DNA of 64,000 bases from Paludibacteraceae bacterium. GTDB lineage: Bacteria > Bacteroidota > Bacteroidia > Bacteroidales > Paludibacteraceae. Of this stretch, positions 1 through 64,000 are shown piece after piece. The stretch is taken from the NCBI GenBank assembly GCA_905235505.1, contig CAJOMJ010000001.1, positions 120,952 through 184,951 on the forward strand. Reading direction: 5' to 3'. The notes beneath the pieces were generated by a model. That model was not told the origin of the DNA. It ran no database searches and saw nothing but the letters and a program-made list of their open reading frames with translations. Position numbers and translations under genes: made by a program. Positions within the stretch are counted from its first letter, which is position 1; each line of letters opens with the position of its first letter.

Positions 1-549
1 CGTATCCGCTACTCGGGAGAGAACGACGGCATAGCCTACACCACCGGACTCGACCTCAAACTATACGGTGAACTTGTGCCGGGTGCAGAGTCATGGATTT
101 CACTCTCTGCCATGCGTTCAAGACAGAACCTTGCAAACGATGACCAAGGGTGGATAATAGGTATGAACGAGCAACGGTTTGCTTTCTCCATGCTGTTCCA
201 AGACTATATACCGCGTCTTCCGCAGATGAAGGTACATGTGAAGACTATCGTCTCCGACGGTTTACCCTACTCTATTCCGAGCAACTCCAGCATAAGAGGT
301 CACATGAAGACCTATTTCCGCCTTGACATAGGGGCAAGTTGGGAGTTTACTGCCAAGACATACAGCTGGATGCGCAATGCCAAACACGTAAAACGCTGGG
401 CAGTGCAATTCGAGGTATTCAACCTTACCGACTACAAGAACGTAAACTCCTACTTCTGGGTTACAGACGCACACAATATGTTATGGGGCTGCCCCAACTA
501 CCTTACAGGAAGAATGTTTAACGGCAAAATACTAATTGACTTCAAATGA
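1..549 (+). CDS. TonB-dependent receptor, C-terminal part (partial)
   Basis: The reading frame is open from base 1, so the gene starts outside the window; about 182 C-terminal residues are visible. Alternating polar and aromatic strands, the [18 protein letters not shown] segment and the ending [13 protein letters not shown] resemble the last beta-strands of a TonB-dependent outer-membrane receptor barrel. Such receptors import large ligands with energy from TonB-ExbBD. The plug domain and any ligand clue lie upstream, so the substrate is unknown. Its stop overlaps the mutS start (ATGA). The family call is inferred from barrel-end features only. Confidence 0.7.
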
Positions 550-3182
550 GCGAGAAGAACACACCGGAGACTCCTATGATGCAACAGTTCAGGAAGATAA
601 AAGAGCAGTATCCTGACGCGATGCTGTTGTTTCGTTGTGGCGACTTTTATGAGACGTATTCAGAAGATGCAGTCAAGGCAGCAAAGATTCTGAATATCAC
701 ACTCACCCACCGCAACAATGGCAACAGTGCACCATCAACAGAGATGGCGGGGTTCCCCTATCATGCTCTCGACACCTATCTGCCCAAACTCGTAAGAGCG
801 GGTATGAGAGTGGCAATATGCGACCAGTTGGAAGACCCTAAGCTGACCAAGACTCTTGTCAGGCGCGGAGTGACAGAGCTGGTTACACCGGGCGTCAGCT
901 ACTCCGACACTACTCTTGTAGGGAAAGAGAACAACTTTGTAGCCTGCATAGCATTGCCCAACGGTAACAAAGCATCTGCCCGAAACCAACTCACAGGCAT
1001 TGCTTTCCTTGATATATCGACGGGGGAGTTTCTTGTGGCAGAAGGGAAGAACGAATATATAGACAAGCTTCTTGTAAACTTTGCGCCCAAGGAAGTACTG
1101 TACGAGAGAGGGCGGAGGCAACAGATTGAGTCGCTGTTCTCAAACAAATACTTCACCTTCGAGTTGGAGGACTGGATGCTCACACCCGAGAGTGCGACAG
1201 ACCGCCTCACCAAACAGTTCCGGACAGCGACACTCAAGGGATTCGGCATAGAGAACATGCCTCAGGCGATATGTGCGGCAGGTGCTATACTGCACTACCT
1301 TGACATGACCCAACACCTGCAGACGCAGCACATAAAGGCCATAGGCAGAATAGAGGAAGATCACTACATGTGGCTTGACAAGTTCACCATCCGCAACCTT
1401 GAGATATTCAACCCGGTAAGCGAAGAAGGCACTTCTCTGCTTGACATACTTGACAAGACCTCAACACCTATGGGCGGACGTCTGCTGCGCCGTTGGCTTG
1501 CCCTGCCGCTGAAAGAGGCTGAACCAATAAGAGCGAGACAACAGGTAGTGGAATACTTCTTCCGTCAGCCTCAGGAGAGAGAGATGCTTGAGAACTGTCT
1601 CAATGGTATGGGAGACTTGGAGAGGTTGGCAAGCAAAGTGGCAACAGGCAGAATCAATCCACGGGAAGTGCTTCAGCTTGCATACGCCCTTAACGCAACA
1701 GAGCCGGTGAAGAACATTTGCGACAACGGTAATGAGCAACTCAAGCAGATAGGCAGTTCAATATCACTCCTTACCAACATAAAAGAGCGCATTCTCCGCA
1801 CCATCTCACCCTCCGCGCCTGCCCTTGTAAGCAAACCTGACTACATAAGGGACGGAGTAAACAAGGAATTGGACGAACTGCGCCAGTTGCAGCATAGCGG
1901 AAAGAATTATCTGTTGCAACTACAGCAGACAGAAGCCGAGCGGACAGGCATACAGAGTCTGAAGATAGGATACAACAATGTATTCGGCTACTATCTCGAA
2001 GTAAGAAACACATATAAAGGCCTTGTACCGCAAGAGTGGATCCGCAAACAGACACTGGCACAAGCGGAGAGGTATATAACAGAGGAGCTGAAGCAATATG
2101 AAGACAAGATTCTCGGGGCGGAGTCGAGAATCGCCATACTCGAGCAACAGATATACCTTGATTTGCTTACAACTCTCTCACAGTATGTTCCGCAACTGCT
2201 ACAGAACGCACATGCCGTGGCACAACTCGACTGCCTGCTCTCCTTCGCCCTTGTGGCAAAAAGCAACAAGTATGTCTGCCCTGACATAAACGACTCACTG
2301 ATAGTAGATATTCATCAGGGAAGGCATCCTGTGATAGAACAACAGTTGCCTACCGGCGAGAAGTATATTGCCAATGATGTAATGCTTGACAACAACTCGC
2401 AGCAAATCATCATTCTTACAGGTCCGAACATGGCGGGCAAGAGTGCTCTCCTCAGGCAGACGGCTCTCATAGTACTGATGGCTCAGACAGGCAGTTTTGT
2501 ACCGGCAGAGAGTGCGTCAATAGGTGTGGTTGACAAGATTTTCACGCGTGTCGGTGCAAGCGACAACATCTCTGTAGGCGAGAGTACATTCATGGTAGAG
2601 ATGAACGAAGCTTCTGCCATACTTAACAACCTCTCGGAGCGGAGTCTTGTACTCTTCGACGAACTCGGAAGAGGTACAAGCACATACGACGGTATAAGTA
2701 TAGCATGGGCGATAGTAGAGTATATTCACGAGCACAAGACACATGCAAAGACACTCTTCGCCACACACTACCACGAGCTTAACGAGATGGAGAAGAACTT
2801 CTCCCGCATACGCAACTACAATGTGTCAGTAAAAGAAGTTGACGGCAAAGTGATATTCCTGAGAAAGCTTGTACGCGGCGGAAGCGAACACAGTTTCGGT
2901 ATTCATGTAGCCAAGATAGCGGGTATGCCTAACAGTATAATCAAGCGCTCAGAGCAGATACTCAAGGAATTGGAGACTGCGAACAACAACGGGAATCTGG
3001 GCAAACCTACTGACAACATATCCAACACGAGGGAAGGGATACAACTCAGTTTCTTCCAACTTGACGACCCTGTGCTTGAAGTGGTGAGAGACGAGATAAA
3101 GAATATAGACATCAATTCGCTGACACCAATTGAAGCACTCAACAAACTGAATGAGATAAAGAAGGCCGTAACGGGCAAATAA
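546..3182 (+). CDS. mutS: DNA mismatch repair protein MutS
   Basis: 878 residues, full length for MutS. It recognises mismatches and starts methyl-independent repair with MutL. The mismatch-binding motif is at Phe34-Tyr35-Glu36 (GDFYETY), near the N-terminus as expected. The ATPase domain has the Walker A loop GPNMAGKS at about residues 626-633 and a Walker B/D-loop [10 protein letters not shown] around Asp705. The ATG overlaps the stop of the preceding receptor gene by four bases, suggesting translational coupling with a functionally unrelated gene. argS follows after 36 bp. Confidence 0.97.
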
Positions 3183-3218
3183 TACATAACCAACACAAGA
3201 AACATCAGGACAAGGAAT

Positions 3219-5000
3219 ATGAACCAACTTGAACAAATCTTACAGAAACAGGTAAAATCAGCAGTAAACGACCTCTACGGAATAGAGGTTGAATGTAGTT
3301 CTGTTCAATTGCAGAAGACAAAACCGGCATTCGAGGGTAACATCACGGTAGTGGTATTTCCATACGTGAAGACTGCGAGGAAGGCTCCACAGGCAGTTGC
3401 CGAGGAGATAGGCAAGTATCTGAGCGAGTTACAAGAGAGCATAACGCTAAGATACAATGCGGTACAAGGGTTTTTGAATCTTGTCATCACTCCCGACTTC
3501 TGGCTCAAGAGTCTTGAAGAGATATACCGGGATGAGACCTACGGCAGACTACCACAGAACGGGCAGCTGATGATGGTTGAATATTCGTCACCCAACACCA
3601 ACAAGCCACTTCACCTTGGTCATGTGCGCAACAACCTGTTAGGTTACAGTATAGCGAAAATACAGGAGGCTAACGGCTGGCAGGTGGTAAAGACGAACAT
3701 CGTTAACGACCGCGGAATACATATATGCAAGTCAATGTTGGCATGGCAATTGTTCGGCAACGGAGAGACACCGGAGTCTTCAGGCAAGAAAGGAGACCAC
3801 TTGATAGGCGATTATTATGTCCGCTTTGACATAGAGTACAAGAAGCAGATAAAGCAGTTAACGGAGCAAGGCATGGACGAAGATACGGCTAAGCGTGAGG
3901 CACCTCTAATGAAGCAGGCGCAACAGATGCTTCTGAAATGGGAACAGGGAGACAAAGAGATCCGCCAACTCTGGGAGCAGATGAACAGTTGGGTATATGC
4001 AGGCTTCGATGAGACATACCGTACGATGGGAGTAAGTTTCGACAAGATATATTACGAGTCGAACACCTACCTTGAGGGCAAGAAAGAAGTGGAGCGCGGA
4101 CTCTCGGAGGGGAAATTCTACCGCAGAGAGGACAACTCGGTATGGGCAGACCTCAGACAGGACGGACTCGACGAGAAGCTGCTTCTACGCCAAGACGGCA
4201 CATCGGTGTATATCACTCAGGACATAGGCACAGCCAAACTGCGCTATCAAGACTACCCGATAGACAAGATGGTATATGTGGTAGGCAACGAGCAGGAGTA
4301 TCACTTCAAGGTTCTCAGTTTACTGCTTGACCGCCTCGGATTCCCCTTTGGCAAAGAGCTGGTACATTTCTCATACGGTATGGTGGAGCTCCCCAACGGC
4401 AAGATGAAATCAAGGGAAGGAACCGTGGTTGATGCAGATGACCTTATGCAACAGATGATAGCAGATGCAAAGGAGGTAAGCAAAGACAAGGTGAACAAGA
4501 TAACAGACATAGGTCAGGCAGAGGCAGACGAGATAGCGCGCAAAGTAGGACTCGGAGCGCTCAAGTATTTTATACTGAAGGTTGACCCGAAAAAGAACAT
4601 GCTGTTCAACCCCGAAGAATCCATTGACTTCAACGGTAACACGGGTCCATTCATACAGTACACCTACGCAAGAATCAAGTCGATACTGAGAAAGAATGAC
4701 ACAGAGATAAACATAGACGCCACTACAACGGTTAATGACAAAGAGGTATCGCTCATACAGATGTTAACCCAATATCCGCAAGTGGTTAAACAAGCGGGCG
4801 ACGAGTTTTCTCCTGCACTGATAGCCAACTACACATACCAACTTGCATCAGAATTCAACTCTTTCTACCACGACTATTCAATACTCAACGAGACAGACAA
4901 GAACATACGGCAGATGCGTCTTATGCTCGCCTCATCAACTGCGAAGGTATTGTCTTCGGCGATGGCTCTCTTAGGTATTGAAATGCCGGAAAGGATGTAA
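3219..5000 (+). CDS. argS: arginyl-tRNA synthetase
   Basis: 593 residues, class I aminoacyl-tRNA synthetase that charges tRNA-Arg. An N-terminal Add-1-type domain (about residues 1-110) precedes the Rossmann catalytic core. The HIGH signature is HLGH at residues 132-135 within NTNKPLHLGHVRNN. The KMSKS position holds KMKS near residue 395 (GKMKSREGTVVDADDL), a form common in ArgS. The C-terminal helical DALR domain is recognisable from FNGNTGPFIQYTYAR onward. It probably shares a transcript with mutS. Confidence 0.97.
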   Translation: MNQLEQILQKQVKSAVNDLYGIEVECSSVQLQKTKPAFEGNITVVVFPYVKTARKAPQAVAEEIGKYLSELQESITLRYNAVQGFLNLVITPDFWLKSLEEIYRDETYGRLPQNGQLMMVEYSSPNTNKPLHLGHVRNNLLGYSIAKIQEANGWQVVKTNIVNDRGIHICKSMLAWQLFGNGETPESSGKKGDHLIGDYYVRFDIEYKKQIKQLTEQGMDEDTAKREAPLMKQAQQMLLKWEQGDKEIRQLWEQMNSWVYAGFDETYRTMGVSFDKIYYESNTYLEGKKEVERGLSEGKFYRREDNSVWADLRQDGLDEKLLLRQDGTSVYITQDIGTAKLRYQDYPIDKMVYVVGNEQEYHFKVLSLLLDRLGFPFGKELVHFSYGMVELPNGKMKSREGTVVDADDLMQQMIADAKEVSKDKVNKITDIGQAEADEIARKVGLGALKYFILKVDPKKNMLFNPEESIDFNGNTGPFIQYTYARIKSILRKNDTEINIDATTTVNDKEVSLIQMLTQYPQVVKQAGDEFSPALIANYTYQLASEFNSFYHDYSILNETDKNIRQMRLMLASSTAKVLSSAMALLGIEMPERM

Positions 5001-5101
5001 CGACTGACTTTCAAGGGGAACTACCTGACTTAGACACATACTCAGACCTGCCAAGCGGCAAGACGGAAGATATAAGATACAATCCGCGTGAAGACAGAGG
5101 T

Positions 5102-5133
5102 TTTGCATATATCATTTATTTTTCGTAACTTTG
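5102..5133 (+). promoter_or_regulatory. Bacteroidota-type promoter for the envelope operon
   Basis: TTTG at 5102-5105, 20 bases, then TAACTTTG at 5126-5133. This matches the Bacteroidota sigma-ABfr consensus (TTTG, about 19-20 bp, TAnnTTTG). Transcription would start near 5138-5141, about 20 bases before the 5159 start codon. It would drive the DUF6089-uppS-bamA-ompH-ompH genes. Confidence 0.75.
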
Positions 5134-5158
5134 CCGCCTGTTATGTGCGTACATAGAC

Positions 5159-5851
5159 ATGCATAGACATAGACTACATATTTGTTTGAGTCTGTTAGCA
5201 ATGACATGGTTGTTTACAGGCAGTTTGCATGCAGAGGAGCTGGCCTACTTATGCGAATTCGGCGTGCAGGGCGGTGTGAGTTATTATGTAGGTGACGCAG
5301 TGCCTCATATATTCATGTACCCGCAGTATGCAGCAGGCGGTCAGTTCAGATACAAGTTTACTCCACGATGGGCGTTGCAGGTGAAGGGTCAGTGGCAGCA
5401 GATAAAATATCCTGCGCCGGACGAGCAAGGGACTCCACGGAAGGGAGATATGCTTAAGAATCAGATAATCAACATAGATGCAGTGGCTGAGTTTAATTTC
5501 TTCCGCTTCGGACAGAGTCAGTATGACAGGAGAATAAAACAGATAACTCCGTATATATTTTTAGGTGTAGGTATGGGAATATATAACGACTACAGCAAGG
5601 TGGGTGCATATTTTCCGTTCGGTTTCGGAATGAAGTGGAAATTTGCTCCTCGCTGGGGATTGAACATAGCATGGCAGCACCAGTTGTTTTTCGCTGACAA
5701 TCTGGAGAATAGCGACCTATACAACAATTATCCTAACGAATACAAGATGAATGGGAGCAACATTTTGAAGAATGATTTGACGAGTACACTCACTCTCGGC
5801 ATAGTTTTTGAGTTTGCCAAAGAGAAAAGTGCTTGCAGGAGATGTCAGTGA
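5159..5851 (+). CDS. DUF6089-like outer-membrane beta-barrel protein
   Basis: 230 residues with a signal peptide ending around Leu-His-Ala (residues 23-25), then alternating hydrophobic strands with many Tyr, Phe and Trp (YYVGDAVPHIFMYPQYAAGGQFRYKF is split across the first two strands). This is the pattern of a small eight- to ten-stranded outer-membrane barrel. A gene of this type commonly sits just before uppS and bamA in Bacteroidales, as here. The function is unknown. The C-terminus ends in a short basic Cys-containing tail rather than an aromatic residue, which is unusual for a barrel. Confidence 0.75.
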   Translation: MHRHRLHICLSLLAMTWLFTGSLHAEELAYLCEFGVQGGVSYYVGDAVPHIFMYPQYAAGGQFRYKFTPRWALQVKGQWQQIKYPAPDEQGTPRKGDMLKNQIINIDAVAEFNFFRFGQSQYDRRIKQITPYIFLGVGMGIYNDYSKVGAYFPFGFGMKWKFAPRWGLNIAWQHQLFFADNLENSDLYNNYPNEYKMNGSNILKNDLTSTLTLGIVFEFAKEKSACRRCQ

Positions 5852-5930
5852 GAGAAAACGGGGTGAGAGGAGCTGTCTGCGAGCGGGGGATGAAAGGCGG
5901 AGTGGAGAAACATAAATAAATATTGCGACA

Positions 5931-6686
5931 ATGTCAGTAACAGAAGGCATAGACAAGACACGAATTCCCAAGCATATAGCTGTCATCATGGACGGCAACG
6001 GGCGTTGGGCCAAGCAGAAGGGTCAGGACCGGATATATGGTCATCAGGCCGGAGCCGAGTCGGTAAGGCAAATTACGGAAGCCTGCGGCGAACTGGGTGT
6101 GGAGTATCTTACACTCTACGCTTTTTCCATGGAGAACTGGGACAGGCCCAAGTACGAGATAGAGGCGTTGATGGCGTTGTTGGTTGAGACGATAGAGAAT
6201 GAGACCGACGACCTGATAAAGAACAATGTCCGCATTCTCGCCATAGGAGACCTGAAGAAGTTGCCTGAAGATGTGGAGCAGAAACTAAGCAACTGTATGC
6301 AACGTACAGCGGTTTGCACAGGGCTTAAGCTGGTGCTTGCACTGAGTTACTCCTCGCGTTGGGAGATAACCGAAGCAGTAAGAAAGATAGCGACACAGGT
6401 GAAAGAAGGAAGTCTGGAGTTGGAAGACATAACTGAGGAGACAGTGAGCAACAACCTCGCCACCAACTCCATACCCGACCCTGACCTGCTGATTCGCACG
6501 AGCGGAGAGTTGAGAATAAGCAACTTTCTGATGTGGCAACTATCATACGCGGAACTATATTTCACGGATATGTATTGGCCTGACTTCGGCAAGGAGGAAC
6601 TCCGAAAGGCTATAATAGACTACCAGAGGCGCGAGAGGAGATTCGGCAAGACGAGTGAGCAAGTAAGGGAGGAGACAGAAGAATAG
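5931..6686 (+). CDS. uppS: isoprenyl transferase (undecaprenyl diphosphate synthase)
   Basis: 251 residues. The cis-prenyltransferase signature [12 protein letters not shown] is at residues 16-27, with catalytic Asp21; the C-terminal [11 protein letters not shown] block and the [10 protein letters not shown] segment complete the substrate pocket. It condenses isopentenyl diphosphate with farnesyl diphosphate to build the C55 carrier lipid used for peptidoglycan and glycans. uppP, the partner that recycles the carrier, is at 49.4 kb in this window. It sits directly upstream of bamA in an envelope-biogenesis operon. Confidence 0.96.
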
Positions 6687-6737
6687 CCGGTCTAATACTA
6701 AGAACACGAAGAAAAAATCACAACAAACACAAAGACA

Positions 6738-9533
6738 ATGCCCACGGGAGGCAAAGAGAACAGATATAATATTTTGAAACGATATATATTAGTCATATTA
6801 CTTATTGCCGGCGGAATACTTTCTGTGTCAGCACAGACGGCAGATAGTACGGCAGTGAAGAGCAGAACTGACAGCATTGCAAGGCGGGACAGCATTGCCG
6901 CTGACAGCATATCAAGGCAAGACAGCATTGCAGTTGACAGCATAGCGGCGGGCAGTATCACCAAAGCAGACAGTCTTGAGACGGCAACAACCGAGCCTGC
7001 CGCCCCGCTACCGAAGATAGAGTACACAATGCAGCGCAAGACCTACGAGATACAAGACATCACGGTTACAGGCGCAGACAACTACGAAGATTTTGTGCTG
7101 ATAGGATTCTCGGGGTTGGCGGTAGGAGACAAGATAGAGGTGCCGGGCGACCAGATAACGAAGGCTGTGCAGCGCTTCTGGAAGCAGGGTCTGTTTTCAG
7201 ACGTGAAGATAGAGGCGACGAAGATAGAAGGCAACAAGATATGGCTTAACATAGCACTCAAGCAGAGGCCGAGGATATCGGAACTGACATATACAGGGTT
7301 GAAGAAGTCGGAGCGCGAAGACATAGAAGTGAAGGTAGGTCTCTCGAAAGGCAACCAGATGACACCCAACGCAGCCGACAGAGCAAAGACAGTGATAAAG
7401 AAATACTTTGCGGAGAAGGGCTACAAGAACACAGAAGTGGTTGTTCTGCAGAAGGATGACGCACAGCATCCGGGATACGTGAGAGTGGCTATCAATGTAG
7501 ATAAGAAAGAGAAGACGAAAGTCAACAACATATACATTACGGGTAATGAGGCACTATCGCACGACAAGATTAACCACGTAATGAAGAAGACCAACGACAG
7601 TCATATTACGAATTTGTTCCGCACAAAGAAGTTCGTGCAGGAGGAGTTTGAGAAAGACAAGGTGGCGGTGATAGAGAAATACAACGAGTTGGGTTACAGG
7701 GACGCATACATAGTAGCCGACTCGGTAGTTCCTGCACCGGAGGACCCGACGAAAGTGGATGTATATATGACGATAAGTGAGGGTCAGAAGTATTATATAA
7801 GGAACATCAACTGGGTGGGCAATACCTTGTATCCGTATGATTATCTGAATGCCATACTTGGCATAAAGAAAGGTGACACATACAACCTGAAAGTGCTGAA
7901 TGAGCGCCTGCAGACCGATGACGATGCGATATCGAAACTATATACGGACAGAGGATATCTGTTTTTCAATGTGGAGCCTGTGGAAGTTAATGTAGAAAGC
8001 GACAGTATAGATTTCGAGATGCGAATATACGAGGGTAAGCCGGCTACTATCAATGAGATAAACATCGTGGGCAATACGCGTGTGTATGAGCATGTGGTAC
8101 GCAGGGAGTTGTACACTAAGCCCGGTCAGTTGTACTCACAATCAGACATCATGCGTTCTTTGCGTGAGTTGGCACAGATGGGGCATTTCGACCCCGAGAA
8201 ACTTGTGCCGGACATTCAACCGAACCCGGAAGAAGGCACGGTGGATATAACCTACAACTTGGAGACGAAGTCGTCGGACCAACTGGAGTTGTCGCTCGGT
8301 TGGGGTGCTACGGGTTTGGTAGGTTCTGTGGGAGTGAAGTTCACCAATTTCGCCATACAGAACCTGTTCAACAAGAAGAGTTACAGAATAGTGCCTCAGG
8401 GCGAAGGTCAGACATTCTCAATCAATGCCCGCACGAACGCCCGTTTCTACACGTCAGCAAGTATAAGTTTTCTTGAGCCATGGCTTGGCGGCAAGCGACC
8501 CAATTCGCTCTCTGTAAGTGCCTTCTTTGCTTCGCAGACAGGTTATTCGCGGAGATATTACGACATGTATAACCAGTTGGCGTCGTATAACTATGGATAT
8601 TACAACAACGGTTATGGATACGGAAACGGCTACAACAGTTACTATCAGGAGCAGTTGGCACAAGCCGAATCGGACCCTGACAAATATCTGCGTACATTCG
8701 GAGTATCAATAGGTTACGGAAAGCGTTTGAGATGGCCTGACGACTATTTCCAGTTCTACGGTGAGTTGAGTTACCAATTCTATCAGATGCACGACTGGCC
8801 GTGGTTGATATTGTCGGACGGCTTCTTCCACAACTTCTCGCTTAACCTTGTGCTGAGCCGGAGCAGTATTGACAACCCGATATACACACGCCGCGGTTCG
8901 CAGTTCTCACTGAGTCTGAAAATTACCCCGCCCTACTCCTTGTTGAACGGCAAGGACTACTCCCAAATGACGATAGAGGAGAGATACAAGTTTATAGAAT
9001 ATCACAAGTGGAAATTCTCGGGCAAAGTGTTTACTCCCCTGACCAAAGACTCGAAGTTGGTACTTATGACCCGAGCAGAGATAGGCTATTTAGGTCACTA
9101 TAACCAGTATGCCAAGTCGCCGTTTGAGACATATTACATGGGTGGTGACGGTATGACAAGTTATTCGAGTTATTCGACAGAGTATATAGCCATGCGCGGT
9201 TATTCATCGGGCAGTCTGACACCATACGACCCTGCGACAGGCAGAAACAACGGCTATCTGTACAACAAGTTCACAATGGAATTAAGATATCCTATCACTC
9301 TCGAGCAGAATGCAACGATATGGGCACATGTATTTGCAGAGGCAGGTAACTGCTTTGCAGATATAAAGGATTACAATCCGTTTAACTTGAAACGTTCGTT
9401 GGGTGTAGGTGTGCGTATCTTCCTTCCGATGTTCGGTCTGATGGGTATAGACTGGGGTTGGGGCTTCGACCAAGACATCAACGGCACGAGGGGCGGCAGC
9501 CAGTTCCACTTCGTACTCGGGCAGGAACTATAA
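6738..9533 (+). CDS. bamA: outer membrane assembly factor BamA
   Basis: 931 residues: N-terminal hydrophobic signal (about residues 10-32, ending SVSAQ), a low-complexity linker with repeated (R/A)DSIA units (about residues 36-80), POTRA domains (about 95-490), then a 16-stranded Omp85 barrel ending in HFVLGQEL. BamA folds and inserts outer-membrane beta-barrels. The barrel contains a Tyr/Asn/Gly-rich loop near residues 610-645, probably surface-exposed. It is longer than proteobacterial BamA (about 800) because of the linker and loops. Two Skp-like chaperone genes follow, as is usual in Bacteroidales. Confidence 0.95.
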   Translation: MPTGGKENRYNILKRYILVILLIAGGILSVSAQTADSTAVKSRTDSIARRDSIAADSISRQDSIAVDSIAAGSITKADSLETATTEPAAPLPKIEYTMQRKTYEIQDITVTGADNYEDFVLIGFSGLAVGDKIEVPGDQITKAVQRFWKQGLFSDVKIEATKIEGNKIWLNIALKQRPRISELTYTGLKKSEREDIEVKVGLSKGNQMTPNAADRAKTVIKKYFAEKGYKNTEVVVLQKDDAQHPGYVRVAINVDKKEKTKVNNIYITGNEALSHDKINHVMKKTNDSHITNLFRTKKFVQEEFEKDKVAVIEKYNELGYRDAYIVADSVVPAPEDPTKVDVYMTISEGQKYYIRNINWVGNTLYPYDYLNAILGIKKGDTYNLKVLNERLQTDDDAISKLYTDRGYLFFNVEPVEVNVESDSIDFEMRIYEGKPATINEINIVGNTRVYEHVVRRELYTKPGQLYSQSDIMRSLRELAQMGHFDPEKLVPDIQPNPEEGTVDITYNLETKSSDQLELSLGWGATGLVGSVGVKFTNFAIQNLFNKKSYRIVPQGEGQTFSINARTNARFYTSASISFLEPWLGGKRPNSLSVSAFFASQTGYSRRYYDMYNQLASYNYGYYNNGYGYGNGYNSYYQEQLAQAESDPDKYLRTFGVSIGYGKRLRWPDDYFQFYGELSYQFYQMHDWPWLILSDGFFHNFSLNLVLSRSSIDNPIYTRRGSQFSLSLKITPPYSLLNGKDYSQMTIEERYKFIEYHKWKFSGKVFTPLTKDSKLVLMTRAEIGYLGHYNQYAKSPFETYYMGGDGMTSYSSYSTEYIAMRGYSSGSLTPYDPATGRNNGYLYNKFTMELRYPITLEQNATIWAHVFAEAGNCFADIKDYNPFNLKRSLGVGVRIFLPMFGLMGIDWGWGFDQDINGTRGGSQFHFVLGQEL

Positions 9534-9570
9534 CATTGACTATCTAACTACAGACTATAGATATATTATT

Positions 9571-10077
9571 ATGAAAAGGAATTTGTTGATATTACTGATT
9601 TTCGCAAGTTGCTCAGTAGCAGCGCAGAAGATAGCGTATGTAGATTTGGCATACATTTTGAAGAACTTACCACAGTATGAATCTGCAAACGACCAACTGA
9701 ATATGATGTCGCGCCGTTGGCAGAAAGAAGTGGAGGCAGTGACAGAAGAGGCGCGCGTGCTGAGTGCAAACTATCAGACGGAGCAGATATTTCTCTCAGA
9801 GGAACTGCGTCAGAAGCGTGAAGACGAGATTCTACAGAAAGAACGCGAGGCACTTGAACTCAAGCATAAGTACTTCGGTCAGGACGGAGAGTTGTTCAAG
9901 AAACGCGAGAGTCTTATAAAGCCTATACAAGACGAGATATACACTGCCATACAGGAGATATCGCAGGAGAAGCACTACGACATTGTGAAGGACAGAAGTG
10001 CAGAGCCGAGTTTAATATATATGTCAAACAAGTTAGACATATCAGACCAAGTACTGCAGAGGTTGGGAGCCAAATAA
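9571..10077 (+). CDS. OmpH/Skp-family periplasmic chaperone (first copy)
   Basis: 168 residues with a signal peptide cleaved near Val-Ala-Ala-Gln, a short strand IAYVDLAYILKNLPQY typical of the OmpH family, and a long charged coiled coil (residues 45-130). Skp trimers hold unfolded outer-membrane proteins in the periplasm and hand them to BamA, encoded immediately upstream. It is followed by a second, diverged copy, so the pair are ancient paralogues rather than a recent duplication. Confidence 0.92.
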   Translation: MKRNLLILLIFASCSVAAQKIAYVDLAYILKNLPQYESANDQLNMMSRRWQKEVEAVTEEARVLSANYQTEQIFLSEELRQKREDEILQKEREALELKHKYFGQDGELFKKRESLIKPIQDEIYTAIQEISQEKHYDIVKDRSAEPSLIYMSNKLDISDQVLQRLGAK

Positions 10078-10156
10078 AGTGAGGCGCAGAGAGCGGTGGA
10101 CAGAAGTGTGCATAACAAAGGAAGGAAAAATATAAACTCATAAAACAATAAAAACA

Positions 10157-10648
10157 ATGAAGAAGATTATTATCGCAATGGCACTGATGTTGCCATTAGC
10201 AGTAAGTGCACAGAAGTATGGGCATGTCAACACCCAAGAGATTTTCCAACTGATGCCGGAGCGCACACAGGTGCAGCAGAAGATGGACACCCTGATGTCG
10301 CAGTATGAGTCGCAGATGGCAAACATGCAGGAAGAAATCAACAAAAAGATAACCGACTACCAGCAGAATCAGGCGACAATGGCAGATGCCATAAAGCAGA
10401 TACGCGCCCAAGAGATAACAGAGATGCAGCAACGCTACGAATTGTTCGTACAGACGGCACAGCAAGACCTGCAACAGAAACAACAAGAGTATCTGACTCC
10501 TGTGTATGAGAAGCTTCAGAAAGCAGTGAAGGCTGTAGGCGACAGCAACGGTTACACATATATCTTCGATGCTGCAGCCATGACATACGTTTCGCCGGAT
10601 GCAGATGATGCCACTCCGTTGGTTAAGAAGGAACTCGGAATCAAATAA
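10157..10648 (+). CDS. OmpH/Skp-family periplasmic chaperone (second copy)
   Basis: 163 residues: signal peptide (residues 1-19, ending AVSAQ), the OmpH strand KYGHVNTQEIFQLMPE, then a Gln-rich coiled coil up to about residue 115 and a small C-terminal cap ending KKELGIK. The role should match that of the first copy; in Bacteroidales two skp genes after bamA are the norm. The stop overlaps the start of the following 39-codon ORF by one base. Confidence 0.92.
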   Translation: MKKIIIAMALMLPLAVSAQKYGHVNTQEIFQLMPERTQVQQKMDTLMSQYESQMANMQEEINKKITDYQQNQATMADAIKQIRAQEITEMQQRYELFVQTAQQDLQQKQQEYLTPVYEKLQKAVKAVGDSNGYTYIFDAAAMTYVSPDADDATPLVKKELGIK

Positions 10649-10767
10649 TGGCAGACAACTATTTAGAGAAACACTATGCCGAGTATGAGGAGCGCAAACG
10701 CAAGTGGCTCCAGAAGAAAGGTAACACCAACGCTTCACGGGAACAACAAAACCCGTGGAGCGATTAG
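10648..10767 (+). CDS. 39-residue conserved-looking small protein
   Basis: An ATG overlaps the ompH stop (TAATG) and opens a 39-codon frame ending TAG at 10765-10767. The peptide begins MADNYLEKHYAEYEERKRKW, is highly charged and helical, and ends NPWSD. No signal peptide or domain is visible. The tight coupling to ompH and coding-like composition argue for a real gene. I recall similarly short proteins beginning MADN-Y-LE in Bacteroidales genomes, but cannot verify it here. Function unknown. Confidence 0.55.
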   Translation: MADNYLEKHYAEYEERKRKWLQKKGNTNASREQQNPWSD

Positions 10768-10862
10768 AGTTATTATACAGTAACACTTCATGTGTACTTA
10801 TATCATACTCTGAGCGACATTGTAAGAACAGAATATCAATCAAATATAAAAACAAGACTATT

Positions 10863-12236
10863 ATGGTAGCAGAAATACAAAACACCCTAAGAGACAAAGC
10901 GTGGGCACGTTGGACGGTACTTGTACTGGTGGCATCAATGATGTTTTTTGCCTACATGTTTGTTGACATGCTCTCTCCTCTTGCCTCCCTATTGGAAGAT
11001 ACCCTTGAGTGGGACAGAGGCGACTTTGGCACATACGCAGCAGGTGAGTACCTCCTGAATGTATTCGGATTTCTGATAATTGCAGGTATAATACTTGACA
11101 AGACAGGTGTTAGATTTACGGGTTTGCTCTCCGCCTCACTGATGGTGATAGGAGCAGGGATAAAGGTAGTAGGTGTCACATGGTCGGAGGCGAACACGGC
11201 AGGATGGCTGAACTCATGGTGGACAGAGATGCCCGGTTCTGCCAAATTGGCAATGTTCGGCTTTATGATATTCGGTTGCGGTTGCGAGATGGCAGGCACA
11301 ACAGTGAGCAAGATTCTTGCCAAATGGTTCAAGGGCAAGGAGATGGCATTGGCCATGGGTCTGGAGATGGCAATAGCCCGCGTAGGTGTGTTTGCAGCGA
11401 TGTGGCTCTCACCACTGATAAGTGCTAAGTTTGCAGTGGACGGCGTGAATAGCGTGTCTGCGCCCCTGATATTCGCATCGCTGTTGCTTGTGATAGGTCT
11501 GCTTAACTTCTTCGTGTTCACCATTATGGACAACCAGTTTGACAAGCAGTTGGTAGCATTAGGCGAGGCTACGGCAGAGAAAGACCCTGAAGACGAGTTC
11601 CACGTAAGTGATTTGAAGCAGATATTCACCTCGAAGATGTTCTGGATTATTGCTCTGCTTTGCGTACTCTACTACTCCGCCATCTTCCCATTCCAGCGTT
11701 TTGCCACCAACTATTTAGAGGTGACATTAGGAATAAGCAATGCAGAAGCAGCAGGTTTGTTCAAGTGGTTCCCGATACTTGCAATGGTTCTTACTCCTAT
11801 ACTTGGCATGTTCATCGACTACAAAGGCAAGGGTGCTTCGATGATGCTACTCGGATCGGTGATTATGATAGCATGCCACTCAGTGTTCGCCTTTGTGCTG
11901 CCGGCATACCCAAGTAAGACACTGGCATTGGTAACAATACTGATATTGGGCGTAAGTTTCTCACTTGTACCCGCCTCAATGTGGCCGAGCGTACCGAAGA
12001 TAATAGATGAGAAAGTGCTTGGCAGTGCATACTGCCTAATCTTCTGGGTACAGAACATAGGTCTTTGCCTCGTACCGCTAATGATAGGCAAGCTATATGT
12101 TGCCACAGGCGGTTATCTGGTACCGATGATAGTATTCACCTGTTTCGGTGTACTGGCATTCATATTGTCGATATTACTTAAAGTGGAAGACAGGCGCAAG
12201 GGCTACGGCTTGGAGTTACCAAACAAAGTGAAATGA
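10863..12236 (+). CDS. MFS transporter
   Basis: 457 residues from the ATG at 10863 (MVAEIQNTLRDKAWARW). An upstream in-frame ATG at 10755 would add 36 hydrophilic, non-conserved residues and is unlikely. About twelve hydrophobic segments are visible with a central loop near residues 215-240 (EKDPEDEFHVSDLKQ), the standard 6+6 layout of the major facilitator superfamily. The substrate cannot be named from sequence. The stop overlaps the murF start, so the two genes are probably co-transcribed and the substrate may relate to the cell wall, which is speculation. Confidence 0.88.
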   Translation: MVAEIQNTLRDKAWARWTVLVLVASMMFFAYMFVDMLSPLASLLEDTLEWDRGDFGTYAAGEYLLNVFGFLIIAGIILDKTGVRFTGLLSASLMVIGAGIKVVGVTWSEANTAGWLNSWWTEMPGSAKLAMFGFMIFGCGCEMAGTTVSKILAKWFKGKEMALAMGLEMAIARVGVFAAMWLSPLISAKFAVDGVNSVSAPLIFASLLLVIGLLNFFVFTIMDNQFDKQLVALGEATAEKDPEDEFHVSDLKQIFTSKMFWIIALLCVLYYSAIFPFQRFATNYLEVTLGISNAEAAGLFKWFPILAMVLTPILGMFIDYKGKGASMMLLGSVIMIACHSVFAFVLPAYPSKTLALVTILILGVSFSLVPASMWPSVPKIIDEKVLGSAYCLIFWVQNIGLCLVPLMIGKLYVATGGYLVPMIVFTCFGVLAFILSILLKVEDRRKGYGLELPNKVK

Positions 12237-13495
12237 TGCTTCAGGAGATAATAGACAGAGGTTACAAAGCAGAGGGCAGAATCACGGTGTCCACCGACAC
12301 ACGGAACCTGCCTGAAGGTTGCATATTCTTTGCTCTCCATGGTGCCAATTTCAATGGCAACAAGTTTGCCATGCAAGCACTTGAGACAGGTGCGAATCTG
12401 GTAGTGGTAGATGAAGACATACCTGCCACTTGCACACAGAACGCATGTTTCGGCAAGCAGATAATACGTGTAGAAGACACGCTGAAAGCGCTACAGGAGT
12501 TGGCGCGCGAGTGGAGGGAAGAATGGAGCAAAGGGTCGAAGACAGGAGCAAGAAAAACCGTTATAGGTATCACAGGTACAAACGGCAAGACAACGACGAA
12601 AGAGTTGACGGCTGCTGTGCTTAAGACGAAATACAATGTTCACTACACACAAGGCAACTTGAATAATCAGGTGGGTGTACCGCTCACGTTGCTTCAACTC
12701 ACCGATGAGCATGAGCTTGCCATAATAGAGATGGGTGCCTCTCACCCTGGCGACATACGCGAACTGGTGGAGATAGCAGAGCCGGACTGCGGGCTGATAA
12801 CCAATGTAGGCAAAGCACATCTGCAGGGATTCGGCAGTTTCGAGGGTGTGATGCAAACCAAGGGTGAGTTGTACGAATGGTTGAGAGAGCACAATGGATT
12901 CTGCTTCAGGAATCTTCAGAACGCCTATCTCAGTCAGATGGCAGGCGACTTGCAGACAGTAGGTTACCACACGGGGACGATGCCAAGCGACACACATTTA
13001 GTGGGAGACTACAACTCGGAGAACGTGCAAGCAGCATTGTGCATCGGCAGATATTTCGGTGTAGATGAGCAGGCTGCCATGAGGGCGATAAGAGAGTATG
13101 TGCCGTCGAACAACCGCTCACAACTGATGCAGACAGGGAAGAATCTGCTGGTAGTAGATGCATACAATGCCAACCCGACATCGATGCAGGCAGCGATACT
13201 GAATTTCAGCAACAAGTACTGCACAAACAGGATGTTCATTCTGGGCGACATGCTTGAGTTGGGAGAGTATTCTCACACAGAGCATCAGAACATAGTGAAC
13301 ATGCTACTTGAGCAGAAAGAAGACAGTGTGCTGCTTGTGGGCAAGGAGTTCAAGAACACTACTGCGCCCTACCCTGTGTTCGAGAACACGGAAGAGCTGA
13401 GGAATCATATAGAGCAACACCCTATAGAGGGGAAGACAATACTCCTGAAAGGTTCGCACGGAATACATCTTGAAACATTAATTAACATCCTATAA
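12233..13495 (+). CDS. murF: UDP-N-acetylmuramoyl-tripeptide--D-alanyl-D-alanine ligase
   Basis: 420 residues, cytoplasmic Mur ligase that adds D-Ala-D-Ala to the UDP-MurNAc-tripeptide, the last soluble step of peptidoglycan precursor synthesis. The ATP loop GITGTNGKTTTKE is near residues 112-124; IIEMGASHPGDI, NVGKAHLQGF and YNANPTSM are the other Mur-ligase blocks. Two adjacent ATGs (12233 and 12236) are possible starts; the first overlaps the MFS stop. At 420 residues it is slightly shorter than E. coli MurF (452). Confidence 0.96.
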   Translation: MMLQEIIDRGYKAEGRITVSTDTRNLPEGCIFFALHGANFNGNKFAMQALETGANLVVVDEDIPATCTQNACFGKQIIRVEDTLKALQELAREWREEWSKGSKTGARKTVIGITGTNGKTTTKELTAAVLKTKYNVHYTQGNLNNQVGVPLTLLQLTDEHELAIIEMGASHPGDIRELVEIAEPDCGLITNVGKAHLQGFGSFEGVMQTKGELYEWLREHNGFCFRNLQNAYLSQMAGDLQTVGYHTGTMPSDTHLVGDYNSENVQAALCIGRYFGVDEQAAMRAIREYVPSNNRSQLMQTGKNLLVVDAYNANPTSMQAAILNFSNKYCTNRMFILGDMLELGEYSHTEHQNIVNMLLEQKEDSVLLVGKEFKNTTAPYPVFENTEELRNHIEQHPIEGKTILLKGSHGIHLETLINIL

Positions 13496-13510
13496 AAACC
13501 CCTTACAATC

Positions 13511-14392
13511 ATGAAAAAGAATACACTTTATGCCTTAATAGCAGTAATAGTCGTACTGCTGGGCGCATCAGTATGGTTGTTTGTAAGCAATCATCAAACC
13601 AAAGAAGAAATGCAGGAGATGGTTGAACAGATGACCTTCGAGAAAGAGCAACTTGAGGACGAGTATGAGGACCTGGCTCTGCAGTTTGACGGCTATGGGA
13701 GGAATCTTCAGAACGACTCGCTTGCAGATAAGCTGGCACAAGAACAACAGCGTGTGCAAGACCTGCTTGAGGAACTGCGTATCACCAAAGCCACCAATGC
13801 ACGCCGCATCTCGGAGTTGAAGAAAGAGTTGGCAACAGTGCGTGCGGTGATGGTGGAGTATGTTCGTCAGATTGACTCACTCTCTCAGACCAACGAGCGC
13901 CTGACGAAGGAGAATATAGTTGTACGCCAGCAGTATCAGCAGGCTTCGGAACGTGCGTCACAATTGGAGGAAGAGAAAGTGAAACTGACAGAAGTTGTTA
14001 ACCGTGCGCAGATGCTGGAAGTTGCCGATTTCACCATGACTCCCCTCAATAGCAAAGACAAGAAGACGAACTACCTAAACAAGATTCAGAAGCTGCAGTT
14101 CGACTACAGCATACTGAAGAACACCACAACAGAACCGGGGATAAAACGCATATATATGCGCATAGTCCGTCCCGATGGAGAGGTGATGACAAAGAGTACG
14201 GGCGGCACTTTCCAATATGAGAATGCGCAGATAGAATATTCTCTGACGAAAGAGTTTGAATACGGAGGAGAGAAAGTAAGCGATGTGCTATTCTGGAATG
14301 TTGACGAGATACTGCAGACCGGCATATATAATGCCGACTTCTTCTGCGATGGCAACTTGATAGGGTCATTCCCGTTTAAGATAGGGAAATAA
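13511..14392 (+). CDS. membrane-anchored coiled-coil protein of unknown function
   Basis: 293 residues: one N-terminal membrane helix (residues 7-26, LYALIAVIVVLLGASVWLFV), a long acidic coiled coil (about 30-175), then a globular C-terminal domain (about 180-293) with strands such as IKRIYMRIVRPDGEVM and IYNADFFCDGNLIGSFPF. This layout is seen in a widespread hypothetical family in Bacteroidales. Topology would place the coil and domain in the periplasm. It follows murF by 15 bp and ends at a strong terminator. Function unknown. Confidence 0.8.
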   Translation: MKKNTLYALIAVIVVLLGASVWLFVSNHQTKEEMQEMVEQMTFEKEQLEDEYEDLALQFDGYGRNLQNDSLADKLAQEQQRVQDLLEELRITKATNARRISELKKELATVRAVMVEYVRQIDSLSQTNERLTKENIVVRQQYQQASERASQLEEEKVKLTEVVNRAQMLEVADFTMTPLNSKDKKTNYLNKIQKLQFDYSILKNTTTEPGIKRIYMRIVRPDGEVMTKSTGGTFQYENAQIEYSLTKEFEYGGEKVSDVLFWNVDEILQTGIYNADFFCDGNLIGSFPFKIGK

Positions 14393-14416
14393 GGGAATAA
14401 GGCCTTATAACAATGA

Positions 14417-14456
14417 GCGGCGGGTTTGCCTTGAGTAGCAAACCCGCTGCTTTATT
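14417..14456 (+). terminator. intrinsic terminator between converging genes
   Basis: GCGGCGGGTTTGC (14417-14429) pairs with GCAAACCCGCTGC (14438-14450) around an 8-base loop, with one G-T wobble, followed by TTTATT. It terminates the murF transcript and may also stop the converging GH13 transcript. Confidence 0.85.
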
Positions 14457-14486
14457 ATCCCAAACCGGTCATTAGGACATTGGGGA

Positions 14487-17162
14487 TTATTTGATTTTTC
14501 TTCCAAGTATATCGTAGTTGGTACCATCGGGCTTGATGATACGGAGTGTGCCGTCCTGCAGGACTTTATATGTGGCAGAAGACACAGGAGAGAGGGGGAG
14601 GTCTTCAACATCGGTGGTTATCTCGTATGAGTCCGGCAGATAGGGCAGATCATAGTGTTTACCTGTGAATATCAGCAAGGTTCCGGGGAACAGATACATA
14701 CTTGCATCAGTCTGCGGACGCCCCTCATAGTAGTTGTACCATGTACCTTCTGGCAGGTTGTATAATTTCACCTTATCAGACGAGAAATTACCGACGACAA
14801 GTATTGCCTCATCGCCTTCGCCCCAGAGAATGGTACGCAGTTCTTTGCCACTACCTATGTTTACAGACTTAGGGTCACCTTTGAACACTTGAGGTGCGAG
14901 TTGCGTGCGCAACCGGATTGCCTGAGCTATTTTCTTATACTGCTGCATACGGACACCTTCACTGAAATAGCCATGGGAATAGGGTTGTTCTTTGGTAGAT
15001 GTACGGTTGGCATCGCTGATAACAGAACTTCCCTTCTTGGAGTTGATAGAGTAGTCGTAGCCTATTTCTTCGAACTGCCATATCATGTGGGGTCCGTTAA
15101 GAAGCACATTGAATGCCATATTCATTGCAATACGGCTGAGACGGAAGTTCTCGTCTGTCTTGACATAGCCGTTGCCCCACTCTTTTGCCTTGTAGAAGTT
15201 ACGTTCCTCATCGTGGCTCTCACAATATGAGACATATCCATCACGGTTGGCATCGGAGAAGCTGTCGCCGTCTTTGAGCCATCCCATAGCAGTTTGCGAA
15301 TAGGCATTGTTGGTATTCTGCCAGCACAACATACCTTGCTGAACCAGTTTCGGACGTTGTGTTCCCATGTTCTGTCCCCAATGCTCAAGAATGAAATAAG
15401 GTTCACCATGTTTCTCTGTATCACCTGCGGCGAGGACTCCGTTCTGATAGTAGTGGGTGAGGTTGTCAAGCGTTTTCTGATGGTCGTATGTGGAAGGCAG
15501 TCCGCAGCCGCAGAGTCCGTGAGAGAGGTCCATACGATAGCCGTCAACATGAAACTCCTGCAACCAATAGCTGAGTGCGCGCGTGAACATCTGCCGGGCG
15601 GGAAGGAAGTCGTGGTTCCAATGTTCATAGACATTGTCTCCATGAGGTACTTCAACGCAGAACCAAGGATTCTGACTGAGGTCAGCACCATATGGGTAGA
15701 GTTTGTTCATGGGGTTGAGTCCGGTGGCATGATTAAACACCATATCCATTATAACAGCCATACCGCGCTTATGACATTCGTCTATAAGGGTCTTGAAGTC
15801 GTTTTCACTACCATAGGCTTTGTCCACAGCAAAATAGTGATTGGGGGAGTAGCCCCAGTTATAATTACCGTCGAACTCGCAGACGGGCATAAGTTCTACG
15901 GCATTGACACCAAGGTCTTTGATATAGTCAAGTCTATTGATAAGACCTCGGAATGTTCTTTCGGGAGTATAGTCATATACCCATAGTTCGTATATGACGA
16001 GGTTGTTTTTGTCAGGTCGTTGGAAGTTGAGGGTTGCGTCACTCCATTCGAACTGCGGTTTCTGCGTCTGCACCACCGTAACATATCCTCCGTCTGCGCC
16101 TGCGGGGTATGGCAAGAGTGTAGGATCAGCCTGCCGCGGTTCATACTTGTCGTCAGAGTGCAGCAGTTTGGTGCTGAAGAGGTCGGAGATGCGTTTCATG
16201 CTGCCATCTGAGCGGATTACCACATACTGGAAAGCATACTCTTTCTGCGGCTCAAGGTTCGTAAGTTCTAACCAGAAATAGTTATTATCGCGCTTCATCT
16301 GCCAATCGGAGGAGATTTGCCAGTTGTTGAAGTCACCGACTACGAACACAGCTTTTGCAGGCTCAGTATTGGATGCGGCATAAGTACACAAGGTGAGTTT
16401 GGTAGGGTCTGTCTCATCGTAATATATACCCATGTCTATTCCTTCGGGGCGCACGGCTACCTGTGTGAGTCGCATCACAGTAAGTGTCACCTCGTCGGTT
16501 TTTTCCTCTGTAGCGGTTTTTGCATTAAGCACTATGCGGTAGTCGCCCTCTGCCTGAGCCATGAAGTCATACTGTACATCGAGAACGTTTTCTTCAGTAT
16601 ATACCACTTTATCGTTGACTGCAATAGACAGCGTCGCCTGTTCCGAAGCGGCACCATGTATCTTCACTGTCTGTCCCTGTTCAACAAGTCGACTACTGGA
16701 AGGAGAGATTATTCTTGCATACAATCCGGGGTCTATCAGATCTACGAAGATATCTCCTCCGGAGGCAGTCTTGCCCTCAAGAGAGCCATTCTTGCCATCG
16801 TTGAATACGAAGCAGAGTTGGGTAATCTGTTCTGAATCAGAGCAACCGTAGAACTCTTTAATATTAGGTGTGATATTCAGTTCCCAATTACCGTCAGCGT
16901 TTTTCGTCATCTTGCACTTATTGTCGTATGTTCTCCAAGAGCCGAGAGTATGCCGCCATGTGGTGTTATCGACAGTAACGCCTGTATGCGCCCAACATTC
17001 AGTAGCGTTTTTCATACCGGCATTACCCTCATTGGGGTTGAATATCACTTTGACTTCACCGTTATAACTTTTCTGTACAAAGGCGGGAATAGTAGTAACT
17101 TGTGCAGAGACAGCAGATGCTGACAACATGAGCACAAACAGAATAATACAATGCTTCTTCAT
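14487..17162 (-). CDS. secreted GH13 pullulanase/amylase-like glycosidase
   Basis: 891 residues. Signal peptide 1-20; N-terminal beta domain (about 22-140); Ig-like domain (about 145-235); CBM48/E-set domain (about 250-330, VFVVGDFNNW); GH13 barrel from about residue 375. The four GH13 regions are MDMVFNH, DGYRMDLSHG with nucleophile Asp545, FILEHWG with acid Glu593, and ESHDEER with Asp651. It should cleave alpha-glucans; branching-point versus linear specificity is unresolved. The C-terminus TYKVLQDGTLRIIKP... ending YDILGRKIK resembles a short tail I recall from secreted Bacteroidales proteins, not a canonical T9SS domain. Confidence 0.88.
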   Translation of the reverse strand: MKKHCIILFVLMLSASAVSAQVTTIPAFVQKSYNGEVKVIFNPNEGNAGMKNATECWAHTGVTVDNTTWRHTLGSWRTYDNKCKMTKNADGNWELNITPNIKEFYGCSDSEQITQLCFVFNDGKNGSLEGKTASGGDIFVDLIDPGLYARIISPSSSRLVEQGQTVKIHGAASEQATLSIAVNDKVVYTEENVLDVQYDFMAQAEGDYRIVLNAKTATEEKTDEVTLTVMRLTQVAVRPEGIDMGIYYDETDPTKLTLCTYAASNTEPAKAVFVVGDFNNWQISSDWQMKRDNNYFWLELTNLEPQKEYAFQYVVIRSDGSMKRISDLFSTKLLHSDDKYEPRQADPTLLPYPAGADGGYVTVVQTQKPQFEWSDATLNFQRPDKNNLVIYELWVYDYTPERTFRGLINRLDYIKDLGVNAVELMPVCEFDGNYNWGYSPNHYFAVDKAYGSENDFKTLIDECHKRGMAVIMDMVFNHATGLNPMNKLYPYGADLSQNPWFCVEVPHGDNVYEHWNHDFLPARQMFTRALSYWLQEFHVDGYRMDLSHGLCGCGLPSTYDHQKTLDNLTHYYQNGVLAAGDTEKHGEPYFILEHWGQNMGTQRPKLVQQGMLCWQNTNNAYSQTAMGWLKDGDSFSDANRDGYVSYCESHDEERNFYKAKEWGNGYVKTDENFRLSRIAMNMAFNVLLNGPHMIWQFEEIGYDYSINSKKGSSVISDANRTSTKEQPYSHGYFSEGVRMQQYKKIAQAIRLRTQLAPQVFKGDPKSVNIGSGKELRTILWGEGDEAILVVGNFSSDKVKLYNLPEGTWYNYYEGRPQTDASMYLFPGTLLIFTGKHYDLPYLPDSYEITTDVEDLPLSPVSSATYKVLQDGTLRIIKPDGTNYDILGRKIK

Positions 17163-17204
17163 GGCTTATAGGTATTTCATGACTACAATAGTCGTTTGAC
17201 GCTG

Positions 17205-17235
17205 TAAAGTTACTACAAATATCTGACACGGCAAA
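17205..17235 (-). promoter_or_regulatory. promoter for the 891-residue GH13 gene
   Basis: Read on the minus strand: TTTG (17235-17232), 19 bases, then TAACTTTA (17212-17205), one mismatch from TAnnTTTG. The start would fall about 35 bases before the ATG at 17162. It lies three bases from the terminator of the upstream gene, so this enzyme probably has its own promoter. Confidence 0.5.
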
Positions 17236-17237
17236 CA

Positions 17238-17270
17238 GAAAAAGGAGAATGCTGTACATCCTCCTTTTTC
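17238..17270 (-). terminator. bidirectional hairpin terminator
   Basis: GAAAAAGGAG (17238-17247) and CTCCTTTTTC (17261-17270) form a perfect 10-bp stem with a 13-base loop. The A-rich and T-rich stem ends suit termination in either direction. It lies just downstream of the minus-strand 1349-residue gene. Confidence 0.75.
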
Positions 17271-17298
17271 CATTGCGTCTTTCAATGCAGACAAGCTA

Positions 17299-20200
17299 TT
17301 ATCTACGCAGATATTTCTTGCCGTTTTGAATAATAATGCCCTTGTAGGAAGCATCAACTTTCTGTCCGAGGACATTATACATAGGAGCATTGACATTAAG
17401 CACTTCCTCTATGTTCTCAAGACCGCTGCCTGTATTACCGGTAGTATAAGAGAGCGTAAGAGTGCCATTATCGTTAACTACAAGAGTGAAGTTGACCTCA
17501 ACATTGGCAGGAACAGGCAGTTTGTCAGCATTGTCGCCAAGAGTCTGAGTATTGTAGAGTACTGCAGAAACAGCCCCGTCGCCCGGATAACCATCTGTCA
17601 TATACCATGCGGCATTGTCCGTAGTCTTGACTGCCACATAACTGGTCTGGGTGAACGTTGCACTAAGTGCGCCCTCTACAAACTTGTAGTCGCCCATATT
17701 CAGATAGTCGCCTTCGCAACCATAGTCAGCGCCATTGATATAACCAAACAGGTAGTAGTCAACAACCTGCGGGTTGTCTCCGGTCTTGGTTGCCACAAGA
17801 GTGATGGTGTGGTTTACGACATCGGCAGTGAAGACGAGGTCGTATTCACCTGCCTCGGTGAAAGTATATTCGGCATTGCCGGAAGCAGGAAGCTGATAGG
17901 AATCCACCCATGAATTGCCTTCACGAAGTTTGTACTGATAAGTCTTTGCCTCTGCCTTGAAAGCGGATATTGTATATTCGTATATACCTTCAGATTTGAG
18001 GGTCATAGCCTCTTTCTCTGCAGTGCCGTCATCGTCCCAACCCCAAGGTGAGAACTCGCCCATGATGTAATAATAGTAGGTTACATCAATCGGTTTGCCA
18101 ATCAGTTCTGCCACAGCGGTAGCACGCTCCGAGTCAAGAACATAAGTAAAGGTTACTTTATAGTCACCTTCCTGTGAGATCTGAAGTTGCGAGTCATTGC
18201 CTGTTCCGCCAGGTATCCATTGACCGCCGTTCTTCACCACCTTGAAATAGTATGTGCCTGCTTTAAGGCGTACGGAGTCAATGACGAGTGTTGCTTCATT
18301 GTTCTGCACTGTCATTTTGTTCTGCTCGGCAGTGCCGCTCCATGCTATGCCCATCAGTGCAGAGTCACCTGCAATGACATAGGTATCTTCGAAGTTTTGA
18401 GGTCTCTCGGTATCGGCAGTTACGCAGATAGCGAAGGTAGTGAGGTCCATTGCAATGGTTATATCCTGAACCTTGTAGGTTGCGAACTCTATATTGCCGC
18501 CGTTACCGCCTGTGACACCCTTGCTTGAACATTCGGTGTCAAGAGTAGTGAACTCGTGTCCTGTTTCAGTGTCTGAATTCCACTGACCATCGGTAATCTT
18601 GAAGGCGTGAGCGCCTGCTGCAACATCTTTGAATGTAATAGTACCATTCACCAGAGCGGCCTCGGCATTGTTAACCAACCAGTTTTTACCTGTTAGAGCC
18701 TCATCGCCTACCACATAGTAAACCTTAGGAGCCTCACCTGTCACTACTTTGACGCAAATCCTGGTGCCGTCGAAGGTGATGGTTACATCCTGCTTGGTGC
18801 CGGTTGTGAAGACAATGTTTTGTCCGTTTCCACCGGTTACGCCTTCACTGGTGCACTCGGTGTCGATAGTGGTGAACTCGTGTCCTGTTTCAGTGTCAGA
18901 GTTCCATTGACCGTCGGTTACTTTGAACGCATGTAAGCCGGGTTCGAGGTCTTTGAAGGTAACTGTGCCGTCAACAATCTCTGTTCCGTTAGCAGCCCAG
19001 TCGTTCATAGTACCGGCAACATAGTATTTGGTCTCAACAACGGCGGTGTCGGTGTTGAGCAAGGTGGCATCAAGAGCAACGTAATGACTTGCTATGTTGG
19101 CAGTGAAGTTGAGTTGGTATGAACCTATCCGGTTGAAGATGTAGTTATAATCGCCCTGAGCCGGAAGTTCATATACACCCCACTGATGGTCAGCTGTGAG
19201 TTTGTAGTAGAGAGTGTCAGGCGCTGCGGTAATAGCGAAAGTATCAATCTGATAAGTGTAGATACTATCGTTCACTTTAGTCATTTCGGGAGCATTGGCG
19301 GGTTCCCAACCCCATGAGAAGAAGTCGCCTACGATGGAATAAACGTGAGTGATAGGAGCAGCATCGCCTGTCTTCTCAAGTTGGATGCTCACTGCACCTG
19401 AAAGAGGATTATAGATGTAGGTAACGGTGTAAACTGCTGTTTCTTCAGTAATCTCATACACGGCATTGCTTCCTGTTTTGGGGAATACTTCTTCGTTGTC
19501 CCAACTATGACCCTTGATAATCTTATACTCAATCTTGTGTCCTTTCTCAAGAGTTACGCCGGTAACCACGAGAGTATAGAGACCGTCAACGAGTTGCATT
19601 TCGTTGTCTGTATTGGTGATATCCCAATTATCGCCATAAACTGCATTACCTGCAACGGTGAGAATTTCTTTTACTTCGACAGCCTCGACGACAACACATA
19701 CTTTATTATTAACAATAGCGATTGCTATGTTCTGCACTTTGTCGGTAGTGAAGGTGATGTTTCCGTAAGCGTCGTGAGTTACATTGGGGCTTACGCATGA
19801 GCTGTCAAGCGTAGTAAACTCGTGAGTATTATCTTCTGCGCTGTTCCACTGACCGTCGGTAATCTTGAATGCGTGCGTACCGGCGGGAACATTCTGGAGG
19901 ATGATAGCTCCATCCATCATTGCAAGGCTGTCGGGAGCCCAGTTATAGCCTGTGAGTTCCTTGTTGCCTGCAACGTAGTAAACGGTAGCTGTGGAATCAA
20001 CAGGTTCGAATGTAGCTTCTGCCATGTGACCCAGTCCGGCAATCTCCATGAATATGAATACCACATTGTATTTACCATCCTCGGTGATGATGTACTGATA
20101 GTTATCGTTGTTATTATTAGTATCACCATAGCTAACATCCCAACTATGGTTCTTGACAACCTTCCACTGAATGGTATCTTTTGCCTTGAGTTCCACATTC

Positions 20201-21348
20201 TGTTTCATCAGCACGTAGCCGGTCACACCATCGATAGTCATCTCCGACATGTCGTTGGCAGTGTTGGCAGCATCCCATAATGTTCCAAACACAGCTTCCG
20301 AAGAACCTGCAACAGTAAAGACATCGGTAACAACAGTAGATGGTATATTTTTCCACTTTGCAACTGTATCCTGCTCTGACCATGAACGATCCTGAACAGA
20401 ATAGCCCTCTGCAGTCAATTCTTCGTAATCCCAGGAGGCGCCACATGTATATTTATATGCGTCACTGAGCATTGCATTATCGATAGTGATAGTGTAATGG
20501 CTATCATCTACCTTGGTCATTTGTTGGAAGCTCCAGCCATTCATGTTACCGACAATATAGCAGTCAGGAGTACCTTCAGGCACAACGACCTTGTATGTGA
20601 CCCCTCTCTTCACCTCGTCCCATGTGCCGGTAGCATACTGATGACAAACATCACCTTCGCAAATCGTCTCGCCCCAACCGGTAATAGTATAGGTGGTTTT
20701 GCCCGAGTCTGTCGGCAGTGCTATCTGAGCGCGGTTCCACTCAGCATCCCAACCCTTGGTAACGGCTGGGTTGGCACGAACAACGATCCAGTCGGTTGCG
20801 CCCTTGGGTATATTCATTTCATACAGACCGGTTTTGCCTTCAACTGCCTTGAAAGTTTCCGTCCATGCATCAGTAACTCCTATTCCCCAATACCATGCAT
20901 AGTACACAGCATCAGGATATCCCCAACCTGATGCGTCAAGGAAGAAGTTATTATACTCAAGGGTAATCTCCTCTGATTTGTAAACTGACCATGTGCCTGC
21001 ACCTTTGTCCCATGCACCTTCTGCGATGGTATAGAGGTCGTTGGTGGCATCAAGAGTCAAATCGTTAGTCTGATTCCACCTGTTGTCCCATTTGTTTTCT
21101 GTGGTAGCAGGATTCATACGGCAGAAAATGATGGTAGTGAATTTTGTCTCGTCCACAGTGGCACTATAGACATTGGCTTCTCCTGCGACAAGTGTCATGT
21201 CTGCCCATGCATCGCCATTACCGTACATGTACACAGCGAAACGGGCGTTATCTACCTTCCAATTAGCATTTGGAACGAGATACACTGTCTTCGCAAACAT
21301 GCCCACTGATGCAACAAGCATTGCAAAAAATAGAGTTAGTTTTCTCAT
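17299..21348 (-). CDS. giant secreted multi-domain starch-binding-like protein
   Basis: 1349 residues with a signal peptide (1-19) and no catalytic motif. It is a string of about nine to ten small beta-sandwich domains. Three share YYV(A/V)G...DGQWNS...EFTTLD...V.G..G.I.F.T (starting near residues 453, 773 and 874); two share (G)EF/DFFSWGW...; three share VAG...W....N.M. This SusE/SusF- or CBM26-like organisation suggests binding of starch at the cell surface. The N-terminal domain resembles that of the adjacent amylase. It ends YNVLGQKVDASYKGIIIQNG plus KKYLRR, a recurring Bacteroidales C-terminal tail. The tandem A-type repeats are still similar at DNA level (about 18549-18603 and 18871-18924), indicating recent internal duplication. 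Confidence 0.8.
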   Translation of the reverse strand: MRKLTLFFAMLVASVGMFAKTVYLVPNANWKVDNARFAVYMYGNGDAWADMTLVAGEANVYSATVDETKFTTIIFCRMNPATTENKWDNRWNQTNDLTLDATNDLYTIAEGAWDKGAGTWSVYKSEEITLEYNNFFLDASGWGYPDAVYYAWYWGIGVTDAWTETFKAVEGKTGLYEMNIPKGATDWIVVRANPAVTKGWDAEWNRAQIALPTDSGKTTYTITGWGETICEGDVCHQYATGTWDEVKRGVTYKVVVPEGTPDCYIVGNMNGWSFQQMTKVDDSHYTITIDNAMLSDAYKYTCGASWDYEELTAEGYSVQDRSWSEQDTVAKWKNIPSTVVTDVFTVAGSSEAVFGTLWDAANTANDMSEMTIDGVTGYVLMKQNVELKAKDTIQWKVVKNHSWDVSYGDTNNNNDNYQYIITEDGKYNVVFIFMEIAGLGHMAEATFEPVDSTATVYYVAGNKELTGYNWAPDSLAMMDGAIILQNVPAGTHAFKITDGQWNSAEDNTHEFTTLDSSCVSPNVTHDAYGNITFTTDKVQNIAIAIVNNKVCVVVEAVEVKEILTVAGNAVYGDNWDITNTDNEMQLVDGLYTLVVTGVTLEKGHKIEYKIIKGHSWDNEEVFPKTGSNAVYEITEETAVYTVTYIYNPLSGAVSIQLEKTGDAAPITHVYSIVGDFFSWGWEPANAPEMTKVNDSIYTYQIDTFAITAAPDTLYYKLTADHQWGVYELPAQGDYNYIFNRIGSYQLNFTANIASHYVALDATLLNTDTAVVETKYYVAGTMNDWAANGTEIVDGTVTFKDLEPGLHAFKVTDGQWNSDTETGHEFTTIDTECTSEGVTGGNGQNIVFTTGTKQDVTITFDGTRICVKVVTGEAPKVYYVVGDEALTGKNWLVNNAEAALVNGTITFKDVAAGAHAFKITDGQWNSDTETGHEFTTLDTECSSKGVTGGNGGNIEFATYKVQDITIAMDLTTFAICVTADTERPQNFEDTYVIAGDSALMGIAWSGTAEQNKMTVQNNEATLVIDSVRLKAGTYYFKVVKNGGQWIPGGTGNDSQLQISQEGDYKVTFTYVLDSERATAVAELIGKPIDVTYYYYIMGEFSPWGWDDDGTAEKEAMTLKSEGIYEYTISAFKAEAKTYQYKLREGNSWVDSYQLPASGNAEYTFTEAGEYDLVFTADVVNHTITLVATKTGDNPQVVDYYLFGYINGADYGCEGDYLNMGDYKFVEGALSATFTQTSYVAVKTTDNAAWYMTDGYPGDGAVSAVLYNTQTLGDNADKLPVPANVEVNFTLVVNDNGTLTLSYTTGNTGSGLENIEEVLNVNAPMYNVLGQKVDASYKGIIIQNGKKYLRR

Positions 21349-21418
21349 GATAATAAATGTTAGTAGTTAATATTGGTTGTTATTGATTGCGTTCCTACAG
21401 GATAGGGTTTATCGTCAG

Positions 21419-21450
21419 CATGGCGGCATAGTGTCTGCCATGCCGCCATG
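21419..21450 (-). terminator. strong hairpin after the amylase gene
   Basis: CATGGCGGCAT (21419-21429) pairs perfectly with ATGCCGCCATG (21440-21450) around a 10-base loop, directly after the minus-strand stop at 21454. The T run (TTTTTATT) is on the plus-strand side, so on the minus strand this is a stem without a U tract; it may attenuate or stabilise the 3' end rather than fully terminate. Confidence 0.6.
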
Positions 21451-21453
21451 TTT

Positions 21454-24303
21454 TTATTGTTTTATAAACAGTTGTGTAGTCTGTTTGCCGTTCTGCATAC
21501 GCAGATTGAGTATATACATACCTGCCGACATTCCTCCGACATTGAGTTGGCGCACATCCCCTGTTTCAGTCTTCATACACTGACCTGTTATGGTATATAC
21601 GGAAGCCGCACTTATGGTCTGCTCCGTTTCAATATTGAGAGTGTTCTGCACCGGATTGGGATAGATATTGACAGAACGGGTATCAGGATACACGGCAATA
21701 TCCTCCACTCCGGTCGGAGTCTCGCACTCGGGCTCAAGTTTCTCTGCACCTCCCGACCACGAGTAGCAAACATCCTCGTCAGTCCAGAGGTCACCTGTCT
21801 GGTCGCAATCTTTACCGCAGTTGAAGATGAAATTCACTTCTTTCAGGGAAGCATCAAATTGGTACATATAGTAGCCGTTCTCATCTTGGTCTGTAAGCTC
21901 CTTGCCGGGCCATTTGCCGAGCAGTTCACCATCGGCAGTCCATGCATACAGATTAACTTTCGACCATCCCCAGGCCTTGTAGAACTTGACAACGATAGGA
22001 GTGGTTTGCGGCTCTTTGTATGTGTAAGTGTAGGTCTGCACGGGAGTCTGTGTAGAGCCATTGACTGCCATCACCTTCAGAGTAGTTGTCTGCTTGAAAT
22101 TAAGTTTAGTGCCGGTCAGTTTGTTTGAAGATGTAGTCGGCTCAGTGCCGTCAGTGGTATAATAGATGGTAGGAGTACCACTGAGAGCAATAGTCTTTAT
22201 ATTAACATCAATGCCATTGGTTGCGTCTTTGAATACTGACGAGCCGGGAGTAACAATAAGGCAGAGTTCGTTGGTAGTGCCTGATGCTGCCTTGTAGTAC
22301 ATTGCATAACCGGAGCCTTTGACAGCAAGTTTGTAGTCACTGCCGATAGACTGACTGACACGGTTCCCGAGCAAGAGGATGAGAGAGCCGCCGTTCTTGC
22401 CTGTAACGACAGCCTTGTAGCCGCTTGCATCAGCCTCATCGTCAACAGCAGACTCACTATGAACCTGCGCTGCATGGCGTGCCATTATCATCTTGCCGAT
22501 TTCGTCTTTGTATTTATACCAATGCGGATAGAATACGCACGGGATACCAGGCATTGAAAGGATGTAAGCATTGGCTTGCAGGAGTTTGTCTTTGTTGGCA
22601 GCCTTGAGACTATTGTCTTTGCCGAGGAACTCGTTGACATCACGTTCGAAGGTGTCATGACTGTCAACAAAAGTGACAGCATATTTGGACATACCAATAC
22701 CGGGGAGACCGGCACCTTTGCAAGTGGAGTAGTCGCCACCGGCGATACCCTTGTCTTTGTTGTCCGGGTCGTTGATGGCGGTATATTTGGTAGCGAAGTC
22801 GAAAGTCATGGTATTGTTGCCTGCATCGGCGATACGGCTTTTGAGAGTTTGCGGATTGCCGTCCCAATACTCCATGACGGAGAAGTATGCTCCTGATGCC
22901 TTGTTGTAGTCGTTGATATGTCCGTTCCAGAAGCCTTTGCAATAGTCGTAGCGCCAACCGTCGTAGCCTATCTCATTGTACATCCACTGGAGGTAGGCAC
23001 GGCACATACGCTGTACTTCAGAATTCTGATGATCCCAATCGCGTGCATCAGCATAGTTGGCATCACCTCCGTAACCATCGTCGTCTTTACCTGTAGCTTT
23101 GCCCTTGCATGAACCGGCGCCCGAAGCATAGTTTACTTCGTCGGTCTTGCAAATCCAAGATGCCTGAGGAGTGAACTTACCATAAGAGCCGAAGTCGTAC
23201 TCATAGAAATCGCACCAACTTGACTTATTGTTGGCATGGTTGACCACGATGTCAGCCACCACCTTGGTTTTGAGGGGCGAGTTGTGCATAGCATTGATAA
23301 ACTGCTGCAGTTCAGCACGACTTCCCCAGTCGCTATTCTGGTTGCTATACTGCGAAGGATGATAACCTGTTCCACCGCTTGACTTTGCCGATGGCGGAAG
23401 CCATACAAGGTCGAAGAACGAGCCTAACTCAGATGCCTGGGAGATGAGACTTTTCCACTTGGTATTGGGGAAACTGCCGGCGTTGGTATATTTATGGTCT
23501 TCATATGAGTCATAGTAGAATGCCTGCAGCATCACATCTGTTGACTGAGAAGGAACAGCGGAAGCGTACTTGGTTTTCTGCGGTATAACCACATCGTCGC
23601 CTCCTTCGGCAGAAATGCAGACTTTGCTGCCATCGAAGGTAATAGTGACCTTAGTAGCTTTTGCAAGAGTGAAGACAATGTTCCCATCGTCATCTCCGGC
23701 AGGCTGCACATTGGTGCAATCTTCTCCCACTGCCGACATGCCCCAGTTTCTATTCCATGTGCCGTTGGTAATCTTACATTTGTATGTACCTTCCTCGAGA
23801 TTGAGTTCAATCTTACCGTCTTTGATTTCAGCGGCTTTCGGGTCCCACTCAGCTCCACCTGTCCAAGTGCCGTCACCGGTGAGATAATAGGTAGTAGGAG
23901 TGATGGAAGAAGCGTCAAAAGTAGTCCATTTAACACCGGTCAGCCCGTCCCACGAATTGTCAGGGTTAGGGGTCAACTCCATACAATCTTTGGTACTATC
24001 CCATACAAGGTCGCCTGTCTGGTTCCATATTGTTACATTTTCCCAAGCAGGAGTTGTTCCGCCGGGGAAACGTACTATCTTTCCGCCTGTCCGCCCTTCC
24101 GCTATTTCGGTGGAAGAATAACCATCATAACTTGTAGGGGCAAACACTGACCATGCATCAGCACTTGAGCCGCCCCATGTCCATATTGCTACAACAGCAC
24201 CATCGACAGTGAAATCCACTTCACCTGCTTTCAAATACAAAGTTTTGGCATTTACCGCTACAGCACACAGCACAGCGGCAATAAAGAGAATTGCTTTTTT
24301 CAT
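21454..24303 (-). CDS. secreted GH13 alpha-amylase with CBM26-like and T9SS sorting domains
   Basis: 949 residues. Signal peptide 1-19; N-terminal domain shared with the neighbouring 1349-residue protein; X25-like starch-binding module (about 135-230, KITNGTWNRNW); GH13 barrel (about 245-650) with VVADIVVNH, GWRYDYCKGF (nucleophile Asp453), SVMEYWDG (acid Glu478) and FVDSHDTF (Asp550); chitobiase-like module (about 710-770, YYTTDGTEPTTSSN); CBM26-like module (about 775-865); and a C-terminal T9SS type-A sorting domain starting NIYPNPVQNTLNIE and ending TTQLFIKQ. It should be exported through the PorKLMN machine encoded at 52-58 kb and degrade starch outside the cell. Confidence 0.92.
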   Translation of the reverse strand: MKKAILFIAAVLCAVAVNAKTLYLKAGEVDFTVDGAVVAIWTWGGSSADAWSVFAPTSYDGYSSTEIAEGRTGGKIVRFPGGTTPAWENVTIWNQTGDLVWDSTKDCMELTPNPDNSWDGLTGVKWTTFDASSITPTTYYLTGDGTWTGGAEWDPKAAEIKDGKIELNLEEGTYKCKITNGTWNRNWGMSAVGEDCTNVQPAGDDDGNIVFTLAKATKVTITFDGSKVCISAEGGDDVVIPQKTKYASAVPSQSTDVMLQAFYYDSYEDHKYTNAGSFPNTKWKSLISQASELGSFFDLVWLPPSAKSSGGTGYHPSQYSNQNSDWGSRAELQQFINAMHNSPLKTKVVADIVVNHANNKSSWCDFYEYDFGSYGKFTPQASWICKTDEVNYASGAGSCKGKATGKDDDGYGGDANYADARDWDHQNSEVQRMCRAYLQWMYNEIGYDGWRYDYCKGFWNGHINDYNKASGAYFSVMEYWDGNPQTLKSRIADAGNNTMTFDFATKYTAINDPDNKDKGIAGGDYSTCKGAGLPGIGMSKYAVTFVDSHDTFERDVNEFLGKDNSLKAANKDKLLQANAYILSMPGIPCVFYPHWYKYKDEIGKMIMARHAAQVHSESAVDDEADASGYKAVVTGKNGGSLILLLGNRVSQSIGSDYKLAVKGSGYAMYYKAASGTTNELCLIVTPGSSVFKDATNGIDVNIKTIALSGTPTIYYTTDGTEPTTSSNKLTGTKLNFKQTTTLKVMAVNGSTQTPVQTYTYTYKEPQTTPIVVKFYKAWGWSKVNLYAWTADGELLGKWPGKELTDQDENGYYMYQFDASLKEVNFIFNCGKDCDQTGDLWTDEDVCYSWSGGAEKLEPECETPTGVEDIAVYPDTRSVNIYPNPVQNTLNIETEQTISAASVYTITGQCMKTETGDVRQLNVGGMSAGMYILNLRMQNGKQTTQLFIKQ

Positions 24304-24346
24304 GATATTATAAAGTTATTTTTATCTACTAATTGTTTTTAGTCTG

Positions 24347-24377
24347 CAAAGGTACGATTTTATTCCGGATAATGCAA
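24347..24377 (-). promoter_or_regulatory. promoter for the alpha-amylase gene
   Basis: On the minus strand: TTG (24377-24375), 20 bases, TACCTTTG (24354-24347). It lies four bases past the trmO stop and 44 bases before the amylase ATG, so the starch locus is transcribed independently of the rnf-trmO unit. Confidence 0.75.
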
Positions 24378-24381
24378 GATA

Positions 24382-25077
24382 TTATTGTATCTTCTGTATT
24401 TTTTCTACTTTCAGGATGTTGTCAGAGACAATGAAAGTTACATTCCAACCTGAATAAGTGATACCATACTGCTGCCCGCCATCCTCCTTATAAGCAGGGC
24501 GGGGGTCTTCTGCAAGTATCTCAGTCAGCTCCTGCACCATACGTGAGGAGAGTCCTTTCTTTGTACCCTTGCCCCACTCTACCGCCAAGCGGTAGTCATC
24601 TGCCTGCTGCGTGAACCCTGCAGAAGCATCGGAGTGAATGTCGGTATATGGCAGATATGGTTTTATATCATATATAGGAGTGCCATCCATAAGGTCGGCA
24701 CCGCTTACCACAAGCACCATACCCTCGTTCTCGGTCTTCTCAATGCGTTCAAGTCTCACTGAGGAGAGTCCGAGCGAGTTAGGGCGGAAAGGAGAACGGG
24801 TGGCGAATACTCCCACGCGCGTATTTCCACCAAGACGGGGAGGGCGCACAGTAGGAGAGAAGTGTTGCATGTCTGATTCGGCAGTATTGGCAGAGAATCC
24901 CCAGATAAGCCAGAGGTGCGACCATTGTTCTATGCCTCGCAGAGCCTCTGCCACACGATATTCCGGCATGAAGACTATACGCGTCAAGACAGAAGGGGCA
25001 CACCCCGACTGACGGGGTATGCCGAACTTCTGCATAAAACCGTTATGCGCTATGGCAACAGGTGTGATAGTCATCAT
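24382..25077 (-). CDS. trmO: tRNA (t6A37) N6-methyltransferase TrmO
   Basis: 231 residues. TrmO methylates threonylcarbamoyl-adenosine 37 in tRNA-Thr using SAM. The sequence shows the TsaA/YaeB fold blocks: IGxxHNGF-type start (VAIAHNGFMQKFGIPRQ), IEQWSHLWLIWGF, NTRVGVFATRSPFRPNSLGLSSV, and SGADLMDGTPIYDIKPYLPY. The C-terminal domain ends with the usual strand pair. It is the last gene of the minus-strand rse-rnf run; functional linkage to Rnf is not obvious. Confidence 0.95.
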   Translation of the reverse strand: MMTITPVAIAHNGFMQKFGIPRQSGCAPSVLTRIVFMPEYRVAEALRGIEQWSHLWLIWGFSANTAESDMQHFSPTVRPPRLGGNTRVGVFATRSPFRPNSLGLSSVRLERIEKTENEGMVLVVSGADLMDGTPIYDIKPYLPYTDIHSDASAGFTQQADDYRLAVEWGKGTKKGLSSRMVQELTEILAEDPRPAYKEDGGQQYGITYSGWNVTFIVSDNILKVEKIQKIQ

Positions 25078-25124
25078 GAATACTTATGCCGTTCAGGTTG
25101 CTTAAGTCACTTCAAGAAATTCAC

Positions 25125-25724
25125 TTACACTACTCCCGAGAAGCCCATGAATGCCATAGCAAGGAGTCCTGCGGTGAGCAGAGCAATCGGTGTACCTTCC
25201 ATTGCCTTCGGCACTTTGTTCATTGAGAGTTGCTCGCGCAGACCGGCAAACAAGATAAGTGCAAGAGCAAAACCGAGTGCTGTTGCGAAAGCATAAACAG
25301 TACCCTGCAGCAGGTTTGCCTCTGCACCCGGCACTTTGCCTGCCCATGTGCCATCAGCCACGAGAATAGCCACACCGAGGATGCAGCAGTTGGTGGTGAT
25401 AAGCGGCAGGAATACACCGAGAGCCTGATAGAGCGACGGGCTTATCTTCTTGAGTATGATCTCTATCATCTGAACCAAAGCGGCTATGACGAGAATAAAG
25501 AGAATAGTCTGCAAGAACTCCAAGCCGAAAGCAGCAAGCACATACTTCTGCAGCAGGTACGTAACAATAGTGGCAAGCGTAAGAACGAAAGTAACCGCAG
25601 CACCCATACCGGCGGCTGTGTCAATCTTCTTACTTACCCCCAAGAACGGGCATATACCAAGAAACTGGGAGAACACGATATTATTAACGAATATCGCACT
25701 TATTATTATAAGGAAATAAACCAT
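25125..25724 (-). CDS. rnfA: Rnf complex subunit A
   Basis: 199 residues, six predicted membrane helices, full length for RnfA/RsxA. Signature blocks are NNIVFSQFLGICPFLGVS near the N-terminus and LPLITTNCCILGVA in the middle. RnfA and RnfE form the membrane core of the ferredoxin:NAD+ oxidoreductase that couples electron flow to Na+ or H+ transport. Its Cys residues belong to the conserved membrane iron-sulfur site in the GICPFLG and TNCCILG loops. Confidence 0.97.
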   Translation of the reverse strand: MVYFLIIISAIFVNNIVFSQFLGICPFLGVSKKIDTAAGMGAAVTFVLTLATIVTYLLQKYVLAAFGLEFLQTILFILVIAALVQMIEIILKKISPSLYQALGVFLPLITTNCCILGVAILVADGTWAGKVPGAEANLLQGTVYAFATALGFALALILFAGLREQLSMNKVPKAMEGTPIALLTAGLLAMAFMGFSGVV

Positions 25725-25755
25725 AGTTGTATTTACTTTACTGTTATACTACAAA

Positions 25756-26352
25756 TCATTTCTTAACCTTGTTTACTATTGCCATAAGGTAGGCAAGGGC
25801 GATGAAGGCACCCGGAGCAAGCACGAAAATGAGCATACCGTATTGTTCGGGGAACACCTTCAAGCCAAAACACATACCTGAGCCGAGCAGTTCTCTGACA
25901 GCACCGAGTACGGTGAGTGAGAGAGTAAAGCCCAGACCCATGCCGAGTCCGTCAAGAGCAGAGAGACCTACACTGTTTTTGGCTGCAAAAGCTTCAGCAC
26001 GACCGAGCACAATGCAGTTGACCACAATAAGCGGAATAAACAAGCCGAGAGTCTCATAGATAGCAGGTACGTAAGCCTGCATAAGCAGTTGCACCATAGT
26101 AACGAATGAGGCGATAACCACTATATAAGCAGGTATATGCACTTTATCGGGAATCAGATTGCGTATAAGGGAGATGACCACGTTGGAGCACACGAGTACG
26201 AATAGTGTGGCAAGACCCATCGACATACCATTGATAGCGGAGGTGGTGGTGGCAAGTGTGGGGCACATGCCAAGCACCAGTCCGAAAGTAGGATTCTCCC
26301 GAAGGAGTCCGTTGGTGAATGTTTTGAGCGGCTTATTCATCTTTTTCTTCAA
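25756..26352 (-). CDS. rnfE: Rnf complex subunit E
   Basis: 198 residues, six membrane helices, a homologue of RnfA with opposite topology. Blocks LVLGMCPTLATTTSAING and IPLIVVNCIVLGRAEAFA hold the conserved membrane cysteines. Its start overlaps the end of rnfG by 20 bp, consistent with tight co-translation. Order rnfD-G-E-A is standard for the operon. Confidence 0.97.
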   Translation of the reverse strand: MKKKMNKPLKTFTNGLLRENPTFGLVLGMCPTLATTTSAINGMSMGLATLFVLVCSNVVISLIRNLIPDKVHIPAYIVVIASFVTMVQLLMQAYVPAIYETLGLFIPLIVVNCIVLGRAEAFAAKNSVGLSALDGLGMGLGFTLSLTVLGAVRELLGSGMCFGLKVFPEQYGMLIFVLAPGAFIALAYLMAIVNKVKK

Positions 26353-26995
26353 TTATAGGTTCTACATTTTCAGGATAAATCTCCTGCAGTTCTTCATTCT
26401 CTGAGAGTGAGGTAGCACCCGAGAGAGCGTCAGCTGCAGGCTTGGTATATGTATCATACGCTGCCTGCACAGCCTTCAGGAAAGCACGGGAGGATATTGT
26501 GGCAGCAGTGATAGCATCTACCTCACCGCCATCCTTGGATACTGTGAAATTGCTTGTAGCAGGGCTGCGACCCAAGATAGACTGGCGGTTCTTGTCGGTC
26601 TTGAACCATGTAGTCATGTGGTCACCCAAGCCCGGAGTCTCCTGATGTTCAAGCACCTCGTAATTGACGATATTGCCCTCACTGTCGAAACCTACCATCA
26701 GGCGGAACACACCTCCGAAACCGTTTGCCTGTGTCTGCACTGCAGCACCCACAACCGAGTCACCTGCGTATGCCCTGTATATCAGCATACCTTCCTTTTC
26801 TTCAGCCTCAGCTATCTCAATTCCTTCCAATGCGGGCAGCACGGAAGTGATAGCCTTCTGCTGTTTTTCGACCTTCTGCCTTGCTATAGGCTCTTCGGTG
26901 AGTACATACAGCCCACCGAGCAATGCTGCTGCCACGAGAGTAACAATAGTCAGCGACAGCACCATATTGAGTAAGTTGGATTCCAATCGTTTCAT
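26333..26995 (-). CDS. rnfG: Rnf complex subunit G (FMN-binding)
   Basis: 220 residues: one N-terminal membrane helix (about 9-31) and a periplasmic FMN-binding domain. The covalent flavin site is the Thr in DAITAATISSRAF, equivalent to the S/T-G-A-T motif of RnfG and NqrC; here the Gly position is Ala. GVFRLMVGFDSEGNIVNYEVLEHQETPG is the typical domain core (split here over two strands). The C-terminus is extended and acidic (about 195-220). It overlaps rnfD by four bases. Confidence 0.95.
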   Translation of the reverse strand: MKRLESNLLNMVLSLTIVTLVAAALLGGLYVLTEEPIARQKVEKQQKAITSVLPALEGIEIAEAEEKEGMLIYRAYAGDSVVGAAVQTQANGFGGVFRLMVGFDSEGNIVNYEVLEHQETPGLGDHMTTWFKTDKNRQSILGRSPATSNFTVSKDGGEVDAITAATISSRAFLKAVQAAYDTYTKPAADALSGATSLSENEELQEIYPENVEPIIEEKDE

Positions 26996-27981
26996 TTCTT
27001 CTTCTCCCCAAATCGTTTAGGACGTATATACATATTAAGTAGCGGAGTAACGGCATTCATAATCAGAATGGCGAACGACATTCCCTCAGGATAAGCTCCC
27101 CAAGTACGGATTACCACCACAATCAGACCGATACCTATACCGTAGATTATCTGCCCCCATGCCGTCATAGGCGAGGTTACATAGTCGGTTGCCATGAAGA
27201 TGGCGCCGAGCATCAGACCGCCGGTAAGCAGTTGCTGGGCAGGAGATGCAGCACCGGGCAGAGTCAGATAGAGGATACCTGAGAAAGCGGCTACAGTACA
27301 GAGAATGCTTACAGGTATGTGCCAAGTGATGGTCTTAGTGCAGAGCAGATAGATGCCGCCTATGAGCAGTGCTATTGCACTTATCTCGCCAAACGAGCCT
27401 CCCACATAGCCTGCAGCCATGTTCCACAGACTTGGCAGTTGGTCGAGCAGTGAGCTGTCACCTGCCTTTACAGCCTCTTTCATTATTGCCAACGGAGTAG
27501 CCCCTGTCTCGGCGTCAACGAAAGGCATGGCACTATGGAAACCGAGCGGACGCGGCCATGTAGTCATCTGTACAGGGAAGGAGATAAGCAGGAACACACG
27601 ACCTACAAGAGCAGGGTTGAAGGGGTTCTGCCCCAACCCGCCGAAGGTCATCTTACCTACTCCGATTGCAACCAATGCACCTATAATGACTATCCACAAC
27701 GGCAGATTGCTCGGCAGGTTAAGTGCCAGCAACAGACCTGTAACGATAGCGGAGCAGTCACCTATAGTGGGTTGCTGCTTAAGGATAAACTTGGCTATGA
27801 GCCATTCGAAAAGTACACATGCTGCTACAGAGGTAGCACTAACCATCAGCGCCCCCCACCCGAATGCCACAATAGAAACCACATAGGCGGGCACAAGGGC
27901 GATAATCACGTTCAGCATGTTTCGGCGCACGCTGTCATCGGAGTGAACATGCGGTGCCGGAGAAACGATTAGTTTTGACAT
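26992..27981 (-). CDS. rnfD: Rnf complex subunit D
   Basis: 329 residues from MSKLIVSPAPHVHSDDSVRRN, the family-typical start; an in-frame ATG at 28038 would add 19 atypical residues. RnfD is a multi-helix membrane protein with a covalently bound FMN at the Thr in AETGATPLA. GQNPFNPALVGRVFLLISFP is a diagnostic block. It is separated from the upstream thioesterase gene by 152 bp, an unusual gap within an rnf operon. Confidence 0.95.
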   Translation of the reverse strand: MSKLIVSPAPHVHSDDSVRRNMLNVIIALVPAYVVSIVAFGWGALMVSATSVAACVLFEWLIAKFILKQQPTIGDCSAIVTGLLLALNLPSNLPLWIVIIGALVAIGVGKMTFGGLGQNPFNPALVGRVFLLISFPVQMTTWPRPLGFHSAMPFVDAETGATPLAIMKEAVKAGDSSLLDQLPSLWNMAAGYVGGSFGEISAIALLIGGIYLLCTKTITWHIPVSILCTVAAFSGILYLTLPGAASPAQQLLTGGLMLGAIFMATDYVTSPMTAWGQIIYGIGIGLIVVVIRTWGAYPEGMSFAILIMNAVTPLLNMYIRPKRFGEKKK

Positions 27982-28133
27982 ATTATCATTTTGTTTATTG
28001 TTTATTATTCTATGACTATTACAACAGATATTCTGCACCCTGACAGAGTTCCCGTGTTATTCACATGAGGAAAACCCTAATGAAGCAAGCATATATGCTA
28101 TCAGGATATTCACTTTGCCAAGTAATCTGTTTT

Positions 28134-28682
28134 TCATAACCTGATTGATTTATACACGGGTTGTTTTGCCCTTTCTATAATCTGTTCGAGGGTATAATCT
28201 TCATCCGACAGCCCTGCCTCCATGAATTGCATCTCGCGGGCTTTCTCTTCGGGGAAGGCAAAATATGTACATTCACACATTGTCAGCACATTGCCCTCCG
28301 CATCGGAGAGACTGCCCTCCACCACAGCTACGCGGTGGTTGTTCTGCTTGAGCCGGGCACGGAGTATCAGAGGACCTCCCATGGTGCTTACTGCCTTTTT
28401 GTATTTCAGTTCGAACTTGGCAGTAACACCACTGGTACATAACTTCTTGAACACCACCCAGCCGCACACTTCGTCAAGCAAGGTAGCCTGCATGCCGCCA
28501 TGCAACGTGTTCAGCCACGACTGATGATTTTGAGTAGGTATCCACACGCTGACAATGTCTCCCATGATATCTGACGGGTCCTCCTCATAGAAGCGCATCT
28601 GTGCTCCTATAGGGTTTGTAGGACAGCAACCGAAGCAGTTGTAGCCGTTTAGATTTATCCACGGATTCAATATCTCACGCAT
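28134..28682 (-). CDS. PaaI-type hotdog-fold thioesterase
   Basis: 182 residues. It has a hotdog-domain pattern: HGGMQATLLDEVCGWVVF holds the conserved His-Gly-Gly and Asp/Glu catalytic region of PaaI/4HBT thioesterases, followed by strands FELKYKKAV and VVEGSLSDAEGNVLT. An N-terminal CFGCCPTNPIG block has three Cys that could bind metal. It should hydrolyse an acyl-CoA thioester; the substrate is unknown. It lies between rnfC (35 bp away) and rnfD, an atypical position. Confidence 0.85.
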   Translation of the reverse strand: MREILNPWINLNGYNCFGCCPTNPIGAQMRFYEEDPSDIMGDIVSVWIPTQNHQSWLNTLHGGMQATLLDEVCGWVVFKKLCTSGVTAKFELKYKKAVSTMGGPLILRARLKQNNHRVAVVEGSLSDAEGNVLTMCECTYFAFPEEKAREMQFMEAGLSDEDYTLEQIIERAKQPVYKSIRL

Positions 28683-28717
28683 AAGTGCCGGTGTAATTGA
28701 AGATTTGCCATTCTTGG

Positions 28718-30052
28718 TTATTTCTGAGCTCTGGCACGTATTATACCTCCTACTGTAGCCTTGCCTGCACGTATATAGTCGAGCAACGGACGGTTACTCG
28801 GGCAGGTGAACTGGCAGCAACCGCAGTCGATACAGTCCATTACATCGTGCTTCTCCATATCATCCCAACGCTCGAGATAAGAGAGTTTGCTGAGCAGATA
28901 CGGTTCAAGTCCCATCGGGCAGGCTTGTACACACTTGCCGCAGCGGATACAGTTCTCGGGTTGCGCACGGCGGGAGTCTTCTTTGTCAAGAAGCAGAGCA
29001 CCGGACATACGCTTGTTGCACGGCATATCCGTATTGTTCATTGCACGCCCCATCATAGGTCCGCCGCCGATAATCTTGCCTGTATTCTCAGGTATGCCAC
29101 CTGCCACCTCAAGCACATCCTGAAGAGGGGTACCGAAGCGGACAAGATAGTTGCCGGGGTTCTTCACCTCTTTGCCTGTAACAGTCATCACACGCGAGAT
29201 GAGAGGTTTGTTTTTCTGCACAGCCTCATATACGGCATATATGGTAGCCACATTGTCAACCACAGCGCCCACCTCGATAGGCAGTGCGCCGCTTGGCACC
29301 TGACGGCGTATGCAGGCATCAATAAGCTGTTTCTCTCCGCCCTGCGGGTAACGCAGATTTAGAGGCTGAACGCTGATACCGAGAGTATGCGATGCAAGAC
29401 GGGTCATGTGCTCAATGGCATCAGGTTTGTTTTTCTCAATACCTATGATAGCAGTGTTGATATTGAGAGCCTTCATAAGAATCTGAATACCTACTATTAT
29501 CTCTTCACCATGCTCAAGCATAAGCTGGTGGTCGCAGGTGAGATAGGGTTCGCACTCAACGCCATTGACTATAAGCACCTCAGGCGTCTTGCCCGGAGGC
29601 GGCATGAGTTTGACATGCGTCGGGAAGCAGGCGCCTCCGAGTCCTACTATACCTGCCTGTTTCACCTTCTCTATTATCTCCTTTGCATCAAGTTTGCAGA
29701 CGGTAATGAGGGTGTCGGTGCGGTCGATTTCAGGCAACCACTCGTCACCCTCCACATCGATGAATATGGCAGGCATGGTCATTCCCCATGCGTCTTTGGC
29801 TGTATCTATCTTAGTCACAGTTCCGCTGACGGGAGAATGAATATTTGCGCTTACAAATCCGCCGGCCTCTGCTATCAGTTGCCCTACCAGCACCTTGTCG
29901 CCTTTCTGCACCAACGGTTTGGCAGGTGCGCCTATATGCTGCACAAGCGGAATAACTGCTTTCTTCGGCAGAGGCACTTCGGTAATGGGTTTGTGAACCG
30001 AATATTGTTTATTGTCATGCGGATGAACACCGCCTATACGAAATGTTTTCAT
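28718..30052 (-). CDS. rnfC: Rnf complex subunit C
   Basis: 444 residues, the cytoplasmic NADH/FMN subunit. Order: N-terminal RnfC barrel domain (HPHDNKQYSVHKPI, PLVQHIGAPAKPLV), Rossmann-like NADH/FMN domain (GGACFPTHVKL, NGVECEPYLTCDHQLM), SLBB domain, then two 4Fe-4S motifs CIRCGKCVQACPMG and CIDCGCCQFTCPS near residues 368-418. The start overlaps the rnfB stop by four bases. It is shorter at the C-terminus than gammaproteobacterial RnfC, as is normal in Bacteroidota. Confidence 0.97.
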   Translation of the reverse strand: MKTFRIGGVHPHDNKQYSVHKPITEVPLPKKAVIPLVQHIGAPAKPLVQKGDKVLVGQLIAEAGGFVSANIHSPVSGTVTKIDTAKDAWGMTMPAIFIDVEGDEWLPEIDRTDTLITVCKLDAKEIIEKVKQAGIVGLGGACFPTHVKLMPPPGKTPEVLIVNGVECEPYLTCDHQLMLEHGEEIIVGIQILMKALNINTAIIGIEKNKPDAIEHMTRLASHTLGISVQPLNLRYPQGGEKQLIDACIRRQVPSGALPIEVGAVVDNVATIYAVYEAVQKNKPLISRVMTVTGKEVKNPGNYLVRFGTPLQDVLEVAGGIPENTGKIIGGGPMMGRAMNNTDMPCNKRMSGALLLDKEDSRRAQPENCIRCGKCVQACPMGLEPYLLSKLSYLERWDDMEKHDVMDCIDCGCCQFTCPSNRPLLDYIRAGKATVGGIIRARAQK

Positions 30053-31005
30053 TGCTTGTCCTCCTTGTTTGTGGGTTCAACATTCTGCGGAGCAGGTTCT
30101 TGCTTGGGCTCTGCCGCAGGTTTGGGAGCCTCTTGTGCCGTTTTGGCAGTAGTATCGGGAGTCTCCTCTACAGGTTTTGGAGCGGGTTTGGGAGGGAAGT
30201 TAAGTTCGTGAATGGCACCTGTAGGACAAGCGGCTGCACACTTGCGGCACAGACGGCATTTCTGCCAGTCGATATAAGCCAGATTGTCCTCCACTGTGAT
30301 AGCCTCGAACTGACATTCTTTCTGGCACTTACCGCAACCGATACAAGCATTAAGGCAGTTCTTGCGGGCTACAGCACCCTTGTCTTTGTTGACGCACTGC
30401 ACGAACACGCGGCGGTTCTTCGGACCTTTCTTGCGGAGTTCGATAATGTGGCGCGGACAAGCCTTCACGCAGGCACCGCACGACGTACATTTGTCATCGT
30501 CAACCTCGGGCAGACCTGTCTCCACGTTAATCTTGATAGCGCCGAACTGGCAAGCACTCACGCAGTCGCCGCAACCGAGGCATCCGAAAGCGCAACCGGT
30601 CTCGCCTACATACAGGCTGTTCATGATTTTGCAAGAGCGGGTACCGTCGTACTCACTTGTGCGCGGACGCGCCTGGCAAGTACCGTTACAGCGTACCACA
30701 GCCACCATCGGGTCTGCGGCTGCAGGTGCGAGGCCAAGAATGTCACCCACTTGTTTCATTACATCCTGACCGCCTACAGGACAAAGGAGTCCGTCGAGCG
30801 AGTCAGCCTTCACGCATGCTTCTGCCAGAGCGCGACAGCCTGCGAAACCGCAACCGCCGCAGTTGGCTCCGGGAAGCACCTCTACCACCTCGTCAATACG
30901 AGGGTCTTCTTCCACCTTGAAGCGTTGCGCCACAAAATAGAGTATCAACGCCGCCAACAGGCCCGCAACACCCAAGGTAATAAGAGCAATTAAAATCAGA
31001 TTCAT
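30049..31005 (-). CDS. rnfB: Rnf complex subunit B (polyferredoxin)
   Basis: 318 residues: N-terminal membrane helix (about 3-27), the RnfB 4Fe-4S site CGGCGFAGC followed by a further Cys in LLCPVGG, then four ferredoxin motifs (CLGCGDCVSAC, CTSCGACVKAC, CIGCGKCQKEC, CRLCRKCAAAC). It accepts electrons from reduced ferredoxin and passes them on. The last 50 residues are Pro/Ala/Lys/Glu-rich and probably disordered. Normally rseC precedes rnfB directly; here three extra genes intervene. Confidence 0.97.
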   Translation of the reverse strand: MNLILIALITLGVAGLLAALILYFVAQRFKVEEDPRIDEVVEVLPGANCGGCGFAGCRALAEACVKADSLDGLLCPVGGQDVMKQVGDILGLAPAAADPMVAVVRCNGTCQARPRTSEYDGTRSCKIMNSLYVGETGCAFGCLGCGDCVSACQFGAIKINVETGLPEVDDDKCTSCGACVKACPRHIIELRKKGPKNRRVFVQCVNKDKGAVARKNCLNACIGCGKCQKECQFEAITVEDNLAYIDWQKCRLCRKCAAACPTGAIHELNFPPKPAPKPVEETPDTTAKTAQEAPKPAAEPKQEPAPQNVEPTNKEDKQ

Positions 31006-31088
31006 GTTGTTTTATGTAGTATATTTTGTTTTGTTATCAATGTTAGTTCATAGGGTTAATTACGCTTCACATCATTCCCTGCTTGCTT

Positions 31089-31221
31089 ATAATAGTGACT
31101 AATTGATAGTTATATGAGGATAATTTCTTTCCCAACTTGCCTCTATATTATTGAACGAATGTTCCAAAGTATCGTCAATCACTGTTACATATTCTGGATA
31201 GTATTCTATAACTTGCATTAA
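31089..31221. repeat. direct repeat, copy 1 (3' end of lipoprotein A)
   Basis: 133 bp nearly identical to 33292-33426. Starting ATAATAGTGACTAATTGATA, it covers the last 41 codons of lipoprotein A and 10 bp beyond its stop. Differences seen: one substitution (G here, T in copy 2) and a 2-bp insertion in copy 2. Confidence 0.95.
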
Positions 31222-31719
31222 CTGATATGGGGGAGGATCAATATGTGTTATAATGGTATAGCTTTTGCCTAACATAGTAAAGGTCTGAATTGAATCAGCG
31301 GGATCAAACCATTTAGAATATCTCCGGATTGAGTCATTAATGTACAGAGCACGTCCTTCAACAACATAACTATAGCCCTTATTAGTAAACTTTTGCACGT
31401 GCAACTGATGTTTCTCATAATCAAAAGGAGTCTCTATATCATATTTATCTAATGTGTACCAACATGCCTCGTAGAAAAAATCACTTGGTTTGTGTATAGC
31501 CTCATATTTGTGGGTAGAAGATGAATATATTGCATAATATGAATGAACATGAAAAGAATCTAAAGGAGAGTATATGTATGCTGCACCATCTTGTTCGAAT
31601 TGCTCAACATGCTCAACCCCGGTATGCTGCTCAATATTAGCCTGATGACTGCTACAACCGGTCGTCAAGACAAGTAACAATAAACGTACAGACAAATTTA
31701 ATATATATACTTTTTTCAT
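31099..31719 (-). CDS. lipoprotein A of the peptidase cassette
   Basis: 206 residues with a lipoprotein signal (lipobox LTTGC, Cys about 22). The mature part is rich in Tyr, His and Ser, and has strands such as YSYVVEGRALYINDSI. It is a paralogue of the lipoprotein at 33388-33825: both contain EKHxLHxxKxxNKGxxYVxEGxxLYIND. No known domain recognised. It follows the putative cysteine peptidase by 11 bp and precedes rnfB by 93 bp. Pairing with a peptidase suggests, as inference, an inhibitor or partner. Base composition is clearly AT-richer than neighbouring rnf genes. Confidence 0.75.
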   Translation of the reverse strand: MKKVYILNLSVRLLLLVLTTGCSSHQANIEQHTGVEHVEQFEQDGAAYIYSPLDSFHVHSYYAIYSSSTHKYEAIHKPSDFFYEACWYTLDKYDIETPFDYEKHQLHVQKFTNKGYSYVVEGRALYINDSIRRYSKWFDPADSIQTFTMLGKSYTIITHIDPPPYQLMQVIEYYPEYVTVIDDTLEHSFNNIEASWERNYPHITIN

Positions 31720-31730
31720 GCAGAATTAAT

Positions 31731-33293
31731 TTATAATGTTGTTAGACCATAATGTAGATTCCAAAAACTATATCTTCTCATATATGGATGATAGTTATGC
31801 TCACTTATTGTGTAGCCGTTATCTGTTACCATGAAATACCTGTCTTTAACACTACCATCGTTTTTAAGTGTAGCCCCTGTCCCAAATGCCACAATATAAT
31901 GACTGCAGTAGACAGCTATGATAACAGGTTCTGATATATTGCCTGAAGACGGATGATTACCTATTATCCAATCATAGGGTTTGCAAGTAAACTTAACGTG
32001 ATAAGTTCCATTGGTAGCTGTATCAAAACCTCTATTCAGCCCTCCGTGATACAAGGGGAAATGCCATACTCCTTGAGCCGTGAATGGCACTGTTTCATTA
32101 TAGAAACAAGCTGTCAAACCATTATCTGCCTCATTACTGCGAGTCGTAAAGTTATATAAAGAGGTAAATAGTCCTAAACTATAATTATTGGCAACATCTG
32201 AATATCTATAATATGCATAATGATTCGTAGCATTTATTTCGAAAAAGCTAAAATCTACGTCAGGATACAAAGGTAAATAGTACCCATTAAAATTATTATA
32301 TTTTCCTCTATATACCCATGCACAAGCCGCAGGTCCACAATAGCCCTGCCAGTGTGTTGCCTGCAATTGGGGATTATCATATTCAGGAATAGTATATACA
32401 TCGAAATAACCCAATGTATAATCAAGCAACGCTATCAATTCACGAATATAGTCAATCTCAGACTCTGTAACCGATTCAGTTTCTCCACTCATTATGTCAC
32501 TTAAATTCAAGTTCTCTCCCGGATCGGGTTCTATCTCATTTATCAAGTCTTGAAGATTATTCTCCACATAAGCATCTATCAACTGCCAATATTCATCACG
32601 TTCAGCTATATATTCATCAATAGATTCATCCAGCTCAGACATATCTTGCTGAATCGCATCAAGATCTCCACTTTCCATCAGTTGCAACATTAAATACATT
32701 TCTTCCTCATCAGTAGAAACAATGGTGTCCAATCCGCCCTCAATTTCTTCATTACAATCCTGAAGGAAACATACCCCATTCATACCATAATATCTATGTG
32801 GATAGTTACCCACATAATAATCAAGCATTTGACAATTATAATCAAGCGGGTCTTGGAATAGAAACGCTATAACTCCGGCAATCTCTTTCTGCGCATACGT
32901 AGTAACCGTTGCCACTATTTGTCCGTTGCAAACATATCCGAACTCATAATATTTGGGGGTATTATTATAATTATATACCACTTTAGGAAGTTCTGTCAAA
33001 TACCACTCATCATAAGGGTTAACTCCTTCTCCTAAGCCATAATTTGCTCCTGCTAATAATTCCGCAGATGCCAACAAGCGTGCTACCTTGTAGTGAATTA
33101 CATTCGTCGGGTCTGCAGTATACAAAGAATACAACTCCACAGGACTCGTATAATCCATTGATTGTATGGATATCGGAGTATACTGCCTACCCTTTGATTT
33201 CACATCATCCTCAACTTCTGTATTTGAATATTGAGAACATGATAACAGCAAACAGCTGAACACCATTAATAAAGATAATCTACGAAGTTTCAT
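31731..33293 (-). CDS. lipoprotein with papain/C10-like cysteine peptidase domain
   Basis: 520 residues from the ATG at 33293 (MKLRRLSLLMVFSC), which gives a proper lipoprotein signal (LLLSC, Cys 19); an upstream ATG at 33338 is less likely. Residues about 40-165 contain a strand-rich region (KVVYNYNNTPKYYEFGYV, NGQIVATVTTYA) that recalls propeptide domains of C10 peptidases. An acidic helical linker follows (about 195-305). The C-terminal part has WQGYCGPAACAWVY (putative catalytic Cys), VYCSHYIVAFGTG (putative His) and MVTDNGYTISEH (putative Asn/Asp), in papain-clan order. Substrate unknown. The gene is AT-rich and sits inside the rseC-rnfB interval. Confidence 0.65.
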   Translation of the reverse strand: MKLRRLSLLMVFSCLLLSCSQYSNTEVEDDVKSKGRQYTPISIQSMDYTSPVELYSLYTADPTNVIHYKVARLLASAELLAGANYGLGEGVNPYDEWYLTELPKVVYNYNNTPKYYEFGYVCNGQIVATVTTYAQKEIAGVIAFLFQDPLDYNCQMLDYYVGNYPHRYYGMNGVCFLQDCNEEIEGGLDTIVSTDEEEMYLMLQLMESGDLDAIQQDMSELDESIDEYIAERDEYWQLIDAYVENNLQDLINEIEPDPGENLNLSDIMSGETESVTESEIDYIRELIALLDYTLGYFDVYTIPEYDNPQLQATHWQGYCGPAACAWVYRGKYNNFNGYYLPLYPDVDFSFFEINATNHYAYYRYSDVANNYSLGLFTSLYNFTTRSNEADNGLTACFYNETVPFTAQGVWHFPLYHGGLNRGFDTATNGTYHVKFTCKPYDWIIGNHPSSGNISEPVIIAVYCSHYIVAFGTGATLKNDGSVKDRYFMVTDNGYTISEHNYHPYMRRYSFWNLHYGLTTL

Positions 33294-33426
33294 AATAGTG
33301 ACTAATTTATAGTTATATGAGGATAATTTCTTTCCCAACTTGCCTCTATATTATTGAACGAATGTTCCAAAGTATCGTCAATCACTGTTACATATTCTGG
33401 ATAGTATTGTCTATAACTTGCATTAA
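33292..33426. repeat. direct repeat, copy 2 (decayed 3' end of lipoprotein B)
   Basis: 135 bp matching 31089-31221 except for one substitution and two extra bases (GT on the plus strand, in TATTGTCTATAAC versus TATTCTATAAC). It ends exactly at the start codon of the peptidase gene. The insertion shifts the lipoprotein B frame so that the repeat is no longer translated in the ancestral frame. Confidence 0.95.
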
Positions 33427-33825
33427 TGGATACGGAGCAGGATTTTTTACCTCTTCAGGATTACACCACCTACCATACGAAATCAATGTATCATTTATAT
33501 ATAGAGACCCGCCCTCAATCACGTATGCAACTCCTTTATTACTCAATTTCTTCAAATGCAGTTCATGTTTCTCTTCGTCATGAATAGTCTCATCTTGCTC
33601 AGGATACCACGAAACCATGTACATAAAAGCAGCTGGAGGAAGACATAATTCTATTATTCTCCCACCTATGTGATGATAAGAGCGAGTAATAATAGTATCA
33701 TTTTGTGAATATACAAATGCATTTCCCCTCTCCTCCCCATAATTATTAGGAGTCACTGCGTCACAAGCGCAGAGAAAAACTGATAGTACAGACAGTACCA
33801 AGATGCTACGAATTAACCTTTTCAT
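33388..33825 (-). CDS. lipoprotein B of the peptidase cassette, C-terminus frameshifted
   Basis: 145 residues, lipobox LCAC (Cys about 20). It is a paralogue of lipoprotein A (shared EKHELHLKKLSNKGVAYVIE block and LYINDT). After LMQVI the frame is altered by a 2-bp insertion and stops at 33388; removing the two bases would extend it to a TAG at 33302-33304, giving about 173 residues with the same ending as lipoprotein A (NNIEASWERNYPHI). It is therefore truncated relative to its paralogue and may be non-functional. It starts 13 bp after rseC. Confidence 0.75.
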   Translation of the reverse strand: MKRLIRSILVLSVLSVFLCACDAVTPNNYGEERGNAFVYSQNDTIITRSYHHIGGRIIELCLPPAAFMYMVSWYPEQDETIHDEEKHELHLKKLSNKGVAYVIEGGSLYINDTLISYGRWCNPEEVKNPAPYPLMQVIDNTIQNM

Positions 33826-33838
33826 AATACATATTGTT

Positions 33839-34255
33839 TTATATTTCTATCCATTTCTTCGCCTTGAATTCGAAGTTCTTCTTTATTTTGTTGCGCGACA
33901 ACCATACTATAATATAATAAGGCAACAACGAGCATAGTGCGAGAGTGCCGGCAACAGTTTCGGAGAAGAACTTGCCTGCAAGCCATAGCACAAACATCAG
34001 CAGGCAGAAAGGCAGCACAAAACTCAGCAATACCGCCAACCAGCCCTGCTTCTGCGACACACTCACCATTACTTCATCGCCTGCCTGCAACTCCTCATCT
34101 GCAACACAATCTATGAACTTCTCACGCACATCGGCAGCCATACAACTCTTAGCCGCACTGCACGCACCGCAAGCCGACGACTGGAGAATACGCACATGCA
34201 CCGCATTGCCGCTTACCGACTCCACCACTCCTTTATGTTCTATCGCTTCACTCAT
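33839..34255 (-). CDS. rseC: SoxR-reducing system / sigma-E regulator protein RseC
   Basis: 138 residues. The N-terminal SACGACSAAKSC Cys cluster and the two membrane helices (about 70-115) are the RseC family layout. In Bacteroidales rseC is the first gene of the rnf operon and is thought to act with Rnf in redox maintenance. Here it still leads the unit, but three lipoprotein/peptidase genes separate it from rnfB. Confidence 0.9.
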   Translation of the reverse strand: MSEAIEHKGVVESVSGNAVHVRILQSSACGACSAAKSCMAADVREKFIDCVADEELQAGDEVMVSVSQKQGWLAVLLSFVLPFCLLMFVLWLAGKFFSETVAGTLALCSLLPYYIIVWLSRNKIKKNFEFKAKKWIEI

Positions 34256-34299
34256 AGCATTATTCTGTCACACACTACCCCATTATCCATAATAGCGTG

Positions 34300-34307
34300 C
34301 AAAATTA
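34300..34307 (-). promoter_or_regulatory. possible -7 element for the rseC-rnf unit
   Basis: On the minus strand TAATTTTG (34307-34300) matches TAnnTTTG, 45 bases before the rseC ATG. No TTG is found 19-20 bases upstream, so the match is incomplete. Confidence 0.4.
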
Positions 34308-34435
34308 CAAATAATCGGTCGATAAATAAAGTAAAAAATGACATAATATGTGTTTTCTTTTGTTTTCTCTACCTACAACAAGCTACCGGACACTCTGACA
34401 AGATAATCATTAGTAGTGAAAATGCGCACCGAAGC

Positions 34436-34466
34436 TTGTACAACTCATAATAAAGCGATACCTTTG
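34436..34466 (+). promoter_or_regulatory. promoter for the CDF exporter gene
   Basis: TTG (34436-34438), 20 bases, TACCTTTG (34459-34466), with the ATG at 34516. The remaining rseC/CDF intergenic stretch (34256-34435) is AT-rich and holds no other feature I can support. Confidence 0.75.
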
Positions 34467-34515
34467 CAGCACGATACAGATATATGTTATAACAACATAC
34501 TTGAACATACTCTAT

Positions 34516-35412
34516 ATGCATAATCATCACGAACATCATCATCACGAGGTGAACCAACTCAGTTGGATCTTCATTCTCTCCATCATTCTCAATCTTGCCT
34601 TCGTCATCATCGAAGCAGGTGTAGGTTTTTGGCAGGATTCGCTCTCTCTGCTGAGCGATGCGGGGCATAACCTGAGCGATGTACTCAGTCTTGTGCTCGT
34701 TCTCATAGGTTTCGGTCTGGCGAAAGTGCACTCCAACGAGCATTACACCTACGGTTACAAGAAAAGCACAGTGCTCATCTCTCTGCTTAATGCCATCATT
34801 CTCCTGATAGCAGTAGGAGCAATCATTGTAGAGAGTATCCACAAGTTTCAGACTCCTGCGGAGGTCAACGGAGCCGCAATCTCGTGGACGGCGGGTGTGG
34901 GTATCATCATCAATGGTGCAACGGCATTGCTTCTCATGCGCGGACAGAAGCACGACCTTAATGTGCGAGGGGCGTTTCTGCACATGGTTGCCGACACACT
35001 GGTATCTATCGGGGTGGTAATCTCGGGCATAGTAATCTACCACACCGGTTGGTACATCATCGACCCTGTTATCAGCCTCGTCATAGCCGCTGTCATTCTC
35101 GTCTCCACTTGGGATTTACTCTCCGACAGTCTGCGTCTCTCCCTTGACGGCATACCCGAAGGGCTCGATATCAATCACATACAAGAACTTCTGCTCAACC
35201 ACGAACACGTGATTGGAGTTCATCACATACACGTGTGGGCAATCAGCACCACTGAGAATGCCCTCACTGCGCATCTCGTGGTTGACAGTCTCGAAAACGA
35301 AGCCGAAGTGAAACACTCGCTGAAACACCGGCTTGCCGACGAAGGTATAACACACGCCACCCTCGAAACAGAGACACCGCAAACAGTTTGCGACGAGCAC
35401 AACTGCTGCTGA
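34516..35412 (+). CDS. cation diffusion facilitator (Zn2+/Co2+-type exporter)
   Basis: 298 residues from ATG 34516; an in-frame TTG at 34501 is a weaker start. The N-terminus is His-rich (MHNHHEHHHHE), then six membrane helices. Metal-site motifs are LLSDAGHNLSD in helix 2 and HMVADTLVS in helix 5. The cytoplasmic C-terminal domain (about 205-290, VIGVHHIHVWAIS) is typical of CDF/CzcD proteins, and the tail CDEHNCC adds possible metal ligands. It should export zinc or a similar ion from the cytoplasm in exchange for protons. Confidence 0.93.
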   Translation: MHNHHEHHHHEVNQLSWIFILSIILNLAFVIIEAGVGFWQDSLSLLSDAGHNLSDVLSLVLVLIGFGLAKVHSNEHYTYGYKKSTVLISLLNAIILLIAVGAIIVESIHKFQTPAEVNGAAISWTAGVGIIINGATALLLMRGQKHDLNVRGAFLHMVADTLVSIGVVISGIVIYHTGWYIIDPVISLVIAAVILVSTWDLLSDSLRLSLDGIPEGLDINHIQELLLNHEHVIGVHHIHVWAISTTENALTAHLVVDSLENEAEVKHSLKHRLADEGITHATLETETPQTVCDEHNCC

Positions 35413-35517
35413 AAGAGAATCAATCTTATTCTTCTTTCACATTACGGCACACCCTGCTAAAAATAACATAAATATCACGCCAAATTATTAAAACTTTTGC
35501 CTCTCCGTCAAGCCAGA

Positions 35518-35560
35518 GGTAGCCGAGTGTTAGCCGAGTGTTTGCTTACACTTTGCTACC
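35518..35560. other. hairpin-forming intergenic segment
   Basis: GGTAGC (35518-35523) pairs with GCTACC (35555-35560), enclosing AGTGT (35537-35541) and ACACT (35548-35552). Between them AGCCGAGTGT occurs twice in tandem (35521-35530 and 35532-35541). It lies between the CDF gene and the ftsK promoter. It could be a terminator-like structure or a small RNA element; it is not a tRNA. Confidence 0.35.
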
Positions 35561-35596
35561 CCTTATTATTAAAATAACTTAAAAGCACCTTTTTAG

Positions 35597-35627
35597 TTGC
35601 ATATCTCGAAAAAACATTGTATCTTTG
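35597..35627 (+). promoter_or_regulatory. promoter for ftsK
   Basis: TTG (35597-35599), 20 bases, TATCTTTG (35620-35627). The ftsK ATG at 35684 is 57 bases downstream. Confidence 0.8.
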
Positions 35628-35683
35628 CATGTTTATTGTGCAAACTTGCAATTATGCAGCCTTAACTATTAAATAACTCAGAT

Positions 35684-38245
35684 ATGGCAACAAAACGACC
35701 TACACGACCAACGCGGAAAAACGACATTGAAGTAGTTAGCGAACATGAGAGAAATTTCCGCTTCTCTGACCTCAAGAAAATAGGAGAGTTCTTTAAGGAC
35801 GAGCGCGTACAGCTGGTATGCGGCATCATTCTTTTGGCGCTTACCCTCTATCTTACTATCGCTTTCATTTCTTTCTTCTTCACCGGCAGAGCCGACTTCT
35901 CTATTATGGAGCAGCCGCACGAGACCACACGCGCCCTGAGAAACGACATACAGAACTGGGGCGGGTTGGAAGGCGCGAGCATCTCACGCTTCCTCATTGA
36001 CAGCAGTTTCGGTATCGCCTCTGTTGTGATACTGGTATTCATGGCCCTTTGGTCGGTCAGACTTATCTCCCCGCATTACACTTTCCGCGGTTGGAAACTC
36101 TTTTTCTGCTCCGCCTTTTGGCTTGTATGGGGCAGTCTTATACTCGGCTTTATCCAGCAATGGACAAGTATCGACGCCTTCTTCCGCTGGGGTGGCAAAC
36201 ATGGCGAGACAGTGAGTCTGTGGCTCACATCATACATACAAATAATAGGAGTCTTTATCCTGCTGGTTGCAGGCACTTTCATCTTCTTTGTGTGCATCGA
36301 CCCGAACACCATTCCCAACCTTCAGCGTTTCGGGCAATGGGTGAAGTCTCTCTTCAAAAGAAAACCCAAAGAACAGCCTGTCATCGGCGAAATAGATACG
36401 CCGCAAGACCCTGATACTCCTGATACTCCTGCTTCAGGCGACCCTGATGACCCTGAGATAGTAGATGTAACCGACAACCCGGACGATATTACCAACTCGG
36501 CAGACGACAACTTCACTATCCATGTAGGTGGTGAGGATGAGGAGCCTGACGCACCTGACAACGGGCAAGACACAGAAGAACCCGAGCCACAGAAAGACCC
36601 TGAACTCGACATCAACGATACAGAAGATACAGAGCTCTCGGAAGACGACCCTGACTTCCTGCTAAAGAAACTCGGGCCCTACGACCCGCGTCTTGACCTT
36701 AGTCATTTCAAGGCTCCGTCTCTCTCACTTCTGAAGACATACGAAAACGAGACACGCCCCATTATCGACACAGAAGAGCAGCAGGAGAACAAAAAGCGTA
36801 TCATTCAGGCTTTACGCAACTTCGGAATAGAGATAGTGAGTATCTCGGCTACTGTCGGACCTACTGTCACCCTCTATGAGATTGTTCCCAAGGAGGGAGT
36901 GAAGATATCACGCATCACGAGTTTGGAGAATGATATAATGATGTCGATTGCCGCCAAGGGCATTCGTATCATTGCCCCTATGCCGGGCAAAAGCACAGTA
37001 GGTATAGAAGTGCCCAACAAGAAACCTCAGATAGTGTCAATGCACTCGGTGGTAGCCAGCAGAAAGTTCCAGGAGGAGCAGAAGATGCGTCTCCCCATTG
37101 TGTTGGGCAAGACGATTACCAACGAAGTCTTCATGTTCGACCTTGCCAAAACTCCGCACCTGTTAGTGGCAGGTGCGACGGGTCAGGGTAAGTCGGTAGC
37201 ACTCAACGCCATCATCACCTCTCTGCTATACAAGAAGCATCCTTCGGAGTTGAAGATGGTGCTCATTGACCCGAAGATGGTGGAATTCAGTATATACGAG
37301 CCCTTATGCCGCCACTACATGGCAGCCATGCCCGACTACGACCCTACAGAAGACAAGATTATCATTACCGACTGCAAGAAAGTAATCAATACTCTCAACT
37401 CACTTGTAATCGAGATGGAGGACCGCTACAGGTTGCTTATGGACGCACGTGTAAGGACTCTTGAAGACTACAATGAGAAATTCATTAACAGGAAACTCAA
37501 TCCTGAGAAAGAAGTAATAAACGACGAAGGCAAAATACTTCATCACAAATTTCTGCCTTACATAGTGATAGTGATAGACGAGTACGGCGACTTCATCATG
37601 CAGGCAGGCAAAGAGGTGGAATTGCCTATCGCACGCCTTACACAGAAAGCCCGTGCTGTCGGAATGCACCTTATTCTTGCCACCCAGCGACCCGAGGTGA
37701 AGATTGTGACAGGTCTTATCAAGTCGAACATACCTACCCGAATAGCACTGCGCACCCAGTCGGTTATCGACTCGCGTACGGTACTCGACTCAAAGGGAGC
37801 GGAAGGTCTGACGGGCAAGGGCGATATGCTCTATGCTGCCAATGCCGAACTTATACGTGTACAATGTGCGTTTGTGGACACGCCCGAAGTGGAGGCGATA
37901 GTTAACAATATCAGTCAGCAACAGTCATATTCGATGCCATACCAGCTGCCTGAATATGTAGGCAGTGAAGGCGAAGGTGAAGCTCCTGCTCCGGGCAGTG
38001 TTGACATGAAGAAACTTGACCCGATGTTCAAAGATATTGCTACCTACGTAGTTACCAAGCAGGAAGGCTCTACCAGCAAACTGCAACGTGCCTTTGCGAT
38101 AGGCTATAACAAAGCAGGCAAACTGACAGACCAACTGGAAGCTGCAGGTATCGTAGGGCCCAACAAGGGTCCAAAAGGAAGAGACGTACTCGTGCAAGAC
38201 CTCACAGAATTGGCACAGATTTTGGAAAGCTTGGGAGTAAAGTAG
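35684..38245 (+). CDS. ftsK: DNA translocase FtsK/SpoIIIE
   Basis: 853 residues: four N-terminal membrane helices (about 45-205), a strongly acidic Asp/Glu/Pro linker (about 235-330), an alpha domain (about 345-440), the RecA-like motor with Walker A GATGQGKS at residues 497-504 and MVLIDPKMVEF/ IVIVIDEYGDF, and a C-terminal gamma winged helix (about 775-853, STSKLQRAFAIGYNKAGKLTDQ in two helices). It pumps chromosome ends through the division septum and helps dimer resolution. The divisome gene ftsX is at 51-52 kb. Confidence 0.96.
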   Translation: MATKRPTRPTRKNDIEVVSEHERNFRFSDLKKIGEFFKDERVQLVCGIILLALTLYLTIAFISFFFTGRADFSIMEQPHETTRALRNDIQNWGGLEGASISRFLIDSSFGIASVVILVFMALWSVRLISPHYTFRGWKLFFCSAFWLVWGSLILGFIQQWTSIDAFFRWGGKHGETVSLWLTSYIQIIGVFILLVAGTFIFFVCIDPNTIPNLQRFGQWVKSLFKRKPKEQPVIGEIDTPQDPDTPDTPASGDPDDPEIVDVTDNPDDITNSADDNFTIHVGGEDEEPDAPDNGQDTEEPEPQKDPELDINDTEDTELSEDDPDFLLKKLGPYDPRLDLSHFKAPSLSLLKTYENETRPIIDTEEQQENKKRIIQALRNFGIEIVSISATVGPTVTLYEIVPKEGVKISRITSLENDIMMSIAAKGIRIIAPMPGKSTVGIEVPNKKPQIVSMHSVVASRKFQEEQKMRLPIVLGKTITNEVFMFDLAKTPHLLVAGATGQGKSVALNAIITSLLYKKHPSELKMVLIDPKMVEFSIYEPLCRHYMAAMPDYDPTEDKIIITDCKKVINTLNSLVIEMEDRYRLLMDARVRTLEDYNEKFINRKLNPEKEVINDEGKILHHKFLPYIVIVIDEYGDFIMQAGKEVELPIARLTQKARAVGMHLILATQRPEVKIVTGLIKSNIPTRIALRTQSVIDSRTVLDSKGAEGLTGKGDMLYAANAELIRVQCAFVDTPEVEAIVNNISQQQSYSMPYQLPEYVGSEGEGEAPAPGSVDMKKLDPMFKDIATYVVTKQEGSTSKLQRAFAIGYNKAGKLTDQLEAAGIVGPNKGPKGRDVLVQDLTELAQILESLGVK

Positions 38246-38264
38246 GTCAGTTACAAGTTGAGAG

Positions 38265-38861
38265 ATGAAGAGAGCAGTTAAGATATTGCTGATAATGATG
38301 CTTGTGCCGATGGCAGGTATGGCAGAGGACGATGTGCTTGCACGCCTCTATAATAATTTAGAGAAGCAGACATTAGAGTCAGATTTCACCTTCACCATCA
38401 CCGAAAACGGCGGACAGCCCACCAACATCACTGGCAAGATAGTGATGAGAGGCGAGAAGTTCAGCGCCAACCTTATGGGTACGGAAATAGCCTACGACGG
38501 CAAGACACTCTATACCTATAGCGAAGACAACGACGAACTCACCCTGTCAACTCCCACTATGGAGGAGCTCATCGAGTCTAACCCGCTTCTCTTTGTCCAA
38601 ACACTAACCGATGCATACGAGACCAAAACAGCAGAACAAGCCTCCAACTGGCTTATCATTATCAAACCGGATGCACAACTGACCGGAGTAAGAGAGTTTA
38701 CACTCACACTCCGCAAGTCAGACCTTATGCCGGTCAGTGCCTCTATGCGCGAAACGAACTTCAACACTACCACACTCACTTTCAGGAACCAGCACTTCAG
38801 CTCTACCCTACCCGACTTCACCATCAACAAACCCGATGCATATCTCAACGATTTAAGATAA
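38265..38861 (+). CDS. LolA-like outer-membrane lipoprotein carrier
   Basis: 198 residues: signal peptide 1-20 (GMAE), then the antiparallel strands of a LolA half-barrel (ESDFTFTITENGG, ITGKIVMRGEKFSANLMG, EIAYDGKTLYTYSED). LolA carries lipoproteins through the periplasm. In Bacteroidales the LolA-like gene commonly follows ftsK, as here with 19 bp between. The numerous lipoproteins of this window would be its clients, by inference. Confidence 0.85.
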   Translation: MKRAVKILLIMMLVPMAGMAEDDVLARLYNNLEKQTLESDFTFTITENGGQPTNITGKIVMRGEKFSANLMGTEIAYDGKTLYTYSEDNDELTLSTPTMEELIESNPLLFVQTLTDAYETKTAEQASNWLIIIKPDAQLTGVREFTLTLRKSDLMPVSASMRETNFNTTTLTFRNQHFSSTLPDFTINKPDAYLNDLR

Positions 38862-38893
38862 AAACACTAACATATCAACATCCCGACCGACAA

Positions 38894-39826
38894 ATGCAAC
38901 ACGTTAAATGCTTAATCATAGGCTCAGGTCCTGCAGGATACACCGCAGCCATCTATGCCTCACGCGCCAACTTGCAACCCATACTCTATGAGGGTCCGCA
39001 GGCAGGAGGACAACTCACCACTACCACCGAGGTGGAGAACTTCCCCGGATACCCTGACGGAGTGGAGCCATTCCAGATGATGGACGACATGCGGAAGCAG
39101 GCAGAGCGTTTCGGCGCAGAGATACGCTCAGGCATAGTCACCAGAGTGGATTTTTCACTCTCACCCAAGCACGTATGGGTGGAAGATACAGAGGAGCTGA
39201 CTGCAGATACCGTCATTATCGCCACAGGTGCAAGTGCCAAATACCTGGGTCTGCCTTCGGAGAAAGAATACAAAGGCAAGGGTGTGTCAGCATGTGCGAC
39301 CTGCGACGGGTTTTTCTATAGAAGGAAGACGGTGGCAGTGGTCGGAGGAGGCGACACAGCATGCGAAGAAGCCTTGTATCTGTCAGGGCTCTGTCTGAAA
39401 GTATATCTTATCGTACGCAAACCATATCTGCGTGCTTCGGAGATTATGCAGAAACGCGTACGTGAGGCAGAGAACATAGAGATACTGTTCGAGCACAACA
39501 CTCTGCAACTGACAGGCGAAGGCAAAGTGCAGGGTGCAGACCTCATATATAGAAAAGGTGAAGCAGACGAGAGTCTGAGACATATTGACATTGACGGATT
39601 CTTCCTTGCCATAGGTCATCACCCTAACAGTGATATCTTCAAGGAATACATTGCGACCGACGAGCAAGGTTATATCATCACCCGACCCGGTACGCCGCTA
39701 ACCAATGTAGCAGGCGTGTTTGCCGCAGGCGACGTGGCAGACCCGCACTACCGACAAGCCATCACCGCAGCAGCCTCCGGCTGCAAAGCCGCAATAGAAG
39801 CAGAGAAATACTTAAAAACGCTGTAA
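38894..39826 (+). CDS. trxB: thioredoxin-disulfide reductase
   Basis: 310 residues. FAD motif GSGPAGYTAAIYASRA at residues 9-24, redox-active CATC at residues 134-137, NADPH motif VVGGGDTACEEA near 152-163, and the C-terminal FAD block VAGVFAAGDVADPHYRQ. It reduces thioredoxin with NADPH. It follows the lolA-like gene by 32 bp and probably shares its transcript. Confidence 0.97.
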   Translation: MQHVKCLIIGSGPAGYTAAIYASRANLQPILYEGPQAGGQLTTTTEVENFPGYPDGVEPFQMMDDMRKQAERFGAEIRSGIVTRVDFSLSPKHVWVEDTEELTADTVIIATGASAKYLGLPSEKEYKGKGVSACATCDGFFYRRKTVAVVGGGDTACEEALYLSGLCLKVYLIVRKPYLRASEIMQKRVREAENIEILFEHNTLQLTGEGKVQGADLIYRKGEADESLRHIDIDGFFLAIGHHPNSDIFKEYIATDEQGYIITRPGTPLTNVAGVFAAGDVADPHYRQAITAAASGCKAAIEAEKYLKTL

Positions 39827-39829
39827 ACA

Positions 39830-39861
39830 TTTGTGTATTTCAAATAAATATACTACCTTTG
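39830..39861 (+). promoter_or_regulatory. promoter for rpsO
   Basis: TTTG (39830-39833), 20 bases, TACCTTTG (39854-39861). The predicted leader to the ATG at 39963 is about 95 bases, long enough for an S15-type autoregulatory structure, although none was identified. Confidence 0.8.
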
Positions 39862-39962
39862 CAGCCGCTTTCGTGAGAAGGCAGAATAAATGTGGGAGAG
39901 GGGGATGTAAGCAAACAATAAAGCCCTTGACCATTATCGTTTAACTAATAAATAGAAAGAAG

Positions 39963-40232
39963 ATGTATTTGACATCAGAAAAGAAGGCAGAAATCTTTGC
40001 ACAATACGGCAAAGATGCCAAGAACACCGGTAGTGCAGAAAGCCAGATTGCACTCTTTACCTATCGTATCCAACACCTCACCGAGCACCTGAAGAACAAC
40101 CACAAGGACTACGGTACAGAACGCGCTCTTACACGCCTTGTCGGCAAGCGCCGTCGTCTGTTGGACTACCTGAAAGAGCAAGATATCGAGCGTTACCGCG
40201 CTATCATCAAAGAACTGGGTATCCGTAAGTAA
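39963..40232 (+). CDS. rpsO: 30S ribosomal protein S15
   Basis: 89 residues, full length. Family blocks TGSAESQIALFTYRI and LTEHLKNNHKDYGTERALTRLVGKRRRLLDYL bind the central domain of 16S rRNA (second block split into two helices). It is flanked by its own promoter and terminator, so it is a monocistronic unit. Confidence 0.98.
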   Translation: MYLTSEKKAEIFAQYGKDAKNTGSAESQIALFTYRIQHLTEHLKNNHKDYGTERALTRLVGKRRRLLDYLKEQDIERYRAIIKELGIRK

Positions 40233-40249
40233 TCGGGTTACTCATCCGG

Positions 40250-40280
40250 CAAGAAGGACTCTGCAAGGAGTCCTTTCTTG
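40250..40280 (+). terminator. rpsO terminator
   Basis: CAAGAAGGACTC (40250-40261) pairs with GAGTCCTTTCTTG (40268-40280) with one bulge, around a 6-base loop. The U tract is short (TTGTTACC). Confidence 0.75.
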
Positions 40281-40330
40281 TTACCAAACGTTTCAGTCAG
40301 ACAGAACCATAACAAACGACAAACCGCACC

Positions 40331-40999
40331 ATGCAAGTACGTATAGACGAAAGCTGGCGACAAGTGCTGCAACCGGAGTTCGACAAACCCTATTTCGAAC
40401 TGCTTACAGAGTTTGTGAGACAGGAATACAAGACCAAACAGATATTCCCGCCCTCTCGTCTTATATTCAATGCCTTCGACTCCTGCCCTTTTGACAAAGT
40501 AAAGGTAGTGATTATAGGTCAGGACCCATACCATGATGTGGGTCAGGCGCATGGTTTATGCTTCTCGGTGCAAGAGGGTGTGAAAGTTCCGCCATCGCTG
40601 CAGAATATATACAAAGAGATACAGTCCGACCTTGGTCATCCGTCTGAGTGTGCGCCCTCGGGCAATTTGCAACGTTGGGCGGAGCAGGGAGTATTATTGC
40701 TTAATGCCACACTCACGGTGGAGGCACACCGTGCCGGCAGTCACCAGAACAAAGGCTGGGAGGTGTTCACTGATGCTGCCATTGCAGCACTTGCACAGAA
40801 GAGAGAAAATATAGTATATATGCTCTGGGGAAGTTATGCCCAAAGAAAGGCGGCATACGTACCTGCACAAAAGAACCTGATACTGAAAGCAGCGCACCCC
40901 TCACCTCTCTCCGCATACAACGGCTTCTTCGGCTGTAAGCATTTCAGCAAAGCCAACAGTTATCTTGAGCAACACGGGTTACTGCCAGTCAGGTGGTAA
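40331..40999 (+). CDS. ung: uracil-DNA glycosylase
   Basis: 222 residues, family-1 UDG. Catalytic Asp65 lies in IIGQDPYHDVGQAHG; the uracil-binding LLLNATLTVE and the DNA-intercalating HPSPLSAYNGFFGCKHF complete the set. It removes uracil from DNA to start base-excision repair. It converges on the BACON gene with only nine bases between the stops and no room for a separate terminator. Confidence 0.97.
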   Translation: MQVRIDESWRQVLQPEFDKPYFELLTEFVRQEYKTKQIFPPSRLIFNAFDSCPFDKVKVVIIGQDPYHDVGQAHGLCFSVQEGVKVPPSLQNIYKEIQSDLGHPSECAPSGNLQRWAEQGVLLLNATLTVEAHRAGSHQNKGWEVFTDAAIAALAQKRENIVYMLWGSYAQRKAAYVPAQKNLILKAAHPSPLSAYNGFFGCKHFSKANSYLEQHGLLPVRW

Positions 41000-41008
41000 G
41001 ACAACACG

Positions 41009-42502
41009 CTATACCTTGGTTACATGCGAGTTGCCCTTACGGACTACTTTGCAACGAACAGACACGGGAGAAGATGTTTTAGGATTGTCTTCTGTAACTA
41101 CCACATAGACCGACACATCATGAGAGGTTCCCTGAGGAGGGAGAACCGAGAACTCAACAACTCCACTGCCATTGCCACTCTTTGTTTTCAGCCTCAGCCA
41201 ATTGGATTCTCTGGATTGGCTATAGTCCTCCACCGACACATTCCAAGCCGAAGTTGTGAACACAGAAAAAGAGAAGTCGCCTCCATTGACAGGGGTGGTG
41301 ATGTTTTCAGCACTCAATGCAAAAGAAGGGTCAGTACGTTCTTGATTGATAACGAGAACGGCTCCGCGTGTTACTCCGTCTTCACCTGTAGCAACAAACA
41401 TAGGTTCGGCCCGACGGGGTACATTGGTCTCATTCTTTTCTACCGATATCCATACATAGCCGTTTCCGCACCCCTTGTCAGGCACGAGACGCAGCCATGA
41501 TTGGTCGTTTCGTACATACCAATCAGCATTGCTCTCAATATCAATATACTGAACGAAACTCTGCTTGCCTATATTAAACACATTCTGAGATAAGACTATC
41601 ACCGGAACGGCAGCCTTACGGGTGACATACAAAAAGAGTTCTGCCGGATTTTTGTTAGCGCTTTGTTCGCGAATGATTATGACAGCAGCATCGGAAACAA
41701 CAGAGGGATTAGGCTCCACAGTGAAAGAGAGCACCGCGCTACCGGTGTTCTCAGCATTCTTTATGCTTATCCACTCCGCCTCGGTCTCCGCTTTCCACGC
41801 AGCGTTACTGTTTATATTGGCAGTATAGTCACCACCTTCGGCATCACACTCTATTATCTGAGAGTTTGCAGGTTCTACAGAGAGCGTGGCGGCATCGGTG
41901 CCATAGCGCAACACAGGTATGACTATCGGTTCGACGTCTTTGTCGGAGCCGAAAGGACTGACAGTAAGTTTGGCTTCGGTGACTTCGGAAATGGTGGCAG
42001 GACTAATAGTCACATCAACCTTGCCGTTGTTCTTGCCCACTCCGGGATTAACTGACATCCACGACACATTGCTCTCCACCTGCCACTTGATAGTGCTACT
42101 GATTAGCAGAGGCACTACAGAGCCGTCCTTGGGACATGTAATCTGAGTAGGTGATACCTCAAGCATATAGGACAGAGCCTCGCGGGTGATTTCGAGGGTA
42201 GTACTGCTGCCGGCATCTGCGAACACCACAGACGACACATCCACCACAGCTTCTTTGTTCGCACTAATCTTTACCATGACAACTGCACTGCCATTTCCGT
42301 ATGCAGGGCTCACACTTACCCATGAATTACCGGGAGTTGCCGTCCACGAATTGTCAGTAGTGACATTTATCGAGTACTCGCCGCCTTTGGCAGGCGCAGT
42401 GATAGTGGTGCAGTCAAGCGAGAGAGAAGGGGTCGTTGCCGTTTGATTGTTGCATGCTGCAAACAAGAGGGTAATGAAGAAGACGGGAAGAAGTCGTTTC
42501 AT
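41009..42502 (-). CDS. lipoprotein with five BACON domains
   Basis: 497 residues: lipobox LFAAC (Cys about 16), then five consecutive BACON-type Ig-like repeats of about 90 residues (starting near 28, 115, 205, 300 and 392). Each shows the pattern P..GG...I.(S/T)....W.(V/A)....SW(L/V/I)...P..G.G...V. BACON domains occur on surface glycan- or mucin-related proteins of Bacteroidota. No catalytic domain is attached, so it is probably a surface or periplasm-facing scaffold. Confidence 0.88.
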   Translation of the reverse strand: MKRLLPVFFITLLFAACNNQTATTPSLSLDCTTITAPAKGGEYSINVTTDNSWTATPGNSWVSVSPAYGNGSAVVMVKISANKEAVVDVSSVVFADAGSSTTLEITREALSYMLEVSPTQITCPKDGSVVPLLISSTIKWQVESNVSWMSVNPGVGKNNGKVDVTISPATISEVTEAKLTVSPFGSDKDVEPIVIPVLRYGTDAATLSVEPANSQIIECDAEGGDYTANINSNAAWKAETEAEWISIKNAENTGSAVLSFTVEPNPSVVSDAAVIIIREQSANKNPAELFLYVTRKAAVPVIVLSQNVFNIGKQSFVQYIDIESNADWYVRNDQSWLRLVPDKGCGNGYVWISVEKNETNVPRRAEPMFVATGEDGVTRGAVLVINQERTDPSFALSAENITTPVNGGDFSFSVFTTSAWNVSVEDYSQSRESNWLRLKTKSGNGSGVVEFSVLPPQGTSHDVSVYVVVTEDNPKTSSPVSVRCKVVRKGNSHVTKV

Positions 42503-42530
42503 AAATATGGGAAATAAATAATCATAAGAA

Positions 42531-42562
42531 AATGCTATCTTTACGGCTGCAAAGATAGCATT
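42531..42562 (-). terminator. terminator of the VTC unit, overlapping the BACON promoter
   Basis: AATGCTATCTTT (42531-42542) and AAAGATAGCATT (42551-42562) form a perfect 12-bp stem with an 8-base loop, 52 bases past the DUF2490 stop. The minus strand continues TTCTTATG. The -7 box of the next promoter (42550-42557) lies inside the right arm. Confidence 0.75.
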
Positions 42563-42580
42563 ATTATTTCAATCAGCAAA
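42550..42580 (-). promoter_or_regulatory. promoter for the BACON lipoprotein
   Basis: On the minus strand: TTTG (42580-42577), 19 bases, TATCTTTG (42557-42550), about 48 bases before the ATG. The element is embedded in the terminator hairpin of the upstream unit. Confidence 0.75.
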
Positions 42581-42613
42581 ATATAAGAATACTAATCATC
42601 TGAATATGTACTC

Positions 42614-43417
42614 TTACCAACCGAAGTTATAGCAGATACCGATAGCATGCTGGCAACTATACTCCTCTGTAAGTTCTATATTGCCTTTTTTCTTGGTTAC
42701 ATTGATATCACGCTCGTAACCATAGTTGAAACGATAATAGAAGTCAAGACTATTGTTATGGTTCAACTTGTATTTGAGTCCGACAGCAGTACGCACACGG
42801 CGAATGTACTGATGTCCGTTTATCTGCTGATACTCGGGTGCATTGAGAGTATTGACTACCTCAACCCAGGCATAGGGTTTGAGCGGCTTTGAGAAGCATG
42901 AATACTCAAAGCCGAACTTGCTACGCAGGAAAAAGTTGTATTTATTATCTTCAAGGGGATTGATAGAGTCGGTGCGTATCTCACACATGGCACGTTCTCT
43001 GAGTGAGAGTTTCACCCTGTTGAATTTCACAGAGCCGGTAACACCGGCAAACAGCCTGTGACGCAGGAACTCATTGTAGTCACTCCAGTCTTTGGTACCC
43101 ATAAGTTTGAGGGTATAGCCGGCATCCATCTTAAAGAATCCGACCGGAGAATAAGAGAACGTAAGTGTAGTATATGACTTATTGAACCCCATACCAAAAC
43201 CGGTGGCATTGCGGGAGGGTATAGTACTGAACATATCAAACCGCATGTCTTCTTTTATACCGAGGTGAATGCCATTGTCCCATTTCTTGGTGAAATCAGC
43301 ACCTACACGCAGTTGCACGCTATGCTCCACAGTACTCTCCTGAGAAGCATAGTCCCACGCATAGGAAGGGATGAGGCAGCAGATGATGAAAGAGGCTGTT
43401 AAAGTCAGTCGTTTCAT
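42614..43417 (-). CDS. DUF2490-family outer-membrane protein
   Basis: 267 residues: signal peptide 1-20 and then regular amphipathic strands (VEHSVQLRVGADFTKKW, HNNSLDFYYRFNYGY) ending in Trp, features of an outer-membrane barrel. DUF2490 proteins have no assigned function. The start codon overlaps the DUF4956 stop by one base (TAATG), so translation is coupled with the membrane protein of the VTC unit. Confidence 0.82.
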   Translation of the reverse strand: MKRLTLTASFIICCLIPSYAWDYASQESTVEHSVQLRVGADFTKKWDNGIHLGIKEDMRFDMFSTIPSRNATGFGMGFNKSYTTLTFSYSPVGFFKMDAGYTLKLMGTKDWSDYNEFLRHRLFAGVTGSVKFNRVKLSLRERAMCEIRTDSINPLEDNKYNFFLRSKFGFEYSCFSKPLKPYAWVEVVNTLNAPEYQQINGHQYIRRVRTAVGLKYKLNHNNSLDFYYRFNYGYERDINVTKKKGNIELTEEYSCQHAIGICYNFGW

Positions 43418-44166
43418 TATGAGAACCTGGTTTTCATGTCAATAGTGTTGTTCTCTCCTTTCTTCAGGGGATAAGTAACCTTAATGTATGCCACATCGCG
43501 AAGAAAGTCTATATGTCCTATCTCTATCTTCTGTATGTCAAGACCGGTGCGCTGACGCAGGTCTTCAAGCAGTTCTGCCCGCCGTTCAGGCACTATGTTC
43601 TCTATCTTCTCATAAAGGATAATCTTAGAGCTTGTACGCTTGCGATTAGACCATAAGTCGAAAGAAGCAGTGAGAATAATGAAGAGCAGATTGGCAAGCA
43701 GGAGTTGATACCATGCAAGGTCATCGGCTTTGAGTGAGAGAGAGTTGATAACAGAGATGGAGGTGATGATGAACAGATAAGTCATCTCCCGGATGGGCAC
43801 TGTCTCAGTACGATAACGTATCATACCGAAGATAGCGAACAAGCCGAGTACGAAGCCTGTCTGGATGTCAAGGATCTGCATAAGCCAGAGCAGCAGGAAC
43901 ATGGCACTGGAGAAGAGCATGAAAGTGACATAATAGTCACGACGGCGGCTGATACGATAATAGATAAAATACACTATCACCCACGTGATTAGGAAATTGA
44001 AGAGGAACATGAGTGGGAGTGTGATAAAGTTTTCACTTACATGCAGGAAGTCGGCAATAGAATTCATCAGATAGGATATACTATCTGCTTTCCCGTATTG
44101 CTCGGCAATGGCAGGGTCCACTTCGAGGAACTCGAGGGTGGGATTAGTTAAATCAGGTTGAATCAT
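43417..44166 (-). CDS. DUF4956 integral membrane protein
   Basis: 249 residues with four or five membrane helices between about residues 45 and 170 and a cytoplasmic C-terminal domain (about 180-249). The loop GLFAIFGMIRYRTETVPIRE, with conserved Arg residues, is the family hallmark. DUF4956 genes are often next to VTC/TTM genes, as here. Yeast VTC passes polyphosphate through a membrane domain; a similar channel role for DUF4956 is inference. Confidence 0.85.
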   Translation of the reverse strand: MIQPDLTNPTLEFLEVDPAIAEQYGKADSISYLMNSIADFLHVSENFITLPLMFLFNFLITWVIVYFIYYRISRRRDYYVTFMLFSSAMFLLLWLMQILDIQTGFVLGLFAIFGMIRYRTETVPIREMTYLFIITSISVINSLSLKADDLAWYQLLLANLLFIILTASFDLWSNRKRTSSKIILYEKIENIVPERRAELLEDLRQRTGLDIQKIEIGHIDFLRDVAYIKVTYPLKKGENNTIDMKTRFS

Positions 44167-44210
44167 GATATGTTTATGTGTTTAGTTATTGACTATTTAT
44201 ATGAGTGCTA

Positions 44211-44993
44211 CTACTTGGCGGCAAGCAGTTTCTCTATTCTGCGTATCTTGTATTTGAAGCGGTTCTGCTTGACTTCGGGAGAAGTGAGGGCGGTGCCGAT
44301 GCAGTATTTGCTTATTTTGAGGGGAGAGATGCGTAGTTGCTGCATAATGCCGAGCATGGGTGACGGCACATTGCCGTCGCGCTTAAGTTCCACTATCACG
44401 AGGTCGGGATAGGTTTTTACGACACCTGTAAGCAAGTTCACCCAAGAGATATCGAGGTCAATGGTCAGGCGTTCTGTTTTCCGACGGTTGACGAGTGTGA
44501 TACGGTGGAACTTGGTAGTGAGTTTCGGGCTTATCTGCTCCCATGTATAACGACTCTTCCGTGCCACAAAATCCGCCACTGTGCAGTCAGGTTTGTCAGA
44601 GCCCACGATATCGCCTGAGAGTGCAAACCCTGGCACAGATATACGTTTTTTCTTTGTTCTACCCTTGTTGTTTTTCCGCTTTATCTCAAGAAAGGTAAGG
44701 TCAGAGTCAACATATTTCCGTACACGTATCTTCTGGCGCACGAGTTGGCGGTCATGATGACGGATGTACATGTCAAGAGAGTCAGTATCATAATAAACGG
44801 TATCATAGGCTGCGAGTCGTACCCCGTCAATCTCCTGAACGAAGTAGTCAGGTTTTGCCATCTGAAGAAGCAGGGGCAACTGTCTTGCAGTGACGACATA
44901 CTTGGTGTCGATACGGTTCATGAGTTTAACCGACTCCATCTCTGCGAGAGATATATGGTCGAACTGCGCCAATATGTTTTCATAATCAGTCAT
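44211..44993 (-). CDS. VTC-domain polyphosphate-polymerase-like TTM protein
   Basis: 260 residues from MTDYENILAQFD (44993); an in-frame ATG at 45071 lies inside the upstream gene. It has triphosphate-tunnel features: MNRIDTKYVV near the start, RQKIRVRKY, FLEIKRKNNKGRTKKKR, KFHRITLVNRR, LTIDLDISW and VIVELKRDG, i.e. paired basic and acidic residues lining a tunnel as in the catalytic domain of yeast Vtc4. It may make polyphosphate from ATP or act on another triphosphate. Its start overlaps the preceding gene by eight bases. Confidence 0.85.
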   Translation of the reverse strand: MTDYENILAQFDHISLAEMESVKLMNRIDTKYVVTARQLPLLLQMAKPDYFVQEIDGVRLAAYDTVYYDTDSLDMYIRHHDRQLVRQKIRVRKYVDSDLTFLEIKRKNNKGRTKKKRISVPGFALSGDIVGSDKPDCTVADFVARKSRYTWEQISPKLTTKFHRITLVNRRKTERLTIDLDISWVNLLTGVVKTYPDLVIVELKRDGNVPSPMLGIMQQLRISPLKISKYCIGTALTSPEVKQNRFKYKIRRIEKLLAAK

Positions 44994-45411
44994 TGAAGAC
45001 GTATTCGAAGACCTTGACGGAATAGAGTTTGCCGTTAGGCAGATAGTTATACTGCTTTGCCTTGGTGCCATCAGCGTTCCACTCGTACTTACGGATACGC
45101 GTCACGCGATTGCGGTCGTTATAGACAACTTCTTTGACGACCTTGCCGGTGACCTCATCATATTCGAATGTCACACGTTCACGCTGCCCATAGGTAGCAT
45201 ACTCAGTCTCCTCAGTCTTGCGTCCCTGCGAGTCATAGACGGTAACATGATCGAGCCATCGTGTCTTGGTACTTGAGTCGGTATTCCACTCTTTGACGGT
45301 AAGATTCTTGCGTTTCTCGCGTTTTGCCAATGCCTCGGGAGTGAGGAGTGATTGCGCCATTGCTCCAAATGTAAAGAGCAACAGGCAAAGAAGTAAATTG
45401 ATCCGTTTCAT
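44986..45411 (-). CDS. small secreted YD-repeat-like protein
   Basis: 141 residues: signal peptide 1-19 (FGAMAQ), a basic segment, then repeated short strands with a Y/F-E-Y-D and N-x-x-x-R pattern (VTVYDSQGRKTEETEYATYG, VTFEYDEVTGKVV, RKYEWNADGTKAKQYNYLPNG). This resembles YD-type repeats in exported Bacteroidota proteins. Function unknown. It lies between the beta-helix gene and the VTC gene in one transcription unit. Confidence 0.7.
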   Translation of the reverse strand: MKRINLLLCLLLFTFGAMAQSLLTPEALAKREKRKNLTVKEWNTDSSTKTRWLDHVTVYDSQGRKTEETEYATYGQRERVTFEYDEVTGKVVKEVVYNDRNRVTRIRKYEWNADGTKAKQYNYLPNGKLYSVKVFEYVFND

Positions 45412-45439
45412 AAACTATGGTTGTTTAAGTGTTATGTGC

Positions 45440-47326
45440 CTACCTGCCCGTATATGAGCTGGAGGCGGTAAGTGTAGTGGCAGAAGAACTGTTGTTATAC
45501 ACATTGTATTTGCTGCCTGAGGTCATGCCGTTGGCAGAGATTAGGATAGACATGCTGCTGCCTGACATGCCTCCACCCCCTCCGCCGGGTCCGGCTGCCA
45601 CTATGCGCCCACCGCCTTGGGAGGGGGCAGTGTAGTTGCTTGGGATAGTGAAGGAGGCAAGTGCAGTTGAGGAGTTCTGCTCGGTTATCTTGACTATGGT
45701 ATTGGCTGTAACAGTGCCGGTGGTACTGACTACGCCCTGCGAGCCCGTGGTAGAAGTGACAGAATTGTTGCCACCACCTACAGCAAGCACGTTACCGCCG
45801 GTTATATAGAGATAATAGCGCTCGGCGGCATCGATTCCGCACTCGGGTGAAGAGCCACCGAAAGCCATAATATCACCACCCTTGATGTAGAGATTACCAT
45901 TAGCATCGAGACCGTCGTTGTTGGTAGCGATGACCGATACAGAGCCGTCATTCAGATACATGTGGGAGGAAGAGTTGATGGCATCGTCGTAGGAATAGAC
46001 TGTAATGCTACCGCCGTTCATTGTGAATACACTCTTACTCTCTATGCCTTCGGAACCATCGGCTTTACCTGTGGCACTGACATTGATAGTACCGCCATTG
46101 ATAGTAATATTGCCGTCAGCCTTTATCCCTTTGGGCGATGAGCGTTTGTAACTATCGGATGAGGAGTTCCATCCCCCGCCCCATCCGCCGGAGGAAGAGG
46201 AGCCGCTTGCGGTATAGCGGGTACCTGTGGTGGTAATGGTGATAGAGCCGTCGTTGATGACGAGTTCACCCTCTGCACTGATACCTTTACCTCCATTGCC
46301 TGTACTCTTGAGGGTGAAGGTACCGCCATTGACAGTAAGGTCGGCACCGGACTTAATGCAGGCGCAAGCAGAAGTGGTGTCGTTGGTGCCGGTAATGCCT
46401 CCGCCTGTGGTGGTGATGGTGAAGGTGCCGCCGGAGATTACCATAGTGCCGTCGGACTTAAGTCCTTTTCCTGCATTGGCGGAGACAGTGGCATTGATAA
46501 CACCTCCGTTGATGATGGCAAAGCCGTTCTGTTCATCGGTAGTATCATCGGTTATCTCTACCTGGACACCATCGTCGCCCACATTCTGTATGTTGAGAGT
46601 GCCGTTGTTCATTTCGAGATACTGCCCTATATGCAAGCCGTCACCTACGGCTGACTTTACTGAGATGGAGCCTGTGAAAGTCTTTTTGAGTTGCATATAC
46701 TCGCCTGTCTTGAGTGCATGCTTGGTGTTGCCTGTGAGAGTGAGGGAGCCAGCGCCTCTTACCTCGGAGTGTCCCTTGACAACAAGACATGCCTTCTGAG
46801 TGCCGTTGCTTGAGTCGATGAGTGTGTTGGTGCCGTTTATCTGCAGGTTGATACGCTTGCCATTGTGGATATTGACTGCGGCAGAGTCGGTGCACTGGAG
46901 AGTAAGGGAATTGAGCACAACGGTACACTTGTATTGCCCGTCAAGGTAGAAGGAGCCCTCGGTGGAGGTACCGGAGAGTACATAGGTTATCTCGCCCGGA
47001 GCGCCATCGGAGACTGATCCGGACTGAAAGAGGGCGACATGTGCGCCATTAGAATAGACGGTGATGTACGGTTGTACCTTGTCGGTAGCGACAACGGAGG
47101 CTGAAGAACCGTTGTAGGTGATATAGACATAAGCCGAATCGCTGCTCACTACAGATATGGTATCGGGTTGGATAATAATAGTATCGCCGTCGATTACAAC
47201 AGTGTCGGATGTGACAATGATTGAATCGCCGTCATTAACTGAGTCAGGATTCACAACTACCCAACTACTGCATGCAGGTGTCAGAAGAAGGGCGGTGAAT
47301 AAGAATAGAAATGTGATTTTTTTCAT
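45440..47326 (-). CDS. Cthe_2159-like beta-helix carbohydrate-binding protein
   Basis: 628 residues with a lipoprotein-like signal (LLTPAC, Cys about 19). An N-terminal repeat of Asp/Ile/Val strands (DSIIVTSDTVVIDGDTIII) precedes a long right-handed beta-helix with the recurrent pattern (L/I).(I/V).GG.(I/F).(I/V).....G.(G/A)(I/L).(A/S) from about residue 150 to 540. The Cthe_2159 family binds acidic polysaccharides and calcium in the one case I know. The tail is Gly/Ser-rich (GGGRIVAAGPGGGGGGMSG). It is first in the VTC-DUF4956 unit. Confidence 0.82.
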   Translation of the reverse strand: MKKITFLFLFTALLLTPACSSWVVVNPDSVNDGDSIIVTSDTVVIDGDTIIIQPDTISVVSSDSAYVYITYNGSSASVVATDKVQPYITVYSNGAHVALFQSGSVSDGAPGEITYVLSGTSTEGSFYLDGQYKCTVVLNSLTLQCTDSAAVNIHNGKRINLQINGTNTLIDSSNGTQKACLVVKGHSEVRGAGSLTLTGNTKHALKTGEYMQLKKTFTGSISVKSAVGDGLHIGQYLEMNNGTLNIQNVGDDGVQVEITDDTTDEQNGFAIINGGVINATVSANAGKGLKSDGTMVISGGTFTITTTGGGITGTNDTTSACACIKSGADLTVNGGTFTLKSTGNGGKGISAEGELVINDGSITITTTGTRYTASGSSSSGGWGGGWNSSSDSYKRSSPKGIKADGNITINGGTINVSATGKADGSEGIESKSVFTMNGGSITVYSYDDAINSSSHMYLNDGSVSVIATNNDGLDANGNLYIKGGDIMAFGGSSPECGIDAAERYYLYITGGNVLAVGGGNNSVTSTTGSQGVVSTTGTVTANTIVKITEQNSSTALASFTIPSNYTAPSQGGGRIVAAGPGGGGGGMSGSSMSILISANGMTSGSKYNVYNNSSSATTLTASSSYTGR

Positions 47327-47360
47327 ATATACATAACATTAGGAATATTCAAAACGGGTA

Positions 47361-47391
47361 CAAAGATAATGCCATATTCTCAAAATGACAA
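47361..47391 (-). promoter_or_regulatory. promoter for the beta-helix/VTC/DUF4956 unit
   Basis: On the minus strand: TTG (47391-47389), 20 bases, TATCTTTG (47368-47361), 35 bases before the ATG at 47326. The rest of 47327-47552 is AT-rich and holds only the queA terminator. Confidence 0.8.
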
Positions 47392-47490
47392 CTAATTGTA
47401 CCAAATTTCTCCATTAATAGCACATTTCTATAAATAATTACGACAATTTGTCAAGTTGTATATAATGAAACTGAATAATTATACAGACAA

Positions 47491-47515
47491 GAGCCACAAC
47501 AGAAGGTTATGGCTC
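47491..47515 (-). terminator. queA terminator
   Basis: GAGCCACAAC (47491-47500) pairs with GTTATGGCTC (47506-47515) with one mismatch and a 5-base loop; the minus strand continues TTGTCTGT. It lies 38 bases beyond the queA stop. Confidence 0.75.
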
Positions 47516-47552
47516 CCGGCAAGAAATACAGACATAAGTATAATAGTCAGTT

Positions 47553-48623
47553 TCAGTCAACGATAAGCAGAGCATCGCCATAGTCACCAAATTGGAATCC
47601 TTCTTTGACAGCTACTTCGTAGGCATGCATGACCTCGTCGTATCCACCGAAAGCGGCAGTCATCATGATTTGGGTGGATAGAGGCATATAGAAGTTGCAG
47701 AGCATGGTGTTTGCCACAGAGAAATCGTAGGGGGGGAAGATGAATTTGTTGGTCCATCCTGAGAAGGCTTTGACATGTCCGTTGGTACCGACCACAGTCT
47801 CAAGGGCACGCATCACATCGGTTCCGACGGCGCATATATGCTTTTCTTCTTCATGGAGGCGCTCGATGGTATCGACCACTTGTTGTGATATTTCCATCTG
47901 CTCGGAGTCCATTTTATGTTTGGTGAGATCTTCGACATCGATTGGTTTGAAGTTACCGAGTCCGACATGAGAGGTAATGAAACTCCACTCGATACCGTGA
48001 ATCTCCATACGTTTGAACATAGACTTGGAGAAATGGAGTCCTGAGGCAGGCACAGCTACAGCGCCCTCTTTCTGAGCGAAGATAGTCTGGTAGCGCTCGG
48101 CATCTTCCGAGTCACGCGGATCGGGGGTTTCGAGGTTACGATGTATATATTTGGGCAGAGGGGTATGACCGATAGCAAAGAGTTTCTCGCGGAACTCATC
48201 GTTGGTATAGTCAGTAAGGAAGCGCAGGGTACGTCCGCGTGAGGTAGTGTTGTCAATGACCTCGGCAACGATACTGCTATCACCTGAGAAATAGATTTTG
48301 TTGCCTATACGAATCTTGCGTGCGGGGTCAACAAGCACATCCCAATAACGGTTCTCGTGGTTAAGTTCACGAAGGAGGAAGACTTCGATAGCGGCGCCTG
48401 TGCGCTCTTTGGTACCATAGAGACGTGCGGGGAACACCTTGGTATCATTGAAGATGAAATGGTCGCCCTCGGAGAAATAGTCGAGCATGTCGGGGATGGT
48501 CTTTATCTCCACATCTCCTGTTTTCTTATGAAGGACCATAAGTTTAGCTTCGTCACGAAAAGGAGCAGGATACTGAGCAATCAGTTCTTTGGGAAGGTTG
48601 AATTTGAATTGTGAGAGTTTCAT
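47553..48623 (-). CDS. queA: S-adenosylmethionine:tRNA ribosyltransferase-isomerase
   Basis: 356 residues, full length. It transfers the ribosyl part of SAM to 7-aminomethyl-deazaguanine in tRNA, making epoxyqueuosine. Family blocks: [21 protein letters not shown] at the start (split here), [38 protein letters not shown] and [12 protein letters not shown]. It is last in the ftsX-DUF3098-uppP-truB-queA run and is closed by a terminator. Confidence 0.97.
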
Positions 48624-48657
48624 ATTGTATATGGTTTAAATAGTTTGCATAGTTGAA

Positions 48658-49383
48658 TCAGTCAAGCAGGGTTGTTCTGTCAGGTAGTTCTACGGGCAGA
48701 GAGTCAAGGAGGCAGGTGAACTGAGGGAAAGAGAGACTGTCTTCCACACGTATGTCTCCGAGACGGGTGCGCCTGAGTGCGACAAGGTGTGCACCAGAGT
48801 TAAGTGCGGCTCCGATATCCCGCGCCAGAGCACGGATGTAAGTGCCTTTGGAGCAAACGATACGGAGGGTGAGTTGCTTATGGTTGTCATCATAAGAAAT
48901 AATCTCTATTTCGTCGATGACAAGGAGTTTAGGTTTGAGGAAGATATCTTCGCCTTTGCGTGCATAGGCGTAGGCGCGTTTGCCATCTACCTTGACAGCG
49001 GAGAAGGCGGGAGGAGTCTGCCATATCTCTCCTTGGAACCGGGGGATGACCTGCTGTATCAGTTGGAGGTTGATATGGTCGGTCGGGTAAGTAGCGTCAA
49101 CGGGCTTCTCAAGGTCGAAACTGGGAGTGGTTGCCCCCAACTGGAGGGTGGCGACATATTCTTTGGTATGCTGCTGAAGTTCGTCTATGAGTTTTGTTTT
49201 CTTGCCGGTGCAGACTACTACCACACCAGTAGCGAGAGGGTCGAGGGTGCCTGTATGCCCCACTTTGAGCCGCTTGACTCCCAGTTTGCGGCACAACATC
49301 CAACGGACTTTGCCGACTACGTCGAACGAAGTCCACCCATAAGGTTTGTCGAATGCAAGTATTTCACCCTCTATAAAGTCCAT
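48658..49383 (-). CDS. truB: tRNA pseudouridine-55 synthase
   Basis: 241 residues. Catalytic Asp48 is in GHTGTLDPLATGVV; KPYGWTSFDVV and SKGTYIRALARDIG are further TruB blocks. It converts U55 of the T loop to pseudouridine. The C-terminal PUA domain is reduced relative to the E. coli enzyme (314 residues), as usual in Bacteroidota. It lies between uppP and queA. Confidence 0.97.
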   Translation of the reverse strand: MDFIEGEILAFDKPYGWTSFDVVGKVRWMLCRKLGVKRLKVGHTGTLDPLATGVVVVCTGKKTKLIDELQQHTKEYVATLQLGATTPSFDLEKPVDATYPTDHINLQLIQQVIPRFQGEIWQTPPAFSAVKVDGKRAYAYARKGEDIFLKPKLLVIDEIEIISYDDNHKQLTLRIVCSKGTYIRALARDIGAALNSGAHLVALRRTRLGDIRVEDSLSFPQFTCLLDSLPVELPDRTTLLD

Positions 49384-49438
49384 TTACGTTGTTTATATGT
49401 TAGAAATATACGGTGTGGGGCAGCAATTTATGAAAGTT

Positions 49439-50254
49439 TCAGATAGCAACTTGGCTATATACAATGGCGAATATGCCAACAGCGAGGCAGTAGATAGCGA
49501 AGTATATAAGTTTCTGACGCTTAACGATTTCAATCATGAATTTACAAGCGAAGCAACCGGTAAGGAAGGCAGCGAAGAAACCTACTACGAGCGAGAGAAC
49601 AGGAATGCCTGAAAAGGCTACGGGGTCTTTGAGGGCATCGAGAAGGTCGAGGAAGGCTTCTCCCAAGATAGGGATAAGCACCATAAGGAAGGAGAACTGC
49701 GCCACTTTCTCTTTTTTGACACCGCAGAGGAGGCCAGTGGCAATAGTGGTGCCGGAGCGGGAGAGACCCGGGAGCACAGCGAGTGCCTGGGCACAGCCTA
49801 TTATGGCAGCATCGCGGTAGGTGACATCATGCCCTTCGCCTTTCATACGCTTAGAGAGGAACTCTCCCAACCAGAGGAGGAAGGCGGTGAGCAGAAGGCA
49901 TATACCAACGAGCAGGAGACCGTTGCCGAAGAGTTGTTCGACATAGTCTTTGAAGAACATACCGACTATGAAGACGGGAATCATGGAGACGAGTATCTTT
50001 GCCACATAGTCTTTCTCCCGATTCCACTTGAGAGTGGTGAACGTACCTTTGAAGAGCCAAGCCACTTCGTGCCAGAGTATGACGAGTGTGGAGAGGACAG
50101 TGGCAGCATGGACGACGACGGCAAAGGTGAGATTGTCGGCACTTGAGGTGCCGAGCAGGGCCTGCCCTATTTCGAGATGCCCACTACTGCTTACGGGCAG
50201 GAACTCCGTGAGTCCCTGCACAATACCGAGAATAAGAGCCTGAAGCCACGACAT
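49439..50254 (-). CDS. uppP: undecaprenyl-diphosphatase
   Basis: 271 residues, multi-helix membrane protein of the BacA/UppP family. Motifs: [16 protein letters not shown] near residues 14-29 and [16 protein letters not shown] near 160-175, which together hold the catalytic Glu, Ser, His and Arg. It recycles undecaprenyl diphosphate to the monophosphate carrier made by UppS (5.9 kb). It also gives low-level bacitracin tolerance in other bacteria. Confidence 0.97.
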
Positions 50255-50266
50255 AGAGTTAGGTGA

Positions 50267-50509
50267 TTAGTCGTTTTTGTTATCCTTGTTATCTTTCTTC
50301 TTAGGTTTATAGAGAATGGCGAACACCATTGCCACAAAGCCGAAGAGAGCGATCATGGGGCCTAAGGTGATACGGCGGAAGGAGAATATGTCGGGATTAT
50401 ATTCAGTTGCGCCGGAGGGGGCACCTGCCATAAGTACGAAACCGAGGATGATAATGAGGAAAGAGGCAATAATGAGCCAGAGATTGAATTTGGGAAGATT
50501 ATAGTTCAT
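50267..50509 (-). CDS. DUF3098 small membrane protein
   Basis: 80 residues: two membrane helices (about 11-30 and 51-70) joined by a loop with YNPDIFSFRRITLGP, and a Lys/Asp-rich tail (KPKKKDNKDNKND). DUF3098 genes sit between ftsX and uppP in Bacteroidota, which matches except for one inserted gene. Function unknown, possibly divisome- or carrier-lipid-linked. Confidence 0.88.
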   Translation of the reverse strand: MNYNLPKFNLWLIIASFLIIILGFVLMAGAPSGATEYNPDIFSFRRITLGPMIALFGFVAMVFAILYKPKKKDNKDNKND

Positions 50510-50570
50510 GATTGTTATATGAATGTTGCGGGTTATACATTTGAATGTATTATTCGTGATTTATTCATTT

Positions 50571-50683
50571 TTCTGCATAATTATACATAAATCTTAAGAA
50601 TCGGCAATTTAAGAGTGAGCATAGAGATGGCTAACACTTGGCTTGGAGATAGCATGACGCGAGTATTGTATAATTATGCAGAA
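50571..50683. repeat. 15-bp perfect inverted repeat pair in an intergenic region
   Basis: TTCTGCATAATTATA (50571-50585) and its exact reverse complement TATAATTATGCAGAA (50669-50683), 83 bases apart. Each arm is followed on the plus strand by a similar AAATCTTAA(G/A)AAT segment. The 50510-50717 gap has no gene and no recognisable promoter. Confidence 0.8.
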
Positions 50684-50717
50684 ATCTTAAAAATTGACAT
50701 GTTTTTTTGATATATTA

Positions 50718-51317
50718 TTATTCACTGAGTAGCCATGTTTCGTTAGTGTGGGCATCTACATACATTACCAGACCTTTTCCGGCAACTACCTGAGCTGTCA
50801 ATAAATCTGAGTTACTCTCATAAAAAGACAATGTATCAGGGAGCAATTCAAACATTGCATTATATGATTCTTCGGGGACTTGGTTACCATATGTATAAAA
50901 TTGGTAAGAAGAAGATGTAACTCCTGTTATCCGGGTATGTAGGGTATATTCTAATCTTGCTACATCCCATAAAATTGATATTGTACCAGGTTTTATATCA
51001 TCCTGTAATCCGATTTTCTCCATGAGGACTTCTTTTTGGGCCACTTCGTGAGATGTACAGGTACAAGCAATCAATTTATATTTAGCGGGATTATATTTTT
51101 CAAAATCAAATGTAACATCTTTAACTTTATAAGATATTTTTTCTCCTCCGGTTGAACTCATAACAATTGTATCCCCTATGGTGTATGGGAGATAATCGGG
51201 AACAGACTCCCATGGGAAGTCACCTAAGAGATTAATAGTTCTATAATCATCAATAGAACAACCTGCAAGAAAGAATGGCAGAGAAATTGACAATAATATA
51301 GAAAGAAGATTTTTCAT
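50718..51317 (-). CDS. lipoprotein of unknown function (NigD-like size and layout)
   Basis: 199 residues, lipobox FLAGC (Cys about 20), then a beta-rich domain with YTIGDTIVMSSTGGEKISYKV (split in two strands), and CTCTSHEVAQKEV. The general layout recalls NigD-like lipoproteins of Bacteroidales, but I do not recognise a definite domain. It is AT-richer than its neighbours and separates ftsX from DUF3098, which are usually adjacent. No promoter of the standard form is visible in the 106 bp before it. Confidence 0.65.
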   Translation of the reverse strand: MKNLLSILLSISLPFFLAGCSIDDYRTINLLGDFPWESVPDYLPYTIGDTIVMSSTGGEKISYKVKDVTFDFEKYNPAKYKLIACTCTSHEVAQKEVLMEKIGLQDDIKPGTISILWDVARLEYTLHTRITGVTSSSYQFYTYGNQVPEESYNAMFELLPDTLSFYESNSDLLTAQVVAGKGLVMYVDAHTNETWLLSE

Positions 51318-51423
51318 GTAATCTCTATCTCATATACTTTATTCAGGACGTAACGGGATTTATCTGTGTTAATAAAGATGATATTTACACCATTAGAATA
51401 TTATATTAGTATAGCGCAGTTGA

Positions 51424-52284
51424 TTAAACATAATAGAGGTCGTTGGTGCGCATGCGGATGTAGCGGTTAGAGGCGAAGACAGAGGCGAGGAGGGTGATGA
51501 GTATGCCGGTGACGAGGACGACACCTGACACTATGGCAATGTTCTGCCAAGTAAGCATCATAAGATTGAGGGCGAGGTTATAGTGCAGATAAGCGATAGC
51601 AGCGGCGAGCAACCCGATAGCGATGAGTCCGGCGACGAATCCCATCAACACATTACGTTTGACGATAGGAGCCTTGATGACGCGGGGCGTGGCTCCGACA
51701 AGCTTCATTGTATTGATAAGGAAGCGTTTGGAATAGACATAGAGACGGATGGTATTGACAATAAGTGCGACAGCGACAAAGAGAAGGAGGAGGGCTGCGC
51801 CAAGGAGTGCAACGGAGAATATGCCTACATTATTATCGAGCATACTGACGACATCTTTCTGATAGACAATACGGTTGATTGAGGGGAAAGAGGAGAGTGT
51901 GCGTTCGATTGCGGCAATACTGTCGGACTGGGCATAGTCGGCATCGAGATAGACTTCATAGGAGGCCTGAAGGGGATTGTAGCCGAGGAAAGCGACAGGG
52001 TCTTCGCCAAGATACTCGATATGTTCGCGGAGAGCATCTTCTTTGGAGATGAACTTATGTTCGCGCGAGAAAGGGGCGAGAGTAAGGAGATTGTCAATGC
52101 GAGTGAGTTCGTCGGGTGAGGCATCGTCGTTGATAACGAGAGTGAGAGCGACATTTTCCTTAACCTGCCGGATGAGGTCGTTGGCAGAGATAAGGACGAC
52201 AGTCTCGATGCCGACGAGGAAGAGAACCAGAGCCACAGAGATGGAAGTGGTGAGATACATATTGAAGAAGCGGTGGCGGGACAT
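51424..52284 (-). CDS. ftsX: cell-division ABC permease FtsX
   Basis: 286 residues with four membrane helices (about 15-37, 160-182, 210-235, 255-275) and a periplasmic domain between helices 1 and 2. MNTMKLVGATPRVIK-type loop (LINTMKLVGATPRVIKAPI) is diagnostic. With the ATPase FtsE it activates peptidoglycan hydrolases during division. ftsE is not in the window. It starts the run leading to uppP, truB and queA. Confidence 0.93.
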   Translation of the reverse strand: MSRHRFFNMYLTTSISVALVLFLVGIETVVLISANDLIRQVKENVALTLVINDDASPDELTRIDNLLTLAPFSREHKFISKEDALREHIEYLGEDPVAFLGYNPLQASYEVYLDADYAQSDSIAAIERTLSSFPSINRIVYQKDVVSMLDNNVGIFSVALLGAALLLLFVAVALIVNTIRLYVYSKRFLINTMKLVGATPRVIKAPIVKRNVLMGFVAGLIAIGLLAAAIAYLHYNLALNLMMLTWQNIAIVSGVVLVTGILITLLASVFASNRYIRMRTNDLYYV

Positions 52285-52340
52285 GAGCGATTTGAGTTAA
52301 GAGTGGATAGTTCGGAGTCAGGAGTTGATAGTTACACAAC

Positions 52341-52375
52341 AAGAATCAAGCGGGAGTAATCCTCTTGATTCTTGC
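52341..52375 (-). terminator. terminator of the T9SS operon
   Basis: CAAGAATCAAG (52341-52351) pairs perfectly with CTTGATTCTTG (52365-52375) around a 13-base loop, 22 bases past the porN stop; the minus strand continues TTGTGTAAC. Confidence 0.8.
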
Positions 52376-52397
52376 CATGCGGGTTATTATGCGAATA

Positions 52398-53348
52398 TCA
52401 ATATTCCCAAAGGTCTTGTTCGAAGTTAAGCAATTCGTCGAAGATACGCTGTTGTTCTTTCTTTATTTCTTCAGCAGAGGTAGCATAGTTAGGAATCATA
52501 CGACTATACATATTGCTATCGCCGAGGATGTAGGAAGTATAGAGCTTCTTAGCAAAGAACTCGTCGAAAGTCATGCGTTTGGTGTCGTTTGTCTGCGGAA
52601 TCATGTATTGCTTAGCCAGATAGGGGCGTAGTGCATCGAAAGGAATCCAGAAGAGGAGCGATTCGTGCAATGCGTTCATAACCTGGTCGTTCTCAGTGGA
52701 GAAGATTTTGTCGGACTGCAAGGGTGCGATGGCAATAATCTTCGTATAGAGGCGGGAGTTGTGACGGTCGAAGAATACTATTTCCTGAATGAGGTATTTA
52801 AGCTGGTTTCTGACGAAGCTCTCATAGGGATAGAAGTGGAAGGACATTTCGTCGGTCTGCTGATCGTAGTGGAGGAGCATAGCGTCGGAGCAAGCGACAT
52901 TGTAGTGGCAAGTATCTTCGGAGTAGTCAGCAGTAGGGTCATCAACGAGGAAGAGGGTTGGTATTTCCTCTTTGCTGAGAAGATTAGCCTCGGCGAAATC
53001 AGGTTTGATATTATCCTGCGCTTTCCGATAGAGAGGCAGTCCACCATCAACGACACCATCTACAATGACTTTGAAGAGGGAGCGATACTGGGGGTCGTCG
53101 TAGCGTGTAGGGAAATAGAGCTGATAGTTTTGTTTGTAGCGCATATCGATGATGCGATACACGATACGGGACCAAACTATATCGTCAGCACGGTGGAACA
53201 CACTAACGAGAGTATCTGCTGCATCATTGAGTTCAACAGTTTCAATACGCACTGCACCTTTGTCATCGAAGAAAGGGTAGATTTGGTGCTGTGCACTTGC
53301 GGAAAGAGTAGCAATCAGCAAGCATGCTATTACACTAAATTTCTTCAT
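52398..53348 (-). CDS. porN: T9SS ring/trans-envelope protein PorN (GldN)
   Basis: 316 residues with a signal peptide (1-19, SASAQ). The family blocks RADDIVWSRIVYRIIDMRYKQN (two segments), NVACSDAMLLHYD and YPYESFVRNQLKYL are visible. PorN forms a periplasmic ring with PorK that links to the PorLM motor. It is last of five porPKLMN genes; 24 bp separate it from porM. Confidence 0.95.
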   Translation of the reverse strand: MKKFSVIACLLIATLSASAQHQIYPFFDDKGAVRIETVELNDAADTLVSVFHRADDIVWSRIVYRIIDMRYKQNYQLYFPTRYDDPQYRSLFKVIVDGVVDGGLPLYRKAQDNIKPDFAEANLLSKEEIPTLFLVDDPTADYSEDTCHYNVACSDAMLLHYDQQTDEMSFHFYPYESFVRNQLKYLIQEIVFFDRHNSRLYTKIIAIAPLQSDKIFSTENDQVMNALHESLLFWIPFDALRPYLAKQYMIPQTNDTKRMTFDEFFAKKLYTSYILGDSNMYSRMIPNYATSAEEIKKEQQRIFDELLNFEQDLWEY

Positions 53349-53372
53349 ATTGTCTGTGTTTTATTATCTTGT

Positions 53373-54926
53373 TTAATTGAGTTGCAGAGGAATACCACGG
53401 AGTCGTATTTCTTTTCCTTCGGGTCCTTTAGCCTTGATATCGACGATGTTGACCATAGCACCCGGTTTGAGTTTGGAGAGTTGGTCGATTTGTGCTTTAG
53501 AGAACTTGTTGCCGGCAGACTGGGAGTAACCCATAGAGGTCTGGAGCTGGAAGGAAGTGATGTTATACTTGAGGTCGAGGAGGCCTTCGGAGCCATAGCT
53601 TGCGATGACAGTGGCCTGCGGGTTAAGGAGTGCGTTACGTGCGATTTTGCCTTCGTTGTACTCGGTGGAGCCACTCTTGAAGTAAGCGCCCGGTTTGGGC
53701 AACTCTTTGACGCGATAGGTAAGGCTACCCATAGACTGTGTTCTGCCATCGAGTTCGGCAGAAACGGCGATGGTAACTTCTTTAGCGGAGCCTGTAGGTT
53801 TGATGAGCCACATACCACCGCTCTGGCGTGCGGAAGCGCCATTGACAGAGACTTTAACCTTGTCGTTGGAGACGCCCGGGACAGAGATAGAGAACTTGTT
53901 GTCGTAGTCTTTGTACATGACATTGAGTTCGACGTTGGAGACAGTGACAGAGGGTTCGCCTACGCTATAGTCGCTTTCGAAGGGGAAACGGAGGTCTTCT
54001 TCGCCTTCGTTCTTAGCGGGAAGGACGAGTTCGCCTTTATACTTACGGAGTCCGAGCCCTGAAGCGACGACTTCGTAGATACCGTTGTCATTGATTTTGG
54101 CACCTTCGACATAGTAGTCAGGACGTGCGGTAGAGTCGACAGCAGCGAGTACGATCTTAGCGGAGTACTTACCGCCGCGGATGACATAGCGTGAGTTAGG
54201 AACGACAAACACTTCCATTTTATTTACACGCAGGTCGGCAGCATCGGTACGGTCGCGGAGATATTGAATCATTTCGCTTTGTGCTGCACGTACGTCGTTC
54301 TGCATTTTGGTAAGGATAGTGAGGCTGGCGCCAACGGGCATACCGTCGAAGATGACATGTTCCCAATCGATAGAGTCGCCATCGGCAGTAGTACCTCCCG
54401 AGGTAGAGAATATCTTTTCGAACTCGGCTTTCTTTTCATTATCAGTGAGACCAATAAGGAATTCACGATAGTCGATGAACATATTCTTGAGAACGGTAGC
54501 ATTCTCTTCGTTGATAGCATATTGGGAAGTGACATCAAGATTGTCGCGTGCGGCGATAGTGGCGACACCGACATTTTCTTTAGAAGGTGCTTTCTTTTTG
54601 CCATCGGCGAGTACACCGATATCGTATTTGAAGGTCTGTATATAGTCGCAAAGGCTATCTGACTTTTGTTGCAGCAGAATTGCCTTCTGATACCATTCAC
54701 CATTCTTTGCTTCGTTTTGTTCGGCAGCTGCCTTGAAGGACAGCATCATCTCGTCGTTACGATTTTCTATAGCATCGATGGTGAAATGGAGGCTATTGTC
54801 AACGAGTTTGAAACCGTTGAGGATATCGGTACTAACATTCAGCGCCAACATAGCGGTCAGCACCAAATACATCATACCAATCATTTTTTGTCTCGGGGTT
54901 TCCGGACAGTTTTTTGCTCCACCCAT
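53373..54926 (-). CDS. porM: T9SS motor protein PorM (GldM)
   Basis: 517 residues: a single N-terminal membrane helix (about 15-33, MIGMMYLVLTAMLALNVS) and a long periplasmic part of four Ig-like domains (about 40-515). GSLTYRVKELPKPGAYFKSG and the ending RGIPLQLN are typical of the GldM C-terminal domains. With PorL it forms the proton-driven rotary motor that powers T9SS. Confidence 0.96.
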   Translation of the reverse strand: MGGAKNCPETPRQKMIGMMYLVLTAMLALNVSTDILNGFKLVDNSLHFTIDAIENRNDEMMLSFKAAAEQNEAKNGEWYQKAILLQQKSDSLCDYIQTFKYDIGVLADGKKKAPSKENVGVATIAARDNLDVTSQYAINEENATVLKNMFIDYREFLIGLTDNEKKAEFEKIFSTSGGTTADGDSIDWEHVIFDGMPVGASLTILTKMQNDVRAAQSEMIQYLRDRTDAADLRVNKMEVFVVPNSRYVIRGGKYSAKIVLAAVDSTARPDYYVEGAKINDNGIYEVVASGLGLRKYKGELVLPAKNEGEEDLRFPFESDYSVGEPSVTVSNVELNVMYKDYDNKFSISVPGVSNDKVKVSVNGASARQSGGMWLIKPTGSAKEVTIAVSAELDGRTQSMGSLTYRVKELPKPGAYFKSGSTEYNEGKIARNALLNPQATVIASYGSEGLLDLKYNITSFQLQTSMGYSQSAGNKFSKAQIDQLSKLKPGAMVNIVDIKAKGPEGKEIRLRGIPLQLN

Positions 54927-54978
54927 GTTTCGTAATGTTTAAGAGTTACGTGTGTTAGAACGTTAATAATAAGTTAGA

Positions 54979-55998
54979 TTAAGCCAAGGCATTGAGCATA
55001 TTACCATAGACCTTGTTCAAATCTTCGATTTGCTGAGCGAGTTTCTGCTGAGCAGTCTGATACTGTTTGCCAGCCTCGAGAGCCAGAGCTGCAGCTGCCT
55101 GTATTTGTTTGGTATCTTGAACGAGTTGGTCGATAGAAGCGTTCACACCGTTGACTTTCTCGGTCTGAGCATGGAAAGCGGCGGCCTGTGCATTGATCTC
55201 TTTGAGTTGGAGCTCGTAAACAGAGTTGAGAGAAGCTATTTGAGCATTGACAGTCTCAAGACCTTTGCCATTGTTCTTTGTCTGAGCGATAACAGCATCC
55301 ACTTCAGCGATAACGGTTTGATATTTCTTAGCGAGAGTATCGTAGTTTTCGCCGATAGCGGCGGTATTTTTGGCCAATGTCTGCTGTGAATCGGCAACGA
55401 CATCTCCGGCTTTCTGTATGTTAGCAGCGGCAGTAGCGGTAGCTTCCTGGATGCCTTTGCCGGCTTTTGCCATATTGTCGCTGAGGTCAGCGGAAGCGGT
55501 TTCGAGGCCTTGCCCTGCGGCGGTGATAGTCTTTTTAAGTTGGGCGGTAGCGTCAGCCACTTCTCCGATGGAAGCGAGTTGTTCAGCAGTCTTGCTAAGG
55601 TTTTGGATACCTTCTTTGAGTGCTTTGAGTTCGGATTCTGGAAGAGAAGTATCAACGGTTTCCTTGCCAGGGGTGCCGTTTACATCTCCCGGGTTGCCGG
55701 TGCCACCGAGGATTTCTTTTTCTTCATGACCAATCAGTTGCGGGAATACATTTTCCCAGTTGTAAACCGGATGGGGTTTTTCGAAAATACCGAGCATAAA
55801 GAGGAAGGACTCGGTGAACATACCAACCATAAGCACATAACTTGCTCCTGGCCAGTGGAGGATTTTGAAGAGGGCACCGACGATAACGACAGATGCACCC
55901 AAGCTATATACCATGTTTACTGCATAAGAGTGACGCGCATACCACGCAACTACTTTATCCCATCCTTTGAGTTCTTGGGGATTGTTTTGATTTGCCAT
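54979..55998 (-). CDS. porL: T9SS motor protein PorL (GldL)
   Basis: 339 residues: two N-terminal membrane helices (about 22-45 and 52-72) with the conserved Glu in MVGMFTESFLFMLGIFE, an acidic short linker, then a long Ala/Gln-rich cytoplasmic coiled coil (about 120-330). PorL surrounds the PorM helix and conducts protons. The coiled coil is longer than in Flavobacterium GldL (about 215 residues), a length pattern seen in other Bacteroidales. Confidence 0.95.
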   Translation of the reverse strand: MANQNNPQELKGWDKVVAWYARHSYAVNMVYSLGASVVIVGALFKILHWPGASYVLMVGMFTESFLFMLGIFEKPHPVYNWENVFPQLIGHEEKEILGGTGNPGDVNGTPGKETVDTSLPESELKALKEGIQNLSKTAEQLASIGEVADATAQLKKTITAAGQGLETASADLSDNMAKAGKGIQEATATAAANIQKAGDVVADSQQTLAKNTAAIGENYDTLAKKYQTVIAEVDAVIAQTKNNGKGLETVNAQIASLNSVYELQLKEINAQAAAFHAQTEKVNGVNASIDQLVQDTKQIQAAAALALEAGKQYQTAQQKLAQQIEDLNKVYGNMLNALA

Positions 55999-56050
55999 TT
56001 TTATTACTGAATTTAGAAGTTTGTACCTTATTATATTATATAGACATATT

Positions 56051-57397
56051 TTATTCTCCTATGATAGAGCGAACGCAACGGAAACCGATGTAGGGTTTGC
56101 TCTCGTATTGATACTCGTAGGTACGAGTGCCGCACTGGAGATAATAGGAGATATCTTTCCAGCTACCGCCTTTAACGACTTTACGTTTGAGTACATCGGG
56201 GTCATCTTTGCGAGCCATGTACTGGAGTTCGGGGTTAAGGTCGTTAACATAGGCATTGGTAGAGGTATTATATGCGGACGAGGTCCATTCAGCCACGTTG
56301 CCAGCCATATCGAAGAGTCCGAAGTCGTTAGGCCGGAACTGAGCGACGCGCATGGTGGCGGTACCGGTATCGTCAACATAGCTACCGCGATAGGGTTTGA
56401 AGTTAGCGAGGAAGCAACCCTTGGCGTCGCGTGCGTAGTTACCGCCCCAAGGATAGGTAGCCATTTTGCGTCCGCCGCGTGCAGCATATTCCCATTCGGC
56501 CTCAGTGGGGAGACGATATTTCTGTGCATCAACTTTGCTATAGCTGAGGAAGTAGTCAGTACGCCACTGGCAGAAGGCATGTGCCTGTTCCCAAGTAACG
56601 CCGACCACGGGGTATTCAGCAAATCCCGGGTGAGAGAAATACTTGAGGAGCATAGGCTCGTTGTAAGCATACTGGAAGTCGCGCACCCACACCATAGTAT
56701 CGGGATAGACGTTGATAATCATACAGGTGTAGAGGTCTTTGGGTTCATGAAGGGGGCGTGTGATAGTGCTGTCGTGGATAACATTGTACTCATCGACCCA
56801 AGCGGTATCAACGCGTACGGAGGCATTGACGGGATAGCGTCCTTTGGACACATCGAAGCGGTTGGACGGTTTGGCTGCCTCGTCGTAGTTAACCCAGCGA
56901 TAGCTGTAGTGGAAACGGGTAGTATTCATCGTACCATCGGAGTAGTAGAGAGGCGAGAGGGCATCAACTATATCCTCGTCTTTGCTATTCCACGGGATTT
57001 TCTTCTTCCAGTTGATGCAATAGTTTTCCTCGTCGAAGTCTTCATCTTTAGGTTGCACAGCATACTCAGTCATACCTGCATCCACGAGGAGACGATATGC
57101 GATAGAGTCTCTTACCCAGTTGACGAACTGTTTGTACTCGTTGTTAGTGATTTCTGTTTCGTCCATCCAGAAAGCATCAACAGTGACCATAAGCGGGTTG
57201 TCAGGTTGATTGAAGATAGCGGACTGGGTGTTGCTACCCATCATGAATGATCCTTTTTTGATATAGACCATTCCGTAGGGGTTAGCTTCCTTGAAATTAC
57301 CTTTCGCGCCTGCTCCAACGAGTTCACCGGCGGGTTTGTTGCAACCAGCGAGGGCGAGACCGAGCGCCACGACAGGCAGAATACTACTAAATTTCAT
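56051..57397 (-). CDS. porK: T9SS ring lipoprotein PorK (GldK)
   Basis: 448 residues. Lipobox LALAGC (Cys 19), then a formylglycine-generating-enzyme/sulfatase-modifying fold: YIKKGSFMMGSN, YRLPTEAEWEYAARGG, YPWGGNYARDAKG, DMAGNVAEWTSSAY and VVKGGSWKD, ending GFRCVRS. The fold is structural here; PorK builds the outer-membrane-attached ring with PorN. Confidence 0.96.
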   Translation of the reverse strand: MKFSSILPVVALGLALAGCNKPAGELVGAGAKGNFKEANPYGMVYIKKGSFMMGSNTQSAIFNQPDNPLMVTVDAFWMDETEITNNEYKQFVNWVRDSIAYRLLVDAGMTEYAVQPKDEDFDEENYCINWKKKIPWNSKDEDIVDALSPLYYSDGTMNTTRFHYSYRWVNYDEAAKPSNRFDVSKGRYPVNASVRVDTAWVDEYNVIHDSTITRPLHEPKDLYTCMIINVYPDTMVWVRDFQYAYNEPMLLKYFSHPGFAEYPVVGVTWEQAHAFCQWRTDYFLSYSKVDAQKYRLPTEAEWEYAARGGRKMATYPWGGNYARDAKGCFLANFKPYRGSYVDDTGTATMRVAQFRPNDFGLFDMAGNVAEWTSSAYNTSTNAYVNDLNPELQYMARKDDPDVLKRKVVKGGSWKDISYYLQCGTRTYEYQYESKPYIGFRCVRSIIGE

Positions 57398-57436
57398 AAT
57401 ATCTTTTGTTTAATTGTTATTCAAGTTAAAGGCGGA

Positions 57437-58387
57437 TTACAAGAATCTCACGCTTTTGTATTTGTTATTTCGTTTCGGCTTGAGGATATTGAATCCGTAA
57501 GCCAAGTATATTTCGTGCGAGCCGAAGCTCTCAAGCAGCAGTTTGGAGGTCGGCAGTTCGTAGGTATATCCGAGTTGCAGGCCTGAGATGATATCTATTC
57601 CGAGCAACACTGCCACGTTTCCTCCGATGCGGTAGCCTACTCCCCAACGGTATTTGTCCTTATACTCGGTGAGGAAGGTGAGGTTGAGGTCCCACGAAGC
57701 GAAGTCAGTCATCAGCATTGCGCTTGGCCGGAGCACCCATTCTTTCTTTCTGAGCCGGAAGTTGTAGCCTCCGGAGACGAACATGGTACCTCTGAGTTGC
57801 ACGGTAGCGTTGTCGGTCCAGTCGATGACAGGCATTGTAAGGTGCGAGTACGAGATGCCGGCATACCATGTATTGCAGGTGTAGTACACACCGATACCCA
57901 TGTCAAAACTCATACCATTTTCGGCGCCAGAGGGAATAAATTCGTCGTCAGCCTGATGGTAGTTGCTTCCCTTCAGTTCGTTCAAATTAACACTATCTCC
58001 ACGAAACCCGACGCTGACGAAGCCTAAGTCAGTTCCGACGCTCAGATAGCCTTTTCCCAAGCGCTGACGGTATGCATATTGGACATGCATGGTCATGTTG
58101 GTAAAGAGTCCATATCTGTCGTTAAGGAACCGGACGCCTACGCCATGTCGTGTTTTGCCTATCACAAACGGAGACTGGAAACTGAAGTATGTAGTCATCG
58201 GGGCGTTAGTAATCCCCACGAACTGCATGCGGTGCAAGCCGCTTACTTTCATAAGGTCTCCTTCTCCTGCCGCTGCAGGATTGTAGGCCGTCGGCATAAA
58301 CATATATTGTCCTATCTGCGGGTCAAACTGCGCTACCGCCAAGGAGGCGAGAGCCAGAAAGGAGCATAGAGCAATATATCGTTTCAT
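57437..58387 (-). CDS. porP: T9SS outer-membrane protein PorP/SprF family
   Basis: 316 residues from MKRYIALCSFLALAS (58387); seven earlier residues from 58408 would spoil the signal peptide. The mature protein begins QFDPQIGQYMFMPTAYNPAAAG, split over the classic PorP/SprF start (FDPQ...YNPAAAG), followed by barrel strands and the ending KPKRNNKYKSVRFL. PorP-like proteins anchor cargo or complete the T9SS outer-membrane part. It is first of the porPKLMN genes. Confidence 0.93.
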   Translation of the reverse strand: MKRYIALCSFLALASLAVAQFDPQIGQYMFMPTAYNPAAAGEGDLMKVSGLHRMQFVGITNAPMTTYFSFQSPFVIGKTRHGVGVRFLNDRYGLFTNMTMHVQYAYRQRLGKGYLSVGTDLGFVSVGFRGDSVNLNELKGSNYHQADDEFIPSGAENGMSFDMGIGVYYTCNTWYAGISYSHLTMPVIDWTDNATVQLRGTMFVSGGYNFRLRKKEWVLRPSAMLMTDFASWDLNLTFLTEYKDKYRWGVGYRIGGNVAVLLGIDIISGLQLGYTYELPTSKLLLESFGSHEIYLAYGFNILKPKRNNKYKSVRFL

Positions 58388-58430
58388 CCAACACTGCAAA
58401 CTTATCAATGTTCAATACTGCAAAAGCAGA

Positions 58431-58655
58431 TTAATATTCTTCGTCGTTGAAGAAGAAGTCGTCGTTGCTGGGATAGTCAGGCCACAGGTCTTCAATAGTC
58501 TCGTAGATTTCTTCTTCCTCTTCTTCCAGTTCATTGAGATTCTCAATAACCTCTATCGGGCAGCCGGTGCGAATTGCATAATCAAGGAGTTCATCCTTAG
58601 TTGCCGGCCAGGGGGCGTCTTCCAGTTTTGATGCCAGTTCAAGAGTCCAAACCAT
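58431..58655 (-). CDS. DUF2795 small acidic protein
   Basis: 74 residues. The N-terminal half (MVWTLELASKLEDAPWPATKDELLDYAIRTG, two segments) is the DUF2795 fold; the C-terminal half is extremely acidic (ELEEEEEEIYETIEDLW). The gene is the first after the T9SS-operon promoter, 43 bp before porP. Function unknown. Confidence 0.85.
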   Translation of the reverse strand: MVWTLELASKLEDAPWPATKDELLDYAIRTGCPIEVIENLNELEEEEEEIYETIEDLWPDYPSNDDFFFNDEEY

Positions 58656-58751
58656 AGTTAATCAGTCGTAAGTCGTTAATTATAAATATATAACATTTAA
58701 AATGCGGGCAGTTTTCCCCCGATGAGGATACTACCTACTCAAAATACCGCG

Positions 58752-58782
58752 CAAAATTAGAAAAAATAGTTGATATGAGCAA
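58752..58782 (-). promoter_or_regulatory. promoter for DUF2795 and the T9SS operon
   Basis: On the minus strand: TTG (58782-58780), 20 bases, TAATTTTG (58759-58752), leaving a leader of about 90 bases before the DUF2795 ATG. Confidence 0.7.
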
Positions 58783-58791
58783 GAGTCGGGT

Positions 58792-59337
58792 TTATTTTTT
58801 CCATAAAAAAACATCACATTTGTCATTTTGTGCTATAATTTTCGACAAAATGAAGAAATAGTCGCTTAATCGGTTTACAAATTGTAAGCAGAGTTGCGAG
58901 CCTTCATATTGAGTACCGAGGGTTACCATTTGCCGTTCGAGGCGGCGTGTGACAGTGCGGCAGACATGGGCGAGCGAGACGCGGGTGTTGCCGGCGGGCA
59001 GAATAAAGTTGTGCACGGCGGGGAGTTGGGCGGAGTAGCGGTCGATTTCATGCTCGAGGAGAGCAATGTCGTCGGCAGTGGGCACAAGTTCGCTAACGAA
59101 ATGTGCTTTTTCGGGTTCGGTAGCGAGACAGGCACCTATATTAAACAGTTTGTTCTGCACGAAATTGAGCAGAGAATCAGCATCAGAGGGCAGAGACTGT
59201 GCGCGAAGGAGTCCGACGAAAGAGTTGAGTTCGTCGGCAGTGCCATACGCCTCGAGACGGGGGTCGGCTTTGCTGATGCGGGTGCCACCCACGAGGGAGG
59301 TAGTGCCGTCATCGCCTGTTTTAGTGTAGATGTTCAT
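58792..59337 (-). CDS. PduO-type cob(I)alamin adenosyltransferase
   Basis: 181 residues. N-terminal signature IYTKTGDDGTTSLVGGTRISK binds ATP; YGTADELNSFVGLLRA and the C-terminal VCRTVTRRLERQMV are further blocks. It transfers adenosyl from ATP to reduced cobalamin, making coenzyme B12 for mutases and other enzymes. It is the third gene after murI, with 17 bp spacing; a link to the neighbours is not apparent. Confidence 0.95.
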   Translation of the reverse strand: MNIYTKTGDDGTTSLVGGTRISKADPRLEAYGTADELNSFVGLLRAQSLPSDADSLLNFVQNKLFNIGACLATEPEKAHFVSELVPTADDIALLEHEIDRYSAQLPAVHNFILPAGNTRVSLAHVCRTVTRRLERQMVTLGTQYEGSQLCLQFVNRLSDYFFILSKIIAQNDKCDVFLWKK

Positions 59338-59354
59338 ATAATAAGTATGAGAGG

Positions 59355-60143
59355 TTATATATTCATTCGATAGTTTTTACGGAGGAGTTGCGGGTCGAAG
59401 AAGAGGACACCGAAGTGGTAGAAATCGAAAGACGAGGTGACACGAGGGTCGGAGACAATCTGTTTCCATGCCTGTGCCATCGGGCGGTTATGGTGAATAT
59501 CGTCGATGAGAATGACAGATTTGGGCGAAGTGTGCCGGGCAAGGAGAGAGAAATAGCGGAGGGTTGCCTCGAAGGTGTGATTAGCATCGATAATAGCGAA
59601 ATCAACCACAGGATGCTGAGCGAGAAAATCGGGGAGAGTGAGGTCGATATTACCTTGAACAGCATTGATATTCTGCAATTTGAGAGTATTCCAAACAGAT
59701 TGAGCCTCAGAGATAAGAGAGGGGCTACCTTCGAAAGTATAGACAGGTTGCGGAGAGGCAGCAACGGCGAGATAGGAAGCGGTGATACCGAGGTTGGTGC
59801 CAAGTTCGACCGTTACATCAGGGCGGAGGAAATTAGCGAGCCTGAAGACGAGTTGCGCCTGAGAGGCAGGCATGAGCGAGGAAGAGGCGATGTCAGAAAG
59901 TCTGCGGGAGGAGGAAGGGAGAGTGCCGAAGTCGTCAACATAGACAGTCTTGGACGCCCGCAGGAGCCGTTGCCGCTGTTGTTCTATATCAGAGAAGCAA
60001 TAGTAGCGGTTGTTATCATAGAGAATGAAATGAACTATATTATATAGATAAGGAGAGTGGACTCCATATCCGAGTGTGTTTCGGGCCGTAAGCCGATGTC
60101 TGAGATAAGACGATGCGCGGTATAGGCAGTCGGACAAGTTCAT
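59355..60143 (-). CDS. class I SAM-dependent methyltransferase
   Basis: 262 residues. A Rossmann fold is visible with SAM motif VELGTNLGITASYLAVA (about residues 113-129), acidic motif TFEGSPSL, FAIIDANHTFEATLRYF and SVILIDDIHHNR. It resembles O-methyltransferases of the COG4122/class_24 type. The substrate is unknown. It lies 11 bp after murI and 17 bp before the adenosyltransferase gene. Confidence 0.82.
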   Translation of the reverse strand: MNLSDCLYRASSYLRHRLTARNTLGYGVHSPYLYNIVHFILYDNNRYYCFSDIEQQRQRLLRASKTVYVDDFGTLPSSSRRLSDIASSSLMPASQAQLVFRLANFLRPDVTVELGTNLGITASYLAVAASPQPVYTFEGSPSLISEAQSVWNTLKLQNINAVQGNIDLTLPDFLAQHPVVDFAIIDANHTFEATLRYFSLLARHTSPKSVILIDDIHHNRPMAQAWKQIVSDPRVTSSFDFYHFGVLFFDPQLLRKNYRMNI

Positions 60144-60154
60144 AACGCAGTGTT

Positions 60155-61006
60155 TTACAAGTCAATATGATGCACATCAATATCTTCGTCCATAAAGACA
60201 GAGGCAGAGCACCGGAACTTTTGTTCGGACTCGGTGGTGAGATAGAGGCATGAGCCGCCTTTGGTGCAGGAAGATTCGATCTCAGGGTGACGGAAGAGGT
60301 AGTCTTTCAGCGAACGAGCCACTATATCGCCTTGCGTGAGAACAGATACAGGTTGCCCATTGTCACGGGTAAGAGTGTCAAGAGATGACCGTATCTTATT
60401 GACAAGCAAGGGATAGTGCGTACAGCCGAGCAAGACGGTATCGATAAGCGGGTCTTGTGCGAGCAACTGCCGGAGATACTTATCGACGAAGTAGTCGGCT
60501 CCGGGCAAGTCGAACTCAGCATTTTCGACGAGGGGCACCCACATGGGGCATGCCTGCTGAGACACGACGATATCAGGGTTTATCTTCTTTATTTCCAACG
60601 GGTAAGACAGCGAGTCAACAGTGCCTTGGGTAGCGAGAACGCCGATATGGCCGGTTCGGGTAAGGGCGCCGACAGCCTCAACTGTAGGACGGATGATACC
60701 GAGCACACGTTTCTGCGGCAAGCCGTCGGGAAAGAGGGGCACGAGTCGGGCGAGGTCGTTCTGCTGAATAGTGCGCAGAGCCTTTGCGGATGCAGTATTA
60801 CAAGCGAGAACAATGAGGCTGCAGCCGTGAGAAAAGAGATAGCTGACTGCCTCGAGGGTGTAGGCATAGACGACATCGAAAGAGCGTGTGCCATAGGGGG
60901 TACGCGCATTATCGCCCAAATACATATAGTCGTATTCAGGGAGGAGACGACGGATATCCTTAAGAATGGTAAGGCCGCCAAAGCCGCTATCAAAGACACC
61001 AATCAT
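60155..61006 (-). CDS. murI: glutamate racemase
   Basis: 283 residues from MIGVFDSGFGGLTILKD (61006); a longer frame from 61045 runs through the promoter and lacks family similarity. Catalytic cysteines are in VLACNTASAKAL and VLLGCTHYPLL; YLGDNARTPYG is the third block. It makes D-glutamate for peptidoglycan. The predicted promoter places the transcript start only a few bases before this ATG. Confidence 0.96.
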   Translation of the reverse strand: MIGVFDSGFGGLTILKDIRRLLPEYDYMYLGDNARTPYGTRSFDVVYAYTLEAVSYLFSHGCSLIVLACNTASAKALRTIQQNDLARLVPLFPDGLPQKRVLGIIRPTVEAVGALTRTGHIGVLATQGTVDSLSYPLEIKKINPDIVVSQQACPMWVPLVENAEFDLPGADYFVDKYLRQLLAQDPLIDTVLLGCTHYPLLVNKIRSSLDTLTRDNGQPVSVLTQGDIVARSLKDYLFRHPEIESSCTKGGSCLYLTTESEQKFRCSASVFMDEDIDVHHIDL

Positions 61007-61014
61007 AGAGATTG

Positions 61015-61045
61015 CAAAGGTAACAAAATATTTCGGAACAGGCAA
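61015..61045 (-). promoter_or_regulatory. promoter for murI with almost no leader
   Basis: On the minus strand: TTG (61045-61043), 20 bases, TACCTTTG (61022-61015). The -7 box ends eight bases before the murI ATG (61006), so the mRNA would be leaderless or nearly so. Confidence 0.7.
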
Positions 61046-61128
61046 GAGAAGGGACGAAAAAAACTAAAATGTCACAACTCAGGCGGGGCGGGAGACGGGA
61101 AACGGGATTTATCAATGCGGGATGGCAT

Positions 61129-61170
61129 CCCGCGAAACTTCCAAGAATTCCCGCGAAACTGCCAAGATTT
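61129..61170. repeat. 21-bp tandem duplication
   Basis: CCCGCGAAACTTCCAAGAAT (61129 onward) is followed directly by CCCGCGAAACTGCCAAGATT (61150 onward); two adjacent 21-base units with two or three differences. The first unit overlaps the right arm of the 61117-61133 hairpin. Confidence 0.8.
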
Positions 61171-61176
61171 GTGTGT

Positions 61177-61235
61177 GGGGGGGGAGAGTTTTTTGAGGGG
61201 GTAAAAATCAGATGTTTTGAGGGGGGTTGAGGTGG
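61177..61235 (+). other. G-tract cluster (possible G-quadruplex)
   Basis: Runs of eight G (61177-61184), five G (61197-61201), six G (61221-61226), then GG at 61230-61231 and 61233-61234. The segment TTTTGAGGGGG occurs twice. It lies on the non-template strand upstream of dnaN. Confidence 0.55.
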
Positions 61236-61261
61236 AAAAAAGAAGAAAAAAAACGAATAAG

Positions 61262-61292
61262 TTGCATATATAAAAAAAAAGGTGTATATTTG
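61262..61292 (+). promoter_or_regulatory. promoter for dnaN
   Basis: TTG (61262-61264), 20 bases, TATATTTG (61285-61292). The leader before the ATG at 61407 would be about 110 bases. Confidence 0.75.
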
Positions 61293-61406
61293 CACTCCAT
61301 ATTGAGCGGTCATGTCATTATACTGCGCTCCATATCGTGGGGACATCAGACTATGACAGAACGTTCTGATAATTAAGGATTAACTAACTATAAAAAGATA
61401 AGCATT

Positions 61407-62528
61407 ATGAAATTTCAAGTATCAAGCGGCAGTCTATTGCTACAAATGCAAGCATTGAATCGTGTTATAGCCGCGAAGAACAGTTTGAAGATTCTCGAGA
61501 CAGTATTGTTTGATTTAGAGGGTAATACACTTACTCTCACGGCTTCAGACGGAGAGACAACGATGCGTACGAGCATTGAGGTAGAGGGCGAGGGAGCAGG
61601 CAAGGTAGCATTTGATGCCAAGCGTCTGCTTGACACCCTGAAGGAGTTCCCTGAGCAGCCATTGACGTTTGACATCAATGACCAGAACTTCGGATTGAAC
61701 ATAGCAAGTTCAAACGGCAACTACAGTTTTGTAGGCGTAAACGGGGCAGAGTATCCCGAGATGGCCATGCAACTTGAGGGTGCACAGCAGTTCGGCATTG
61801 CGGCTCAGACTCTGCTGGGCGCATTGAACAAGACAGTGTTCTGCACGGCAGACGACGAGATTCGTCCGGTGATGAACGGTGTATTCTTCGACTTGGCAGA
61901 GGACAAGATAACTCTTGTAGCCACCGATGCACACCGTCTGGTAAGATATATCAACGTGACTGCCCACACGGAGTCAGCTGCGAACTTCATTCTTCCGAAG
62001 AAGCCTGCCAATCTGCTAAGAAACGTGCTTCAGAAGGAGCAAGACGAGGTGATGGTAAGTTTCACGGACAAGAACGTAAGTTTCGTATTCGGCCAGACTA
62101 TGATTACCTGCCGTCAGATTGAGGGTCGTTTCCCGAACTACAATGCCGTAATTCCGCAGAACAACCAGAACAAGATAGTGGTTGACCGTCAGACCATTCT
62201 TATTGCTGCAAAGCGTGTATCGGTGTTTGCCAATCCGGGCACAGGGCTTATAAAACTTGCATTGAGCAACAATTCGATAAACATATCCGCGCAAGACATA
62301 GATTTCTCCACTTCGGCAGAGGAGACGATAGAGTGCAGTTACGACGGAGAGCCGATGAATATCGGTTTCAAGGCACCGTTCCTGATAGACATATTGTCTG
62401 CAGTACAATCGAACGAGGTGGTAATAGAACTCTCGGACCCGAGCAAGGCAGGTTTGATATTGCCATTCGAGAACGAGGAGGGCGAAGACATAGTGATGTT
62501 GCTGATGCCGATGCTGCTTAATGACTAA
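61407..62528 (+). CDS. dnaN: DNA polymerase III sliding clamp (beta subunit)
   Basis: 373 residues, three clamp domains of about 120 residues each. Blocks LLLQMQALNRVIAAKNSLKIL near the start (split), FVGVNGAEYPEM, LVATDAHRLVRY in the middle and the C-terminal LLMPMLLND with the expected pocket. The clamp holds polymerase III and repair proteins, including MutS, on DNA. It is not next to dnaA here. Confidence 0.97.
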   Translation: MKFQVSSGSLLLQMQALNRVIAAKNSLKILETVLFDLEGNTLTLTASDGETTMRTSIEVEGEGAGKVAFDAKRLLDTLKEFPEQPLTFDINDQNFGLNIASSNGNYSFVGVNGAEYPEMAMQLEGAQQFGIAAQTLLGALNKTVFCTADDEIRPVMNGVFFDLAEDKITLVATDAHRLVRYINVTAHTESAANFILPKKPANLLRNVLQKEQDEVMVSFTDKNVSFVFGQTMITCRQIEGRFPNYNAVIPQNNQNKIVVDRQTILIAAKRVSVFANPGTGLIKLALSNNSINISAQDIDFSTSAEETIECSYDGEPMNIGFKAPFLIDILSAVQSNEVVIELSDPSKAGLILPFENEEGEDIVMLLMPMLLND

Positions 62529-62555
62529 GACGACAGACATAAAGCAGATTAGCGT

Positions 62556-63329
62556 ATGCGACTAAAGTTAACGAAACCCATAGTATTCTTCGATTTGGAG
62601 ACAACCGGTCTGAACATTGCTTCAGACCGGATTGTTGAATTATCGTACCACAAGTTGTATCCGAACGGCAGCAGCGAGTCGAAGACCTACCGAATAAATC
62701 CGGAGATGCACATACCCGAAGCGACATCTGCCATTCACGGGATTACAGACGACGATGTACGCGACTGCCCTGTGTTTGCACAGATAGCGAAAGAGGTGGT
62801 ACACGTGTTGGAAGGTTGCGATATAGCCGGATATAACAGTAACAGTTTTGATGTACCATTGCTTGCGGAGGAGTTGATAAGGGCGGGTTCGGACTTCGAC
62901 CTGAAGCGTTGCAGGTTTATAGATGCATACATTATCTTCACGAAGAACGAGCCCCGCAACCTTAGTGCGGCATACAGGTTTTACTGCGGAAAGAGTTTGG
63001 AGAATGCCCACAGTGCCAATGCCGATACAGAGGCGACATACGAGGTGCTGATGGCGCAACTTGAGAAGTACGACAATCTGCCTGACACGGTAGAGGGCTT
63101 GGCGGAATACACTTCTTTCAACAGGTCCGCCGACTTTACGGGCAAGATAGTGTACGACAAGGAAGGCGTAGAGATATTCAACTTCGGCAAATACAAGGGT
63201 CAGAGAGTGAGAGACGTGTTGCAGAAAGACACGGGTTATTACGGCTGGCTTATGCAGGGAGAATTCCCGCAGTACATGAAGAAAGTGATTACGAGGATAT
63301 TTGTGGAGAGCAGGAAGAAAGGGGCATAA
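62556..63329 (+). CDS. DnaQ-like 3'-5' exonuclease
   Basis: 257 residues. DEDDh exonuclease: VFFDLETTGL with Asp13 and Glu15, IAGYNSNSFDVPLLAEEL, and HSANADTEATYEV for the His and last Asp. A C-terminal extension (about 195-257) with FGKYKGQRVRDVLQKDTGYYGWL (two segments) resembles the DUF3820-type domain found on such nucleases. It may proofread or act in repair; it follows dnaN by 27 bp and is probably co-transcribed. Confidence 0.9.
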   Translation: MRLKLTKPIVFFDLETTGLNIASDRIVELSYHKLYPNGSSESKTYRINPEMHIPEATSAIHGITDDDVRDCPVFAQIAKEVVHVLEGCDIAGYNSNSFDVPLLAEELIRAGSDFDLKRCRFIDAYIIFTKNEPRNLSAAYRFYCGKSLENAHSANADTEATYEVLMAQLEKYDNLPDTVEGLAEYTSFNRSADFTGKIVYDKEGVEIFNFGKYKGQRVRDVLQKDTGYYGWLMQGEFPQYMKKVITRIFVESRKKGA

Positions 63330-63344
63330 AAAAACGAGAGAGTA

Positions 63345-64000
63345 TTGAGTGTACGGGTTCACATATTAGGTTCAGGTTCCGCCAAGCCGACAGCGACACT
63401 GACTCCGAGCAGTCAGGTGCTGCAGATGTGCGACAAGCAGTTCATGATAGACTGCGGAGAGGGCACGCAGATAAACATGGCAGTGATGGGGCTACGGACT
63501 CCGAGGCTTGACAACATCTTTATCTCCCATCTGCACGGAGACCATTGTTTCGGGCTGATAGGGCTTCTCTCAACATGGGCGATGACAGGCCGCACGCGCA
63601 GCGTGACGATACATGCCCACCCCGACCTTGAGAAGATAATGACTCCCATGCTCAACTATTTCTCAACAGAGATGCCGTACGAAGTAAGGTTCAACCATAT
63701 CAATCCGCAGAAACACGAGTTGATATACGAGGACAGGACAATGACGGTGAAGACGCTGCCGTTGAAGCACAAGGTGCCATGTTGCGGTTTTCTCTTTGAG
63801 GAGAAGCAGCGTCCGCCTCATATACGGAAGGAGATGATAGAGGCATACGAGATACCTCTGACGGAGATACCAGCGATAAAAGCGGGTGCGGACTTTGTGA
63901 CGGCAGACGGCAGAGTGATAGAGAACAGCAGACTCACCTACCCTTCAGAGGCGCCATACCGCTATGCCTATTGCTCGGATACGGCATACACAGAGAAGAT
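63345..64000 (+). CDS. rnz: ribonuclease Z (partial, 3' end outside window)
   Basis: Open from a TTG at 63345 to the window end, about 218 residues. The TTG start is chosen because the family N-terminus VRVHILGSGSAKPT begins two codons later and no in-frame ATG or GTG lies between it and the preceding stop at 63327; GAGAG upstream could serve as ribosome site. The metallo-beta-lactamase motif HLHGDH (in NIFISHLHGDHCFGL) binds two zinc ions; FMIDCGEGTQ and YCSDTAYT are further RNase Z blocks. It matures tRNA 3' ends. Confidence 0.92.
   Translation, partial: MSVRVHILGSGSAKPTATLTPSSQVLQMCDKQFMIDCGEGTQINMAVMGLRTPRLDNIFISHLHGDHCFGLIGLLSTWAMTGRTRSVTIHAHPDLEKIMTPMLNYFSTEMPYEVRFNHINPQKHELIYEDRTMTVKTLPLKHKVPCCGFLFEEKQRPPHIRKEMIEAYEIPLTEIPAIKAGADFVTADGRVIENSRLTYPSEAPYRYAYCSDTAYTEK

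Follow-up and report, generated by a model that had tools for sequence, protein, structure and literature searches.

Three AT-rich lipoprotein genes, all on the minus strand, fill the interval between rseC and rnfB in the window, the 64,000-nucleotide stretch of Paludibacteraceae DNA analysed here. The product of the middle gene looks, from its predicted structure, like a papain-clan zymogen built like those of families C10 and C47, and adds to the clan a family with this architecture for which the searched libraries hold no model. The small lipoproteins beside it belong to a second family without name or model (~165–210 residues), which is a new and directly testable candidate partner family for a papain-clan peptidase. 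On balance we think it probable that the module combines a self-inhibited, lipid-anchored papain-clan peptidase with a protective lipoprotein.

Layout of the locus and predicted fold of the peptidase

The first-pass annotation, made from the sequence alone, described three AT-rich genes on one strand parting rseC from rnfB, and the open reading frames agree with it, as does a GC content of 0.36 in 31089–33838 compared with 0.505 in 26000–31088 and 0.479 in 33839–40000. The features are as follows:

33839–34255, minus strand: rseC, flanking gene (Pfam RseC_MucC, E 7.8e-27)
33388–33825, minus strand: lipoprotein A, ORF of 145 residues, paralogue of B
33305–33418 (G000:C1:154256-154369), minus strand: C-terminal positions 144–182 of the lipoprotein family profile, in a frame other than that of lipoprotein A
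33292–33413: copy 2 of a 122-bp direct repeat, covering the 3' end of lipoprotein A and reaching the start of the peptidase gene
31731–33293, minus strand: peptidase gene, ORF of 520 residues
32337–32339, minus strand: codon of Cys319, invariant (17/17 aligned members), at the N-terminus of model helix 319–331
31899–31901, minus strand: codon of His465, invariant (17/17), beginning model strand 465–477
31818–31823, minus strand: codons of Asp491-Asn492, invariant (17/17), immediately after model strand 482–490
31099–31719, minus strand: lipoprotein B, 206 residues, intact, directly downstream of the peptidase
31089–31210: copy 1 of the 122-bp direct repeat, at the 3' end of lipoprotein B
30049–31005, minus strand: flanking gene with Fe-S domains (profile scan), taken to be rnfB

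In the order of transcription (rseC, A, peptidase, B, rnfB) the gaps are 13, 94, 11 and 93 bp; three of these had been read correctly before, and the fourth is the 94-bp gap. No terminator-like site was found by sequence scan on the minus strand of 30800–34700, and from this and the spacing co-transcription with rseC and rnf is plausible. A promoter scan, with an expectation of 15.0 promoter-like sites (sd 3.1), returned 21, and the best one lies inside the peptidase gene; this outcome was kept out of the evidence for the module. All three products have a signal-peptide-like start followed by a Cys at residues 19–22, with the lipobox read by eye.

The peptidase is composed of a signal peptide with lipobox Cys19 (by eye), a prodomain (~44–133), a variable helical linker (~134–296) and a catalytic domain (~297–520). 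Its structure was predicted with AlphaFold2 from a 17-sequence alignment to a pTM of 0.82; a run with four sequences reached a pLDDT of 37.6, and the useful model came from the 17. Prodomain and catalytic domain of the model best match the cysteine-protease zymogens prostaphopain B, pro-SpeB and prointerpain A, in a comparison made against a set of listed papain families, so that families outside that set may match too; a Foldseek search with the model gave no match at E 0.001 or better. The model shows the order typical of papain clan CA, with the Cys positioned on the central helix and the His and Asn/Asp on the following strands, and exhibits both the C10-type plan of a prodomain joined to a papain-like catalytic domain and the staphopain (C47) zymogen fold. 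Cys319, Gly320, Trp326, Tyr328, Pro456, His465, Asp491, Asn492 and Gly493 show no variation in the 17 aligned members. The Cys, His and Asn/Asp motifs noticed in the first pass are thus real, their arrangement is present in the predicted fold, and the N-terminal region that had been called propeptide-like would be a prodomain by its fold match to zymogens. Papain itself has a Gln six residues ahead of the catalytic Cys. This residue is missing from the family, with Thr in 15/17 and Phe in 2/17 members at the ungapped position, or Thr in 16/17 and Ala in 1/17 in the aligned column.

Distribution and comparison with known papain-like families

The 520-residue peptidase (P0001) matched no Pfam or NCBIfam family, the 17 members of its alignment (A5) gave only scattered weak matches to these libraries, and PDB sequence searches likewise returned weak matches, taken as chance, and no convincing relative. 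Peptidase relatives were found in 12 of the 178 genomes of the genus, as 10 intact genes in 9 genomes and as remnants only in three (G103, G109 and G148), which are counted as lacking an intact peptidase. Wider scans gave 16/358 genomes of the family and 5/393 of the order, each figure including the window and one match that was dropped as a relative, a C10 protein in the family scan (G206) and a serpin in the order scan (G546); G310 (E 3.4e-4) was retained in A5 as a distant row. Scanning genome_contigs with the single peptidase sequence gave no match and with the alignment 10 loci, and the named records with relatives are Paludibacteraceae, Paludibacter sp., Bacteroidales, Bacteroidia and Porphyromonas uenonis. 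No relative was found in phages searched with P0001, in plasmids searched with a P. uenonis copy, or in viral contigs searched with A5 (one pattern). The titles and abstract openings covered by a literature search describe no such peptidase family, which does not prove its absence from print. In P. uenonis (L070 5929–10372) two peptidase relatives flank a 253-residue HELAH-motif protein, with a PGA_cap-like protein next, and this array lies downstream of a 1543-residue ORF.

C10 membership was rejected because neither the PF01640 profile nor the C10 Cys motif is present. PF01640 matched none of the 17 members at E 1; as a yardstick, the C10 matches listed in 21 genomes scored 1.3e-42 or better, bar the two pieces of one broken gene (5.8e-20 and 2.5e-12), and the divergent C10 of G206 scored 4.6e-18. 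In place of a Cys motif of the GC-V/I-A-T-A type, the members have CG (17/17) followed by P (16/17); the pattern GC[VPI][AS][TCV]A is present in 15/16 C10s not picked by it, a count that leaves out 8 further C10s picked by a nearly identical pattern. The catalytic Cys and His that mark C10 are present in all 17. By hhalign the catalytic domain resembles C10 weakly (P 0.05; reversed controls 0.37 and 0.21), and the N-terminal domain gave P 0.0022 (whole run) and 0.012 (domain) against the C10 propeptide/PF13734, with HH probabilities of 12.9% and 3.5% and reversed domain controls of 0.13 and 0.35; PF13734 (Inhibitor_I69) had no Pfam match in the peptidase members. No C47 model appeared among the Pfam matches of the 17 members at E 1, in a library that presumably contains one.

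The Bacteroides C10–Bfi/Bti clusters are described, in passages of PMC2873492 and PMC3462683, as an enzyme and a putative inhibitor that are co-transcribed and often both predicted lipoproteins, and a passage of PMC3462683 has C10 and C47 zymogen genes adjoined by a proven or putative inhibitor gene. Going by the same passages, the Bfp/Btp enzymes with Bfi/Bti share with the present family a predicted lipoprotein zymogen with a prodomain, a small partner gene, often for a lipoprotein, at a distance of a few bp, and clusters that include decayed copies (PMC2873492, PMC3462683). Compared with the Bfp/Btp C10 enzymes, however, the window's family is without a PF01640 or PF13734 match, carries CGPxxxAWxYR instead of the C10 Cys motif, contains a long helical linker and has a partner with no profile likeness to propeptides. 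It also has an invariant Asp-Asn-Gly after the His strand, whereas a passage of PMC10318531 counts C10 with the families that have a complete core and lack a full triad. Unlike the staphopain–staphostatin (C47) pair, the partner here bears a lipoprotein signal, Pfam gave no C47 match and the search of PDB by profile listed no staphostatin; unlike SpeB–Spi (C10), the peptidase is predicted to be lipid-anchored and the partner is not propeptide-like by profile; and unlike C39-like and ComA/PCAT domains, the peptidase has a zymogen prodomain, no Pfam C39 match and no ABC transporter part. In G124 (L020 3268–8805) a true C10 gene, a member of the peptidase family and two tandem partner lipoproteins are found side by side.

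Candidate partner lipoproteins and possible traces of duplication

Lipoproteins A and B are paralogous, as the first pass had it, with 36% identity over 131 columns, while the two copies of the direct repeat at their gene ends, overlooked in the first pass together with the frameshift in A, are identical at 119 of 122 positions; the spacing just upstream of the copies differs by 2 bp (2203 versus 2205). The C-terminal end of A lies in another frame, so A lacks the family's conserved C-terminus and is, as read from the DNA, a C-terminally frameshifted paralogue; the frameshift probably followed an exchange between the two gene ends. In G448, a genome from another family, a tandem run of three small lipoprotein genes (L151 4916–7640) carries a 177-nt repeat at the 3' ends (87–89% identical), and, judging from these and the window's repeats, arrays of this kind may regularly swap the ends of their genes.

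Directly downstream of 8 of the 10 intact peptidase genes in the genus is a partner lipoprotein; in G006 two other ORFs lie between the two genes, and in G075 (98% complete) the family profile found no lipoprotein to go with the intact peptidase. Strong lipoprotein copies (E 1.1e-20 or better, the window's A counted) number 21 in 14 genomes, and nine genomes with matches of 5.7e-5 to 8.6e-4 are counted as lacking the lipoprotein. Across the 178 genomes, 8 have both genes, 1 the peptidase only, 6 the lipoprotein only and 163 neither (Fisher p 1e-9, ignoring kinship; G150, G103 and G148 are 82%, 81% and 84% complete, and the G150 contig stops ~540 bp past its lipoprotein); the asymmetry of 6 against 1 is not significant (p 0.125). 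Outside the genus (G239, G275, G721 and G448) the peptidase gene is followed by small lipoprotein-like genes whose tie to the family is mostly one of position and a signal peptide, and in P. uenonis the genes after the two peptidase copies encode the HELAH and PGA_cap-like proteins rather than the partner family. The first-pass picture of a peptidase with paired lipoproteins therefore stands for the gene linkage, in the intact loci and in co-occurrence, and finds no support for two working partners, A being frameshifted.

A likeness of the lipoproteins to propeptides, also proposed, was not borne out. They aligned with propeptides by hhalign no better than reversed controls, and at the sequence-profile level we rejected them as free propeptides on this ground; 18 members of the lipoprotein family had no I69 match, profile comparison showed no resemblance to the peptidase, and a PDB profile search at E 10 returned no inhibitor and no staphostatin, a lipocalin-like fold remaining compatible. 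A short, weak PADLOC Avs2 match to lipoprotein B (E 0.0035, 12.8 bits) was taken as chance. Peptidase and lipoprotein distances are uncorrelated in three tests (Mantel r 0.06–0.19, p 0.11–0.33), as are mirror-tree comparisons of the peptidase (r −0.20, p 0.91) and the lipoprotein (r 0.19, p 0.20) with RseC. The G124 peptidase is 55% identical to the window's, its lipoprotein only 31%.

G109, the closest compared genome by RseC (71%), has in order rseC, a peptidase scar (98 N-terminal plus 20 C-terminal residues), a lipoprotein A with an intact end, an 18-residue C-terminal peptidase remnant, lipoprotein B, a lipoprotein with weak RHS-like resemblance, and rnfB. The simplest history would be an ancestral tandem of two peptidase–lipoprotein units, followed by the loss of different parts of the peptidases in each lineage. 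Peptidase remnants are also carried by G103, G127 and G148, and G077 has a TPR gene, a short DUF3244-like remnant and a lipoprotein with no peptidase match. Remnants beside intact lipoproteins suggest tandem duplication with loss of the peptidase, and as naturally occurring cases they document which member of such a pair survives. Just upstream of 6 of the 10 intact loci is a DUF3244-like gene (below the curated Pfam cut-off in the four scanned), joined at five of the six by a TPR-protein gene, the contig starting there in the sixth. This two-gene unit is seen at L025 4355–6427, L030 3468–5604 and L022 3269–5802; neither gene was found in 9 C10 stretches, some of them cut by contig ends, and DUF3244 had no match in the window genome.

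Proposed function and the rseC–rnfB site

Taking the lipid anchor, the fold and the gene linkage from sequence and prediction, we infer activation, target and inhibition as follows. The peptidase would be exported and lipid-anchored with its prodomain blocking the active site; a cut in the variable linker (~134–296) would activate the peptidase and perhaps release it from the membrane; and the downstream lipoprotein would bind and block any enzyme that is active prematurely or attacks the envelope of its own cell. The unit would duplicate in tandem, after which peptidase copies would be lost and lipoprotein copies stay, as in G109, and the window would retain a second, frameshifted lipoprotein ahead of an intact peptidase–lipoprotein pair. 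By analogy the pair probably works like known protease–inhibitor pairs, and a role as inhibitor is the best explanation of the lipoprotein, though unproven. The proposal parallels what is put forward for the C10–Bfi/Bti clusters in passages of PMC2873492 and PMC3462683; if it is true, the layout of a protease with a neighbouring partner recurs in Bacteroidales outside C10.

The same remnants also fit a toxin–immunity system. In that case the peptidase, on the cell surface or carried by vesicles, would act as a weapon against related bacterial strains, and the lipoproteins would confer immunity and persist as orphans once the toxin is lost. The scar and remnant beside two intact lipoproteins in G109, the remnants in G103, G127 and G148, the lone lipoprotein of G077, the sporadic occurrence (intact in 9/178 genomes) and the more divergent lipoprotein of G124 speak for it. 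We nevertheless consider it rather unlikely: neither a delivery domain nor a secretion-system gene was seen beside the copies (by eye, most neighbours not being profile-scanned), secreted zymogens have the same prodomain architecture, and the same decay is expected of a protease with its inhibitor. Unlikely, too, is the fuller version, in which lipid-anchored protease toxins and their lipoprotein partners for immunity would form an unnamed family that has spread and multiplied in Bacteroidales, its peptidase copies dying, its immunity copies persisting and its tandem units exchanging the ends of the partner genes. That the lipoprotein serves instead as chaperone, anchor, substrate or activator is compatible with its lack of likeness to propeptides and with the linkage and co-occurrence, which are what is shown of the pair, but strikes us as distinctly improbable, given the inhibitor genes that adjoin C10 and C47 zymogens (in a passage of PMC3462683) and the six genomes, some incomplete, that keep the lipoprotein without an intact peptidase. 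To a papain-like fold that is not proteolytic (an amidase, transglutaminase or acyltransferase) or has lost its activity we give very little credence: the Gln at Cys-6 is absent and papain-like folds include amidases and transferases (in a passage of PMC10318531), but the Cys, His, Asp and Asn are invariant in 17/17 members and the whole-zymogen architecture is that of proteases.

Position and spacing might place the module in the service of RseC or the Rnf complex, a role that we rejected as unlikely, with next to no chance of being correct, on the survey of this site and the other cargo found there. Within the genus, 47 genomes have both matches listed on one contig (four of 51, with the matches on different contigs, were left out), and in 41 of them the distance, measured between match ends and not gene ends, is 16–188 bp, in agreement with the adjacency that had been assumed as the norm; it is larger in six. 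The module sits there only in the window genome (G000) and G109, four others have other genes, and the other nine intact peptidase copies lie elsewhere, those of G013 and G028 in genomes with 51–52 bp between rseC and rnfB. Insertion into the rseC–rnf unit, as first described, is thus true of the window and looks incidental, because other genomes carry different cargo at this place; insertions are tolerated at this site, which is not a defining trait of the module. That cargo comprises a ~500-residue lipoprotein with weak RHS-like resemblance in G105 and G177 (as in G109), a BACON-domain protein in G177 and a GNAT gene in G085. The RHS-like lipoprotein stands beside rnfB, within the interval, in three related species (L101 1352–2881, L102 1525–3024 and L027 7230–8756). 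In G083, another species of the genus, the site (L103 1162–3246) holds a true C10 gene with an I69 propeptide (E 1.5e-61), an independent insertion.
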